From: Candidatus Peribacter sp.
Lineage (GTDB): Bacteria; Patescibacteriota; Gracilibacteria; Peribacterales; Peribacteraceae
NCBI GenBank assembly: GCA_030647195.1
Contig: JAUSKD010000014.1
Location: forward strand, 1 to 47,176
Length of the DNA: 47,176 bases
Direction: 5' to 3'
Made by a program: the position numbers and the translations under genes. Each line of letters begins with the position of its first letter. The stretch's first letter is position 1. This document shows, piece after piece, positions 1 to 47,176 of this stretch. The notes under the pieces were generated by a model that did no database searches, was not told where the DNA came from, and saw only the letters and a program-made list of their open reading frames with translations.

Positions 1-885
1 GGTCCAGGCGCGCACTTCTTCGGGGCCTGCGGTGAAAAATGTCTGGTAGCCGAGGGTCGAGTAAGCGGCGGTGATGAGCTGATCCAAGCCGGAAGAAGTG
101 ACCGAGAGGTCTTTGAGGAATTCCTGTGCTTCCGCAGGCGAGAGATCCTGCAGATCCTCTTCGATTTTGGCCGAGACGATGATGACCTGTACGTTTTCTG
201 GCAGGCCAAGCAGTTCGCGAGCATGACGGGCGTTCATCTTGTGGAGCTCGTGTTCTCCCACGTTGGCAGCGTAGATCACGGGCTTGAGGGTCAGTAGCTG
301 GAACCCGTTCGCGAAGAAGCGTTCCTCGGGCGACATGTCCGCAGTACTGGCGAAGTTGCCTGCCTTCAGAACAGCCAGAATTTTCTCCATGAGGACGAGT
401 TCACGTTGCTTCTCTTTATCGCCCGTGCGCGCCGCGCCGCGCACCTTCTCGACCCGGCGCTCGAGGGTGTCTAAGTCCGCAAGGCACAGCTCCGTCTCCA
501 CCGTCTCACGATCGCGCCTGCCGTTCACCGATCCTTCCACGTGGATGATGTCGCCCCCCTTAAACAGGCGCACCACCTCGCAGATGGCGTCCGCCTCGCG
601 GATGGCGGCGAGGAATTGGTTGCCGAGCCCTTCGCCCTTGCTGGCTCCGCGCACAAGTCCTGCGATATCCACGAATTCGATGGCGGCGGGAATGATCTTC
701 TTGGGATGCACCAGCTCCGCGAGCTTCTGCAGTCGTGCATCGGGGACTTCCACCACCCCCACATTGGGCTCGATCGTGCAGAACGGGTAGTTTTGTGCCT
801 GCGCACCCCGGGAACGTGTGAGCGCGTTAAAGAGGGTGGATTTCCCCACATTGGGCAGGCCGACGATACCGATGTGTAGTGCCAT
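1..885 (-). CDS. ychF: YchF/EngD-family GTPase (ribosome-binding ATPase), 3' end outside window
   Basis: Obg-related P-loop NTPase that binds ribosomes and usually prefers ATP. The first 295 codons are present. The N-terminus MALHIGIVGLPNVGKSTLFN carries the G1 P-loop (about residues 8-15), followed by NYPFCTIEPNVG (switch region) and DIAGLVRGASKGEGLGNQFL (G3), then the helical insert and the start of the C-terminal TGS domain, where EVRAWT is cut by the window edge. About 70 residues of TGS domain should lie outside. ATG at 885 was chosen because the P-loop follows at the usual distance and a promoter ends just upstream. It diverges from the SLH-sortase gene at 993. The family assignment is secure. 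Confidence 0.95.
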   Translation of the reverse strand, partial: MALHIGIVGLPNVGKSTLFNALTRSRGAQAQNYPFCTIEPNVGVVEVPDARLQKLAELVHPKKIIPAAIEFVDIAGLVRGASKGEGLGNQFLAAIREADAICEVVRLFKGGDIIHVEGSVNGRRDRETVETELCLADLDTLERRVEKVRGAARTGDKEKQRELVLMEKILAVLKAGNFASTADMSPEERFFANGFQLLTLKPVIYAANVGEHELHKMNARHARELLGLPENVQVIIVSAKIEEDLQDLSPAEAQEFLKDLSVTSSGLDQLITAAYSTLGYQTFFTAGPEEVRAWT

Positions 886-895
886 GGAATGCTGG

Positions 896-925
896 ATTAT
901 TGAGGTTCTACGGGCAAATGTCCAA
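896..925 (-). promoter_or_regulatory. Promoter of ychF
   Basis: On the minus strand TTGGAC (925-920) is followed after 18 bases by AATAAT (901-896). Transcription would start near 889, about 4 bases before the ATG at 885, so the message would be nearly leaderless. Confidence 0.5.
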
Positions 926-948
926 AGGATGAGGGGACGAGGATTACA

Positions 949-976
949 TTGACAAATTATACAAAATACTTATCAT
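949..976 (+). promoter_or_regulatory. Promoter of the SLH-sortase gene
   Basis: TTGACA (949-954), 16-base spacer, TATCAT (971-976). The predicted start near 983 leaves a leader of about 10 bases before the ATG at 993, with no Shine-Dalgarno sequence in it. Confidence 0.65.
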
Positions 977-992
977 ATCCTACTATTCATTC

Positions 993-2204
993 ATGTCGTT
1001 CCAGCGATCCCTCACAGGCATTCTGCTGTCGATATTCGTTGCGAGTGTGCCAGGCATTTCTCTGGCGGCCTCGTTCCCGGATACGGCCGGTACGGCCTAC
1101 GAGACATCCTTTGGCGAGCTCAAGTCCATGGGGGTGATTCAGGGGTACTTAGACGGGCTGGCCCGGCCCTATGGTGCACTCAATCGTGCCGAAGCCCTCA
1201 AAGTCATTCTCAGTCTTGATAGCAAAACGAAGAGTCGTGTGGCCTGGTATCAGGGGCATTTGCCTGCGATGCCACTCTTCTGGGATATGGATCAGGCACA
1301 GTGGTACTCACCGTACGTGGAAGCAGCCTTCGAGAAATCCCTGCTGACCGGGTATCCGGACGGGTCGCTTCGGCCCGGCCAGGTGCTGCGCGTGGAGGAG
1401 GCGGTTGCGCTGCTCATGCGCACGGTCGGGGAGGGGACCGGCAACGGCGGCAATGCGGATCTTTCGCCGTACATCGAAAATCAGAGCCAGCAGTGGTACA
1501 CCGCCGCGATCAATGGAGCCATCCGGCGCAATCTCATCATGCATCAGGGAAGATTGCGCTTGGGCACGGCCATCACGCGGGGACAATTCTTTGATATGGC
1601 CTATCGCCTTTCCGTCGTACGTTCCACCAATGTGGCCGCGTTTTCGGGGGCGGAACCGGTGGTCGCCGCCGTGATCCCTCCCTCCCCCGTCACCTATGCG
1701 ACGGTTCCGGTGTCTCCTCAGCGCACTTCGAATGTTTCTGCGCTTCCGTACGCGTCCGAAAAGTATTTTGCCATTTCCATTCCGTCCATCGGCATCAGCG
1801 ATCTCACGGTCTCTCACCCGCAGGATCCCTTCTCAAAAGACGGCATCTTAGAGCCGCTCAAGTACGGCGTGGGCCACCTGTTCAGCTACCCCGGCGCCGG
1901 TGGCAAGATCATGGTCTACGGCCACTCGAGCGGCTACCCGTGGGATCTGTCGCAGTTCACCAAGATCTTCCGTCAGATCAACCGTCTCGCCGTGGGCGAT
2001 CGCATCTACATCACCTATTCCGGATCCCTCTACACGTACGAGGTGACGCAGAAGCAGGCCATCGATGCGGGGGATACCACTCCTTTCAATGACAACGGCA
2101 ACGGCGAGGAATTGATTCTCTACACGTGCTGGCCGCCGGACTCGATCTCGCAGCGCTATCTCGTCCACACGCTTCCGGTGGGAGCGGCGGTGGCAGTCCG
2201 ATAA
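993..2204 (+). CDS. Secreted SLH-domain protein fused to a sortase-type transpeptidase
   Basis: A 403-aa exported protein. Residues 1-26 form a signal peptide ending near SLA-AS. Residues about 27-210 contain SLH-like repeats with the typical pattern (GYLDGLARPYGALNRAEALK; GYPDGSLRPGQVLRVEEAV; a more divergent third ending TRGQFFDMAYRL). A proline/serine/valine linker follows. The C-terminal third (about 250-403) is a sortase fold: YGHSSGYPW has the catalytic His near 310, LILYTCWPP the Cys near 378, and SQRYLVHT the Arg near 387. Sortases join or trim cell-surface proteins; here the SLH region would hold the enzyme on the envelope in place of a transmembrane anchor (inference). No sortase substrate with an LPXTG-like tail was recognised in the window. 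Confidence 0.88.
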   Translation: MSFQRSLTGILLSIFVASVPGISLAASFPDTAGTAYETSFGELKSMGVIQGYLDGLARPYGALNRAEALKVILSLDSKTKSRVAWYQGHLPAMPLFWDMDQAQWYSPYVEAAFEKSLLTGYPDGSLRPGQVLRVEEAVALLMRTVGEGTGNGGNADLSPYIENQSQQWYTAAINGAIRRNLIMHQGRLRLGTAITRGQFFDMAYRLSVVRSTNVAAFSGAEPVVAAVIPPSPVTYATVPVSPQRTSNVSALPYASEKYFAISIPSIGISDLTVSHPQDPFSKDGILEPLKYGVGHLFSYPGAGGKIMVYGHSSGYPWDLSQFTKIFRQINRLAVGDRIYITYSGSLYTYEVTQKQAIDAGDTTPFNDNGNGEELILYTCWPPDSISQRYLVHTLPVGAAVAVR

Positions 2205-2213
2205 TTTCGTGGA

Positions 2214-2277
2214 AGGCAAACCTACGGTGTTCCTCCCACGAGCTCTCTTTTCCCTTTAGCGGTGTCGCTCCCCGCCC
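2214..2277 (-). repeat. Dispersed intergenic repeat, copy 1
   Basis: Read on the minus strand this carries ACACCGCT, AAAGGGAAAAGAGAGCTC, GGAGGAA and CCGTAGGTTT. The same words in the same order recur on the plus strand at 6787-6850. It begins 10 bases after the stop of the SLH-sortase gene. Confidence 0.65.
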
Positions 2278-2302
2278 GTACCGAACGGTACGTTCGGGCG
2301 GG
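2271..2302. other. Strong hairpin/palindrome after the SLH-sortase gene
   Basis: The inner stem CGAACG-GTA-CGTTCG (2282-2296) is enclosed by CCCGCC (2271-2276) and GGCGGG (2297-2302), with a 5-base bulge on the left side. No T-run follows on either strand. It may help end the plus-strand transcript of the SLH-sortase gene, and it abuts the dispersed repeat. Confidence 0.5.
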
Positions 2303-2417
2303 CAGTGATGGGTCCCGTCTGAAGCCACCCACCACTTCGCGACGTTTGTTTATGCGCGCTATTGGCGCGCTGTGATTAATGAGGAGAGGGGGAGAGGGGG
2401 TGAGGCAATGCCCTTAC

Positions 2418-2450
2418 TAAAAAAAGAGCGGGTATTTCTACCCGCCCTTT
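2418..2450 (-). terminator. Intrinsic terminator of the four-paralog operon
   Basis: Stem GCGGGTA (2428-2434) / TACCCGC (2439-2445), loop TTTC. On the minus strand it is followed by CTC and then a run of T (plus-strand A-run 2419-2425). It lies about 20 bases past the stop codon of the last paralog. Confidence 0.85.
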
Positions 2451-2470
2451 CTGAGAAAACTATTTCAGGA

Positions 2471-2851
2471 TTACTCGCCCTGAGCGGCAGCGTCCTGCAG
2501 GATCTTGTTGGCCGCGTTCACGAGACACTGTGACCTGCGGTCGGGGCTCTGACCCTCGCAGAAGCGCAGTTTCTCGATCGCTGCACCGCGCAGTGCGGTG
2601 GCGGGAGCCTTCTCGGTGCGTGCATCGAGAGTGCCCCAGTCAAGGAAGCGGGCGCCTGCCATGCCGTCGCCACGCTGGATGCCTTCATTGGCAAGGTCCT
2701 GGTTGAACCGCTGGCTGCGGTAGTTGAAGTCCGTTCGCGCGATGAGCAGGTCGGCTGTCACTTCTGCGAAGTGAACGGTACCGGCACCCAAGAGCACGCC
2801 AACGAGCAGACCGACGAGCACGGTGAGACGTGTAGTGTTGCTTTTTGCCAT
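2471..2851 (-). CDS. Small membrane-anchored protein, paralog 4 of a tandem family
   Basis: 126 aa. Short basic N-terminus, one hydrophobic segment (about residues 9-26, LTVLVGLLVGVLLGAGTVHF), then the family motif FAE, a polar middle with several Arg, and a C-terminal cysteine pair CEGQSPDRRSQC followed by a short helix. Function unknown. The layout (N-in single-pass anchor or uncleaved signal, soluble outer domain with a possible disulfide) is shared with the three genes upstream. Last gene of the set; an intrinsic terminator follows. The leader before ATG is C/T-rich (TCTCCCAACAATCCC) with no GGAGG. Confidence 0.7.
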   Translation of the reverse strand: MAKSNTTRLTVLVGLLVGVLLGAGTVHFAEVTADLLIARTDFNYRSQRFNQDLANEGIQRGDGMAGARFLDWGTLDARTEKAPATALRGAAIEKLRFCEGQSPDRRSQCLVNAANKILQDAAAQGE

Positions 2852-2897
2852 GGGATTGTTGGGAGATAAAAGAAATAAAAAAGAAAGAGCGGCAAAA

Positions 2898-3251
2898 TTA
2901 GCGGGCCGTTTCGTTTGTGATTTTCACCCCGGCGTTGCACCTGGTGAGACGCTGCCCCGTGAGGCCCCTGCAACCTCGCTCCGCCTGCGGAAGCTCTTTG
3001 GCAGAGCCGTACGTAGCCTCCTCAGAAGAAGTGGCGCCGCGGTTCACGGTCACCCGTCGCAGGATGCTGTCGAGACTGTGGATGCGGATGCGGGACCTGC
3101 GCGCATTGCGGACGCTCTCTTGGGCGATGTTGGGATCCACCCCGCTGTCCGAGACGAGCTCGGCATACTGGAGCGAACTAATGCCGGCGGCGACCACGAC
3201 GAGCACAGCTGCGGCGGCGACGATGGCGAGATGTCTGCGGTTTATCATCAT
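2898..3251 (-). CDS. Small membrane-anchored protein, paralog 3 of a tandem family
   Basis: 117 aa counted from the ATG at 3251 (MMINRRHLAIV); the open frame runs further upstream but would then overlap the previous gene, and the C/T-rich leader ends just before this ATG. Hydrophobic segment at about residues 7-25, then LQYAELVSDSG, an Arg-rich stretch (RNARRSRIRIHSLDSILRR) and the C-terminal pair CRGLTGQRLTRC with tail NETAR. The tail closely matches paralog 1 (NETNR). Unknown function. Confidence 0.68.
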   Translation of the reverse strand: MMINRRHLAIVAAAAVLVVVAAGISSLQYAELVSDSGVDPNIAQESVRNARRSRIRIHSLDSILRRVTVNRGATSSEEATYGSAKELPQAERGCRGLTGQRLTRCNAGVKITNETAR

Positions 3252-3282
3252 GAATGAGGGAAAAAGAAGAGTGGAAAACGAA

Positions 3283-3621
3283 TTACTGCTGAAAGTTGAC
3301 GATGTCTTCGACGAGCTTCTGCAGGCAGTCGGCACGATCCGCGGCATCGCGAATCCGCGTGCAACCGCTCACCGCCTGTTTGGGGGAAGAGCCGCGGACC
3401 TGCGTGCGCGTAGCCGCTGAGTGCCATTCCCATTGAACACCGGTACGTCCTTCATCTTCGATCCCCAGTTCCTTTGCCTCGTTGATGCTCCGTTGATTGC
3501 GGTAGAGGTTCGAGCGGACTGCAACGAGGTCGGCCGAACTTTCGGCGAACTTCAGAACGCCGGCGCCAAGGATGACGCCCGCACAGAGGGCGGCGATGAC
3601 GAGATATCTGTTGTTTGTCAT
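3283..3621 (-). CDS. Small membrane-anchored protein, paralog 2 of a tandem family
   Basis: 112 aa from ATG 3621 (MTNNRYLVIAALCAG). Hydrophobic segment at about residues 6-24, then KFAESSADLVAVRSNLYRNQ, which closely parallels paralog 4 (HFAEVTADLLIARTDFNYRSQ), so paralogs 2 and 4 form the closer pair. C-terminal pair CTRIRDAADRADC and a terminal helix KLVEDIVNFQQ. The start was set at the end of a C/T-rich leader (CCTTCCCCCTCTTTTCC). Unknown function; single-pass envelope protein by composition. Confidence 0.68.
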   Translation of the reverse strand: MTNNRYLVIAALCAGVILGAGVLKFAESSADLVAVRSNLYRNQRSINEAKELGIEDEGRTGVQWEWHSAATRTQVRGSSPKQAVSGCTRIRDAADRADCLQKLVEDIVNFQQ

Positions 3622-3649
3622 GGAAAAGAGGGGGAAGGAGGAAAAGGAG

Positions 3650-4036
3650 TTAGCGGTTCGTCTCATTCATGAGACGTGTTCCCGCGTTGCAGGCCGCGCG
3701 GCGTCGGGCATTGGCGGTCCCTGCACAGTCTTCACTGGCCGGTTCGACGATGGTCGGAGCACCGTGCATCTCCTGCGTTGTTTCCTGCTTTTGTTCTTTC
3801 TGCACGACCGGGCACGGGCGCTGCTTGGTGAGCCCGCTGAACAGGTTCTCCATAATGCTGCGGGGGTTCACGCAGGTGCGGACCTGCTTTTCGATGCCGG
3901 GTGCCGTCTGTGCGGTATTCGGGTTCATGCCGCTATAGGCGACGACTTGCGCATACTGCATCGCTCCGATGCTGGCGACTGCGCCGACGAGTAAACCGCA
4001 GAGCGCAACGACGACGAGGTTTCGGTTGTACACCAT
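3650..4036 (-). CDS. Small membrane-anchored protein, paralog 1 (promoter-proximal) of a tandem family
   Basis: 128 aa from ATG 4036 (MVYNRNLVVVALCGLLVG). Hydrophobic segment at about residues 6-24, then MQYAQVVAYSGMNPNTAQ, matching paralog 3 (LQYAELVSDSGVDPNIAQ). The middle has two extra cysteines (RTCVNPRS, KQRPCPVV). C-terminal pair CAGTANARRRAAC and tail NETNR. First gene of a four-gene minus-strand operon with intergenic gaps of about 28, 31 and 46 bases, all C/T-rich on the coding strand. Function not recognised. Confidence 0.7.
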   Translation of the reverse strand: MVYNRNLVVVALCGLLVGAVASIGAMQYAQVVAYSGMNPNTAQTAPGIEKQVRTCVNPRSIMENLFSGLTKQRPCPVVQKEQKQETTQEMHGAPTIVEPASEDCAGTANARRRAACNAGTRLMNETNR

Positions 4037-4072
4037 AGAAGGGAGGGGAAAGGATGTGGGTGTGACGTGAAT

Positions 4073-4100
4073 ATTATAACACAATTGCAAATATTATCAA
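4073..4100 (-). promoter_or_regulatory. Promoter of the four-paralog operon
   Basis: Minus strand TTGATA (4100-4095), 16 bases, TATAAT (4078-4073) preceded by TGT, giving an extended -10. Start expected near 4066, with a C/T-rich leader of about 30 bases before ATG 4036. Confidence 0.75.
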
Positions 4101-4162
4101 AATAGCGTAAAAAAGCAAATAGAATAAAAAAACAGCATCTTTTCGCATATCTGGAATCCAAT

Positions 4163-6643
4163 CTATCCGATTCTCCTCAGAATCTCCCGGTTCACGAAAT
4201 CCTTCTGCCTGCCGTAGGTCAGGCGCGAGAGCTGCTTGAAGGCCTCTGCCGCCTGAGCGTCTTTCGTGTACGTCGTATCGAGCCACGGGCGCGGGACTTC
4301 GATCGTGAAGGGGCGTGAGGGCTTGCCGTCGATACACAGTTTCATGGAGCCTTTGAAAGCATCCATGTTCACGAGGTCCTGCTCCGAGAAGACGGGGGCC
4401 ATTTCTTTCGCGCAGACCTCGGCGTCCTGCGGGCCGATTTTGTAGAACATCATCGTGCCGATGTTGCCGAAGATTGCTCCCTTCAGGCTCACAGAGCCCG
4501 AGAGCTTGTTTTCCTTCTCCAGCTGATCAATGTACTGGTGGGCGAGGATCAGGCCCAGACGGTACTTGCGTGCCTCGGAGAGAATGGACTCGATGGATTC
4601 CGTCACGAAGTTCTGGAATTCGTCGATGTACAGGAAGAAGTCCTTGCGCTTGCCCGCGTCCTCGCGCTGCCGGCGCATAGCGGCCACCTGCATTTTGCTC
4701 ACGAAGATCATGCCGAGGAGCTGCGCGTTGATGTCTCCAACCAAACCCTTGCTCAGGTTGGCCAGCAGGATTTTTCCGTTGTTCATCACGTCGGCGATAT
4801 CGAAGGCGCTCTTGGTCTGCCCGACGATGTTGCGCATGAGCGTATTCGTATAGAACTGGCCGAACTTGGCGGCGAAGTAGGGGATCATCTCCTGCTTCTC
4901 GCGCTGCCCCGTCATGGCCATCTGCTTCTCCCAGAACGAGCGCACGATGGGGTTTTTCACCTTCGTGACCTTGTACTTCTGCCACTCCTCGTCCGTGAAC
5001 AGCTTCACGAGGTCGGTGATGGCGCCTCCTTCATCTTCATCCTCCATGAGTGTCAGGCAGCCGTTACGGAAGTAGTCCTGAATGCGCGGCCCGAAAACTT
5101 CGTTGCCGAACATCTTCACCATCATATTCATCGCATCGAGGGCGATGAGATCCCGCTCTTCCTGCGTCTTGCCTTCCAGAAGATTCAAACCCATCGGACG
5201 TTCCGTATCGGCCGGGTTGAAGTAGATCACGTCATCCGCACGTTCGCGCGGGATGTAGGGGAGCAGGTCTTCGATCAGCGAACCGTGCGGGTCGATGACG
5301 CACATGCCTTTGCCGGCGTGCAGGTCCTGGCGCGCCATGATCTGTAGGATCGAGGATTTGCCCGTACCCGTCTGCCCGATGATGTAGAAGTGGCGGAAAC
5401 GATCTTCGTTCTTGATGTGGACCTTGCGCTTCTCGCCGCGGTAACTGTTGAGGCCCAGGTACACGCCCTCTTCCGGAATATCTTTGGGCGCCGGGGCGAT
5501 CTTGAAATTCTGCCACTTGATCGTCTCGACCTTGTTGTACTTGGTATTCGGCAAGTGGAAGAAGCCGGCCAGCTCCGCAGTACCCGCGATCAGGCGCGGG
5601 GTAACGAGCCAGCGCAGGAATCCGTGTCGGGGGGATCGGCGCACGAACGATCTGATCACACTGTCCTGGTTGACATAGAGAGGGGTCGAGAAGCTGTTGC
5701 CGCGGACTGTGTCAAATTGGGCGAAGGCCGCGCGGATACCGTCCAGCACTCGCTGTGCCTTGGCAGTGGTGGACGAAGAGCCCACCAGACGGATGACGCA
5801 TTCGAAGCCCGGATTGGTGGCCTTTTCGTCGAGCATCTTGCTGTGCTCCTCCTGAATCTGTGTGACGCGATTGCCCGTCGCTTCCGCTTCCGCCTTGATA
5901 TCCAATGTGGCGTCGCTCGAGGTCAAGATCGAGAATGCCGCGCCGATCCAGGTGATCGGGTTCCACAGGCTGGCCTGATGCTTCTTGGGATTGATCATCT
6001 TCACCGCAGCCCGCGACAGTTTCTTCTGCCATCCCGGGGCGGCCGGCCGGAGCACGAATTGCACGGATGCCCCCTCGCCCGGCAGGAGCTTGGAGAAGGC
6101 GTTCGTGATGGTATTGAGGGGATCGCTCTTCTGTTCCTGATACATCCGGAAGGGGAACGTGAGGTTTTTCTTCGGCAGGAGGATTTGGGCGGCGACGACC
6201 GACTGATCCGTGAAGATGTTGTAGTCCTCCACTTCGTCGATGATGGTATCGGGATAGAACGAGGTCACCTGCTTTTCGATCAGATGGACGGTGGAACGCG
6301 GACAGACGATGAAAAAGAGGATCTCGCCGCCGAGCGCCGCGTACTCCACCGAGAAGAAGGTCTGGCCCCGCCAGTGGCGTCCCGGCTTGCTGTTGTAGAG
6401 GGCGTAGAGCGACTGAAAGAGGTGATCCATCACGCCCACGACCTCTTTGAAATCCTGCCCCGAGGAGTACTTCTCCGATTCCTTTTCTTTGTCCTCTTTG
6501 CTCTCCTTTTTCGGAACAAGGAGCTGGAGGAATACGAGGTCCTGCTCACGCTTGCTGTCGTGCAGGTACCGCATCAACCAGAGTGCCGCGTAACCCGCTG
6601 CAGCGCAGAGGAGAATGCCAAGGATGGCGTAGAGAAAATTCAT
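4163..6643 (-). CDS. TraG/VirD4-like membrane P-loop ATPase (type IV coupling-protein/HerA-FtsK superfamily)
   Basis: 826 aa. An N-terminal transmembrane helix (residues about 3-24) is followed by a charged Lys/Glu linker (about 45-65), an alpha/beta domain of about 300 residues, and a RecA-like motor domain. Walker A GQTGTGKSS lies near residue 424 and Walker B FFLYIDEFQNF near 672, with LILAHQYIDQL downstream as a sensor-like motif. Proteins of this type pump DNA or protein through conjugative or pilus-like machines; in CPR genomes they often occur without a full secretion system. No relaxase, VirB-type channel or pilin gene was seen here, so substrate and partner are unknown. The start ATG 6643 places the membrane helix at the N-terminus. 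Confidence 0.85.
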   Translation of the reverse strand: MNFLYAILGILLCAAAGYAALWLMRYLHDSKREQDLVFLQLLVPKKESKEDKEKESEKYSSGQDFKEVVGVMDHLFQSLYALYNSKPGRHWRGQTFFSVEYAALGGEILFFIVCPRSTVHLIEKQVTSFYPDTIIDEVEDYNIFTDQSVVAAQILLPKKNLTFPFRMYQEQKSDPLNTITNAFSKLLPGEGASVQFVLRPAAPGWQKKLSRAAVKMINPKKHQASLWNPITWIGAAFSILTSSDATLDIKAEAEATGNRVTQIQEEHSKMLDEKATNPGFECVIRLVGSSSTTAKAQRVLDGIRAAFAQFDTVRGNSFSTPLYVNQDSVIRSFVRRSPRHGFLRWLVTPRLIAGTAELAGFFHLPNTKYNKVETIKWQNFKIAPAPKDIPEEGVYLGLNSYRGEKRKVHIKNEDRFRHFYIIGQTGTGKSSILQIMARQDLHAGKGMCVIDPHGSLIEDLLPYIPRERADDVIYFNPADTERPMGLNLLEGKTQEERDLIALDAMNMMVKMFGNEVFGPRIQDYFRNGCLTLMEDEDEGGAITDLVKLFTDEEWQKYKVTKVKNPIVRSFWEKQMAMTGQREKQEMIPYFAAKFGQFYTNTLMRNIVGQTKSAFDIADVMNNGKILLANLSKGLVGDINAQLLGMIFVSKMQVAAMRRQREDAGKRKDFFLYIDEFQNFVTESIESILSEARKYRLGLILAHQYIDQLEKENKLSGSVSLKGAIFGNIGTMMFYKIGPQDAEVCAKEMAPVFSEQDLVNMDAFKGSMKLCIDGKPSRPFTIEVPRPWLDTTYTKDAQAAEAFKQLSRLTYGRQKDFVNREILRRIG

Positions 6644-6742
6644 TTCTGACGTATCCTACCATTTTACCACGAATTTGCCTTCTGAGGGAGCCTATTCTGC
6701 CTTCAGAAAGCTCTTTTCTAGAGGCCATTTCTCATTCGTCGA

Positions 6743-6793
6743 ATGAAAAAAACATCGCGAACCCCGCACTCTTGCAAAGCAAAATTGCGGGGC
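6743..6793 (-). terminator. Possible terminator downstream of the response regulator
   Basis: Stem CCCCGCA (6764-6770) / TGCGGGG (6786-6792). On the minus strand it is followed, after about 11 bases, by a run of seven T. The spacing to the T-run is longer than ideal. Confidence 0.4.
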
Positions 6794-6850
6794 GGAGGCA
6801 CACCGCTCAAAGGGAAAGAGAGCTCACGAGAGGAAACCGCAGGTTTCCTT
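6787..6850 (+). repeat. Dispersed intergenic repeat, copy 2
   Basis: Carries ACACCGCT, AAAGGGAAAGAGAGCTC, GAGGAAACC and GCAGGTTTCC in the same order as the minus strand of 2214-2277. It lies immediately downstream of the response regulator at 6857. Confidence 0.65.
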
Positions 6851-6856
6851 TCGTGC

Positions 6857-7243
6857 CTATTTCTGCCACATCTCCTTCGCCTTCATGAGCATGGTGACTT
6901 TCTCGAGGAGCGATTTGATCGTCATTTCGCTCTTGATGAAGAAGTCATCGGCTCCCAGGCCCATGCCGCGCTCTTTGTTCTTCGTATCGCCGAAGTTGCT
7001 GAGCACGACGATCGGGAAGGTGCGCGCAGCACGCGGGTAGCGCTCCAGGACGGCGAATCCGTCCACGACGGGCATGTTCAGGTCCAGAATCGCGATATCG
7101 GGTTTCTCCTTTTCGATCTCGTTCATCGCCTCCTGGCCGTTCTCAACCGCCCGGATCTTGTATCCGGCGATGGAGAATTTCTTCACGTAGACCTCGCGCA
7201 GCACGGCGTCATCTTCGGCGATGAGGATGTTCGGTGTGGACAT
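6857..7243 (-). CDS. Single-domain response regulator (receiver only)
   Basis: 128 aa, CheY-like receiver without an output domain. The acidic pair is in IAEDDAVL (residues about 8-14), the phospho-acceptor Asp in AILDLNMP (near 53), the switch Ser in IVVLSNFGD, and the conserved Lys in FFIKSE. It would receive phosphate from a histidine kinase and act by protein contact; no kinase is adjacent. The frame is open to a TTG at 7246, but ATG 7243 is preferred and lies only about 2 bases from the predicted transcription start. Confidence 0.93.
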   Translation of the reverse strand: MSTPNILIAEDDAVLREVYVKKFSIAGYKIRAVENGQEAMNEIEKEKPDIAILDLNMPVVDGFAVLERYPRAARTFPIVVLSNFGDTKNKERGMGLGADDFFIKSEMTIKSLLEKVTMLMKAKEMWQK

Positions 7244-7251
7244 CAACTTCT

Positions 7252-7281
7252 ATTATAGACCTTTTCTAAAGAAATGTGAAG
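7252..7281 (-). promoter_or_regulatory. Promoter of the response regulator, probably leaderless
   Basis: Minus strand TTCACA (7281-7276), 18 bases, TATAAT (7257-7252). The expected start near 7245 is about 2 bases before ATG 7243. Confidence 0.7.
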
Positions 7282-7307
7282 TCGTAGTTCTTGGCCTCAG
7301 GAGAGGG

Positions 7308-7366
7308 AACTAGGGGACTAGGGGACTAGGGGAATAGGGAATTAGGGAAGGAGGGAAGGAGGAACA
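7308..7366 (+). repeat. G-tract repeat between tsf and the response regulator
   Basis: Imperfect 7-8-base repeat of the form GGGGACTA / GGGAATTA / GGGAAGGA, giving at least seven G-runs of three or four. Related words occur at 8219-8240, 8985-9015 and 17850-17875. The run could fold as a G-quadruplex in plus-strand DNA, and it is partly complementary to TTCCCTATTTCCCG at 7401-7418, just downstream of tsf. Confidence 0.6.
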
Positions 7367-7427
7367 TCGAGTGCGGAAACAGAACCGAGTTCCCGAATCC
7401 GAGTTCCCTATTTCCCGACCTTCGTTC

Positions 7428-8204
7428 TCATCCAACCGCCAACCGCACGTACGCGGTGACCTTGGCCGTTCCCAGGAACTGCTCCACGGTCTTCGTCGGA
7501 TCCTTCACGAAGGGCTGCTTGAGAAGGGCGTTCTCCTCGCGGAACTTCTTCTCCTTGCCGATCATGATCTTGTCGAACATGGCCTCGGGCTTGCCTTCCT
7601 TCTTCAGCTGTTCGCGCCAGATTTCCTTCTCTTTCGAAACCTTCTCCTCGGCAACTTCTTCAGGGCGTGTGACGGTGGGATTCATGGCTGCCGCGTGCAT
7701 GGCTGTGTCGCGCGCCGCCTCCACCGATCCTCCTTCGAGCGCGATGATGACGCCGATCTTGCTGTTCGTGTGCAGGTAGGTGCCGAGGGTCGAGCCAGTG
7801 ACGAGGTGCGTCTCGCCGAGCGAGATGTTCTCACCCAGCTTCTGCACCAGCTCCGGGACAGTTTTCTCTGCCAGTGACTTGAGTCCTGCGTCTCCTTTCT
7901 CGAGCAGCGTCTCGACGAATTGCGCTCCTGCTTTGAGGAAGTTGTCGTCCCGTGCCACGAAATCCGTTTCGCACTTGAGCATGACGAGCGCTGCCTTGTT
8001 TCCGTTCTGCGCAAGGAAGACCAAACCCTCGAACTGGTCGCGCGCTGCTTTCTTGGCAGCCTGCGCGATGCCGCGCTTGCGGAGGATTTCGATGGCTTTG
8101 TCTTCGTTGCCCTGCGCTTCATCGAGCGCTTTTTTGCATTCCATCATGGAGACACCTGTGCGCTGGCGCAGCGAGGAAACGGCTGAGGCGGAGACGGGGG
8201 ACAT
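7428..8204 (-). CDS. tsf: Elongation factor Ts
   Basis: 258 aa. Nucleotide exchange factor that recycles EF-Tu-GDP. The N-terminal UBA-like domain has the family signature LRQRTGVSMMECKKALDEAQGN (split here over residues about 12-33). The core contains VLKCETDFVARDDNF and the dimerisation region up to KVTAYVRLAVG. Length is near the short end for bacterial EF-Ts. It follows rpsB in the usual order with a 37-base gap made of C-rich leader (plus strand AGGGAACTAGGGAACGAGGG) instead of a Shine-Dalgarno site. Confidence 0.97.
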   Translation of the reverse strand: MSPVSASAVSSLRQRTGVSMMECKKALDEAQGNEDKAIEILRKRGIAQAAKKAARDQFEGLVFLAQNGNKAALVMLKCETDFVARDDNFLKAGAQFVETLLEKGDAGLKSLAEKTVPELVQKLGENISLGETHLVTGSTLGTYLHTNSKIGVIIALEGGSVEAARDTAMHAAAMNPTVTRPEEVAEEKVSKEKEIWREQLKKEGKPEAMFDKIMIGKEKKFREENALLKQPFVKDPTKTVEQFLGTAKVTAYVRLAVG

Positions 8205-8241
8205 GGACGAAGGGGGGGAGGGAACTAGGGAACGAGGGAAT

Positions 8242-8976
8242 TTAGGATTTCACGCCGATGACACTTTCTCGCGGATCCCGTTGTTCGGGAACGCGCTCCT
8301 TCGGGGAGACGGCGAGGGCATCACGCACCGTGGCGAGGACGAGGCCGATCGATTTCACCGCGTCGTCATTGGCCGGGATGAACTCGCGGAAGAGCAGGGG
8401 ATCCACGTTGCTGTCGCAGATGCCGTACACCGGGATCTTGAGCACGTTCGCCTCGAGCACGGCCACGCGGTCGCGCAGAGCGTCGATCACGAAGAGCGCA
8501 TCGGGGACGCGCGTCATGCCCGAGACGCCCCCGAGGGCCATTTCGAGCTTGGCCATTTTCTTACGGAGCATTGTCTGCTCCTTCTTGGTGTACTTCTCGA
8601 TCTCCCCGGAGCGGAAAGATTCTTTGAGCTCGAGGAAGTACTTGATGCGGCGTTTCATGGTGGTCCAGTTGGTGAGCAGGCCCGGGATCCACTTTTTGGT
8701 CACGGTGGGCTGGTGCAGGGTCTCGCCGATTTCCTCGATCAGGGGGATGCTCTGCTGTTTGGTCGAGGCGAAGAGGATGGTCTTGCCCTCGGCCTGCAGC
8801 TTCTTCATCTGTTCAACCACGCGTTCCAGATGGGCTTTGGTCTGCGTCAGGTCGAAGATGTGGATGCCCTTGCGAACCCCGTAGAGGTACGGTGCCATCT
8901 TGGGGTGCCACTTGTTCTTGGGGTGGCCGATGTGGCAGGCGGCGGTCAGCAGTTCTTTTTCCGTCGGGAGAGACAT
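8242..8976 (-). CDS. rpsB: 30S ribosomal protein uS2
   Basis: 244 aa. Binds the 30S head-body junction and is required for loading of S1 in bacteria that have it. Recognised by LLTAACHIGHPKNKWHPKMAPYLYG near the N-terminus (shown here only as the family hallmark HIGH-x-K-W-P), TILFASTKQQ, WIPGLLTNW and PDALFVIDALRDRVAVLEA. First gene of the rpsB-tsf pair. The leader is a C-rich tract (CCCCTATCCCTACCCCC on the coding strand) ending just before ATG 8976. Confidence 0.97.
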   Translation of the reverse strand: MSLPTEKELLTAACHIGHPKNKWHPKMAPYLYGVRKGIHIFDLTQTKAHLERVVEQMKKLQAEGKTILFASTKQQSIPLIEEIGETLHQPTVTKKWIPGLLTNWTTMKRRIKYFLELKESFRSGEIEKYTKKEQTMLRKKMAKLEMALGGVSGMTRVPDALFVIDALRDRVAVLEANVLKIPVYGICDSNVDPLLFREFIPANDDAVKSIGLVLATVRDALAVSPKERVPEQRDPRESVIGVKS

Positions 8977-9254
8977 GGGTTCTAGGGGGTAGGGATAGGG
9001 GATAGGGCGTAGGGGATTTGGACAGCAGAAGTCCTCTGAGCATCCGAGCGGTGGAATGATCCTTGGCTTCCCTTTGACGTCACTTCGTCTGGTGCGGAGG
9101 ATTCTGTGTCATCCAGGGCGCAGTCGAAGGATGGACACAGTCAGGACCGCGACGATCGGTCAAAAGTGCGTGGCATTTATACAGAAGTCCCGGCTTCCCG
9201 GCAATCCTTTTCACGGCAATTTTGCCGTAGGATTCCCGCTCACCACACTTTCCT

Positions 9255-9812
9255 ATGCCCTCAACCGCCACTGTCGTCCTCCTGCTCTCGTACGCGACGC
9301 TCGTCGGCGATGGGGTCGTTTTACTTCTTCTGCTGATCCTTCTGCTGGAGGTGACGGGGTTCAAGAAGCGGCCCTGCAGGCTGACCTCTGTTCTGGATCG
9401 TCATGGTCTGCCCCTCCTTTTCGTGATTGCACTCGTTGCAACGAGCGGCAGCCTCTACTTTTCCGAAGTGGCCCAGTGGACCCCCTGCAAGGATTGCTGG
9501 TTCCAGCGGATCTTCACGTACCCGCAGGTGCCGCTGCTCCTCGTCGCACTCGTCCGGAAAGACCGCAGCATCGCTCCGTACATTCTGTCGCTCTGCCTGA
9601 TCGGGATGGTCTTTTCGATCGATCAGTACGTCGGCCAGATTCGCACCATCCTCCTGCCCGCGCTTGCCGGAACATGCAGCGATCCCGTGACGAACTGCAA
9701 TGTGACCCAGATCTTCAAGCTCGGCTACGTGACGATTCCGATGATGGCGCTGACGGCCTTCGCGCTGAATGCGCTCATTGCGGTGCGGCAGATGCGCCGG
9801 TCAGGAGCATAG
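9255..9812 (+). CDS. DsbB/BdbC-like disulfide-bond oxidoreductase (membrane)
   Basis: 185 aa with four or five predicted membrane helices. WTPCKDCWFQRI (about residues 74-85) is the quinone-proximal CxxC loop of DsbB, and CSDPVTNC (about 142-149) supplies the second cysteine pair in the next outer loop. DsbB reoxidises a DsbA-type thiol oxidase using quinone, allowing disulfide formation outside the cytoplasm. No DsbA-like thioredoxin-fold gene was found in the window. Start ATG 9255 follows CACCACACTTTCCT and has no Shine-Dalgarno site. Its 3' end converges on glyQS with an 11-base overlap. Confidence 0.85.
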   Translation: MPSTATVVLLLSYATLVGDGVVLLLLLILLLEVTGFKKRPCRLTSVLDRHGLPLLFVIALVATSGSLYFSEVAQWTPCKDCWFQRIFTYPQVPLLLVALVRKDRSIAPYILSLCLIGMVFSIDQYVGQIRTILLPALAGTCSDPVTNCNVTQIFKLGYVTIPMMALTAFALNALIAVRQMRRSGA

Positions 9813-11198
9813 TTTTTGGACAAGCTCCGCAAGCGAGAGACGTTCCTGCTTGAGGGTGTCACGGTCGCGGATCGTCACCGTATCCTTCGTTCCCTGTTTG
9901 TCATCCTCGCCGAGCGTGCCAAAGTCGACCGTGATGCACTTGGGCGTGCCGATCTCATCCTGCCGGCGGTAGCGCTTGCCGATCGATCCCGTCACGTCGA
10001 AATCCACGACAAGGTCCGTTTCCTGAGTAACTTTTTTGTACAGATCTTTGGCCTTGGCGATCAGGTGTTCCTTCTTCGAGAGCGGCAGGATGGCGACGTC
10101 CACCGGCGCGAGGCGCGGATCGAATTTCATGACGACGCGCGTTTCGCCGTTCTCGAGAGCCTCCTCCGTGTACGCCTCGAGCAGGAACGTGAGGACGGTG
10201 CGGTCGCAGCCGAAGCTGGGCTCGATGACGTGGGGCAGGAATTTCTTCGTCGGGTCATCGGGATCGGTGTAGGTGAGGTCTTCTCCGCTGAACGTCTCGT
10301 GCTGCTTCAAATCGAAATCCCCGCGGTTGGCGAGGCCGAAGAGCTCGCCGAATCCCCAGGGAAACTTGTATTCGATATCGACCGTGCGCGAGCTGTAGTG
10401 GCTGAGCTCCTTCTTGTCGTGCTCGCGCACCCGAAGACTCTTCTTCTCGATGCCGAGCCCCGTGTACCAATTCCAGACTAATTCCTTCCACTCGTCGAAG
10501 AGCTTGTCTTCTTTGCCCGGTTCCATGAAATACTCGATTTCCATCTGCTCGAATTCCCGCGTGCGGAAGGTGAAGTTGCCCGGGGTGATCTCGTTCCTGA
10601 ATGCCTTGCCGATCTGCGCGATGCCGAAGGGCAGCCGCGGGCGCATGGTGTTCACCACGTTTTTGAAATTGACGAAAATGCCCTGTGCGGTCTCGGGCCG
10701 GAGGTAGATGTCGCTGCCTTCGCCTTCGATCACGCCCTGCTGTGTCTTGAACATGAGGTTGAATTTCTTGGCTTCCGTCCATGCGACTTTGCCGCAGGCG
10801 GGGCAGGGGATTTTTTCGGCGACGAGCATGGGTTGCACCTGATCAAGCTTCAGGACGGCAGCGGCTGCCACGCCCAATTTTTCTTCGAGCAGTTTGTCGC
10901 CGCGAAAACGCTCTTTGCAGTTCTTGCAATCCACAAGAGGATCGTTGAAGTTGCCCACATGTCCGCTGGCCTCCCACACTTTCGGATTCATCAGGATCGA
11001 CGCGTCCATCCCCACCATGTCAGAGCGTTTGTGGACGAACGTCTTCCACCATTCCTTCTTCACCCTGTTCTTGAGCTCGACGCCCAGCGGGCCGTAATCC
11101 CACGTGTTCGCGAGTCCCCCGTAAATCTCGGATCCCGGGAAGATGAATCCGCGTCGTTTGCAGAGAGAGACCAGTTGATCGAGAGAAGTGGCGGGCAT
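9801..11198 (-). CDS. glyQS: Glycyl-tRNA synthetase, dimeric (alpha2) class II type
   Basis: 465 aa from ATG 11198. Charges tRNA-Gly. LVSLCKRRGFIFPGSEIYGG and TWDYGPLGVELK form the N-terminal motif region; CKNCKERF and CPACGK (about residues 98-150) form a zinc-binding insert typical of this enzyme; LRPETAQGIFVNFKNV, RNEITPGNFTFRTREFEQME (motif 2) and EPSFGCDRT (motif 3) complete the catalytic core, followed by the anticodon-binding domain. The frame extends upstream to ATG 11234, but the shorter start aligns with the family and follows a C/T-rich stretch. Confidence 0.96.
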   Translation of the reverse strand: MPATSLDQLVSLCKRRGFIFPGSEIYGGLANTWDYGPLGVELKNRVKKEWWKTFVHKRSDMVGMDASILMNPKVWEASGHVGNFNDPLVDCKNCKERFRGDKLLEEKLGVAAAAVLKLDQVQPMLVAEKIPCPACGKVAWTEAKKFNLMFKTQQGVIEGEGSDIYLRPETAQGIFVNFKNVVNTMRPRLPFGIAQIGKAFRNEITPGNFTFRTREFEQMEIEYFMEPGKEDKLFDEWKELVWNWYTGLGIEKKSLRVREHDKKELSHYSSRTVDIEYKFPWGFGELFGLANRGDFDLKQHETFSGEDLTYTDPDDPTKKFLPHVIEPSFGCDRTVLTFLLEAYTEEALENGETRVVMKFDPRLAPVDVAILPLSKKEHLIAKAKDLYKKVTQETDLVVDFDVTGSIGKRYRRQDEIGTPKCITVDFGTLGEDDKQGTKDTVTIRDRDTLKQERLSLAELVQKLCS

Positions 11199-11301
11199 AC
11201 GGCGACGAGCATAATGCAAAACGGGGAAATTCACATTGGAATTTGGGGGTGAGAAGCCGAATGGGCACCGAATGCGGATATACCATTAGTATCAAAAATG
11301 T

Positions 11302-11309
11302 GTTATAAT
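11302..11309 (+). promoter_or_regulatory. Extended -10 promoter of the PrsW-like gene
   Basis: TGTTATAAT (TG at 11301-11302 to T 11309) is a perfect extended -10. A good -35 is not visible. The start near 11316 would leave about 4 bases before ATG 11320. Confidence 0.65.
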
Positions 11310-11319
11310 CATTTCAAAC

Positions 11320-12987
11320 ATGCACATCCCAATCCGACGCGTGGCCCTGGCCATGACAACCGTCTGTGCGACGCTGTTGCCGGGTGTCGTCATGGCTCAG
11401 GAAACGGCCGCGCAGGCAGGACGGAGCGCGTTCATGGTCATGGGAATGCTGCTCGCATTCCTCGTCCTCTCGGCGCTGCTCACGCGCGTATGGGTGGGCA
11501 TCGTCAACGTGTCTCTTCTCGATGTGGAGCCCCTTTCAAGTATCGAGCAGCGGCATCCCTACCTGCCGTCGCTCAAGGTGATGCTGGCGGCCATCGTCGG
11601 GACGGGGATATTGCTCATGCTCACCATCAGGACCTTCGGGACGCTTTCCCCGTTCGAGGGGCCGGAGGGACTGAAGCGCGGCATCCTTTTCGCCACGATT
11701 GCGTGCGGCATCGCCGGCATGGGACTGGTGCGGTGGAAACATGCCAAGGAGTACGTCTTTGCCATCGTCCTCGGAACGATCTTGAGCTTCGTGCTCATCG
11801 GGTTTCAGCGCGCACTCCTCGATACCTCCCAGAGTCCCGATGCGTTCTTCTCTGCGCTGGGAGTCGTGGGAATCGCACTGGCGTGGCGGTTCCTCTTCGG
11901 TCCGTGGATCGCGCACATCAAGGCGACGGTCCTGGGCACGTTCATCTTCTGGGTGGTTGTTCATCTTCTGTGGAAGGAGGCGGGCGTCGAGCGAACGGCG
12001 CATCTGCTCGCGATCGGCGTGGCGCTCATCCCGGCGGTGATCTGGTGCGCGCTCTTCCTCAAATACCACTGGGAGCGGATGAGCCTCGTCCTGCTGATGT
12101 TCTTCTCGGGCATGCTGAGTACGGCGCCCATTCTCTTCTATGACGCGCTGGTGCGGCGGGGAATCGAATTACAGTTCCTGCTCTTCCGCATTGTCCCCGA
12201 GAATTTCACGCGTGCCTCGAGCGCGCTCGTCACCGGGGCGATCGTCGAGCAGTCGACCGTGAAGACGACCCTGCTCTCGACCCTGCTGGCGTTTCTTCTG
12301 GTCGGCGTGATCGAGGAAGGCAGCAAGTTCTGGGTCTTAAAGCAGAGCGGGACGGAGTTCTTCCGCTCCATCAATGATGTCGTGGAGCTGGGCATCATCG
12401 TCGCCATCGGGTTCGCCTTCGCTGAGAACATCATCAATCCCACGTACTTCGTGGGGTTCGTGCGCGAGTACCTGCTCGCCCCGTCCACGGCCGATTGGGG
12501 GGGCTTCGCCGGGAATGTGATCGGACGCTCCATCCTGACCACGATGGTGCATATCGTCTCCACCGGGGTGCTGGGGTACTTCCTCGGGCTCGCCATCTTC
12601 GCCGGTCCCACGCTGGAGAATGCCCGTCGCAAAGGAAAAACCTCTCTGCTCTCCGGGATCGCGTGGGCGTTTCTGCGTCTGCCCGAGAAGCCGGTCTTCC
12701 GCCGCCAGATGATGCTGACGGGCTTCCTGACTGCTGTCGTGCTCCACGGACTCTTCAATTTCATGGTGTCGCTGCCGGACCTGTTGCCGGGGAATCCCCG
12801 CACATTGGGCGAGCTCTTTGGTCAGCCGGACGGATCGTACTTGCATATAATTTCTCTTATCCTCATTCCATCACTCTTCTACGTGTTGGGCGGGTTCTGG
12901 ATCTTAAGTACGCTCTTATTCCGCAAAGAGAACAATATGGAGCACGGTCAACTGGTGGTCACGGATACGTTCGTGCGGGTAGGTTAA
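11320..12987 (+). CDS. PrsW-family intramembrane protease-like polytopic membrane protein
   Basis: 555 aa with a signal-like first helix and more than ten hydrophobic segments. The PrsW/CPBP-type motifs are spread along the second half: EEGSKFW near residue 331, FAFAENIIN near 365, MVHIVSTGVLGYF near 408 and VLHGLFNFM near 473, i.e. the glutamates and histidines expected for a glutamic intramembrane peptidase. PrsW in Bacillus cleaves an anti-sigma factor; here the substrate is unknown and no sigma/anti-sigma pair is nearby. The N-terminal extension of about 300 residues with more helices is longer than in typical PrsW. Confidence 0.82.
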   Translation: MHIPIRRVALAMTTVCATLLPGVVMAQETAAQAGRSAFMVMGMLLAFLVLSALLTRVWVGIVNVSLLDVEPLSSIEQRHPYLPSLKVMLAAIVGTGILLMLTIRTFGTLSPFEGPEGLKRGILFATIACGIAGMGLVRWKHAKEYVFAIVLGTILSFVLIGFQRALLDTSQSPDAFFSALGVVGIALAWRFLFGPWIAHIKATVLGTFIFWVVVHLLWKEAGVERTAHLLAIGVALIPAVIWCALFLKYHWERMSLVLLMFFSGMLSTAPILFYDALVRRGIELQFLLFRIVPENFTRASSALVTGAIVEQSTVKTTLLSTLLAFLLVGVIEEGSKFWVLKQSGTEFFRSINDVVELGIIVAIGFAFAENIINPTYFVGFVREYLLAPSTADWGGFAGNVIGRSILTTMVHIVSTGVLGYFLGLAIFAGPTLENARRKGKTSLLSGIAWAFLRLPEKPVFRRQMMLTGFLTAVVLHGLFNFMVSLPDLLPGNPRTLGELFGQPDGSYLHIISLILIPSLFYVLGGFWILSTLLFRKENNMEHGQLVVTDTFVRVG

Positions 12988-13095
12988 AGAAGACAGGAAT
13001 ACAGGATTGCGAAGAATACAAGGTTAGGGAGTACAAGGACGACGAAGATTACAGGGAGGGTGGGTCTTCGACCCGCGGACATTAAGACAACGCTG

Positions 13096-13124
13096 TTGTT
13101 GCTTGCGCGTGTGATCGCTAGAAT
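13096..13124 (+). promoter_or_regulatory. Promoter of the C-terminal processing protease
   Basis: TTGTTG (13096-13101), 17 bases, TAGAAT (13119-13124). The leader to ATG 13184 would be about 50 bases and ends in a C/T tract (CATTCCCCCTTCTGC). Confidence 0.55.
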
Positions 13125-13183
13125 GCCTGCACTTTCGAGGCGTGAACATTCAAACCGCGTCCTCGTGTCATTCCCCCTTCTGC

Positions 13184-14836
13184 ATGCGTATCATTCGTTC
13201 CTCCGTGAAGTCTTTTCTGCTCTCTGTCGGATTGGTGCTCCTTCCCCTGTCGGCGGTTGCCGCCGTATCGGTTGGGGATGTGCTGCGCATGGCAGACAGT
13301 GCGCCGGTGAGCCGTGGCGAGTTCATCCGTGCGGTGGTGAAGGTGCTTGGGGTGACCGGCAGCGATAAAACCGTCCTGCCGTACAGGCGTATTCCCCGTG
13401 ACCTGGAGCCGCAGGTGAAAGCGGCATTCGCGGCCGGGGCGCTCAAGACATTCGGAGACGAGCTCTTCGCGGGGCAGCCCATCACCCGCGGGCAGGCGCT
13501 GGAGGTGACCGTTGCACTACAGCATCTGACGGCCAAGCCCGCGACGCAGTATCGCGATGCCCGTGCCACTGACCGGCTGGCCCAGGCGGTGCAGGTGGCC
13601 GTGGACAGAGGATGGATGGTACCGCGGAGCAGTGTATCTTTCGGCGTTGCCGAGGTGCTGACCGGCAAAGAGGCGCGTCTGTTCCTGCGCAAAGTACTGG
13701 GCGAAGGAGGGGAGCAGCCGGACGCAACGGACACCATCCCCACCGTGGAGATCCGCTTCACGCCCGCGACCCCTCAGATCAAGAGCGGCACGAGCGAGCT
13801 GCCCAAGGCGCAGATTCTCGAGGCGCTCTGGAAGATCATCGAACAGGATTACGTCCATGAGGACAAGATCAATGCGGATGATGCCGCGTACAAAGCGGCC
13901 GAAGCGATTGTCGAAAGTCTGGGCGACCCGTACTCCACATTCTACCGTCCGGCGGGATCCCGGGCATTCCAGTCACGCATTCAGGGGGAGGTCTCGGGCA
14001 TCGGCGCGCAGGTGGAGGACCGCGATGGCGTGCTGACCATTACGACACCGCTCTCGAATTCACCGGCCGAGAAGGCGGGTCTCAAACCCAATGATCAGAT
14101 CCTCGCTGTGGATGGCAAGAGCCTGCAGGGCTTGTCCTACGAGGAGATGGTGGATCAGGTGCGCGGTCCCAAGGGGTCGGTGGTAAAACTTCGCATCCGC
14201 CGCAACGGCAGCGAGTTCGATGTTTCAGTGACACGCGATACGATCAAAGTGCCCGAGATCGAGATCAAGTGGCAGGAGGAAATCGCCATCGTGAAGCTCA
14301 TGCAATTCGGCAAGCTTTCCGAGACCGATCTTCGACCCCAGATGCTCCATATTCAGGAGCAGGATCCGAAAGGGATCATCCTCGATCTGCGCAATAACCC
14401 CGGAGGGTTGCTCCACGCCGCAACGGTTGTGGCCAGCAACTTCCTGCCCAAGGGATCCGGTATCGCCATCATTCGTTCACGCTCAGGCGAGCGCACGGAA
14501 ACCACCGAGGATGAGCCGACAGTCGATGCATCCGTTCCCATGGTCGTCCTCGTGAACGGCGGATCGGCCTCCGCATCCGAGATCGTGTCTGCGGCGTTGC
14601 AGGATGCCAGGCGCGCGACCGTCGTCGGCGAGCAGACATTTGGCAAAGGCACGGTGCAGGAGGTGCTCGAGTTCAGCGACAAAAGCAGCCTGAAGCTCAC
14701 GATCGCCGAATGGTTATCGCCCCTCGCGAACAAGATCGATGGCGTGGGAGTGAAGCCGGATGTCGTCGTTCCCACGGCGGAGCGCGACGAACAGCTGACC
14801 AAGGCGATTGCGATCCTCAAGTCGAAGCGGCCATAA
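13184..14836 (+). CDS. S41-family C-terminal processing peptidase (CtpA-like), exported
   Basis: 550 aa from ATG 13184, which begins a signal peptide (MRIIRSSVKSFLLSVGL...AVAA). Residues about 25-190 are a divergent SLH-like region (APVSRGEFIRAVVKVLG, QPITRGQALEVTVAL). A linker follows, then a PDZ domain (about 260-345, GEVSGIGAQVE, SPAEKAGLKPNDQILAVDG) and the tail-specific protease core with IILDLRNNPGG, catalytic Ser in GGSASASEIV (near 461) and Lys in TFGKGTVQE (near 486). It would cleave C-terminal regions of exported proteins; PDZ recognises the tail. The SLH-like front end suggests wall or S-layer placement (inference). Confidence 0.92.
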   Translation: MRIIRSSVKSFLLSVGLVLLPLSAVAAVSVGDVLRMADSAPVSRGEFIRAVVKVLGVTGSDKTVLPYRRIPRDLEPQVKAAFAAGALKTFGDELFAGQPITRGQALEVTVALQHLTAKPATQYRDARATDRLAQAVQVAVDRGWMVPRSSVSFGVAEVLTGKEARLFLRKVLGEGGEQPDATDTIPTVEIRFTPATPQIKSGTSELPKAQILEALWKIIEQDYVHEDKINADDAAYKAAEAIVESLGDPYSTFYRPAGSRAFQSRIQGEVSGIGAQVEDRDGVLTITTPLSNSPAEKAGLKPNDQILAVDGKSLQGLSYEEMVDQVRGPKGSVVKLRIRRNGSEFDVSVTRDTIKVPEIEIKWQEEIAIVKLMQFGKLSETDLRPQMLHIQEQDPKGIILDLRNNPGGLLHAATVVASNFLPKGSGIAIIRSRSGERTETTEDEPTVDASVPMVVLVNGGSASASEIVSAALQDARRATVVGEQTFGKGTVQEVLEFSDKSSLKLTIAEWLSPLANKIDGVGVKPDVVVPTAERDEQLTKAIAILKSKRP

Positions 14837-17849
<3,013 letters not shown>

Positions 17850-17935
17850 GGCGTAGGGGGTAGGGCGTAGGATTAGGGCATAAAAAGAAATACGCAATTT
17901 TCGTGACCCTACGCCCTACCCCCTATTCCTATGCC
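17850..17935. terminator. Long inverted repeat between convergent gyrB and hisS
   Basis: GGGGGTAGGGCGTAGG (17856-17871) pairs perfectly over 16 bases with CCTACGCCCTACCCCC (17908-17923), loop 36 bases. It begins right after the gyrB stop and ends just before the hisS stop, so it could stop transcription in both directions, although neither arm is followed by a T-run. Confidence 0.6.
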
Positions 17936-17940
17936 CCTCT

Positions 17941-19290
17941 TTAGTCGTCCGTCGGTCCCGCAAACTGATCCCGCAGCGTATACGTATCCAGGTTCTTTTC
18001 GCCGAGCAGCCCGATCACGTGATCCACGATGCCGTCGAAGGGCACCTCCTGCTGCTGACCTTTCTTCATGTCCCTGAGGATGATCGTTCCGCGCTTCACT
18101 TCCATCTTGCCGAGCAGGAGCGCGAACAGAGCCTCGAACTTGTCGGCCAGACGCATCTGGCTCTTGAGGCTGGCCTCACCCAGCGCGCCGACGGTGTGCA
18201 CGCCCTTCTCGCGCAGCTCCGAGATGAGCAGCAGGCAATTCTTCTTGGCTTCGGGGCCGAGTTGCGCCACGAAGACATCCACCTGATCCTTGTGGGGGGC
18301 CTGTACGCCTGCTTCCTTCATGTGCCAGATGGTGCGCTCCATGCCGCCGGCGAACCCCACGCCGGGCGTCGGTTTGCCACCGAGGAGCTCAATCAATCCG
18401 TCGTAGCGTCCTCCTCCTCCAACCGCGTTCTGCGCGCCGGTAGATTGGTCCCAGAACTCGAAGACGGTCTGGGTGTAGTAGTCGAGGCCGCGCACGAGCT
18501 GCGGATTAGGCACGTAGGCGATGCCCAGCGCATCGAGGTACTCGAGCAGGGTTGCGTGATACTGTTTGCTCTCGTCGCTCAGGAATTGTTCGAAGAGGGG
18601 AGCGCCCTTGAGGAGCACCTGCGTGTCTTCCTCTTTGGAATCGAGCAGGCGCAGGGGATTTGTGGTCAAACGTTCACGATCCAGCTCGGGCAGGTTTCGT
18701 TCCTTGCCGATGAAGAAATCCTTGAGCGCCTGCACATAGGCGGCGCGGTTTTCGGCCGTGCCGATGTTGTTGATCTGCAGCGTGAGGCGGTCGAGGATCT
18801 TTAAATCCGCGAAGATCTTGGTCACCACGTGGATCAGCTGTGCGTCGAGGCTGGGATCCTTGAGGCCGATCACCTCCAGATCGAACTGATGGAACTGGCG
18901 GAAGCGGCCCTTCTGCGGCCGGTCGTGGCGGAAACACGGGCCGATGGCGAACAGCTCCACCGGCTGGGGCAGCTGCTGCATGCCGTGCTCGATGTACGAG
19001 CGGCACATGCCGGCGGTGAATTCCGGGCGGAGCGCGAATTCCGACTTGTCCGTTTGCTCCTCGCTTCGTTTTCCCAGGACCGAGAAAAGCTCCTTCTCCA
19101 CGATATCCGTGTGTTCGCCGATGCCGCGCTCGAAGATGCGCCGGTCTTCGAATACCGGGGGATCCATGCGTTTATAGCCTGCCTGGCGGGCGCGGTGACG
19201 CACTGCCTTCTTGATGTAGGTCATATAACGCTGTTCCTCGGGGAGGACGTCGTGCGTGCCTTTCGGAGTTCGGAACAAGGGTTCTGACAT
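17941..19290 (-). CDS. hisS: Histidyl-tRNA synthetase
   Basis: 449 aa. Class II synthetase charging tRNA-His. TPKGTHDVLPEEQRY opens the protein; ALRPEFTAGMCRSYIEHGM and GPCFRHDRPQKGRFRQFHQF cover motif 2; LVRGLDYYTQTVFEFW and GGGGRYDGLIELLGG are the His-specific HisA/HisB motifs; GVGFAGGMERTI is motif 3; the C-terminal anticodon-binding domain follows. Start ATG 19290 is preceded by a C/T-rich tract (CCTCTCTTCCCCTGAGATTGC split around it) and no GGAGG. Family assignment is secure. Confidence 0.97.
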   Translation of the reverse strand: MSEPLFRTPKGTHDVLPEEQRYMTYIKKAVRHRARQAGYKRMDPPVFEDRRIFERGIGEHTDIVEKELFSVLGKRSEEQTDKSEFALRPEFTAGMCRSYIEHGMQQLPQPVELFAIGPCFRHDRPQKGRFRQFHQFDLEVIGLKDPSLDAQLIHVVTKIFADLKILDRLTLQINNIGTAENRAAYVQALKDFFIGKERNLPELDRERLTTNPLRLLDSKEEDTQVLLKGAPLFEQFLSDESKQYHATLLEYLDALGIAYVPNPQLVRGLDYYTQTVFEFWDQSTGAQNAVGGGGRYDGLIELLGGKPTPGVGFAGGMERTIWHMKEAGVQAPHKDQVDVFVAQLGPEAKKNCLLLISELREKGVHTVGALGEASLKSQMRLADKFEALFALLLGKMEVKRGTIILRDMKKGQQQEVPFDGIVDHVIGLLGEKNLDTYTLRDQFAGPTDD

Positions 19291-19468
19291 GCAATCTCAG
19301 GGGAAGAGAGGTTACCAGCGAGATCCCGCCATAGCTCCTCGCGGGAGCGGGGAGCGAAGGGGGATGGGGGTTCGGAATTGGGGTTCTGCCATAACGTTGG
19401 GGAATCTTATCAGTGCTTTGCGGGCTTGAGAAGGCCTTGAGGACGAAGAGGGTAAGGAACCCGTTTCT

Positions 19469-19500
19469 CCGTAGCTGGGGTTCATGAACCCCAGCTACGG
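19469..19500. repeat. Perfect 32-bp palindrome
   Basis: CCGTAGCTGGGGTTCA followed directly by its exact reverse complement. It begins 19 bases past the stop of the 71-aa gene on the minus strand. It can form a hairpin in either transcript but has no following T-run; an operator or protein-binding site is an alternative. Confidence 0.85.
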
Positions 19501-19519
19501 ATAGGCGAATCTGCGAGGA

Positions 19520-19735
19520 TCAGGAAATGGGTGCATCACACACCAAAGCGACACGCTCACGCAGAGATGCCACGTAGTCTTGCGCTGCTGCTGGTTCCCC
19601 CGGTTTCGGAAGAACGCTGTAGCTGCCGTCCGCATGCGATTGAAGTTGGACAGTTGTGGGAACGTCATCCGGATGCTCGTAGGCGAGCGGATCATCGGGA
19701 CCGTTCCCGGTACGGATGGGAAGGATGTTACCCAT
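19520..19735 (-). CDS. Small hypothetical protein downstream of an attenuator-like leader
   Basis: 71 aa from ATG 19735 (MGNILPIRTGNGPDDPLAYE). Acidic and proline-containing, no membrane segment, ends CDAPIS. The family was not recognised. Support for it being real: the C/T-rich leader before the ATG (CTTTCCCCCTTTATCCC) is like those of other genes here, and a promoter plus structured leader with terminator lie directly upstream in the same direction. A longer frame to 19798 would start inside the terminator stem and is not favoured. Confidence 0.55.
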   Translation of the reverse strand: MGNILPIRTGNGPDDPLAYEHPDDVPTTVQLQSHADGSYSVLPKPGEPAAAQDYVASLRERVALVCDAPIS

Positions 19736-19760
19736 GGGATAAAGGGGGAAAGAAATAGAG

Positions 19761-19788
19761 AAAAAAACCCTCGCTTGTGAGCGAGGGC
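19761..19788 (-). terminator. Intrinsic terminator inside the leader of the 71-aa gene
   Basis: Minus strand stem CCCTCGCT (19787-19780) / AGCGAGGG (19775-19768), loop CACA, followed by seven T (19767-19761). It ends 25 bases before the start codon of the 71-aa gene. Confidence 0.88.
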
Positions 19789-19886
19789 TTATTCGCAAGT
19801 TGGGAAGATCTCTACGCCAACCTACGCCCTCGCAGCGAGTGCATCATCATATGCATCATGCCGAGGGCGGATTGCCGCAAAATCAC
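19761..19886 (-). ncRNA. Putative structured leader RNA / attenuator (or stand-alone sRNA), about 126 nt
   Basis: The RNA would run from the promoter at 19893-19920 to the terminator. In order: stem P1 CGAGGGC-type (GCCCTCG at 19868-19862 with CGAGGGC at 19832-19826), a short stem GTTGG/CCAAC, then the terminator. The P1 3' arm GCGAGGGC (19833-19826) is also perfectly complementary over 8 bases to GCCCTCGC (19788-19781), the 5' arm of the terminator. P1, this antiterminator and the terminator are therefore mutually exclusive, as expected for a transcription attenuator or riboswitch. No known riboswitch class was recognised. Confidence 0.6.
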
Positions 19887-19892
19887 GAGCAA

Positions 19893-19920
19893 AGTGTAGG
19901 ACACCTTTGACTGGTGTCAA
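19893..19920 (-). promoter_or_regulatory. Promoter of the leader RNA with an operator-like dyad
   Basis: TTGACA (19920-19915), 16 bases, TACACT (19898-19893). The spacer holds a dyad GACACC (19900-19905) / GGTGTC (19913-19918), placed where a repressor could block polymerase. Confidence 0.7.
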
Positions 19921-20005
19921 CGGGATTCCGGGGTAGGGATGCCTTCCATTTCCCCGGGAAAGCCTAAGAGAAATACCCATACTCAGTGTGATTCAGGCGG
20001 GAAAA

Positions 20006-20014
20006 TGTTATGAT
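20006..20014 (+). promoter_or_regulatory. Extended -10 promoter of the C39-like lipoprotein
   Basis: TGTTATGAT (TG at 20006-20007, TATGAT 20009-20014). The expected start near 20021 gives a 13-base C/T-rich leader before ATG 20034. The -10 overlaps the earlier ATG at 20010, which argues against that start. Confidence 0.6.
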
Positions 20015-20033
20015 TGCCGTTCTCACCACCCGT

Positions 20034-20786
20034 ATGCATCCATGCGTCACCATGGGCTCCGTGCTGATCGTTGGCTCCGTGCTGATGAGTGGCTGTGCCA
20101 ATAAACCGTCTTTTCCTGAGCCGACAGTAATCATCGATCGTCCGCTTGTTCTGCAGCATCCTTCTTCGTCTCAGTCATTTTCTTCGGCATCATCGGTTCC
20201 CGCATCGTCTTCATCGTCGCGACCGGCAAGCCTGCTCATCAAGGTGCCATTCGCATCGCAATCGCCTTATGCCGTTTGGGATCAGCTCCACGAGGAAGCA
20301 TGCGAAGAAATGTCGCTCATCATGGTGCATCACTTTCTTGCGGGCACGCCGCTCAGCATGATAGATGCGGAAGAGGAGGTGCAGGACATGGTGGCCTGGG
20401 AGCGGGCTCATGGGTACGCCGACGATGTGAGCGCCGCCCAGTTGGGGGCGATCGCGCAGAGTCTCTACGGATATCACTTTCGTGTGCTTTCTGATGTGAC
20501 GGCCGAGAGTCTCAAGCGCGAACTTGTCGCGGGGAATCCCATTATCATTCCGGCGTTTGGTCGCGCGCTCAAAAACCCTTTCTTTAGCGGCGAAGGTCCT
20601 TTCTATCACATGCTGGTCGTGGTCGGATACGCAGGAGACGGCTTCATTACAAACGATCCCGGCACCAAACGGGGGGAGAAATATTGGTACCAGACGGATG
20701 TGCTCATGAACGCCCTGCATGACTGGATTGGCGTCAAAGAACTGATCGCCACCGGTCCGAAGAATGCTCTCGTCATCGAACTGTGA
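20034..20786 (+). CDS. Lipoprotein with a C39-like (papain-fold) peptidase domain
   Basis: 250 aa from ATG 20034. Signal peptide with lipobox LMSGC (Cys about residue 21), then a Ser-rich linker of about 45 residues, then a peptidase_C39_2-like domain: VPFASQSPYAVWDQLHEEAC with the likely nucleophile Cys near residue 89, and EGPFYHMLVVVGYAGDGFITNDPG with the likely His near 190 and Asp in the following turn. These domains act as peptidases or related thiol hydrolases outside the cell; substrate unknown. The longer start at 20010 is less likely because the promoter -10 overlaps it. Confidence 0.85.
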   Translation: MHPCVTMGSVLIVGSVLMSGCANKPSFPEPTVIIDRPLVLQHPSSSQSFSSASSVPASSSSSRPASLLIKVPFASQSPYAVWDQLHEEACEEMSLIMVHHFLAGTPLSMIDAEEEVQDMVAWERAHGYADDVSAAQLGAIAQSLYGYHFRVLSDVTAESLKRELVAGNPIIIPAFGRALKNPFFSGEGPFYHMLVVVGYAGDGFITNDPGTKRGEKYWYQTDVLMNALHDWIGVKELIATGPKNALVIEL

Positions 20787-20844
20787 TCGTGTCATCAGCA
20801 TGCAGCGTATCTCCCTTTGTATTGCATAACGAAGAGCCTGTCGT

Positions 20845-21216
20845 TTACACGAGGTATTTCTCCGCAATGTTCCAGATCTGATCATCATCCATGTCGCTTT
20901 TGATGAGGTATTCATTCACATCAAAATCATTGCATTTGATGATATTTTTCTTGTCACTCAGATTGGTGCAGACGACGACGGGAAATTTCAACCTCTTCTT
21001 TTTCCTGTGCTGCAGCACGGCAAACCCGTCGACATTCGGCATCAGCAGATCCAGGAGCAGCAGATCGGGAGGATCTTTATCGATACTGTCGATTGCCTCC
21101 TGTCCGTCACGTGCAGTGCTCACACGCACACCATGCTTGGCGAGCAGGCTGCGTATCATGCTCAGGAGGAACGCTTCATCCTCGGCAACGAGGACGTGTT
21201 TCTGCGGCTTGTCCAT
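20845..21216 (-). CDS. Single-domain response regulator
   Basis: 123 aa from ATG 21216, chosen because a C/T-rich leader (TTCTTTTCTCCTCCCTCCT) ends there. Receiver domain only: VLVAEDEAF acidic pair, phospho-acceptor Asp in LLLLDLLMPNVDG, VVVCTNLSD, and Lys in YLIKSDMDDDQIW. Last gene of the kinase operon, 58 bases after the other receiver gene, which it resembles, including the acidic C-terminal DDD motif. It would be phosphorylated by the upstream kinase (inference). Confidence 0.92.
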   Translation of the reverse strand: MDKPQKHVLVAEDEAFLLSMIRSLLAKHGVRVSTARDGQEAIDSIDKDPPDLLLLDLLMPNVDGFAVLQHRKKKRLKFPVVVCTNLSDKKNIIKCNDFDVNEYLIKSDMDDDQIWNIAEKYLV

Positions 21217-21274
21217 AGGAGGGAGGAGAAAAGAAAAAAACGAAAAGCAATTCTGTGATCTGTCGATCGGTTCT

Positions 21275-21637
21275 CTAGCGCAAGTACCCTTCGATTGCGG
21301 GCCAGAGATCGTCATCGTCCAGGTCATTCTTCACGAAGTAATTCTGAGCCTTCATTTCCTTGCACTTGTCCTTCGTTTCCTTGTCGCTGAGATTGGAGAG
21401 CACGATGACGGGACATTCCAGCTGTTTTTCCCTGATGAACCTCATGACGCCGTGGCCATCCAGCACCGGCATGAGGATATCGAGGAGCAGCAGATCCGGT
21501 ACTTCCTTCTCCAGAGCCTCAACCGTTTCCTTACCGTTATAGGTGATCGTGACACGTATGTTGTATTTGCTCAGAACTTTTGCCATCAAATCGGCGAGAG
21601 CCGTGTCGTCTTCGGCGATGAGAACGTGTTTGCTCAT
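21275..21637 (-). CDS. Single-domain response regulator
   Basis: 120 aa. HVLIAEDDTALADLMAK carries the acidic pair, LLLLDILMPVLDG the phospho-acceptor Asp, IVLSNLSDKE the switch residue, and YFVKNDLDDDDLW the conserved Lys. No output domain. Starts 5 bases after the kinase stop codon, so it is almost certainly cotranscribed and is the best candidate for the kinase's partner. Similar to the next gene, pointing to tandem duplication. Confidence 0.93.
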   Translation of the reverse strand: MSKHVLIAEDDTALADLMAKVLSKYNIRVTITYNGKETVEALEKEVPDLLLLDILMPVLDGHGVMRFIREKQLECPVIVLSNLSDKETKDKCKEMKAQNYFVKNDLDDDDLWPAIEGYLR

Positions 21638-21642
21638 AAAAA

Positions 21643-23031
21643 TCAGGAAGGAAATAAAAGAGTGAACGTGGTGCCTTTGTTCTCCTGCGAGATAAAAGAG
21701 ATCGTTCCGCCAATCAGACGCACGATGTTATAGACCATGTACAGGCCGATGCCGGTGCCGGCTTCCACGGGGCTCGCGACATTCGAGGCCCTGAAGAATT
21801 TCTCCGGGATTCTTTTTTGCTCCTCCTGCGGAATACCGTAACCCGTATCCGCCACATCGATGCGGATCGACTCTTTTTCTTTGGTGACACTCATGCGCAC
21901 CTTGCCGCCTCTGGGGGTATATTTGAGGGCATTGCTGAGGAGGTTATCCAGAATTTCGATGAGCAGCTGCTTGTCCGTTCGCACCATGAGATCCTGCGGA
22001 CACTCAAGGGCGAGTTCCAGCCCGTTTCTCTGCCGGTGGGCATCATGGAGGCGCGAGATCTTTTCCAGCTCCTTCTGCAAGATCACCTGTTCCAGTTCCG
22101 GCTCCATGCCGTCCTCTTCGAGATGGGAGATCATCAGCATGCGTCGGATGGTCGAGGCCATGTTCATGGATGTTTCGTGTGCGGTTTTCACCAGTTTCGC
22201 CTGGTCTTCGGTGAGATTTTCCCGCTTCAGACTCGAGAGGACCCATCGGATCGCCGTAAGAGGCGTTCTCAATTGATGCGAAGCGATGGACATGAATTCT
22301 GACCTGGCTTTTTCGATTTCCTTTTCTTTGGTGATATCCCGAAACACCTTCACGGCGCCGATCAGCTCTTTGCCGATGAAAATGGGAGCAACCGTTATGG
22401 CAACCGGAAAAGACGTTCCATCCTTTCGCTTATAGTACATCGTCGTGGTCGTGGTCGTGGTCGAGCGATCTTTCAGGGTTTTGGTGATCAGGCGTTCCGA
22501 TTCCGGAATGGTTTTGCCGGTCGAGTCCGACATCGGTATGACCTTCAAGAGCAACTTTCCCTGTGTCTCTCCCTCTTTCCAGCCCAATAATCTTTCGCAT
22601 GCCTTGTTCACGAAAAGAACCCGTCCATTTTTGTCCGTTGCCACCAGGCCTTCACCGATACTTGCCAGGATCGCTTCGTCTTTCGCCCGGACCTTTTCCA
22701 AGTCTTTGGTGCGCTCAAGGACTTTCTTCTCCAGCGTTTTTCTCGACATCCTGAGTTCGTTCGCTGTCACCAACAGCTTGCGCCTGACCACCTCTTTTTC
22801 CCTGGCAGTCACCACAAGCTTGCGTCTGACAGCCTCCTTTTCTCGGGCGGTTGCGGCGAGTTGCCTGGCTTTGAGACGGAGTTTCTTCGCCGTCATCACC
22901 AGCTTGCACCTGACGACCTCTTTTTCCCTTGCAGTCACCACAAGCTTGCGTCTGACTACTTCCTTTTCCTTCGCCAGAACCTTGAGCTTGAGGGCTATGC
23001 CATCGGGTGGGGAATGAGTGATTTTGCTCAT
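21643..23031 (-). CDS. Cytoplasmic PAS-containing sensor histidine kinase with a repeat-built coiled coil
   Basis: 462 aa with no membrane segment. Residues about 15-110 are five or so copies of a 14-residue heptad-pair repeat of the form TAREKEVVRRKLVV, forming a coiled coil. A PAS domain follows (about 118-235, ILASIGEGLVATDKNGRVLFVN). The kinase core has the H-box FMSIASHQLRTPLTAIRW (His near 258), N-box EILDNLLSNALKYTPRG, and G-boxes DVADTGYGIP and GTGIGLYMVYNI. A run of seven Thr (DNA 22441-22466) lies in the PAS domain. The PAS domain probably senses a small ligand or redox state in the cytoplasm. Adjacent to two receiver proteins. Confidence 0.93.
   Translation of the reverse strand: MSKITHSPPDGIALKLKVLAKEKEVVRRKLVVTAREKEVVRCKLVMTAKKLRLKARQLAATAREKEAVRRKLVVTAREKEVVRRKLLVTANELRMSRKTLEKKVLERTKDLEKVRAKDEAILASIGEGLVATDKNGRVLFVNKACERLLGWKEGETQGKLLLKVIPMSDSTGKTIPESERLITKTLKDRSTTTTTTTMYYKRKDGTSFPVAITVAPIFIGKELIGAVKVFRDITKEKEIEKARSEFMSIASHQLRTPLTAIRWVLSSLKRENLTEDQAKLVKTAHETSMNMASTIRRMLMISHLEEDGMEPELEQVILQKELEKISRLHDAHRQRNGLELALECPQDLMVRTDKQLLIEILDNLLSNALKYTPRGGKVRMSVTKEKESIRIDVADTGYGIPQEEQKRIPEKFFRASNVASPVEAGTGIGLYMVYNIVRLIGGTISFISQENKGTTFTLLFPS
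22765..22985. repeat. In-frame 42-bp tandem repeats within the kinase gene
   Basis: Units containing GTCACCACAAGCTTGCGTCTGA and CCTCTTTTTCCC recur about every 42 bases and encode the coiled-coil heptads. Near-identical units 22796-22837 and 22922-22963 suggest recent copying. Confidence 0.7.
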
Positions 23032-23119
23032 GATGATTCAGAACGGGTGAAGGCGGTTTTTTGCATGAGTGTGAAAGTTCAACGTACGCGCTTTTGTGGC
23101 AGGGGACAAACGCTGCTCT

Positions 23120-23500
23120 TCAGGATGGCCTTGCCCCTTCAATGGTGCGCAACTTTCCTTCGAGCACGGTGATCTTGGTTTGCAGCTTCTCCTTGGCCAC
23201 CTCCCGATGCCGGATCTCTGCGATGTAATCATCCCGGATTCCTTTTGAGAGATCGACCAGCTCTTCGCCCTCGCGACGTAACGCCTCCTGGAACTTGCGT
23301 TCTTTTTCAGCATTCGCTCCCACTTGTTGTTGCTTCTCCCTCTCCAGTGTCGCCAGATTGCTTGTCTCGGTGCGCTTTTCGGCGTCCCGACGATCCTTTT
23401 TCGTTTTCATGCCCGCCACCCGGTTCCGGTTGAGGCGGTCTTCGTCTCCGACGATCTTGGTGATGCGGTCCTGCAGTGGCTGGATGGTATCGTCGCTCAT
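23120..23500 (-). CDS. Hypothetical coiled-coil protein
   Basis: 126 aa, strongly charged, helical throughout (for example LATLEREKQQQVGANAEKER), with no membrane or signal segment. Family not recognised. Its start overlaps the stop of the DUF5661 gene by 4 bases (ATGA), so the two are translationally coupled, and the kinase gene follows after about 88 bases. Given the coiled coil in that kinase, a physical link between them is possible but not shown by sequence. Confidence 0.7.
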   Translation of the reverse strand: MSDDTIQPLQDRITKIVGDEDRLNRNRVAGMKTKKDRRDAEKRTETSNLATLEREKQQQVGANAEKERKFQEALRREGEELVDLSKGIRDDYIAEIRHREVAKEKLQTKITVLEGKLRTIEGARPS

Positions 23501-23778
23501 GTTTTGGAGAGGGAAGGAATGGTTGTTGCCTCACCTTCCATGTGGGCGAGGCGCGTGTAGTAATCAGGGATCTCGCGAAGGTGGGCAAGCGCGATTTTGC
23601 CCGTCATGAGGGCATCATCGTTGGTCACGTTTGTCTGAGCATCACGCCTGCCGTGCTCAAGCTCGACATCCATTCCCATACGGAATTGCTCGAGATCGAA
23701 AGGAACGTCGCTCCAGAAGATATCCAGTTTCAGGGCGATGTCCTGTGCCTGTTCTGTGGTGAACTGCTGTGCGGTCAT
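23497..23778 (-). CDS. DUF5661-family protein
   Basis: 93 aa from ATG 23778. FTTEQAQDIALKLDIFW, FDLEQFRMGMDVELEHG, NVTNDDALMTGKIALAHL and EIPDYYTRL match the DUF5661 pattern as I recall it; the family's function is not known. Such proteins are small and soluble. The open frame extends 14 residues further upstream, but ATG 23778 fits the family start. Coupled to the coiled-coil gene by an ATGA overlap and followed by the kinase and receivers. Confidence 0.78.
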   Translation of the reverse strand: MTAQQFTTEQAQDIALKLDIFWSDVPFDLEQFRMGMDVELEHGRRDAQTNVTNDDALMTGKIALAHLREIPDYYTRLAHMEGEATTIPSLSKT

Positions 23779-23816
23779 AGGATGAGTGGTGAAGACAAGT
23801 AAGATCGAAAGAGGTC

Positions 23817-24059
23817 TCACGCATGTTTCAGCATGCGCAGTGCTGCAATCAGGACGATGGCGCCGATGACCGCCATGACAATGGCGCCGAGCGTTCCGTA
23901 TGCGGTGATGCCGATAAAGCGGAAGAGCAGGCCGCCGATGAGTGAGCCGACGATCCCGACGATGATGTCACCGACGATGCCATACCCGCCGCCGCCCATA
24001 ATTTGCCCGGCAAGCCAGCCCGCGATGAGGCCGATCAAGAGAAACCAGATGAATTCCAT
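23817..24059 (-). CDS. GlsB/YeaQ/YmgE-family stress-response membrane protein
   Basis: 80 aa, three hydrophobic helices rich in Gly: IWFLLIGLIAGWLAGQIMGG, GIVGDIIVGIVGSLIGG and a third C-terminal helix ending ALRMLKHA. This is the classical transglycosylase-associated (GlsB) pattern. Family members are induced by envelope or general stress; biochemical role unsettled. Within the same-strand run that ends with the kinase and receivers. Confidence 0.92.
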   Translation of the reverse strand: MEFIWFLLIGLIAGWLAGQIMGGGGYGIVGDIIVGIVGSLIGGLLFRFIGITAYGTLGAIVMAVIGAIVLIAALRMLKHA

Positions 24060-24089
24060 AAAATGATTGGAAGAAGAAGAAATAAATGA

Positions 24090-24749
24090 TTAGCGGAGAT
24101 TACTGATGATCGAGCTCGGCCTGTCCGTCACATTCACCTTCAGGCGATAGACGATTTCCGCCATTTCGCCGCGGGTCATCGTTTGATCAAAACGTTTGAT
24201 ACTGACGGGGATGGCATGCAGATCAGAGAGACGCTGCACAAAAGGGCGATACCAGAATTCGCCGGTCTCTCTGTTTTGGGTATCGAGGGAGAAGACATTG
24301 CAGATGATCTTGGCTGCCTCTACGAAGTTGATGGAATTTGCGGGACCGTACGTCCCATTTGGATAGCCGTCGATGATGGAATTCATTTTGCCGAAACAGA
24401 CATCTGGGGCGTACCAGGAATCTCTGGCGACATCAGAGAAGAAGACGGTGTCTGTAGTGTCAGGCACATTTGTTTTAAGACAGGCGCTCATGTTGTTCGT
24501 ATCCAGAATGAACGGATTGACCACGAAGTGAACGAATTCCGCGCGGTTGATGCGCGTGTCGGGTTTGAAGGTTCCGTCCAGGTATCCCTTGAGCACATTC
24601 TGCGTGCGGAGGTATTCGATGCTTTGATAGTACGTGCTGTTGACGGGTACATCGGTGAATGGATTTTTCGAGAACGCCGTATCCTGCTGTGCAAGTGCAG
24701 TGTTGCCGAAGAGCAGGGAGCCGATGAGGAGAAACCAGGTGAGTACCAT
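24090..24749 (-). CDS. Secreted SLH-domain protein
   Basis: 219 aa from ATG 24749 (MVLTWFLLIGSLLFGNTALA), which begins a signal peptide and follows a C/T-rich leader. Three SLH-like repeats: NPFTDVPVNSTYYQSIEYL...GYLDGTFKPDTRINRAEFVHF, VFFSDVARDSWYAP...GYPNGTYGPANSINFVEAAKI, and a divergent third ending QTMTRGEMAEIVYRL. SLH domains bind secondary cell-wall polymer and anchor S-layer or envelope proteins. There is no extra domain, so this may be a structural or adaptor protein. Confidence 0.88.
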   Translation of the reverse strand: MVLTWFLLIGSLLFGNTALAQQDTAFSKNPFTDVPVNSTYYQSIEYLRTQNVLKGYLDGTFKPDTRINRAEFVHFVVNPFILDTNNMSACLKTNVPDTTDTVFFSDVARDSWYAPDVCFGKMNSIIDGYPNGTYGPANSINFVEAAKIICNVFSLDTQNRETGEFWYRPFVQRLSDLHAIPVSIKRFDQTMTRGEMAEIVYRLKVNVTDRPSSIISNLR

Positions 24750-24837
24750 GGAATGATGGGTGAAAGGAAAAAACAGTGACGAGTGCATGCTCTGCCACCC
24801 CCACAAGGAGCGGGAGCAGCAGAGAACATGCAATGTT

Positions 24838-25398
24838 CTAGAGAGCGTTCAGCAGGTTCAGCGCGTGGCGTTCTTCGGCTGCGACAATGATCGAGCGACG
24901 AGTGGGCGCGCTGCCAACATAGGAGCGGGAGTACCCGTTGCTCGCAAAGGCTACAGATGCGACTTCGGCATCGATGAATGTCGCTGCGCTGGTATTGACA
25001 GGGGTCTTAGGGAAGTCCGGGGAGTAGAGCGTCTGATCAATGGTAGACCGGGCCGGATGCGTCGTGGAATTGAATCGCGCGAGATCGACCGGATTGAAAT
25101 ACAATTGACGCTCCAGCATCCTCAGATTTGAAAGGAGAAGACGATGTGCATTCTTGTATTCCGGAGAGCCGATTTCCAGCGTGTCGATCAGATGCAGCTG
25201 CAGATTCGCCGCTCTGACTTCCTGCACAAGAGTCGGATAGAGCGGTGTGGGTATTGAGGCAGCGTCCATAAACTTGGCTGGATCCTGCTCCAGAAAACCG
25301 TCTTCTGGTTGCACTGATTGAGCGAGTGCTGAGGAAGTTATAGTGCCAAGAAAGAGGAGTGTGATTGGCAGGCCGATGGTGAAGATGCGGTTGCTCAT
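24838..25398 (-). CDS. Secreted hypothetical protein
   Basis: 186 aa with a clear signal peptide (MSNRIFTIGLPITLLFLGTI...ALA). The mature part is helix-rich (LVQEVRAANLQLHLIDTL, LLLSNLRMLERQLYF), has no cysteines and no family that I recognise. Upstream leader C/T-rich (CTTCCCCCCTCCCCATC). It precedes the SLH gene by 88 bases on the same strand and may be transcribed from the promoter carried by the IS-derived element at 25.64-26.0 kb. Confidence 0.75.
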   Translation of the reverse strand: MSNRIFTIGLPITLLFLGTITSSALAQSVQPEDGFLEQDPAKFMDAASIPTPLYPTLVQEVRAANLQLHLIDTLEIGSPEYKNAHRLLLSNLRMLERQLYFNPVDLARFNSTTHPARSTIDQTLYSPDFPKTPVNTSAATFIDAEVASVAFASNGYSRSYVGSAPTRRSIIVAAEERHALNLLNAL

Positions 25399-25459
25399 GA
25401 TGGGGAGGGGGGAAGATAAGGGGGAAGAGTGTCGATGGTGATGGATGAGAAAGAGCGGG

Positions 25460-25621
25460 TTACGTTCGATACATGGTCCTTCGTACTGCGGACTGAATGG
25501 CCCGGGAGCCGCGCAGATCCGAAAAGGTGTCCTGATGAATTGCGGGAAACCACGATTGGAGTACGCCGGTGAGTCGCCGTGCAGGTCGGAGCGGAGGATA
25601 GTAAGAACGTGAGATATTCAT
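25460..25621 (-). CDS. Small hypothetical ORF next to an IS-derived element
   Basis: 53 aa from ATG 25621 (MNISRSYYPPLRPARRLTG). Basic; no recognised family, no membrane segment. Support is only positional: a C/T-rich leader (CTTCCCCCACCTTCCC) and the outward promoter of the adjacent IS derivative end right before it. The frame is open further upstream into the repeat, which is unlikely to be coding. Confidence 0.35.
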   Translation of the reverse strand: MNISRSYYPPLRPARRLTGVLQSWFPAIHQDTFSDLRGSRAIQSAVRRTMYRT

Positions 25622-25637
25622 GGGAAGGTGGGGGAAG

Positions 25638-26000
25638 TGAACTTTCACAATAGATGCGTGCGGCTTATGCGCAAGCGCCAGCGCGCACACGAAGTCGCCG
25701 GGTTTACTCCACCTGGGCGCTCATCTGGACCGCCGTCGATCCTTCCTTCTTTCGGTGGTCAGTCGGGAGAGGTCGTGACTGGTCTGAACTGTTCAGGGGC
25801 GTCCGTATCCTGCAATCTGAACAAAGGGAGTGACGGGAAGCACCGCCTGAGGAGGACGCACGATCTTCCTCATGTGCGGCAGAACGGTTCTTCGTTATTT
25901 TCATCGTGGAGGCGGAATGGAGAGTGTTCTGGATCCCGCAGAGTCCCTTCCATGGAGAAATGACGCGTCAGACATATCTCATCGACAAAGCATCATGATG
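25638..26000 (-). mobile_element. MITE-like internally deleted derivative A of the IS1595-like element
   Basis: Both ends match the complete element at 30285-31325. The left side shares the block from CACAAT through TGCGCAAGCG, CACGAAGTCGCCGGGTTT and CATCTGGAC. The right side shares TGCGGCAG, TCATCGTGGAGGCGG, AGTCC and TATCTCATCGACA. Between them the minus strand still encodes a transposase N-terminal piece (SRHSLCSDCRIRTPLN versus SRHLLCPYCAIRTKLN) joined directly to a C-terminal piece (TAVQMSA versus GTVQMGA); about 200 codons are missing. Not functional as a transposase. It fills the otherwise gene-free 25622-26149. Confidence 0.75.
25647..25674 (-). promoter_or_regulatory. Outward promoter in derivative A
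   Basis: TTGCGC (25674-25669), 16 bases, TATTGT (25652-25647). Start near 25640, reading out toward the ORF at 25621 and the secreted protein at 25398. Confidence 0.5.
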
Positions 26001-26082
26001 TTTCTTGGGGATTGATCCTCCTCCTTGAGATGTCTCCAGTCGGCACTGTCTGCGTACTTTGTGCGCGAAGGTGTCGCAGGAA

Positions 26083-26124
26083 TTATTACACAAAAGAACC
26101 GGGTCGCTGTGGGCAACCCGGTTC
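26083..26124 (-). terminator. Terminator of the SLH/Ig-like/CHRD gene
   Basis: Stem GAACCGGGT (26096-26104) / ACCCGGTTC (26116-26124). On the minus strand it is followed by TTTTGTGTAATAATT. It lies about 25 bases past the stop at 26150. Confidence 0.8.
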
Positions 26125-26149
26125 CCCGGTGATAAGGATGTTGATGTCT

Positions 26150-28033
26150 TCAGCGCAGGAGCTGGCCACGGATTTCGCCATCCGGATGTTCCGATGAATG
26201 GACGTTCACGTAGTACCCACCATCAAAGAGCGTACTGCGCTCCTCATTGGTAAGATTTGACCACACGCCGATTGCGCGCCTTCCGTTGAACGTGATCGTC
26301 AAGACCACCGGTCCGCTCTGCCCGGCAGGTGCCTGATGGAAGTGGGCGGAAGTGATGGAGCCACTCATGTTGCGGACGGTGATGTCGTAGTGAAGGCCGT
26401 CGTTCATCAGGACCATAGAACCCGTCCCGCTTGCCGTTGTCGACACGGACGGTACCTCCTGGCCACCGGTCATGTTCGCGTGGAAATTCGTCGTGCCTGC
26501 AGCGTAGACGAAGGAAGCATCGTCCGAGAAGATGACTCCGCTTGTTGCCTGCATGCCCCGGACATCCAGCGTGTAGGATTGTTGCGTCTGCAGAGCTTCT
26601 CCGAGAGAAAGTTCGACCATGCGATTGGTGAGAATCTGCGACGAAACGATATGCAGTGCATGGGTGCTGTCCGTGAGGCCGTACCGCGAAGATTCTTCTG
26701 CCCGCAACGAATCGAGATCCACATCAAAGCTGACGTTGATGCGGTTCGCTGTGACTGGCGTCACTGTTGTGATATGCCCCGTCTGCGCCGCTGCAAGGAC
26801 CACAGTGGCACTCTCGGTGAAGTCTGTGCCGGTCCGCGTGAGAAGATGCGTTGCCGTTACGCGATACGTGATATTCGCGGTGATATCCGTGGCGAGCAGA
26901 AGCTCGATCGTGCGATTGTTGAGGATCGTCACGGTTTGAACGTTCATCGTTTCAACGCCGGAGGCTCTCGTCATCGTGTAACGCGAGGCATCGGCGGCAC
27001 GGCTCGTGTCGAGATCGATATCGAATGCCAGGCGGATACGGCGCGTCGTGAGAGCCGTGATATCGGTGATATGCGCTGCGGGCGCCGTGAAGCTCAGGTT
27101 TGCGTTATCCGAGAAAACGGTGCCGTCCTGTGCCAGAAGATTGCTGGCGGTGACGAGGTACACGACTCCTGTCGCAAGATTATCGGAGAGGCTGAGCTCG
27201 ACCGTCTTGCTGTCGATCAGCGACGCAGAGGCAACGGTGATGCTGTGAGAAATGGAGTAACGAGCCGCATCCTCCGCGCGGGCGGCGCCGAGTGCGCGAT
27301 CAAACACGAGGCGGACCCGTGTCGCAGAAACGGCGGATACCTCGGTGATGTGTGCCGACTGCTGACCGCAGTCCGTTCCATACTGCAGGTTCAAGGATGC
27401 GCGGTAGAACATGGTGACCATCTCCGCACGGTTCATGAATGCTGCGGGACGCACTCTCTCCGTTCCGTTATCGCCCTGAAGAACGCAGTGGTCGGCCGAT
27501 GACTGAATATTGGTGAAGTACCATTGGTTCTGCGGATTATCCGAGAATGTCGGCGCTTTGCCCGTGCTGTTGAGCGTAAATGACCGCACGAGCAGGGATG
27601 CGGCCTCCGCACGGTTCACATTACTGGCGGCACTCGCATAGCAGGGACGTGACTGTTGATAGCAGTTGCCGTTGCCACGAACCCAGCCTGCATCGGCGGC
27701 GGCTTCGAAGTACGGAAAGTACCACGCGCTTCGCGACACATCGTTGAAGCTTGATAAGGTCGGGTAGAGCAGCGTGGTGCCATTCAGATTGACCAGAAGC
27801 TTCACCAGCTCCGCGCGGGTGGCCAAAGCCGCAGGACGCAACGTGGTCGTGCGATCGAGAGCACCGGACTCCAACAGCGCGGCAGCGGCGTCTTCATAGT
27901 ACGCACCGTCAGGCACGTCGACGAAAGGTGTCTTCTGTGCGAAGACGGATGCCGGAATGCCGGAACAGAAGAGAAGTATGCCTGTGAGTGTGTAGATCCG
28001 CCGTGCGCGGAAGGTGGAGGGGAGGGAGAACAT
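26150..28033 (-). CDS. Large secreted protein: SLH repeats, three Ig-like repeats, CHRD domain
   Basis: 627 aa. Signal peptide (about 1-32). Residues about 33-235 hold three SLH-like repeats (FVDVPDGAYYEDAAAALLE; FNDVSRSAWYFPYFEAAADA; FSDNPQNQWYFTNIQSSADH). Residues about 236-510 hold three tandem beta-rich units of about 90 residues, each opening with a variant of ITEVSAVSATRVRLVFDRAL and closing with VYLVTASNLLAQDGTVFSDN, like SbsA-type Ig-like domains. The last 115 residues are a CHRD domain (NFHANMTGGQEVPSVSTTAS, HFHQAPAGQSGPVV, YVNVHSSEHPDGEIRGQL). Probably an envelope-anchored surface protein; CHRD function in bacteria is not established. Confidence 0.9.
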   Translation of the reverse strand: MFSLPSTFRARRIYTLTGILLFCSGIPASVFAQKTPFVDVPDGAYYEDAAAALLESGALDRTTTLRPAALATRAELVKLLVNLNGTTLLYPTLSSFNDVSRSAWYFPYFEAAADAGWVRGNGNCYQQSRPCYASAASNVNRAEAASLLVRSFTLNSTGKAPTFSDNPQNQWYFTNIQSSADHCVLQGDNGTERVRPAAFMNRAEMVTMFYRASLNLQYGTDCGQQSAHITEVSAVSATRVRLVFDRALGAARAEDAARYSISHSITVASASLIDSKTVELSLSDNLATGVVYLVTASNLLAQDGTVFSDNANLSFTAPAAHITDITALTTRRIRLAFDIDLDTSRAADASRYTMTRASGVETMNVQTVTILNNRTIELLLATDITANITYRVTATHLLTRTGTDFTESATVVLAAAQTGHITTVTPVTANRINVSFDVDLDSLRAEESSRYGLTDSTHALHIVSSQILTNRMVELSLGEALQTQQSYTLDVRGMQATSGVIFSDDASFVYAAGTTNFHANMTGGQEVPSVSTTASGTGSMVLMNDGLHYDITVRNMSGSITSAHFHQAPAGQSGPVVLTITFNGRRAIGVWSNLTNEERSTLFDGGYYVNVHSSEHPDGEIRGQLLR

Positions 28034-28195
28034 GGGATGGGGGGGAAATGAAGGAAGAAGAGAGAAAAGCGCAGAGTGATGCTGGTTCCGAGAGCATCAC
28101 TCTTGCGCTCCTCATGGAGTGAAGCCGCCCCGCAGAGGGATCCTCGATGCAGGGCTTTGCATAGGAAGGGGGGAATGGGAAAGAACAAAGGAGTC

Positions 28196-28420
28196 CTACT
28201 GTCCTGTAGGGTCGGAGCTCGGCAGAGGACCATTGATGTTCAGGTTCACCGAGGGGGCCTCAGTGGCATCCGCAAGCGGTCGATTATTGAATGGGAAGAC
28301 CCTCAACACGTACATTGCGACGCCAAGAACAACGAGAATGGCGGCGATTGCAACGATGGCGGTCAGTGAAGATGCGGTGCCGGTGTCTCTCTGGACGTCG
28401 TGTTCGATGATGGTTGGCAT
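28196..28420 (-). CDS. Small single-pass membrane protein
   Basis: 74 aa. Polar N-terminus (MPTIIEHDVQRDTGTAS), one membrane helix at about residues 19-40 (LTAIVAIAAILVVLGVAMYV), then a Pro/Asn-rich tail (NLNINGPLPSSDPTGQ). No family recognised. Leader C/T-rich (CTTATTTTCCCCACTCTTCT). It lies between two large surface-protein genes on the same strand, 51 bases after the ice-binding-like gene, and could be cotranscribed with it. Confidence 0.65.
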   Translation of the reverse strand: MPTIIEHDVQRDTGTASSLTAIVAIAAILVVLGVAMYVLRVFPFNNRPLADATEAPSVNLNINGPLPSSDPTGQ

Positions 28421-28471
28421 AGAAGAGTGGGGAAAATAAGAAGTAAGAAAGAAATAAAGAGAAATAAAAGC

Positions 28472-30265
28472 TTAGTTCGCCGGAACAGTGACTGTGTTGC
28501 TCTGCAGTGTTACTGCACCGATGCGAGCGAGCAGCCGGCCGTCCACTCTGGCGCCTGTTTGAAGCGAGATGGACTGATCGGCAAGAATCGTCCCTTTGAA
28601 CGTTGCATTGGTTCCAAGGTTTGCCGAGGTGCCCACCTGCCAGAAAATATTGGCTGCCTTTGCCCCGCCACTGAGCACGACCTGCCGTCCGGCTGACACG
28701 CTCAGTGTCGATGCCACCTGAAAGACAAACACGGCATTGGCATTGCCCCTGGCATCCAGTGTCAGATTACCGGAAGAGATCTCGAGTGATGACGTAGATT
28801 TGTACAGGCCCGGGCTCAAGGTCGATCCTCCCAGATTTCCCGCGACACTTACCGGATTTGTGGAACGTCCTGCCAGGTCATTGTAGGCAATGGTGAGCGC
28901 CACTTTTGCCTGTGATGCCAGAGTATCCGTCACATGGATCGCACCTCCGTTCACAATTCCCGGTGCGAAGCCGGTGACCGCAGATCCCGGGCTGACGCCC
29001 AAATTTCCCGTTACGGTCGTTGGACCGGTGTTGGTGACTGTTGAACCGGCCAATACACCGAATGTCGATGCGGCTCCCAACGACACAGAAGACTGGTTGG
29101 CACGGAGTGAAGTGTTCTCTGGCGATGAGGAGGTGGCGCCGCCGCACGGGAAATTCGCATATTCACTATTTCCGTCCAGCGTGGTGTAGGCATAGCCGCC
29201 ACAGGAACTTTTCCAGGTCAGGGCAGTATTCTTCGGTCCCTTCACATCGGCGACGCAGGTTCCGATGCCGCTGCAACCGAATGACAGAGGGCTGTCCGAA
29301 GCAGTGGCGGTATAGCACCTCTGCTCCGTCGTCGCGCCATTGAAGACGCATTTGACTTGTTCTGAAACAACGGGAGTGGTGGCATCAATGATCTTGAAAT
29401 AGGAATCACTGGAATCCATGACCAGGGTTCCATTCACGTACGTCTTGATTTCAAGGGTATACGCACCGACAGGAACAGAGGGCGGAACGATAACTTCATG
29501 ACCATCATTGAGCACGCTGAAGGCTAAATTGTATTCCTGACCGTTAGGATACGACCTGAGTCGAATGACATCCAATGTTTGAGATGAGGGCACATTGTTC
29601 GTCTGCCAATTGACCGTAATCGGGCTGCCATCATGTTTGTATGTCTCTCCACCGTTCGGAGTAAGAACTGTGACGGAGGGAGAGGTGGTTGAAAGGACAC
29701 ATCTGCCTTCAACGCATTTGTTGGTCGGGCACGGAGCCATTAAACAATAAATCTGAGGACAGTCGGCGTCTGATTTGCACTGGATTGGCGGCGTGCATTG
29801 GCGAGCCAATGCTGTGCAGGCGATAGGTCCCGTTGCCCTTCCGCAACTGCTCAAATCAACCGGCGTCTGTGATTGCCAGCCATTCGTGCAGGCGCCCCAG
29901 GCACATTTCCAATCCGGAGTGCAGGGTTTCGGAGCGACAACGCTGAACGACGAAGAGGAGCTCGCCCTGCTTGTACTGCGAGAACTCGCATGCCCATTAT
30001 TCAACGCAACTGCCTGTTGCACGCATGTGCGGAATCGCAGACGGACTGCATGCCGGTCTTCTGAAGCGAAATTCCAACCAAAGACTCCGTTGTAACTTCT
30101 CTGTTGCAAACACGCTTTCACCTGTTCGCCTGTCGCTCCCATTCTTTCGTCTTTGGCAGAGGCGAGTGTGAAGAATATGAAGGAAAGTACCAATGCGGCA
30201 ACGAGCGTCTTGCCGATGAAAGAAAACTGACGTGCTATTGAGAAGGTAGATACGTGCGTTGGCAT
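28472..30265 (-). CDS. Secreted protein with a DUF3494/ice-binding-like C-terminal domain
   Basis: 597 aa from ATG 30265. Signal peptide/anchor at about residues 15-38 (GKTLVAALVLSFIFFTLASA). A Cys-rich middle (CTPDWKCAWGACTNGWQ; CKSDADCPQIYC) is followed by an Ig-like region (VTVLTPNGGETYKHDGSPITV) and another Cys-rich stretch. The last 190 residues are a DUF3494-type right-handed beta-helix: AASTFGVLAGSTVTNTGP, TVTGNLGVSPGSAVTGF, LSPGLYKSTSSLEISSGNL, FVFQVASTLSVSAGRQVVL, NIFWQVGTSANLG, FKGTILADQSISLQTGA. The fold binds ice in several bacteria; elsewhere it may serve adhesion. The adjacent IS end supplies its likely promoter. Confidence 0.88.
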   Translation of the reverse strand: MPTHVSTFSIARQFSFIGKTLVAALVLSFIFFTLASAKDERMGATGEQVKACLQQRSYNGVFGWNFASEDRHAVRLRFRTCVQQAVALNNGHASSRSTSRASSSSSFSVVAPKPCTPDWKCAWGACTNGWQSQTPVDLSSCGRATGPIACTALARQCTPPIQCKSDADCPQIYCLMAPCPTNKCVEGRCVLSTTSPSVTVLTPNGGETYKHDGSPITVNWQTNNVPSSQTLDVIRLRSYPNGQEYNLAFSVLNDGHEVIVPPSVPVGAYTLEIKTYVNGTLVMDSSDSYFKIIDATTPVVSEQVKCVFNGATTEQRCYTATASDSPLSFGCSGIGTCVADVKGPKNTALTWKSSCGGYAYTTLDGNSEYANFPCGGATSSSPENTSLRANQSSVSLGAASTFGVLAGSTVTNTGPTTVTGNLGVSPGSAVTGFAPGIVNGGAIHVTDTLASQAKVALTIAYNDLAGRSTNPVSVAGNLGGSTLSPGLYKSTSSLEISSGNLTLDARGNANAVFVFQVASTLSVSAGRQVVLSGGAKAANIFWQVGTSANLGTNATFKGTILADQSISLQTGARVDGRLLARIGAVTLQSNTVTVPAN

Positions 30266-30288
30266 AGAGTTTGGGGGAAGGAACAGCC

Positions 30289-30316
30289 ACAATGGTCGCG
30301 TGAAATATTTGCGCAA
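30289..30316 (-). promoter_or_regulatory. Outward promoter at the IS end, upstream of the ice-binding-like gene
   Basis: TTGCGC (30316-30311), 16 bases, CATTGT (30294-30289). Start near 30282, with a C/T-rich leader of about 17 bases before ATG 30265. Confidence 0.45.
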
Positions 30317-30354
30317 GCGTCAGCGCATACACGAAGTCGCCGGGTTTGGACCCC

Positions 30355-31224
30355 CTAGGCACCCATCTGGACTGTGCCCGTTTTGGACTGCCAGCTGGTC
30401 AGAAAATCCATGGGCATGAGATCAATGATCTTTCGCGCCTGCAGTTCGGGTTCGAGGAATCTGTTGTTGTACTTCCACTCCATCTCTTTGAGGTAATACC
30501 CCGTATTCCGTTTCCAGATGCCATGGTGACTGCGTACGCGCTCCCGGATCCATGTCCACAGTTGCTCCGTGCCATCCTTCTCTTTCTTCTGCTCATCCTT
30601 CGTGAAACGGTGAAACTTGCCGCAGCAAATGAAACCGGCATAGCCCTCTTGGCGGCCCACTGCTTCCTCTTTGGAGCCAAATGTATGAAAGTGAAGCACG
30701 GCTTCATCATCTTTGAGCGGGTCAATGGTGACTTCGCCGCTCTCGCGCAGCTGCACGCCGAATACCGGCGGTTTTTCCTTCTCATCACCGGAACGGATTT
30801 TACTGTTGCACCATCGGCACCGGGATTTGCCGTGCACGACCTGTATGTCTCCTGCATGAGAGGAGAGGAGTTGGATTTTTTCCGGTGGCAGAGCCTTTTC
30901 GACCAGGAGTCTGCGAAAGTGGTCGTAGTAGTCAGCAACCAGCTTATAGCGATGATGCGTAATCTGCGACGTCCGGTGTGACGAAAAATCGAGACAGAAA
31001 CACAAGAGAATCTCGGCACACTGCTGCAGCTTGTTGATTGCTGTCACTTTGTGGATACGAAACTTCTTGCCGCATGTGGTGCATTTTCTGCGTCCGTCCC
31101 CCAGAGTGTTCAATTTCGTTCGAATCGCGCAATACGGGCAAAGTAAGTGACGGGAGGTATCGCTTTGGGTTGGACGCACTTTGTCCCTGAGGTGCGGCAG
31201 GAGGGAATCCGCATTGATGATCAT
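30355..31224 (-). CDS. IS1595-like transposase with zinc ribbon
   Basis: 289 aa. N-terminal zinc ribbon CPYCAIRTKLNTLGDGRRKCTTC (CxxC at about residues 29-32 and 48-51), then HHRYKLVADYYDHFRRLL, a second CxxC (SRCRWCNSK), FGVQLRESGEVTID, and the characteristic C-terminus WIRERVRSHHGIW...YYLKEMEWKYNNRF seen in IS1595/ISXO2-type transposases. I could not place all three DDE residues, so activity is uncertain. It would move its own element and may mobilise the two deleted derivatives. Reads toward the ice-binding-like gene. Confidence 0.72.
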   Translation of the reverse strand: MIINADSLLPHLRDKVRPTQSDTSRHLLCPYCAIRTKLNTLGDGRRKCTTCGKKFRIHKVTAINKLQQCAEILLCFCLDFSSHRTSQITHHRYKLVADYYDHFRRLLVEKALPPEKIQLLSSHAGDIQVVHGKSRCRWCNSKIRSGDEKEKPPVFGVQLRESGEVTIDPLKDDEAVLHFHTFGSKEEAVGRQEGYAGFICCGKFHRFTKDEQKKEKDGTEQLWTWIRERVRSHHGIWKRNTGYYLKEMEWKYNNRFLEPELQARKIIDLMPMDFLTSWQSKTGTVQMGA

Positions 31225-31532
31225 CGTAGAGGCGGAAAGGGAACCCTTTGAACGGTCAGTATAGTCCTTTTTCAGAAAAAAAGGCGTGAGATCGATATCT
31301 CATCGACATCATTTCATTATGTTGCCCGGAAACTTTTTGCCTGCCTAAAGATGAATCTGCTTTGAATCTGTGCATTTCTTTCTGGCTCCCACTGCTTTCT
31401 CAATAGTATGAAGAAGACAAAGGAAAATGAACGTGCAAGGGCAACGTTAAGGAGAGGTGCAAGGTCCAAGACAGTGTCGCATGACCTCTGAAGGTGACGA
31501 TGACGAATGAGTGATCAGTCCTGCCTCAGTCC

Positions 31533-32246
31533 TCAGCTCTGGATGAACACCGGAATCCCGATGTCCGCCCATTCGTAAATTTCGGTTGCCTCCTCGGGGA
31601 GGAAGCGCACGCATCCGTGAGAAACGGGTGTGCCGATGTGACTCAGTGCCTCGCTCCAGTACCCGGAACTCTCTGAAGATGCTCCCAAATAGGGCAGGCT
31701 ATGGAGCCCGAATGCACTGTTCCTCGTGAATGACATGTATTTCGGCATGCGGTACGGCACTGCCTGACCGCTCACGCGCAGATCCTCTTTTTTATAGATC
31801 TGAAATTCCCCCCGAGGAGTCGGCGTGGCCGGGGCACCCGAGCTGATCTGGTACGTTTTCACGACGATCCCGTACTCGGTGAGGAATGCCTCTTGCGCTC
31901 CCAGATAGATCCAAATGGCCTTCGCACCGGAGGCGACTGTTGGATCGAGGATCCCCGTATTGTCCGGTTCCGTAGATTGCATAACGGGAATGTCTGAGGA
32001 AGGAAGGTATGGCGCGTCTGCCTTTTTTACATCTGTGCTGCCGGGTTTCTTGTTCATTCGCCGATTGAGCCTGCAAGAGATATCACAGACGTACGTCCGG
32101 GGAACTGCGCGAGCTGTGCTGGTTATGGCCCTTGTTGCGACGACATGCCCTGCGTCCGTCTGTTGCTCCTTGGCGATCACCACTGCTGCGTATCCCGTGA
32201 GGAGGAGCGTGGTGATTGCGGCCAGTGCTGTCTTGCAGTGAGTCAT
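31533..32246 (-). CDS. L,D-transpeptidase (YkuD domain), exported
   Basis: 237 aa with an N-terminal signal/anchor (LAAITTLLLTGYAAVVIA). A linker of about 90 residues precedes the YkuD domain (about 105-237): KAIWIYLGAQEAFLTEYGIV, TPTPRGEFQIYKKED, and the catalytic signature HIGTPVSHGCVRF (Cys near residue 210). These enzymes form 3-3 peptidoglycan crosslinks or attach proteins to the wall. TYVCDISC earlier in the protein may form a disulfide. The upstream promoter appears to be supplied by IS-derived element C. Confidence 0.93.
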   Translation of the reverse strand: MTHCKTALAAITTLLLTGYAAVVIAKEQQTDAGHVVATRAITSTARAVPRTYVCDISCRLNRRMNKKPGSTDVKKADAPYLPSSDIPVMQSTEPDNTGILDPTVASGAKAIWIYLGAQEAFLTEYGIVVKTYQISSGAPATPTPRGEFQIYKKEDLRVSGQAVPYRMPKYMSFTRNSAFGLHSLPYLGASSESSGYWSEALSHIGTPVSHGCVRFLPEEATEIYEWADIGIPVFIQS

Positions 32247-32273
32247 ATCTTGAATCTGTCGTGATCATTAAAA

Positions 32274-32593
32274 TGAACTTTCACAATAGATGCGTGCGAC
32301 TTTTGCGCAAGCGCAAGCGCATACACAGAGTCGCCAGTGTCGGACTCCCTCGGCACTTCTCTGGACTGCATGTGTTCCGATTCATTCTCGTCCTTACTCT
32401 GGGATGAAGAACGCGATGAGTGGCGACGCTTCGGACCGGACGCGTTTCTTTCTTGAGATGCGGCAGAAGGATAGGCAGTGGTCATCACTGTGGAAGCGGG
32501 ATTTGGCGATTGCCAGCTTTCGGAATAGTCCTTTCCACAGAGAAAGGATGAGAAAAACAGATCCGATCGACAATCATCCATGTTATTGCTTGA
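32274..32593 (-). mobile_element. MITE-like internally deleted derivative C of the IS1595-like element
   Basis: The left end from TGAACTTTCACAATAGATGC is nearly identical to copy A for about 45 bases, then follows the IS through AGTCGCC and CTCTGGACTGCA. The right end shares GATGCGGCAG, ATAGTCCTTTCC and GATCGACA. A frame on the minus strand still resembles the transposase N-terminus (RPVRS versus RPTQS) but is frameshifted and lacks the middle. With 32594-32681, where no gene is seen, it accounts for the 449-base gene-free interval. Confidence 0.65.
32283..32310 (-). promoter_or_regulatory. Outward promoter in derivative C, upstream of the L,D-transpeptidase
   Basis: TTGCGC (32310-32305), 16 bases, TATTGT (32288-32283). 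Start near 32276, about 30 bases before ATG 32246. Confidence 0.5.
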
Positions 32594-32681
32594 ATGTTTC
32601 TTTTTGGCCACACACATGCGGGGATCTATTGCAGAGGGTCATCATGAAGAACTCGTTAATGAAACATTTTCGCATCACCCG

Positions 32682-32687
32682 TATACT
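32682..32687 (+). promoter_or_regulatory. -10 element of the zwf-gnd fusion gene
   Basis: TATACT ends 8 bases before ATG 32696, so transcription would begin about 2 bases upstream of the start codon. The -35 is weak. Confidence 0.5.
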
Positions 32688-32695
32688 GGCCGCCT

Positions 32696-35095
32696 ATGAA
32701 GGAAAATTCCCGCAATAATATTCCCACCATTATCGTGGTCCTCGGGGCAACCGGCGATCTCATGGCGAAAAAAATCATTCCGTCGCTCCTGCATTTGTCT
32801 TCGGAGGACAAGATCCCCAACAAATTCAGGGTGGTGGGGTTTGCGCGCCGTGACCTGACCGATGCCGCCTTTCGGGAGCACGTGGCTTCCATTGTCGCGG
32901 AGCACAAGGCGCACCATGGCACGGACTTGGATTCTCGGGATTTCCTCAAGCTCTTCTCGTACCATTCGGGCGATTTTGAGCAGGTCGCCGCCTACCGGGG
33001 GCTTCAGGCAAAACTTCAGGCGATCGATAATGAGTGGGGCGTATGTACGAACAAGGTGTACTACCTGGCGGTCCCGCCCGAAAAATTCGCCTCCATCTTT
33101 GAGGGTCTGGCCGCCACCGGTCTTAACAAGCCCTGCGGCGGCGCGTACGGCTGGACGCGCATGCTTATCGAGAAGCCGTTCGGTCACGATCTCGCAACGG
33201 CGGAGAAATTGGAAAAACTGCTCTCGCGCTACTTTCAGGAGGAACAGATCTACCGCATCGATCACTATCTCGCCAAAGAGCTCATCCAGGGCATTTCGCA
33301 TTTCCGCTTCTCGAACAATCTGCTCGAATCGTCGTGGAGCAACCGCGACATCGAAAAGATCGAGATCCGACTGCTCGAGAGCATCGGCGTCGAAACGCGC
33401 GGCAGTTTTTACGAAAGCGTGGGAGCGCTGAAAGATGTGGGGCAGAACCATGTCCTCGAAATGCTGGCCGCGATCACCATGGATGCGCCGGTGAGCATGA
33501 GCATAGAAGAATTGCACGAGAAGCGTGCGGAGCTGATGAACACGCTCAAGCCGTGGACGCCTGAGGACATACGGCAGGACACCTACCGCGCCCAGTATGA
33601 CGGCTACCGGGCCATCAAGGGTGTTCGCAGCGATTCCACTGCGGAAACGTATTTCAAACTGAAGACCGAGTTGCTGCATCCTTCGTGGCGGGGAGTGCCC
33701 ATTATCCTCGAAGCCGGCAAGCGCTGCCCCTCCGCCCGCAAAGAGATCGTGGTGACGTTCAAGCATCCGCATGCCTGTCTCATGTGTTCGCGGGATCATC
33801 GCATCCAGAACCGGGTGGTGTTTGCACTGGAGCCCGAAGAGAAGATTTCGATCCACTTCTGGACCAAGAAATCAGGCTACGAGCACATCCTGGAGGAGCG
33901 CACGTTTGATTTCTTCGTCCACAAGAGAACGTCGCACGTGAAGTACGTCGAGGAATACAGCAAATTGATTTTCTCCTGCATTCTCGGCGACCAGACGGTG
34001 TTCTTAAGTCCCGACGAAGTCCGGGCGCAGTGGAGATTCGCCGATCCGATCGTGCGTGCCTGGGAGCAGAATGTCGTGCCACTCCATCATTACAAACCTG
34101 ACAGCGCCGAAATGTTCGAGGCATCCGCATCAATCGGTACGGAGCCGAAAACGGCAACTCTGGCGAAAGAAATGGCCATCATCGGTTTGGGCAAGATGGG
34201 GGCCAACATGAGCCGGCGCATGATGGAAAAGGGTTGGCGTGTGGTTGGATTCAACCGGTCATCGGAAATCACCAAGACACTGGCGAAGGAGGGGATGGAA
34301 CCCGCGATGACGCTGCAGGAAGCAGTACAGAAGCTCCCTGATCGCAAGATCGTCTGGCTCATGGTTCCGGCCGGTCAACCGGTGGATGACGTGCTCTTCG
34401 GCACGGACGGACTTTCGCATATCCTGAAGCGCGGGGACATCGTCATCGACGGCGGCAATTCCTACTACAAAGACACCGTTGCCCGGGCGAAAAAACTCCA
34501 CCGTCTCGGGATCCGCTTTCTGGATTGCGGCACCTCCGGCGGACCGAATGGTGCGCGCGGCGGCGCCTGCCTGATGATCGGCGGGGAGCGAAAAGATTTC
34601 GAAGACATCGAGGCGCTGTTCAGGGATTTTGCGGCGCCGAATAGCTATCAATTCTTCCCCGGTCATGGCGCCGGCCATTTCGTGAAGATGGTCCATAACG
34701 GCATCGAGTACGGCATGATGCAGGCCATCGGCGAGGGCTTTGCTTTGATGAAGAAATCTCCCTTCAAACTGGATCTGACGCGTGTCGCCGACGTGTACAA
34801 CCATGGCAGCGTGATCGAGTCGCGACTCATCGGCTGGCTCGAAGAAGGGTTCCAACTCTACGGCCAGGACCTGAAACCCGTGTCCGGATCGGTGCAGCAA
34901 TTGGGGGAGGGCGCGTGGACCGTGAAGACGGCGAAGCAGATGAAGATTCCCGTGCAGGTGATCGAGAGCGCGCTCAAGTTTCGCTTCGCATCGGAAAAAC
35001 ATCCCAGCTTCACAGGCAGGATCGTTTCCGCACTGCGCAATCGCTTCGGTGGGCATGCGGTGCAGGCACAGCCGAAGAAGAAGCGCGCCGGTTGA
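32696..35095 (+). CDS. zwf-gnd: Bifunctional glucose-6-phosphate dehydrogenase / 6-phosphogluconate dehydrogenase fusion
   Basis: 799 aa in one uninterrupted frame. Residues about 1-485 are G6PD: Rossmann motif VLGATGDLMAKKIIPSLLHL, YLAVPP, IEKPFGHDLATAEKL (near 158) and the active-site RIDHYLAKE (near 187). Residues about 489-785 are a short-type (about 300 aa) 6-phosphogluconate dehydrogenase: IIGLGKMGANMSRRMMEKG, VPAGQPVDDVL, IDGGNSYYKD (near 584), CGTSGGPNGARGGACLMIGG and GAGHFVKMVHNGIEYGMMQ (near 660-677). The tail is basic (QPKKKRAG). The enzyme would perform both NADP-linked steps of the oxidative pentose phosphate pathway; the lactonase between them is not in the window. Confidence 0.95.
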   Translation: MKENSRNNIPTIIVVLGATGDLMAKKIIPSLLHLSSEDKIPNKFRVVGFARRDLTDAAFREHVASIVAEHKAHHGTDLDSRDFLKLFSYHSGDFEQVAAYRGLQAKLQAIDNEWGVCTNKVYYLAVPPEKFASIFEGLAATGLNKPCGGAYGWTRMLIEKPFGHDLATAEKLEKLLSRYFQEEQIYRIDHYLAKELIQGISHFRFSNNLLESSWSNRDIEKIEIRLLESIGVETRGSFYESVGALKDVGQNHVLEMLAAITMDAPVSMSIEELHEKRAELMNTLKPWTPEDIRQDTYRAQYDGYRAIKGVRSDSTAETYFKLKTELLHPSWRGVPIILEAGKRCPSARKEIVVTFKHPHACLMCSRDHRIQNRVVFALEPEEKISIHFWTKKSGYEHILEERTFDFFVHKRTSHVKYVEEYSKLIFSCILGDQTVFLSPDEVRAQWRFADPIVRAWEQNVVPLHHYKPDSAEMFEASASIGTEPKTATLAKEMAIIGLGKMGANMSRRMMEKGWRVVGFNRSSEITKTLAKEGMEPAMTLQEAVQKLPDRKIVWLMVPAGQPVDDVLFGTDGLSHILKRGDIVIDGGNSYYKDTVARAKKLHRLGIRFLDCGTSGGPNGARGGACLMIGGERKDFEDIEALFRDFAAPNSYQFFPGHGAGHFVKMVHNGIEYGMMQAIGEGFALMKKSPFKLDLTRVADVYNHGSVIESRLIGWLEEGFQLYGQDLKPVSGSVQQLGEGAWTVKTAKQMKIPVQVIESALKFRFASEKHPSFTGRIVSALRNRFGGHAVQAQPKKKRAG

Positions 35096-35275
35096 TGCGG
35101 CTTCTCACATCGAACGAATGAACTGGGGAGTGGACGCAGCAAGGTTACTATTTGTTTGGGGTGAAACTGAGGGTGAACTTCCTGGGGAATAATCAGTGGA
35201 GAGCTGGGATGAATATTCTGGATAAGGAGGTGTTGAAGTGACCTTTTGCGGCTGATGTATGCCCGAAAGCTGCTA

Positions 35276-35304
35276 CAGACAAATATTATGATAAGTTGTA
35301 TAAT
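35276..35304 (+). promoter_or_regulatory. Promoter of the PD-(D/E)XK gene, leaderless
   Basis: CAGACA (35276-35281), 17 bases, TATAAT (35299-35304). Start expected at 35311, one base before ATG 35312. Confidence 0.65.
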
Positions 35305-35311
35305 ATAATAA

Positions 35312-35710
35312 ATGACCAACAGATACTCACGTCAGAGAAAGTACTGTACTAAGAAGGGATTGCTCGTTCGCAGCCCTGGCGAATTGGAAGTTGCCAACTT
35401 CCTTGATGATCAAGGGGTCCGGTTTGAGTACGAACCCTCCATGACAATCGATGGATACAATTGGCACCCTGACTTCTATCTAAAAGACTCCGGCATCTAC
35501 ATTGAATATTTTGGAATGCACAGTAAGGACTATCGAAGAAATGCATGGCACAAAAGGCAATTGATTGAACGTGAAGGACTACCTCTTATCCCCCTCTACC
35601 CAAAATCAAAAGGTCGTCTTGGGGCTGCAATTAAACAGGGATACGAGAAGATCACCCACAGAAAGTTCCCTCAGAAGAAATATTTTCCGTGGCAGACTCA
35701 TTCCATCTAG
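35312..35710 (+). CDS. PD-(D/E)XK-like nuclease-fold protein
   Basis: 132 aa, basic. Pattern SPGELEVANFLDDQGVRFEYE (Glu of helix 1), then NWHPDFYLKDSGIYIEYFG, i.e. the Asp and Glu of a restriction-endonuclease-like core, as in small nucleases and nuclease tails of helicases. The lysine expected after the Glu (ExK) is replaced by a Tyr (IEYFG), a common variant in this clan. It would cut or bind DNA; partner unknown. Lies at the boundary where GC content begins to fall after zwf-gnd. Confidence 0.72.
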   Translation: MTNRYSRQRKYCTKKGLLVRSPGELEVANFLDDQGVRFEYEPSMTIDGYNWHPDFYLKDSGIYIEYFGMHSKDYRRNAWHKRQLIEREGLPLIPLYPKSKGRLGAAIKQGYEKITHRKFPQKKYFPWQTHSI

Positions 35711-35725
35711 TTACGCATGATCAGT

Positions 35726-35947
35726 TCAATTCAGCGACATCACCACCTCAAAAATGAAACCGCCCACTGCAATAACTACTGACAAGGCGAGTATCGACCA
35801 CCCCCATATCGTAATTTGAGACATGACTAAAGCATGACCTAAGACTGCTAGCGTAATGGGAATAGGAATAAATGAACGTTCCATAGCGAGTAGGAAAATA
35901 AATAAAGCTGCATTACTGCACGAGATTAATTTTACAGGGCGATCCAT
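35726..35947 (-). CDS. Small membrane protein
   Basis: About 73 aa from ATG 35947 (MDRPVKLISCSNAALFIFLL), overlapping the end of the upstream gene by 35 bases; ATG 35884 (52 aa) is an alternative that has a better C/T-rich leader. The continuous hydrophobic stretch before residue 22 favours the longer form. Two or three membrane helices, no recognised family. Last of three same-strand membrane-protein genes. Confidence 0.5.
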   Translation of the reverse strand: MDRPVKLISCSNAALFIFLLAMERSFIPIPITLAVLGHALVMSQITIWGWSILALSVVIAVGGFIFEVVMSLN

Positions 35948-36566
35948 TTTCACATGTATAGCGAATTTCAAGATTATCGAGTGATCCGTAAATTCCTGTG
36001 GCTACAAATGCGCCAATCCAATGCGGCTGGCCATCGTTAAGGATCTGAAGTGGGTGGATATCAATTTTTTCATCTATACCACGGGCTACTGAAAAGTTGG
36101 CGAAATCCAAATCTAACACATATGGAGGATCGCCAATTTTAAATCCACCTTCCACAATTCGAGTATTTTCCCTTCTTGACGCAAGGTGTCCTCCTGTTCT
36201 GCCATCATCAATGTAGAAATAGACAGTATGTATCCTTGTTTTATCTGTACCAAAACCTGTTGGACTCGCTTCAACATGCAATGTTGCAGTCGCGACTTTT
36301 CCCTCTTCTTGAATACGATATGAGTATTGACGAATATTTTCGGGTGTGATGGGTGCAGACATTATGAAATGATCAAAAAGCTTAATTGAACCAGAGCTAA
36401 CTAATGGCCGGAAGTCTGGAAAATTCTGACTGGTATTGAAACTTATATCTTCAACATTCCTTTTAAGATAAGACTTATATGAAGATAGGCCAAATTCGGC
36501 ACCAGCTGAAATCAGCAAAAGAAGGAATAAAACGCCAAATAACGATTTCAATTCACTTTTGGACAT
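35913..36566 (-). CDS. Hypothetical membrane-anchored protein
   Basis: 217 aa. One N-terminal membrane helix (LFGVLFLLLLISAGAEFGL, about residues 9-27), then an extracytoplasmic beta-rich domain (SASPTGFG-type turns, TVYFYIDDGRTGGHL, RYTCENGSPCKINLVQ with a possible C-terminal disulfide). Family not recognised. Starts within the last codons of the preceding membrane-protein gene (14-base overlap), so the two are probably cotranslated. Confidence 0.68.
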   Translation of the reverse strand: MSKSELKSLFGVLFLLLLISAGAEFGLSSYKSYLKRNVEDISFNTSQNFPDFRPLVSSGSIKLFDHFIMSAPITPENIRQYSYRIQEEGKVATATLHVEASPTGFGTDKTRIHTVYFYIDDGRTGGHLASRRENTRIVEGGFKIGDPPYVLDLDFANFSVARGIDEKIDIHPLQILNDGQPHWIGAFVATGIYGSLDNLEIRYTCENGSPCKINLVQ

Positions 36567-36834
36567 GGGCGAGATTTTGTAATAAAGCAGTGGCCGTCAC
36601 AAGTCCCCACACGGACGAAACAACAAGAACATGATAGAGGATTTCCAACACATGATGAATGAAATGATATTTGAAAGCGGCAGAGACAAAGGTGAGGAGA
36701 GTAAAAAGAACGCCTATTCCAAATATTCCACTGTTGGCTCCCGTTGTCCCCCAAAATATCGGGAATACAATATTCGGGATATAATTGAGAATGAGAGCAA
36801 TGCCTGCATTGTGCCAGTGAGTTCTTACATTCAT
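36553..36834 (-). CDS. Hypothetical three-helix membrane protein
   Basis: 93 aa. N-terminus MNVRTHWHNAGIALIL, then three hydrophobic segments (ALILNYIPNIVFPIFWG; GIFGIGVLFTLLTFVSAA; ILYHVLVVSSVWGLVTATALL) with a His-rich loop (KYHFIHHVLE). Family unknown. First gene of the 36.8-35.7 kb minus-strand trio. The 271 bases upstream (36835-37105) hold no gene that I can support; they are GC-rich at the right end and AT-rich at the left. Confidence 0.62.
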   Translation of the reverse strand: MNVRTHWHNAGIALILNYIPNIVFPIFWGTTGANSGIFGIGVLFTLLTFVSAAFKYHFIHHVLEILYHVLVVSSVWGLVTATALLQNLAHVQK

Positions 36835-37105
36835 TGGGTGCCATAATAGCAGTAGTAATTGAGACTATTTTCGTAAATCAGATAATTCGAACATATTCCA
36901 CTCTCTTAGCATCGGATAAATTGCCCGCTTGTAGTCCCACCCCTCCGCTCCCACGTAGGTCACGTGCATGCGAAGGGGTTGAGCCTTGGGACCCCGTTTC
37001 CTCGCTCCACCCGCCAATGGCTCCCCCTGGGAGGAGGTTTGAGGGGAAGCCGGTTGCGGGAGAATGGGGTCCATGAGACATAAAGCTCCTCAGGGTCAGA
37101 AATGC

Positions 37106-38440
37106 TTAAAACGGGAGTGGATCGTTCTTCACTTCTGACGGAGAGGGTAGGTGTAGAAGGTTTCGGCACTCCTCGCCAAGGAACCACCTGAGGTCATCTT
37201 TGAGCCGTACGTGCGTTGAAGGCTCGAAGGCGTCTCCCTGATAATCCTCACAGAGATCTAGAATGCAGAAGGTTTTTAGTTCCTTGAGGGCAGTGGGGTT
37301 GGAACAGCGCAGGAGAGCCTCCACATCTTCCGTCTTGAGCTCACCGCCCCTCCTGATGAGCTCGTGGAAGATGGGGGCGCGGTGCCCTGGGGCGGAATCG
37401 AGCGTCAGTGACACGATAAGGTGCATATCTTCTTCACCGATGTTCTGCCTGCCCATGGCAAGGGCATGGCCACGGGCGATGTTGTAGAGGCATTGGTTGA
37501 TGCGGCTCTCGTGCTCCACGCTTGGGACGGTGTGCCCGAAGTCTTTGTCTTCCCCCTCCCATCGCTCCTTGTAGACGAAGACCTGCCCCCGCAGACGGGC
37601 AAGGAGAAGGGCACATTGCGCGATGATGTCCAAACAGGAATCCGGGTCCTTTGCCTTATCCCATTCCACACCCTCCGGATACCGATTCCAGAGGGTGAAG
37701 AGCAGGTCACGGGTGAAGTCACGGCATTCCGCTTCTTTCTTCTTGTAGCTCGTATCTTTGATCTGGCGCGTGAGGTCGTCCTTGGTTTTGCGCTTGAGGT
37801 GGAGACCTAAGAAGAACAGGCGCTGCCCGAACGTCCCCATGACCTTCCACACGCGGGGCGGGATGGGGGTGGAGGCGGCGAGCATCATGAAGACGTAATC
37901 CCCGCGCAGGGCGCGTCTGCCATGGATGCCCGTGTCGGTCGATAGTCCTTCCCCGTCGAGGACCCGCGTGAGAATGCCAAGGTTCTTCATCAGATCGTCG
38001 TCCCGTGCGGAGAAGATTGTGGCCATGTCCCGCACGAGGAACATCTTTCTGCGAATGCGAGGGAGGAGATCGAGCTTTGGCAGTTTCTCTTTTGCGACGG
38101 TAGCGGCATTGGATACGAATGAGGCGGGGGTAAAGGTATCCGAGGAGTACGTGATGCCCTCGATGTCGTCGAAAAAATTGATAGCGATGGTTTTCCCTGC
38201 GGAGGGCTGATCCACAAGCACCAGGGCGCTGCAGTTCGTCACGTCGCGGATGAGGAGCTGGCAGGCCACGCTGAGGCCTGTTTCTGCGGCCTGGACGAGC
38301 TCCGGGAAGTTTTGGGCGATTACTTCCCTCCATGCGGTGAAGGAGGTGTGGAGGGTCGGCTGGGAAACCCTTGCCACCTCGAAGGTGAGGGGTTTTGAAA
38401 GCGGTTCTGGTTTGGCTGGAGGGGGAGATTTTGGGGCCAT
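37106..38440 (-). CDS. Divergent P-loop ATPase/helicase-like protein
   Basis: 444 aa from ATG 38440 (MAPKSPPPAKPEP), after a C/T-rich leader. CSALVLVDQPSAGKTIAINFF (split; core DQPSAGKTI near residue 100) resembles a Walker A motif in which the first Gly is replaced. MFLVRDMATIFSARDDDLMK could hold Walker B-type acidic residues, and VFMMLAASTPIPPRVWKVMG looks like a sensor-1 region followed by an Arg-finger-type GQRLFFLGLHLKRK. This order suits AAA+/helicase proteins of phage or mobile elements that load onto DNA. A winged-helix-like C-terminus is possible. No replication or integrase partner is recognised beside it. Confidence 0.6.
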   Translation of the reverse strand: MAPKSPPPAKPEPLSKPLTFEVARVSQPTLHTSFTAWREVIAQNFPELVQAAETGLSVACQLLIRDVTNCSALVLVDQPSAGKTIAINFFDDIEGITYSSDTFTPASFVSNAATVAKEKLPKLDLLPRIRRKMFLVRDMATIFSARDDDLMKNLGILTRVLDGEGLSTDTGIHGRRALRGDYVFMMLAASTPIPPRVWKVMGTFGQRLFFLGLHLKRKTKDDLTRQIKDTSYKKKEAECRDFTRDLLFTLWNRYPEGVEWDKAKDPDSCLDIIAQCALLLARLRGQVFVYKERWEGEDKDFGHTVPSVEHESRINQCLYNIARGHALAMGRQNIGEEDMHLIVSLTLDSAPGHRAPIFHELIRRGGELKTEDVEALLRCSNPTALKELKTFCILDLCEDYQGDAFEPSTHVRLKDDLRWFLGEECRNLLHLPSPSEVKNDPLPF

Positions 38441-38586
38441 TGTTGAGGGAGAATGGAAGAAATAGGGACGTACTTGTAACGGCGAAATCGTGGTCTTGTG
38501 TAACCGCAGTAGCGGTCTGTCCATGTGAGTTCTTCGTCAAGGATGAGGACTTTGGGATCGTGGTGAGATGAGTTAAAATGGGGCAT
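38320..38586 (-). CDS. Small hypothetical ORF overlapping the P-loop ATPase gene
   Basis: 88 aa from ATG 38586 (MPHFNSSHHDPKVLILDEEL). Its first half (TWTDRYCGYTRPRFRRYKYV) lies in otherwise non-coding DNA and is protein-like, with a C/T-rich leader (CTTTCCCCCCTTAACT) before the ATG. The second half overlaps the start of the ATPase gene in another frame by about 120 bases, which weakens the case. Possibly a separate short gene ended by a frameshift. Confidence 0.35.
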   Translation of the reverse strand: MPHFNSSHHDPKVLILDEELTWTDRYCGYTRPRFRRYKYVPISSILPQQWPQNLPLQPNQNRFQNPSPSRWQGFPSRPSTPPSPHGGK

Positions 38587-38704
38587 AGTTAAGGGGGGAA
38601 AGTAATACGTGGTCTGCCAAGGCTTACGATTCTTTCCCCTGTTCAAGGAGGACGCTCTTCGCGGGGTTTAACGAAATATGACGCCGAGGTGGGAAGGGTC
38701 GGAA

Positions 38705-38953
38705 TCATTGGCGGGAGTGGATCAAGCTCTTCAAATATTTCAAAGATGCGTAGAGTTGCCCTGGTACAACGGATACAGGGCTATTGCTCCAGTACGCTTG
38801 CTGTAGCTTGTCCATTCCCTCCATTCGTCGCAGGATGAAGTGGACCCGCCCGTCGGGAGTGCGTTCGGTTCCTTCGAGTTGCGCTCCTTGAGAGAGAAGA
38901 AAGGCACTGATGTAGATGTCACTGAGATCAAGGTGTGATTCGTGAGTGATCAT
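38705..38953 (-). CDS. DUF5659-family protein
   Basis: 82 aa from ATG 38953 (MITHESHLDLSDIYISAFLL). DLSDIYISAFLLSQGAQLEG, RVHFILR, LQQAYWSN and YASLKYLKSLIH match the DUF5659 layout; function unknown, but this small alpha/beta family is common near phage and mobile regions of CPR genomes. The open frame continues upstream to 39016, but the family begins at this Met. Two spaced 12-bp repeats lie upstream. Confidence 0.72.
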   Translation of the reverse strand: MITHESHLDLSDIYISAFLLSQGAQLEGTERTPDGRVHFILRRMEGMDKLQQAYWSNSPVSVVPGQLYASLKYLKSLIHSRQ

Positions 38954-39020
38954 ATGAATAGAGATGAAAAGGCACGCCGAAATTGGCAAGGGCACAGTAA
39001 TGGGGTGCATCCTCAACTCA

Positions 39021-39053
39021 CGTACGTATGCGTACGACTCTCGTACGTATGCG
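39021..39053. repeat. Pair of 12-bp direct repeats upstream of the DUF5659 gene
   Basis: CGTACGTATGCG at 39021-39032 and again at 39042-39053, 21 bp apart (two helical turns). Each contains the palindromes CGTACG and TACGTA. Suits cooperative protein binding. Confidence 0.75.
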
Positions 39054-39061
39054 GATCACTA

Positions 39062-39841
39062 CTATTTCACCTCTTGCCGCCTAATACGGAAAGCCCTATT
39101 TTCCCATTCAAATATTTGAATCATTTGCAGAGATTTTTCAAGTTGTGTTTTTAAATGCTCATAAGCATTCCGAAAGGCAGGGATCTCTGCTCCACGACAA
39201 GATTTCTTCTCCCTATCTAAAACCTCTGTCCAGCGTCCTGGAGTAACCCAAGAACCGTCACTGTTGTATCTTTCAACCGCAAGAGCTAGCAGAACCTCAC
39301 GTTGCGGAGCTGGCTTTATTGGAATGGTAAATGGATTTTTATCAACGAGGAGTACGCGCTTGGAGCGGTCATAGCTCAAAATTTGGTCCCCCTCCCATCT
39401 GGGATAAGCTTCTGTTTTCTGCTGATCGGTTTCTTTGAGGTAACCCATCAGTCTTTCTCGATTCGGTTTACATGTAATACCAACAAAATCGTATTGGTGC
39501 TTTAACTCCTCTTGAAGGTTGACATTAATCGTTCCAGCATTAACGAGCTCACTGCCAAAAAAGCTATTTGGATCAAAATCGGGGGACGTATCCACACTTG
39601 AATACGAGGGAGCGTTTACAAGCCCCCTATAGAGCCATTCATATTCAATTGCCTTCTCTTTTTTTAGCTTATTCAAAATATCTTTGAGCTCACTTTCGAT
39701 GAACCATGAAAAATTTCCTTTGAACAGTTCTACGCTAATGAAAATGAGTTCCTCTCCCTTGAGATCCACCTGATCAAGAATAAGACAGGCAACCTGATGA
39801 ATCTTTTCTTTGATTGAAATGTACGCAGTACTCATGCTCAT
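39062..39841 (-). CDS. Hypothetical protein
   Basis: 259 aa (MSMSTAYISIKEKIHQVACL; ATG at 39835 is an alternative). Soluble, mixed alpha/beta, with a helical N-terminal region resembling a winged-helix or coiled segment (FIESELKDILNKLKKEKAIE) and a C-terminal helix pair (FRNAYEHLKTQLEKSLQMI) ending RAFRIRRQEVK. No family or catalytic motif recognised. It marks the left edge of the AT-rich island; a copy of the island's short repeat lies 55 bases upstream of its start. Confidence 0.65.
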   Translation of the reverse strand: MSMSTAYISIKEKIHQVACLILDQVDLKGEELIFISVELFKGNFSWFIESELKDILNKLKKEKAIEYEWLYRGLVNAPSYSSVDTSPDFDPNSFFGSELVNAGTINVNLQEELKHQYDFVGITCKPNRERLMGYLKETDQQKTEAYPRWEGDQILSYDRSKRVLLVDKNPFTIPIKPAPQREVLLALAVERYNSDGSWVTPGRWTEVLDREKKSCRGAEIPAFRNAYEHLKTQLEKSLQMIQIFEWENRAFRIRRQEVK

Positions 39842-39885
39842 AATGCCTCAATTCTAGCGCCAATCGGTTGATTCAACACTCATTT

Positions 39886-39910
39886 TTACCTGTTCATGGA
39901 CACAAACTCC
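39886..39910 (+). repeat. Island repeat, copy 1
   Basis: ATGGACACAAACTCC at 39896-39910, preceded by ACCTGTTC and followed by AAGGAA. Lies between the 259-aa gene and the zinc-ribbon gene at 39917. Confidence 0.75.
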
Positions 39911-39916
39911 AAGGAA

Positions 39917-40321
39917 CTATAATTGTTTCTCCCATGTAACTGTCTTCACGATTACATATGCTCCAGCAACATCAAATACAGCCCAAAGAGCCCTAAACAA
40001 GAAGGCGGGGATCAAAGGATTGAATAACAGAGCAAACGCCGCAAGACTCCATACCCACACAGGGATTTCCCTTTTAGATCTAACACATGTTCTTCTGAAT
40101 TCTAAAAAGTAGTAGCCAAACACACAGAACACTATCACTCGGAGAAGGAGGTAGTAGCCATACGGCCAGGGTGCCAATCCCACAGCCAGCAAGGCTGCAG
40201 TGACATAACGTATTACGTTATTTCGTTGTCCTATCGACTCATCGAATAGTTTGCCTCCGCAATACATGCAGAATACGGCTTTGGAGCTATTCTTTTCTGT
40301 GCAGTGTTTGCATTGAGTCAT
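39917..40321 (-). CDS. Zinc-ribbon membrane protein (DUF6804-like C-terminus)
   Basis: 134 aa from ATG 40321. N-terminal double-CxxC zinc ribbon: CKHCTEKNSSKAVFCMYCGG (CxxC at about residues 4-7 and 19-22). Then four hydrophobic segments; ALLFNPLIPAFLFRALWAVF resembles the DUF6804 motif. Cytosolic zinc ribbon on a small membrane domain; role unknown. Last of four same-strand zinc-ribbon genes, 11 bases after the RDD-protease gene, so almost certainly cotranscribed. Confidence 0.75.
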   Translation of the reverse strand: MTQCKHCTEKNSSKAVFCMYCGGKLFDESIGQRNNVIRYVTAALLAVGLAPWPYGYYLLLRVIVFCVFGYYFLEFRRTCVRSKREIPVWVWSLAAFALLFNPLIPAFLFRALWAVFDVAGAYVIVKTVTWEKQL

Positions 40322-40332
40322 TACATAGAAAG

Positions 40333-41715
40333 TTATTCCATTTGGGATCCGAACCAATAATCTATAGCATCAAAACCGACGATATATCCTAGTGCATCAT
40401 CAATACCTGAAATAATGAAGGTAGGAATTCCAATATATTCACCTCTCTCATTGAAAGCAGCTCCACCCGAATTACCTGCGTCTATTTTGGCGGATGTTTT
40501 AATGTAAGTAGAGCCTACCCTTCCACTCACAACGCCTTCAGTCGAAGTTATTGTTCCAGCGCCGTATTGTGGATAGCCAACTACATATATTTTGTCGTTG
40601 ATACCCAAGGCATCAGATGTTCCGAAATTTGAGATATATGGAAATGAATCTGGCAAAGAATCCCCCTCCTCCAATGGAGCAACTATTTTCATTACCGCTA
40701 CATCTAAGTCCTCATCATGGTATTGTTTGAGCGTTTCATCGTCTTGCCGAAAATCTGCATCGGCAATATACATATAGGTCGGATCTTTAGAAATGTCGGT
40801 AGTGAATCCGATTACACAAAGGTTTTGCATTGCATTTTCTATCACATGATAGTTTGTAAGAATTAATCCATTTTCTGAAAATATGATGCCAGAACCATGG
40901 ACCCATTCTTCATCGCTTGTTTTGCACAAGATCGATACTACAGCATGTAAATTTCTACGAATATCGAATTTCCCAATCAAATCCGAATTCGTTTGTTGCT
41001 GAAAACCTGTTACTTCTTTTGTGCGTGGCGAGTCGTTTTGTGCAATGTAATTAGTATCATATTGAATATTCGGTCGAGGGATTGTATTGCTGTTATTCGC
41101 ATTCTCAGTATTCGAATAATCTATTGGTTGCGAGTTTGTTTCATTACTACTTGGCGTATTAATCAGCACCACCATACATAAAACAAATAATACGATCGAT
41201 AATAGAATCGCTAAGGCACGATTCCATTTATTCTTTTGTAGAACATATGTATGAGCTATTACATCATGCCATCCCCGATGCTTGCTATCGAATGCAATAT
41301 TGAAGAATCCAATGCAAAAGATTGCCCCAGAAACTAAATATGCAAATGCTCGCCCCAAAGCCTGATTGAAAGAAGTTTCAGTACCTTCGCTATTCACCAC
41401 CTTTAATCCAAATAATATTTTTCCTGGTGTCGCAGATTTTCTATAGACAAAATAGGTATGATAAGCAATAAAGATTGGCCAAAAGATCCAATCGTAATCT
41501 TGGTTTTCAATCATTAACAGCACTATTGCTGTGGCGGTGAAGAGTATGGATAAATCCGTTATGTAAGCACCAAATCTTGGCCAGAAACCCGCATACCTAT
41601 CATAGTCATCGGCAAATACCTTCTCTCTTTTCAGGGCTGTCGGTACTTCTGCACCACAGTGTTTACAAAAACTTGCTCGTTCGTGTAATGCCTTTCCGCA
41701 TTTTTTGCAGTACAT
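40333..41715 (-). CDS. Zinc ribbon - RDD membrane domain - trypsin-like serine protease fusion
   Basis: 460 aa from ATG 41715. Zinc ribbon CKKCGKALHERASFCKHCG at residues 3-21. RDD domain at about 47-165 (FWPRFGAYITDLSILF, KSATPGKILFGLKVVN, RGWHDVIAHTYVL) with three to four helices. A further helix at about 170-195 is followed by an Asn/Ser-rich linker, then a DegP/S1C-like trypsin fold: His in LILTNYHVIENA (near 289), Asp in DEDLDVAVMKI (near 338), Ser in KIDAGNSGGAAF (near 413). No PDZ domain follows. Topology suggests a cytosolic ribbon and an outer protease. The stop of the next upstream gene lies 1 base before this start. Confidence 0.88.
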   Translation of the reverse strand: MYCKKCGKALHERASFCKHCGAEVPTALKREKVFADDYDRYAGFWPRFGAYITDLSILFTATAIVLLMIENQDYDWIFWPIFIAYHTYFVYRKSATPGKILFGLKVVNSEGTETSFNQALGRAFAYLVSGAIFCIGFFNIAFDSKHRGWHDVIAHTYVLQKNKWNRALAILLSIVLFVLCMVVLINTPSSNETNSQPIDYSNTENANNSNTIPRPNIQYDTNYIAQNDSPRTKEVTGFQQQTNSDLIGKFDIRRNLHAVVSILCKTSDEEWVHGSGIIFSENGLILTNYHVIENAMQNLCVIGFTTDISKDPTYMYIADADFRQDDETLKQYHDEDLDVAVMKIVAPLEEGDSLPDSFPYISNFGTSDALGINDKIYVVGYPQYGAGTITSTEGVVSGRVGSTYIKTSAKIDAGNSGGAAFNERGEYIGIPTFIISGIDDALGYIVGFDAIDYWFGSQME

Positions 41716-41716
41716 A

Positions 41717-42409
41717 TCAGTTCTTAGGGGAGAGTGAAGCACCGCAATGCTGGCAGAATTTGCCATCTGACTCTGTTTCTTTTCCGCAGGAAGTACACAC
41801 TCTCACGCCACGGGCAGCATATTTCCCAAACTCGCTATGACACAAACCCAATAGTACATCCAACACAGCAGCGTTAGTCGTTGCTAACGGTATCGCAATG
41901 AATTCTTTCTTCACGCTTTTCTCGGTTAAATACCAAACATGAACCACAGCTAAATGAAGGACAATTCCCGCATATCGGTTCCATGGAATTGCGACAACTC
42001 CCCCAAAAAATGTTTTCTTCTGAAATCCTTCCTTGTTTAAACTAATACTACCAATTTTCACAGTGTCCCCAGCTAAAATGGTGGAAAATAGTCGTTTAAC
42101 AATGATGGGTTCAAAAATATTTTTTGATAGGTAGAAAAGTTTATGAAACACCTCATTTGGTTCTTTTCCATGCCCCGGAATACTAAATGAAATTGCTTCT
42201 GAATCAGTTCCAATGAGAAAGGAGGACGAAGTGCTAGTATTTACAGGAACAAAATACACAGATGTACGAGTGGTTGTTGAGTGATATGAAATACGAGATA
42301 AATCCCTAATCAGTATTCTTGTAGAACCACAGGCAATATCTGTATCAGAAATAATCAATTGCTTATTTTTCCAGCTGCCGGGAATCGTAAGTTCAAGAGG
42401 ATTTCCCAT
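41717..42409 (-). CDS. Hypothetical protein with C-terminal zinc ribbon
   Basis: 230 aa. N-terminal two thirds are beta-rich (LELTIPGSWKNKQLIISD; SSFLIGTDSEAISFSI) with a PH-like feel (IAIPWNRYAGIVLHL), then a C-terminal double-CxxC ribbon VCTSCGKETESDGKFCQHCG (about 204-223). No membrane segment is certain. Directly abuts the RDD-protease gene downstream (one-base gap) and the 226-aa ribbon gene upstream (17 bases), so it is inside the ribbon operon. Confidence 0.72.
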   Translation of the reverse strand: MGNPLELTIPGSWKNKQLIISDTDIACGSTRILIRDLSRISYHSTTTRTSVYFVPVNTSTSSSFLIGTDSEAISFSIPGHGKEPNEVFHKLFYLSKNIFEPIIVKRLFSTILAGDTVKIGSISLNKEGFQKKTFFGGVVAIPWNRYAGIVLHLAVVHVWYLTEKSVKKEFIAIPLATTNAAVLDVLLGLCHSEFGKYAARGVRVCTSCGKETESDGKFCQHCGASLSPKN

Positions 42410-42426
42410 AGTAAATAGGAGAAGAA

Positions 42427-43107
42427 TTACTTTCGATATCTATCTTCAATTTGCGCTAAGAAGTAACCCCAAATGATCCCGCCTAAAACTTCTGCCTTGA
42501 GAGCCTCTACCGCTTTCGTATCTAGACGTTTCTGATGCTCCGGGTATGACTCAAATAACGAGGTGACGCGAAAAGAACAGTAATTGTCCATGATCATGCG
42601 GGCATCCATTCCAATCTTTGCATACTCAATATTGAAATCTATCTTTTGAAGCTCTTTTCTCAATTCCTCCTCAGATGGAACATGTTCAAAAACACTCAAT
42701 TTTTGTTTATATAGTAAGCGATTAGCCAAATAGAGCCGATAACCTCCCGGGTAGGAGAGTTGCAACGCAAAGAGGAGTGCTTTAACAAAAGCATAGGACT
42801 CCTGCTTCAACTCTTCGTGCTTCGAGAGGATCTTTTCCAAATCGTTGTTCGCCAAGCTATTCATAATAGTCCAAGCTGCTGGACTAATTAGAGCATTGTA
42901 CTTTTCTCTTTGATCGCCTGTTGAGTCGTGGATTTCAGCAAATTTATCAAATAATGTCATCTTGGACTCTTCATTATTTGAATCAGCTTTGGTCTTCTCT
43001 TGCTTCTTTTTCTCATCAATAGGATCCTTGATTAATTCGCCACAATAGGTGCAGAAGAGGCTATCACCGGGAACCTCTTTTCCGCACTGAGGGCAAAACA
43101 TACTCAT
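42427..43107 (-). CDS. Hypothetical soluble protein with N-terminal zinc ribbon
   Basis: 226 aa from ATG 43107 (MSMFCPQCGKEVPGDSLFC). Ribbon CPQCGKEVPGDSLFCTYCG at about residues 5-23, a Lys/Glu-rich linker, then an all-helical domain (ILSKHEELKQESYAFVKALL, LYLANRLLYKQKLSVFEHV) ending in IIWGYFLAQIEDRYRK. Function unknown. The long upstream open frame would overlap the divergent gene at 43211 and is rejected. First gene of the four-gene ribbon operon. Confidence 0.75.
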   Translation of the reverse strand: MSMFCPQCGKEVPGDSLFCTYCGELIKDPIDEKKKQEKTKADSNNEESKMTLFDKFAEIHDSTGDQREKYNALISPAAWTIMNSLANNDLEKILSKHEELKQESYAFVKALLFALQLSYPGGYRLYLANRLLYKQKLSVFEHVPSEEELRKELQKIDFNIEYAKIGMDARMIMDNYCSFRVTSLFESYPEHQKRLDTKAVEALKAEVLGGIIWGYFLAQIEDRYRK

Positions 43108-43210
43108 ATTGCATAAAACAATACTCCTCCATTTATATGTATACAACAAAAATATTAATTGTAGATTGCTCATCATATGCAGTACATGGGCAACGTGATA
43201 CGTTTTACTT

Positions 43211-43726
43211 ATGTTCTGCCAATACTGTGGAGGCAAGATAGATAAAGAAAGTGCAAAGTTTTGTAAGACCTGCGGTAAGCCTTTGAATGAAACTGGAGGT
43301 AAATGTGGAAGCGACACTCATCACGAAAAAGGAGCTGGATCAAAGGAAAATCCACATATGACTAACGATTTTTTAAAGCGATTCTGGCCTGAAATGGAAA
43401 CGGATAAAGAATGTATTGGAGCTGCTAAGGTTGCATCAGTTGTCGCTGCGTTTCTTGCTGTATTTTTTGCAATCATCTCACTGAATGCAGGCAACAATCT
43501 TGGGTTAATTGATGTGGCACTATTTGGTGCAATCGCTTTCTTTATTTGGAAAATGTCACGCATAGCGGCGGTCTCTGCGCTTATTCTTTACCTATTCGAG
43601 TGCTATACCACAATCTCATCGGGTACTGAGATAAAGCCATTATCGTGGGTATTCACTGCCCTATATATTTACGCATTCGTGGTTGGAATAAGAGGAACAT
43701 TTGCTTATCAAAAACGAAGGAAATAG
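43211..43726 (+). CDS. Zinc-ribbon membrane protein
   Basis: 171 aa. The ribbon starts at residue 2: MFCQYCGGKIDKESAKFCKT followed by CG. Linker of about 30 residues, then four hydrophobic segments (VASVVAAFLAVFFAIISL, VALFGAIAFFIWKM, AAVSALILYLFECY, WVFTALYIYAFVVGI). Divergent from the ribbon operon, sharing the 103-base AT-rich spacer 43108-43210, which probably contains both promoters. Fifth zinc-ribbon gene in a row. Confidence 0.75.
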   Translation: MFCQYCGGKIDKESAKFCKTCGKPLNETGGKCGSDTHHEKGAGSKENPHMTNDFLKRFWPEMETDKECIGAAKVASVVAAFLAVFFAIISLNAGNNLGLIDVALFGAIAFFIWKMSRIAAVSALILYLFECYTTISSGTEIKPLSWVFTALYIYAFVVGIRGTFAYQKRRK

Positions 43727-43756
43727 TAACCCTGATTATTTCCCTTTCACCTATTT

Positions 43757-44203
43757 ATGGATCATCATTTCGCCCCCGAGACGTTAAGGATCGGCAAGTA
43801 CTACAAGTGGATGAATGTCTGCGTTGTTGTTTGGCTTGTCACTCAGGGTATTGCTCAATTGGCAAAAGATAATCCGGAGTCAGCAGTAGCAATAGGCCTG
43901 TTGGTATTACTGATTCTTCTACTCAATGCCGTTGTGTTCCTCTACAGCATCACACGTCTTTCGTTATCCCTTGGTGGTAATTATCGGTTTCTTCCATTGG
44001 GGCTTCTTGTACTGATCATTGCTCCATTCGTTTTTCTCAGGACAGCCGATGCTTTCGCTCAGATCTCTTCTTATTCTATCTTTGTAGCGTTCTTCATCTT
44101 GGTTGTTATTTCGTGGAAAACAAGAAAGGTACTTGAGTCACGAGGGGTAAGGATGGGGATCTTGGGGGCAAAAGGCATCACCTTACTTGGCAAAGAAAAA
44201 TAG
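43757..44203 (+). CDS. Hypothetical polytopic membrane protein
   Basis: 148 aa with four helices (CVVVWLVTQGIAQLA; AIGLLVLLILLLNAVVFLYS; LPLGLLVLIIAPFVFL; FVAFFILVVISW) and a basic C-terminal tail (KTRKVLESRGVRMG). No family recognised. Follows the zinc-ribbon membrane gene by 30 bases on the same strand; the leader is C/T-rich (TTTCCCTTTCACCTATTT). Confidence 0.62.
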   Translation: MDHHFAPETLRIGKYYKWMNVCVVVWLVTQGIAQLAKDNPESAVAIGLLVLLILLLNAVVFLYSITRLSLSLGGNYRFLPLGLLVLIIAPFVFLRTADAFAQISSYSIFVAFFILVVISWKTRKVLESRGVRMGILGAKGITLLGKEK

Positions 44204-44206
44204 CGA

Positions 44207-44236
44207 ATGAAAGGACTCATAGACATCAACTCCAAG
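44207..44236 (+). repeat. Island repeat, divergent copy 2
   Basis: CATAGACATCAACTCCAAGG near 44218-44237 matches copy 1 (CATGGACACAAACTCCAAGG) at 17 of 20 bases. It lies just upstream of the lipoprotein gene. Confidence 0.5.
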
Positions 44237-44257
44237 GAAAGAATAGAATCTAAATTA

Positions 44258-44518
44258 GTGAAGAAGTACTTATTGATCTTTTTGGCCACATCAATCCTTA
44301 CTGCCTGCAGCCAAGGGACTTCATACAACGACAATGGTACAAAGGGAAATGATGTTGGAACTCAGTGCGAAATAGAGAATCCGTACTCAGAAGGGTCTGG
44401 CCACTATGCTGGATACGAATGGGCTGAGCGAACTGGCGGCGACTGTAGCGGGAATTCACAGTCTTTTAACGAAGGATGTGAAGAATATTTCAGGCAGTTA
44501 GATAGCTGCCAAAGATAG
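44258..44518 (+). CDS. Small lipoprotein
   Basis: 86 aa from a GTG at 44258 (VKKYLLIFLATSILTACSQG): signal with lipobox LTAC. The frame is open to ATG 44207, but that start would put 17 polar residues before the signal and would translate the island repeat. Mature part: ENPYSEGSGHYAGYEWAERT, two cysteines in GDCSGNSQSFNEGCEEYF and a terminal CQR. Similar short GHYAGYEWAE proteins occur as exported domains, but I do not know a function. Confidence 0.65.
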   Translation: MKKYLLIFLATSILTACSQGTSYNDNGTKGNDVGTQCEIENPYSEGSGHYAGYEWAERTGGDCSGNSQSFNEGCEEYFRQLDSCQR

Positions 44519-44570
44519 GTGTATCTCCTCGCACGAGGAAGGATGTCTATGGCATGCTCTATTAGTGGAA

Positions 44571-45137
44571 TTATTTACGAACCCAGAGATAGATTTGTGC
44601 GACCAGATACAATATTGCTAGCCAGAGAAACGGCTCAAATGCTCGCTTAATCTCTCGGGGAATAGATAACCACAATCTCCATATGTTGAATCTTTGTTTC
44701 CCAAACCTCGGATTGATCTTCTTCATCGCTTCCTGAATGCGCTCAGGTCCCCATAGGTCAATATTCAGTTGTCTAGCCTCGTTGGTGGCCGTAATTCCGA
44801 ATGGTAGGGTAGAGACAAATATTCCAGCTGAAACATGTTGAATATCCATCGGAGCACGCAATGCTCTCACCTGTTCTATCGGCATAAAATTTCCACGTTG
44901 GCTCTTCCTCCATTTCTTGCATTGAACATAGACGGGATTGCCATCTCTATAAGCTATGACATCAACTCCACCGTCGGCATTGTGGCTTCCTTTTTTGGAA
45001 GTTACACGAACCCGTGAATACCCTTCTCTCTCCAGCAGGTATTTCGTGAAATATTCAAAAGCACGAGGTGAAAGCTGAAGAATATCTTCCATTGAGCTTA
45101 AGCTAGCAAAGCCAAGATGATCCAAGAAGCGAAGCAT
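44571..45137 (-). CDS. Mrr-like restriction endonuclease-fold protein with C-terminal membrane helix
   Basis: 188 aa. AFEYFTKYLLEREGYSRVRV, then the catalytic core NADGGVDVIAYRDGNPVYVQ followed by CKKW (the D and QxK of Mrr-type nucleases, about residues 54-78), and VRALRAPMDIQHVSAGIFVS. A C-terminal hydrophobic segment (FLWLAILYLVAQIYLWV, about 168-185) would tether it to the membrane. Mrr-like proteins cut methylated or foreign DNA. Start ATG 45137, with ATG 45092 possible. No methyltransferase is adjacent. Confidence 0.82.
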   Translation of the reverse strand: MLRFLDHLGFASLSSMEDILQLSPRAFEYFTKYLLEREGYSRVRVTSKKGSHNADGGVDVIAYRDGNPVYVQCKKWRKSQRGNFMPIEQVRALRAPMDIQHVSAGIFVSTLPFGITATNEARQLNIDLWGPERIQEAMKKINPRFGKQRFNIWRLWLSIPREIKRAFEPFLWLAILYLVAQIYLWVRK

Positions 45138-45176
45138 TTCCTTAAGTGTAGAGCTATCCCTAATAGATACAAAATC

Positions 45177-45449
45177 CTAAGGCTGTCCCGTTTTCCCAAA
45201 TACCTCCTTCCATATTCGATGAAACTTTTCCTCGCTTGGCGGAGGCGGTAGGGGGCCATGCTCTTTTTCATATGCATCTAAGCAAAGCCTCACCCAATTG
45301 CGTGCCAACTCATTTGTTTCCTCCTCAGTCATCGAAGCATGCCTTACCTTGTATCTGGGATCTTTCAGCTCAAATAGTGGCGATAGAACAATTTCTCTCT
45401 GCTGTGAGTTATCTAATGCCTTCCGTGACTTTCTCTGGTTCTTTGCCAT
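45177..45449 (-). CDS. Small hypothetical protein
   Basis: 90 aa, basic N-terminus (MAKNQRKSRKALDNSQQRE), then an acidic helical part (MTEEETNELARNWVRLCLDA) and a Pro-rich turn (GPLPPPPSEEKFHRIWKEVF). Soluble; family not recognised. Precedes the Mrr-like gene by 39 bases on the same strand and may be its partner. An island-repeat copy lies 20 bases upstream of its start. Confidence 0.6.
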   Translation of the reverse strand: MAKNQRKSRKALDNSQQREIVLSPLFELKDPRYKVRHASMTEEETNELARNWVRLCLDAYEKEHGPLPPPPSEEKFHRIWKEVFGKTGQP

Positions 45450-45461
45450 AGAGCTAAGTAT

Positions 45462-45483
45462 ACCTCATGGACGCAAACTCCTG
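45462..45483 (+). repeat. Island repeat, copy 3
   Basis: ATGGACGCAAACTCC at 45469-45483, one base different from the consensus, preceded by ATACCTC. Between divergent genes at 45449 and 45572. Confidence 0.75.
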
Positions 45484-45571
45484 AGCAGTGGTAAGTTGAG
45501 TCTGCGATGAAGGTCATCATTCATTATGAAATCTATGAATCAAGAAAGTTTCAAAAGCTTATGAACCAACA

Positions 45572-45811
45572 ATGATGAGAAAATTGATAATCATAGTAGG
45601 CATCATTATCAGCATTGCTATTAGCCCCTTCCTGTTAATAATTTTGAATCAGCACCAAGGTAGCTACTTCAAAGGTGGGTGTGACAATTTTATGGTGGCT
45701 ACTCTTTTCCAGAAAATGACCCACCCATTCATTTGTGACTCAATTCTATGCTGCTCAACAAAATATGAAGGCAACCGGTGCGTGGCTAAGATCTGCTATG
45801 AAAGATATTAA
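45572..45811 (+). CDS. Small exported cysteine-rich protein
   Basis: 79 aa. N-terminal signal/anchor (KLIIIVGIIISIAISPFLLII), then about 50 residues with seven cysteines including ICDSILCCSTKYEGNRC and CYERY. The cysteine spacing suggests a disulfide-knotted peptide. Family not recognised. Flanked on both sides by island-repeat copies, like a single-gene cassette. Confidence 0.6.
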   Translation: MMRKLIIIVGIIISIAISPFLLIILNQHQGSYFKGGCDNFMVATLFQKMTHPFICDSILCCSTKYEGNRCVAKICYERY

Positions 45812-45821
45812 TACCAGAATC

Positions 45822-45846
45822 ACACCTGTGAATGGACACAAACTCC
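45822..45846 (+). repeat. Island repeat, copy 4
   Basis: ATGGACACAAACTCC at 45832-45846, preceded by ACCTGTGA. Between the cysteine-rich gene and the lipoprotein gene. Confidence 0.8.
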
Positions 45847-45865
45847 CATGTGGATGTAGCATCCT

Positions 45866-46696
45866 ATGCTGATGGGAAAAAGGTTGCTCATTGTTGGTGC
45901 TTTTCTACTGCTTATTTCATGCGCTCCTATACAACAAGAACAAACGAATGAGGTGGAGAAGGATATAAATGTGCCCAAACAGCAGGAAGACTCTCAAGAT
46001 CAGCTGGATACAAGCAATGAGAATGCAACTGTTCATGGTTTCTATACAGCTCTTTCGCAGGGCAACGGAAATCTAGCAGTTCGATACCTCATGCCCGAAA
46101 AGAGGGAAATTGGTAATTTCACATCTCAAGGCATAACAAATTATTACGGAGGTCTTGAAGGCCGAGTTAGTATTGATCGTGTTGAACAGGCAGGAGTGAA
46201 TGTTTGGCGAGTAATTTATTCATATAAGGAAACAGGAAAAGAAAGATGCACGGATATTGCTGATGTGTCTCTTGTCCAAAGGGGATCTCAGTGGCTCATT
46301 GGAAAAATATTGCCTCAACAAGTCTGTAAAGCCGATGACAAGGTCGTCCAAGAAGCTATTCCTAACTCCGATACTGCCGTTGGTAAAAACATTGAATGCC
46401 AAACAGCCGGAAGACAAAAGTTCCAGGATAAGCTGTTTGCTGATGGTGATATTAGATACGTGTTCTTCTACAGCCCGAGTTTGGATACTTGTCTTCTTGA
46501 AAGAAAGGACTCGGGTCCTGGCGACGCCTTTGCAGCAAAGCTTTATAACATGTTTACCAACGAAATGCTGGTTCATTATTCAACAGGAGGTACGGACTTC
46601 TGTGAGGGGGCAAAGGCAACAGGAGTTGCCCCACGAGCCGAATGTACGACCTCAATGGAAGAATTTAATACGTGGAAGGCTGCATTATCTGAATAA
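45866..46696 (+). CDS. Lipoprotein of unknown function
   Basis: 276 aa (MLMGKRLLIVGAFLLLISCA; ATG 45872 is an alternative). Lipobox LISC with Cys at about residue 19, an Asp/Gln-rich linker, an NTF2-like-looking domain at about 55-150 (ATVHGFYTALSQGNGNLAVR, DIADVSLVQRGSQWLIGKIL), and a second domain with RYVFFYSPSLDTCLLERKD. C-terminal cysteines (FCEGAKATG, ECTTSMEE). The family is not recognised with confidence. Flanked by island repeats. Confidence 0.72.
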   Translation: MLMGKRLLIVGAFLLLISCAPIQQEQTNEVEKDINVPKQQEDSQDQLDTSNENATVHGFYTALSQGNGNLAVRYLMPEKREIGNFTSQGITNYYGGLEGRVSIDRVEQAGVNVWRVIYSYKETGKERCTDIADVSLVQRGSQWLIGKILPQQVCKADDKVVQEAIPNSDTAVGKNIECQTAGRQKFQDKLFADGDIRYVFFYSPSLDTCLLERKDSGPGDAFAAKLYNMFTNEMLVHYSTGGTDFCEGAKATGVAPRAECTTSMEEFNTWKAALSE

Positions 46697-46718
46697 TAAT
46701 TCTCTACTCTTATTCATT

Positions 46719-46997
46719 ATGAGAAAACCAATGGACTATATTCGATCCAAGGAAACAGAATCGCTTCTGCAAAAGAAATGGTGGCATAGGTTAATCAAGG
46801 TTTCAATTTGGGTTGGCGTGTTGTTCTACGGCTTCACAGTGCTTGGTGAGTTGATGAATTATTGCATGCCAGGGAAGGATTGCTTAGAGGTATCAGCAAT
46901 AATCCTTGTTCCCTTCATAGCAGGCTTCTTTCTATTGCAGGTCATATATTACAAGATTGTGATCTATATTGTTTACGGGAGGGAACTCCCAAAGTAG
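46719..46997 (+). CDS. Small two-helix membrane protein
   Basis: 92 aa from ATG 46719 (MRKPMDYIRSKETESLLQKK). Two membrane helices (LIKVSIWVGVLFYGFTVLGEL and AIILVPFIAGFFLLQVIYYK regions) joined by a short loop with two Cys (NYCMPGKDC). The longer open frame back to 46257 overlaps the lipoprotein and is rejected. Follows the lipoprotein by 22 bases; an island-repeat copy follows. Confidence 0.6.
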   Translation: MRKPMDYIRSKETESLLQKKWWHRLIKVSIWVGVLFYGFTVLGELMNYCMPGKDCLEVSAIILVPFIAGFFLLQVIYYKIVIYIVYGRELPK

Positions 46998-47015
46998 CAA
47001 ATGGACACAAACTCC
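46991..47015 (+). repeat. Island repeat, copy 5
   Basis: ATGGACACAAACTCC at 47001-47015, just after the stop of the two-helix membrane protein. Confidence 0.8.
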
Positions 47016-47061
47016 TAGTGGCAATTACAGTGCTGTACTGGAACTACGCGTTGAACTGTTA

Positions 47062-47112
47062 ATCAGAGGTTCGCCAATCCTCCCCTCTGAGGGCTGGGAA
47101 ACCAGCCTCAGT
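47062..47112. other. Hairpins near the right edge
   Basis: A GAGG/CCTC stem (about 47062-47078) is followed by a longer stem CTGAGG-GCTGG / CCAGCCTCAG with a GAAA loop (about 47085-47111). No T-run follows. Could be a processed RNA, a recombination site or a terminator. Confidence 0.35.
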
Positions 47113-47134
47113 TCAGGATGCCTTGTGATATACT

Positions 47135-47176
47135 ATGCATACGCGCAGAGTCGTTAAATCGGGATATCGCCAGTCC
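47135..47176 (+). CDS. Possible start of a gene running off the right edge
   Basis: ATG 47135 opens a frame MHTRRVVKSGYRQS to the window end. TATACT (47129-47134) sits directly before it, which is too close for a standard start, so a slightly later start codon outside the window or a chance frame is possible. Confidence 0.25.
   Translation, partial: MHTRRVVKSGYRQS

Follow-up and report, generated by a model that had tools for sequence, protein, structure and literature searches.

A probable methionine-codon leader-peptide attenuator with a leaderless reading frame in Candidatus Peribacter and other Patescibacteria

The closest described systems are the enterobacterial trp, his and thr attenuators, in which a short translated leader is rich in codons of the regulated amino acid, one RNA arm is common to the terminator and the antiterminator, and the next gene belongs to the pathway of that amino acid; the locus described here resembles them in the first two respects, and its relatives resemble them in the third. 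Methionine genes elsewhere are controlled by SAM riboswitches, T-boxes and protein repressors, and the SAM riboswitches (S-box and others), which act on methionine biosynthesis genes through RNA, bind SAM itself with no part played by translation. To our knowledge, most CPR bacteria have not been cultured, and how they sense the amino-acid supply from their hosts is poorly understood. In Sinorhizobium meliloti, the attenuator RNA of trpL (rnTrpL/peTrpL) begins at the leader start codon, i.e. it is leaderless (PMC7298713). According to the part of a comparative survey drawn on here, the leader-peptide systems described by then came from Proteobacteria and Actinobacteria alone, to which the survey added Firmicutes (PMC2965389), and the part of an Actinobacteria survey drawn on here gives no conserved RNA structure ahead of the methionine operons (PMC1262725).

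Here we analyzed a leader on the minus strand of a Candidatus Peribacter sp. contig; the window denotes the whole stretch of DNA analyzed, 47,176 nt in length. The element is very probably a ribosome-mediated transcription attenuator specific for methionine (charged tRNA-Met), for which the support was computed from its parts, their covariation, the reading frame, the spacing, the folding states and the pathway match in relatives.

Parts of the leader and covariation of its stems

The features of the locus, all on the minus strand of the window, are as follows.
19893-19920, promoter read from the sequence, TTGACA (19920-19915), 16-nt spacer and TACACT (19898-19893)
19812-19886, leader ORF VILRQSALGMMHMMMHSLRGRRLA, 24 aa, with a predicted leaderless GTG start and the stop codon TAG at 19814-19812
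19862-19868, arm 1, GCCCTCG, the upstream arm of stem P1, which pairs with arm 2 when the ribosome is absent
19842-19859, putative control codons ATG ATG CAT ATG ATG ATG, assigned by how far the final Met codon stands from the switching arm
19826-19833, arm 2, GCGAGGGC, the switching arm, supported by antiterminator covariation
19794-19826, P2 hairpin, CGTAGGTTGG/CCAACTTGCG, with compensatory changes in 9 of 9 pairs
19781-19788, arm 3, GCCCTCGC, common to the antiterminator and the terminator
19761-19788, intrinsic terminator, made of arm 3, a loop, arm 4 (GCGAGGG, 19774-19768) and seven T (19767-19761)
19520-19735, the 71-aa gene of an MVNILPI-type small protein family, assigned by dN/dS, single copy number and linkage to the leader

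A sequence-only reading of this DNA had proposed the promoter, a structured leader, an intrinsic terminator 25 bases before a start codon, and an arm at 19833-19826 whose pairing with 19788-19781 excludes its alternative pairing. Direct inspection of the sequence confirmed the promoter at the coordinates above, the terminator (the ATG of the regulated gene, at 19735, lies 25 bases beyond the T-run) and the shared arm with its mutually exclusive pairings. The leader RNA is indeed structured, folding at -57.9 kcal/mol, well below its dinucleotide shuffles (-40.7 +/- 3.6 kcal/mol; z -4.8; 0 of 200 as good). Two parts had been overlooked, the 24-codon leader ORF and the P2 hairpin. P2, which separates the switching arm from the terminator, extends the antiterminator by stacking on it, with the stop codon of the leader peptide in its loop region, and arm 2 doubles as the coding sequence for leader-peptide residues 18-21.

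Two other proposals of that reading held only locally. Related promoters show no enrichment of the spacer dyad (p<=0.05 in 4 of 55, against 2.75 expected), and its role as an operator was rejected on this ground. The P1 stem is strong in the window, and significant there and in four genus relatives, but it is not conserved (significant in 11 of 60 related leaders), which excludes it as a defining part; P1 is therefore a local addition.

For comparison among relatives, we built a covariance model (R1) from nine copies of Met-type leaders, defined as having at least three Met codons beyond the start; at E<=0.1 it matched 49 of 74 family genomes. With a model rebuilt after aligning 43 matches (R2) and a threshold of E<=0.01, 131 of 353 class genomes had a match, the weakest matches including chance ones. 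Further leaders were sought by promoter pattern together with the covariance model, and several Met-type leaders were found outside the class in a sample of the phylum (L232, L237, L238, L240, L242). By these covariance searches, the element is present in many Peribacteria (CPR) and in some other Patescibacteria. The Met-type accounts for 63 of 78 tabulated leaders, a predominance that is partly by construction because R1 was built from Met-type leaders; the downstream genes are unaffected by this. Related leaders mostly keep both promoter boxes at the 16-nt spacing, with the start codon usually 6-8 nt past the -10 box, and the distance from the stop codon to the T-run is mostly 40-54 nt across the tabulated leaders. 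Two leaders stand in tandem before one downstream gene or operon at six loci (L048, L049, L059, L062, L068, L143).

Covariation among homologs had been set beforehand as the test of the attenuator claim, and both the antiterminator and the terminator stems covary. Over 85 leaders, pairing between arms 2 and 3 in the antiterminator helix reaches 96%, with 6 of 6 core pairs changing on both sides, and P2 is 75% paired, again with compensation at all nine pairs. Together, the antiterminator and P2 have 82.7% of cells paired in these leaders versus 40-51% with the partners slid, although the absolute values are inflated by the alignments having been fitted to the model; the terminator pairs, which lie outside the model, are formed in 84.6% versus 34-54% slid. 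The attenuator claim is thus strongly supported, as the arm common to the two structures covaries in both.

The leader peptide and the predicted switch

In the window as in the tabulated leaders, a short translatable ORF lies between the promoter and the terminator. GTG 19886 stands six bases past the -10 box, at the predicted first transcribed base, and five of the six codons in the control run are ATG. When relatives were searched at the DNA level, the leader turned up in the genus and in some family members, with the frame open in every copy. Two genomes carry an in-frame eight-codon insertion directly before the Met run, which fits the expectation for a translated sequence. The Met-rich core of the peptide is retained across families, and Met makes up 362 of 1548 non-start residues in the 63 Met-type leaders. 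In a pattern scan of the window's own genome and one congener, long genes also start 4-7 nt past such -10 boxes, so a leaderless start seems nothing unusual for this lineage. The promoter pattern is only modestly enriched versus its reversed control, and the leaderless claim is based on the long frames and conservation, not on pattern counts. The His codons of the leader (CAT, CAC) were considered as the signal and rejected: in related leaders the first is swapped for TCC, CAG, GGA or others and the second is often CGC, whereas the Met codons persist.

The spacing between the control codons and the RNA arms is regular. In the window and in most of 69 leaders, 11 nt separate the start of the last Met codon from arm 2; the stop codon mostly lies 19 or 22 nt beyond arm 2, and arm 3 about 25 nt beyond the stop codon. 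We folded the RNA with the bases under the ribosome hidden, assuming 12 nt ahead of the A site, which is the footprint of E. coli ribosomes. In the window, an A site on Met codons 9-14 gave 84-98% upstream pairing of arm 3 at the stage when arm 4 is not yet made; moving the A site to codon 16 lowered this upstream pairing to 0.05, and the values of 0.48 beyond codon 16 reflect a small local hairpin, not the antiterminator. Across the 69 leaders, an A site on the first Met codon gave a median arm 2-arm 3 pairing of 0.97, and one on the last Met codon a median of 0.81. The control codons are therefore placed, according to the masked folding, so that a stalled ribosome frees arm 2 and a terminating ribosome blocks it. 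With no ribosome, the window favours termination (arm 2-arm 3 pairing 0.007) and 47 of 69 leaders favour the antiterminator; thus, many relatives look default-on in these folds, with translation to the stop codon as their putative off signal, while the window's genus looks mixed.

We infer from these data the following course of events. Transcription would begin at or next to GTG 19886, and a ribosome would load on the leaderless 5' end, translate the ORF and trail the polymerase. If charged Met-tRNA runs short, the ribosome would wait on the Met codons (19859-19842), covering arm 1 and leaving arm 2 free, so that arm 2, P2 and arm 3 could form one long antiterminator before the 3' arm of the terminator is made; the polymerase would then continue into the 71-aa gene, giving the predicted read-through on Met limitation. 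When methionine is plentiful, the ribosome would reach the stop codon inside P2 and cover arm 2 and the 5' side of P2, upon which arm 3 would pair with arm 4 and transcription would end after about 126 nt. In the window copy, the strong P1 would likewise favour termination without a ribosome. Among the points against this model, Met starvation could lower initiation, which would favour termination in the window copy, and P1 supplies the default termination in the window yet is not conserved.

The same RNA geometry would suit any stall near the Met codons. We considered nascent-peptide arrest, in which the Met-rich peptide itself stalls the ribosome on a small molecule such as SAM or a ribosome inhibitor. 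In its favour, the Met run is followed by residues (H/R-S-x-R-G or T/S-P-L-R-G-G) that are alike within subgroups. However, these residues are explained by the sequence of arm 2, which changes together with arm 3, and the number and order of the Met codons vary widely. Moreover, the same scaffold bears Lys/Thr, Ser, Leu or aromatic codons in other leaders, with a fitting next gene for Lys/Thr and Ser (see below). We regard peptide arrest as unlikely, and charged tRNA-Met as the preferred signal.

Genes behind the leaders

A Pfam scan of the first gene behind 40 Met-type leaders (E<=0.01) gave matches for 18, among which 16 are Met/SAM enzymes. These are homoserine O-succinyltransferase (HTS/MetA PF04204; L142, 3.6e-121, and L135), a Cys/Met-metabolism PLP enzyme (Cys_Met_Meta_PP PF01053; L131, 4.6e-138), homocysteine S-methyltransferase (PF02574; L071, L125, L127, L128, L132, L138, L139, L152, L154, L160) and SAM hydroxide adenosyltransferase (SAM_HAT; L076 and L126, with L060 just below the curated cut-off); the other two are a methyltransferase (L049) and a cupin (L240). 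Many unmatched proteins fall in families that are profile-related to the SAM-hydrolase group (A7 to A5, 99.7%; A6 to A5, 96.7%), and profile A5 matches (R)-SAM hydrolase 22uy and 2f4n, with the caveat that A5 includes true members. As far as these annotations go, the next genes are independent evidence for methionine as the putative signal. A proline-rich protein (about 220 aa, MADQPTPPPPPRPGD...GGLDPTQVF...LTLLRGSISLTRDEKWRIIQAIPKLSQFQIDELQKIL) is conserved after the regulated gene in many Peribacteria, at loci including L052, L053, L055, L057, L060, L064, L066, L070 and L076.

Leaders with other codons occur as well, one of them in the window's own genome.
G000:C53:3036-3158, minus strand, Lys/Thr-rich leader L144, MQHCSSMKKTTKMTSLPGKDGC ending at a stop codon, ahead of an aspartokinase-like protein
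The protein behind L144 matches AA_kinase (1.4e-12) and ACT_9 (1.8e-12), and aspartokinase-like proteins with AA_kinase and ACT also follow the Lys/Thr-rich leaders L151 and L156. Three leaders are of the Ser/Cys type (L077, L146, L163), with a SerA-like protein behind L077, and a His-type leader (L080) precedes a DapF/GNAT-like protein. The genes next to the Leu/Val (L157, L158), Leu (L164), Tyr/Trp/Phe (L162) and Arg/Lys (L153) leaders had no recognised function.

The structured leader, the terminator and the mutually exclusive pairing would also be expected of a metabolite-binding riboswitch or a T-box-like tRNA sensor, and the sequence-only reading had called the leader riboswitch-like with its signal open. 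This was not borne out, as a translatable, Met-rich ORF makes up the leader and the pathway genes point to methionine. No Rfam 15 family, SAM riboswitches and T-box included, matched the window at the gathering score; the 5' half is a coding frame with no conserved aptamer; the covarying helices are limited to the antiterminator, P2 and the terminator; and one scaffold is common to several amino-acid codon types. A direct RNA sensor is very improbable. Least credible is a free-standing small gene with a conserved Met-rich product (e.g. a metal-binding peptide), a promoter of its own and the terminator as its 3' end, the next gene being transcribed separately: the next gene usually begins 20-40 nt past the T-run, a gap too small for another such promoter in most loci, the antiterminator covaries, which is needless for a plain 3' end, and the downstream genes fit the amino acid of the peptide.

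At the locus itself, the 71-aa ORF, an unknown gene in the sequence-only reading, is coding because dN/dS is 0.12-0.31 in five of seven pairs (the two more distant pairs have saturated synonymous sites and gave no estimate), and its linkage to the leader agrees with a real gene. Relatives occur in 12 of the 74 family genomes, each as a single copy located immediately after the leader, with one further weak profile match (E 0.005); the profile was made from leader-linked copies, and unlinked copies would still have been detected. The predicted fold is beta-beta-beta-beta-alpha (AlphaFold2 mean pLDDT 87.6), with no Pfam or PDB relative and no match below E 0.2 in a structure search of two libraries. 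In congener G004, a SAM-hydrolase-like gene, absent from the other four genus members, stands behind the same leader instead, and the window's own genome keeps a homocysteine S-methyltransferase elsewhere. Homology gives the 71-aa gene no link to methionine, and only its position suggests a role in methionine/SAM supply. A pyrimidine-rich tract (TCTTTCCCCCTTTATCCC, 19760-19736, minus strand) directly before its start codon is kept in several relatives and is possibly an initiation signal without a Shine-Dalgarno sequence.

The gene hisS was rejected as the primary target, as its proximity to the leader is confined to the window's genus and two close genera and a 230-nt gap with a palindrome precedes hisS. 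A perfect 32-bp palindrome (CCGTAGCTGGGGTTCATGAACCCCAGCTACGG, 19500-19469) lies between the 71-aa gene and hisS, and relatives have similar palindromes at the same place with no T-run. Directly before hisS is a 26-codon ORF (MAEPQFRTPIPLRSPLPRGAMAGSRW and a stop codon, 19392-19312, minus strand), whose start resembles the hisS start MSEPLFRTPKGTHD; in congener G003, hisS itself begins MAEPQFRTPKGTHD. The arrangement suggests an insertion or a duplication where hisS begins.

Comparison with described attenuators

We consider it rather probable that Patescibacteria use a widespread, undescribed set of leaderless attenuators built on one scaffold (Met, Lys/Thr, Ser/Cys, Leu/Val, aromatic and His), in which the Met type, apparently the first of its kind, is mostly default-on with no protector and controls a methionine/SAM-salvage regulon including divergent SAM-hydrolase-like families and a new family of ~70 aa. 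The leader sequence would then be a readable reporter of what each lineage senses, several orphan gene families would be tied to methionine/SAM metabolism, and leaderless small ORFs are predicted to be translated in CPR bacteria.

In our literature search, with most subscription papers and all preprints outside its scope, there was no Met-codon leader-peptide attenuator and none in CPR. The Actinobacteria and Firmicutes surveys likewise predicted leader-peptide attenuators outside Proteobacteria by comparative genomics, and the parts of them drawn on here make no mention of Patescibacteria (PMC1262725, PMC2965389). The S. meliloti trpL leader peptide is also leaderless and differs in responding to Trp, not Met, and in belonging to a different phylum; we claim no sequence relation. 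In contrast to the SAM riboswitches, the sensor here would be the translating ribosome, in keeping with the lack of an Rfam match. The element differs from the enterobacterial attenuators as follows: First, the amino acid is methionine. Second, the ORF is leaderless, without a Shine-Dalgarno sequence. Third, the control codons lie between arms 1 and 2. At last, an extra hairpin, P2, over the stop codon stacks on the antiterminator, and most members have no 1:2 protector stem. The mechanism is of a known kind; as far as we searched, what is new is the use of methionine, the CPR lineage and the scaffold, with its leaderless ORF, P2 over the stop codon and an optional protector.
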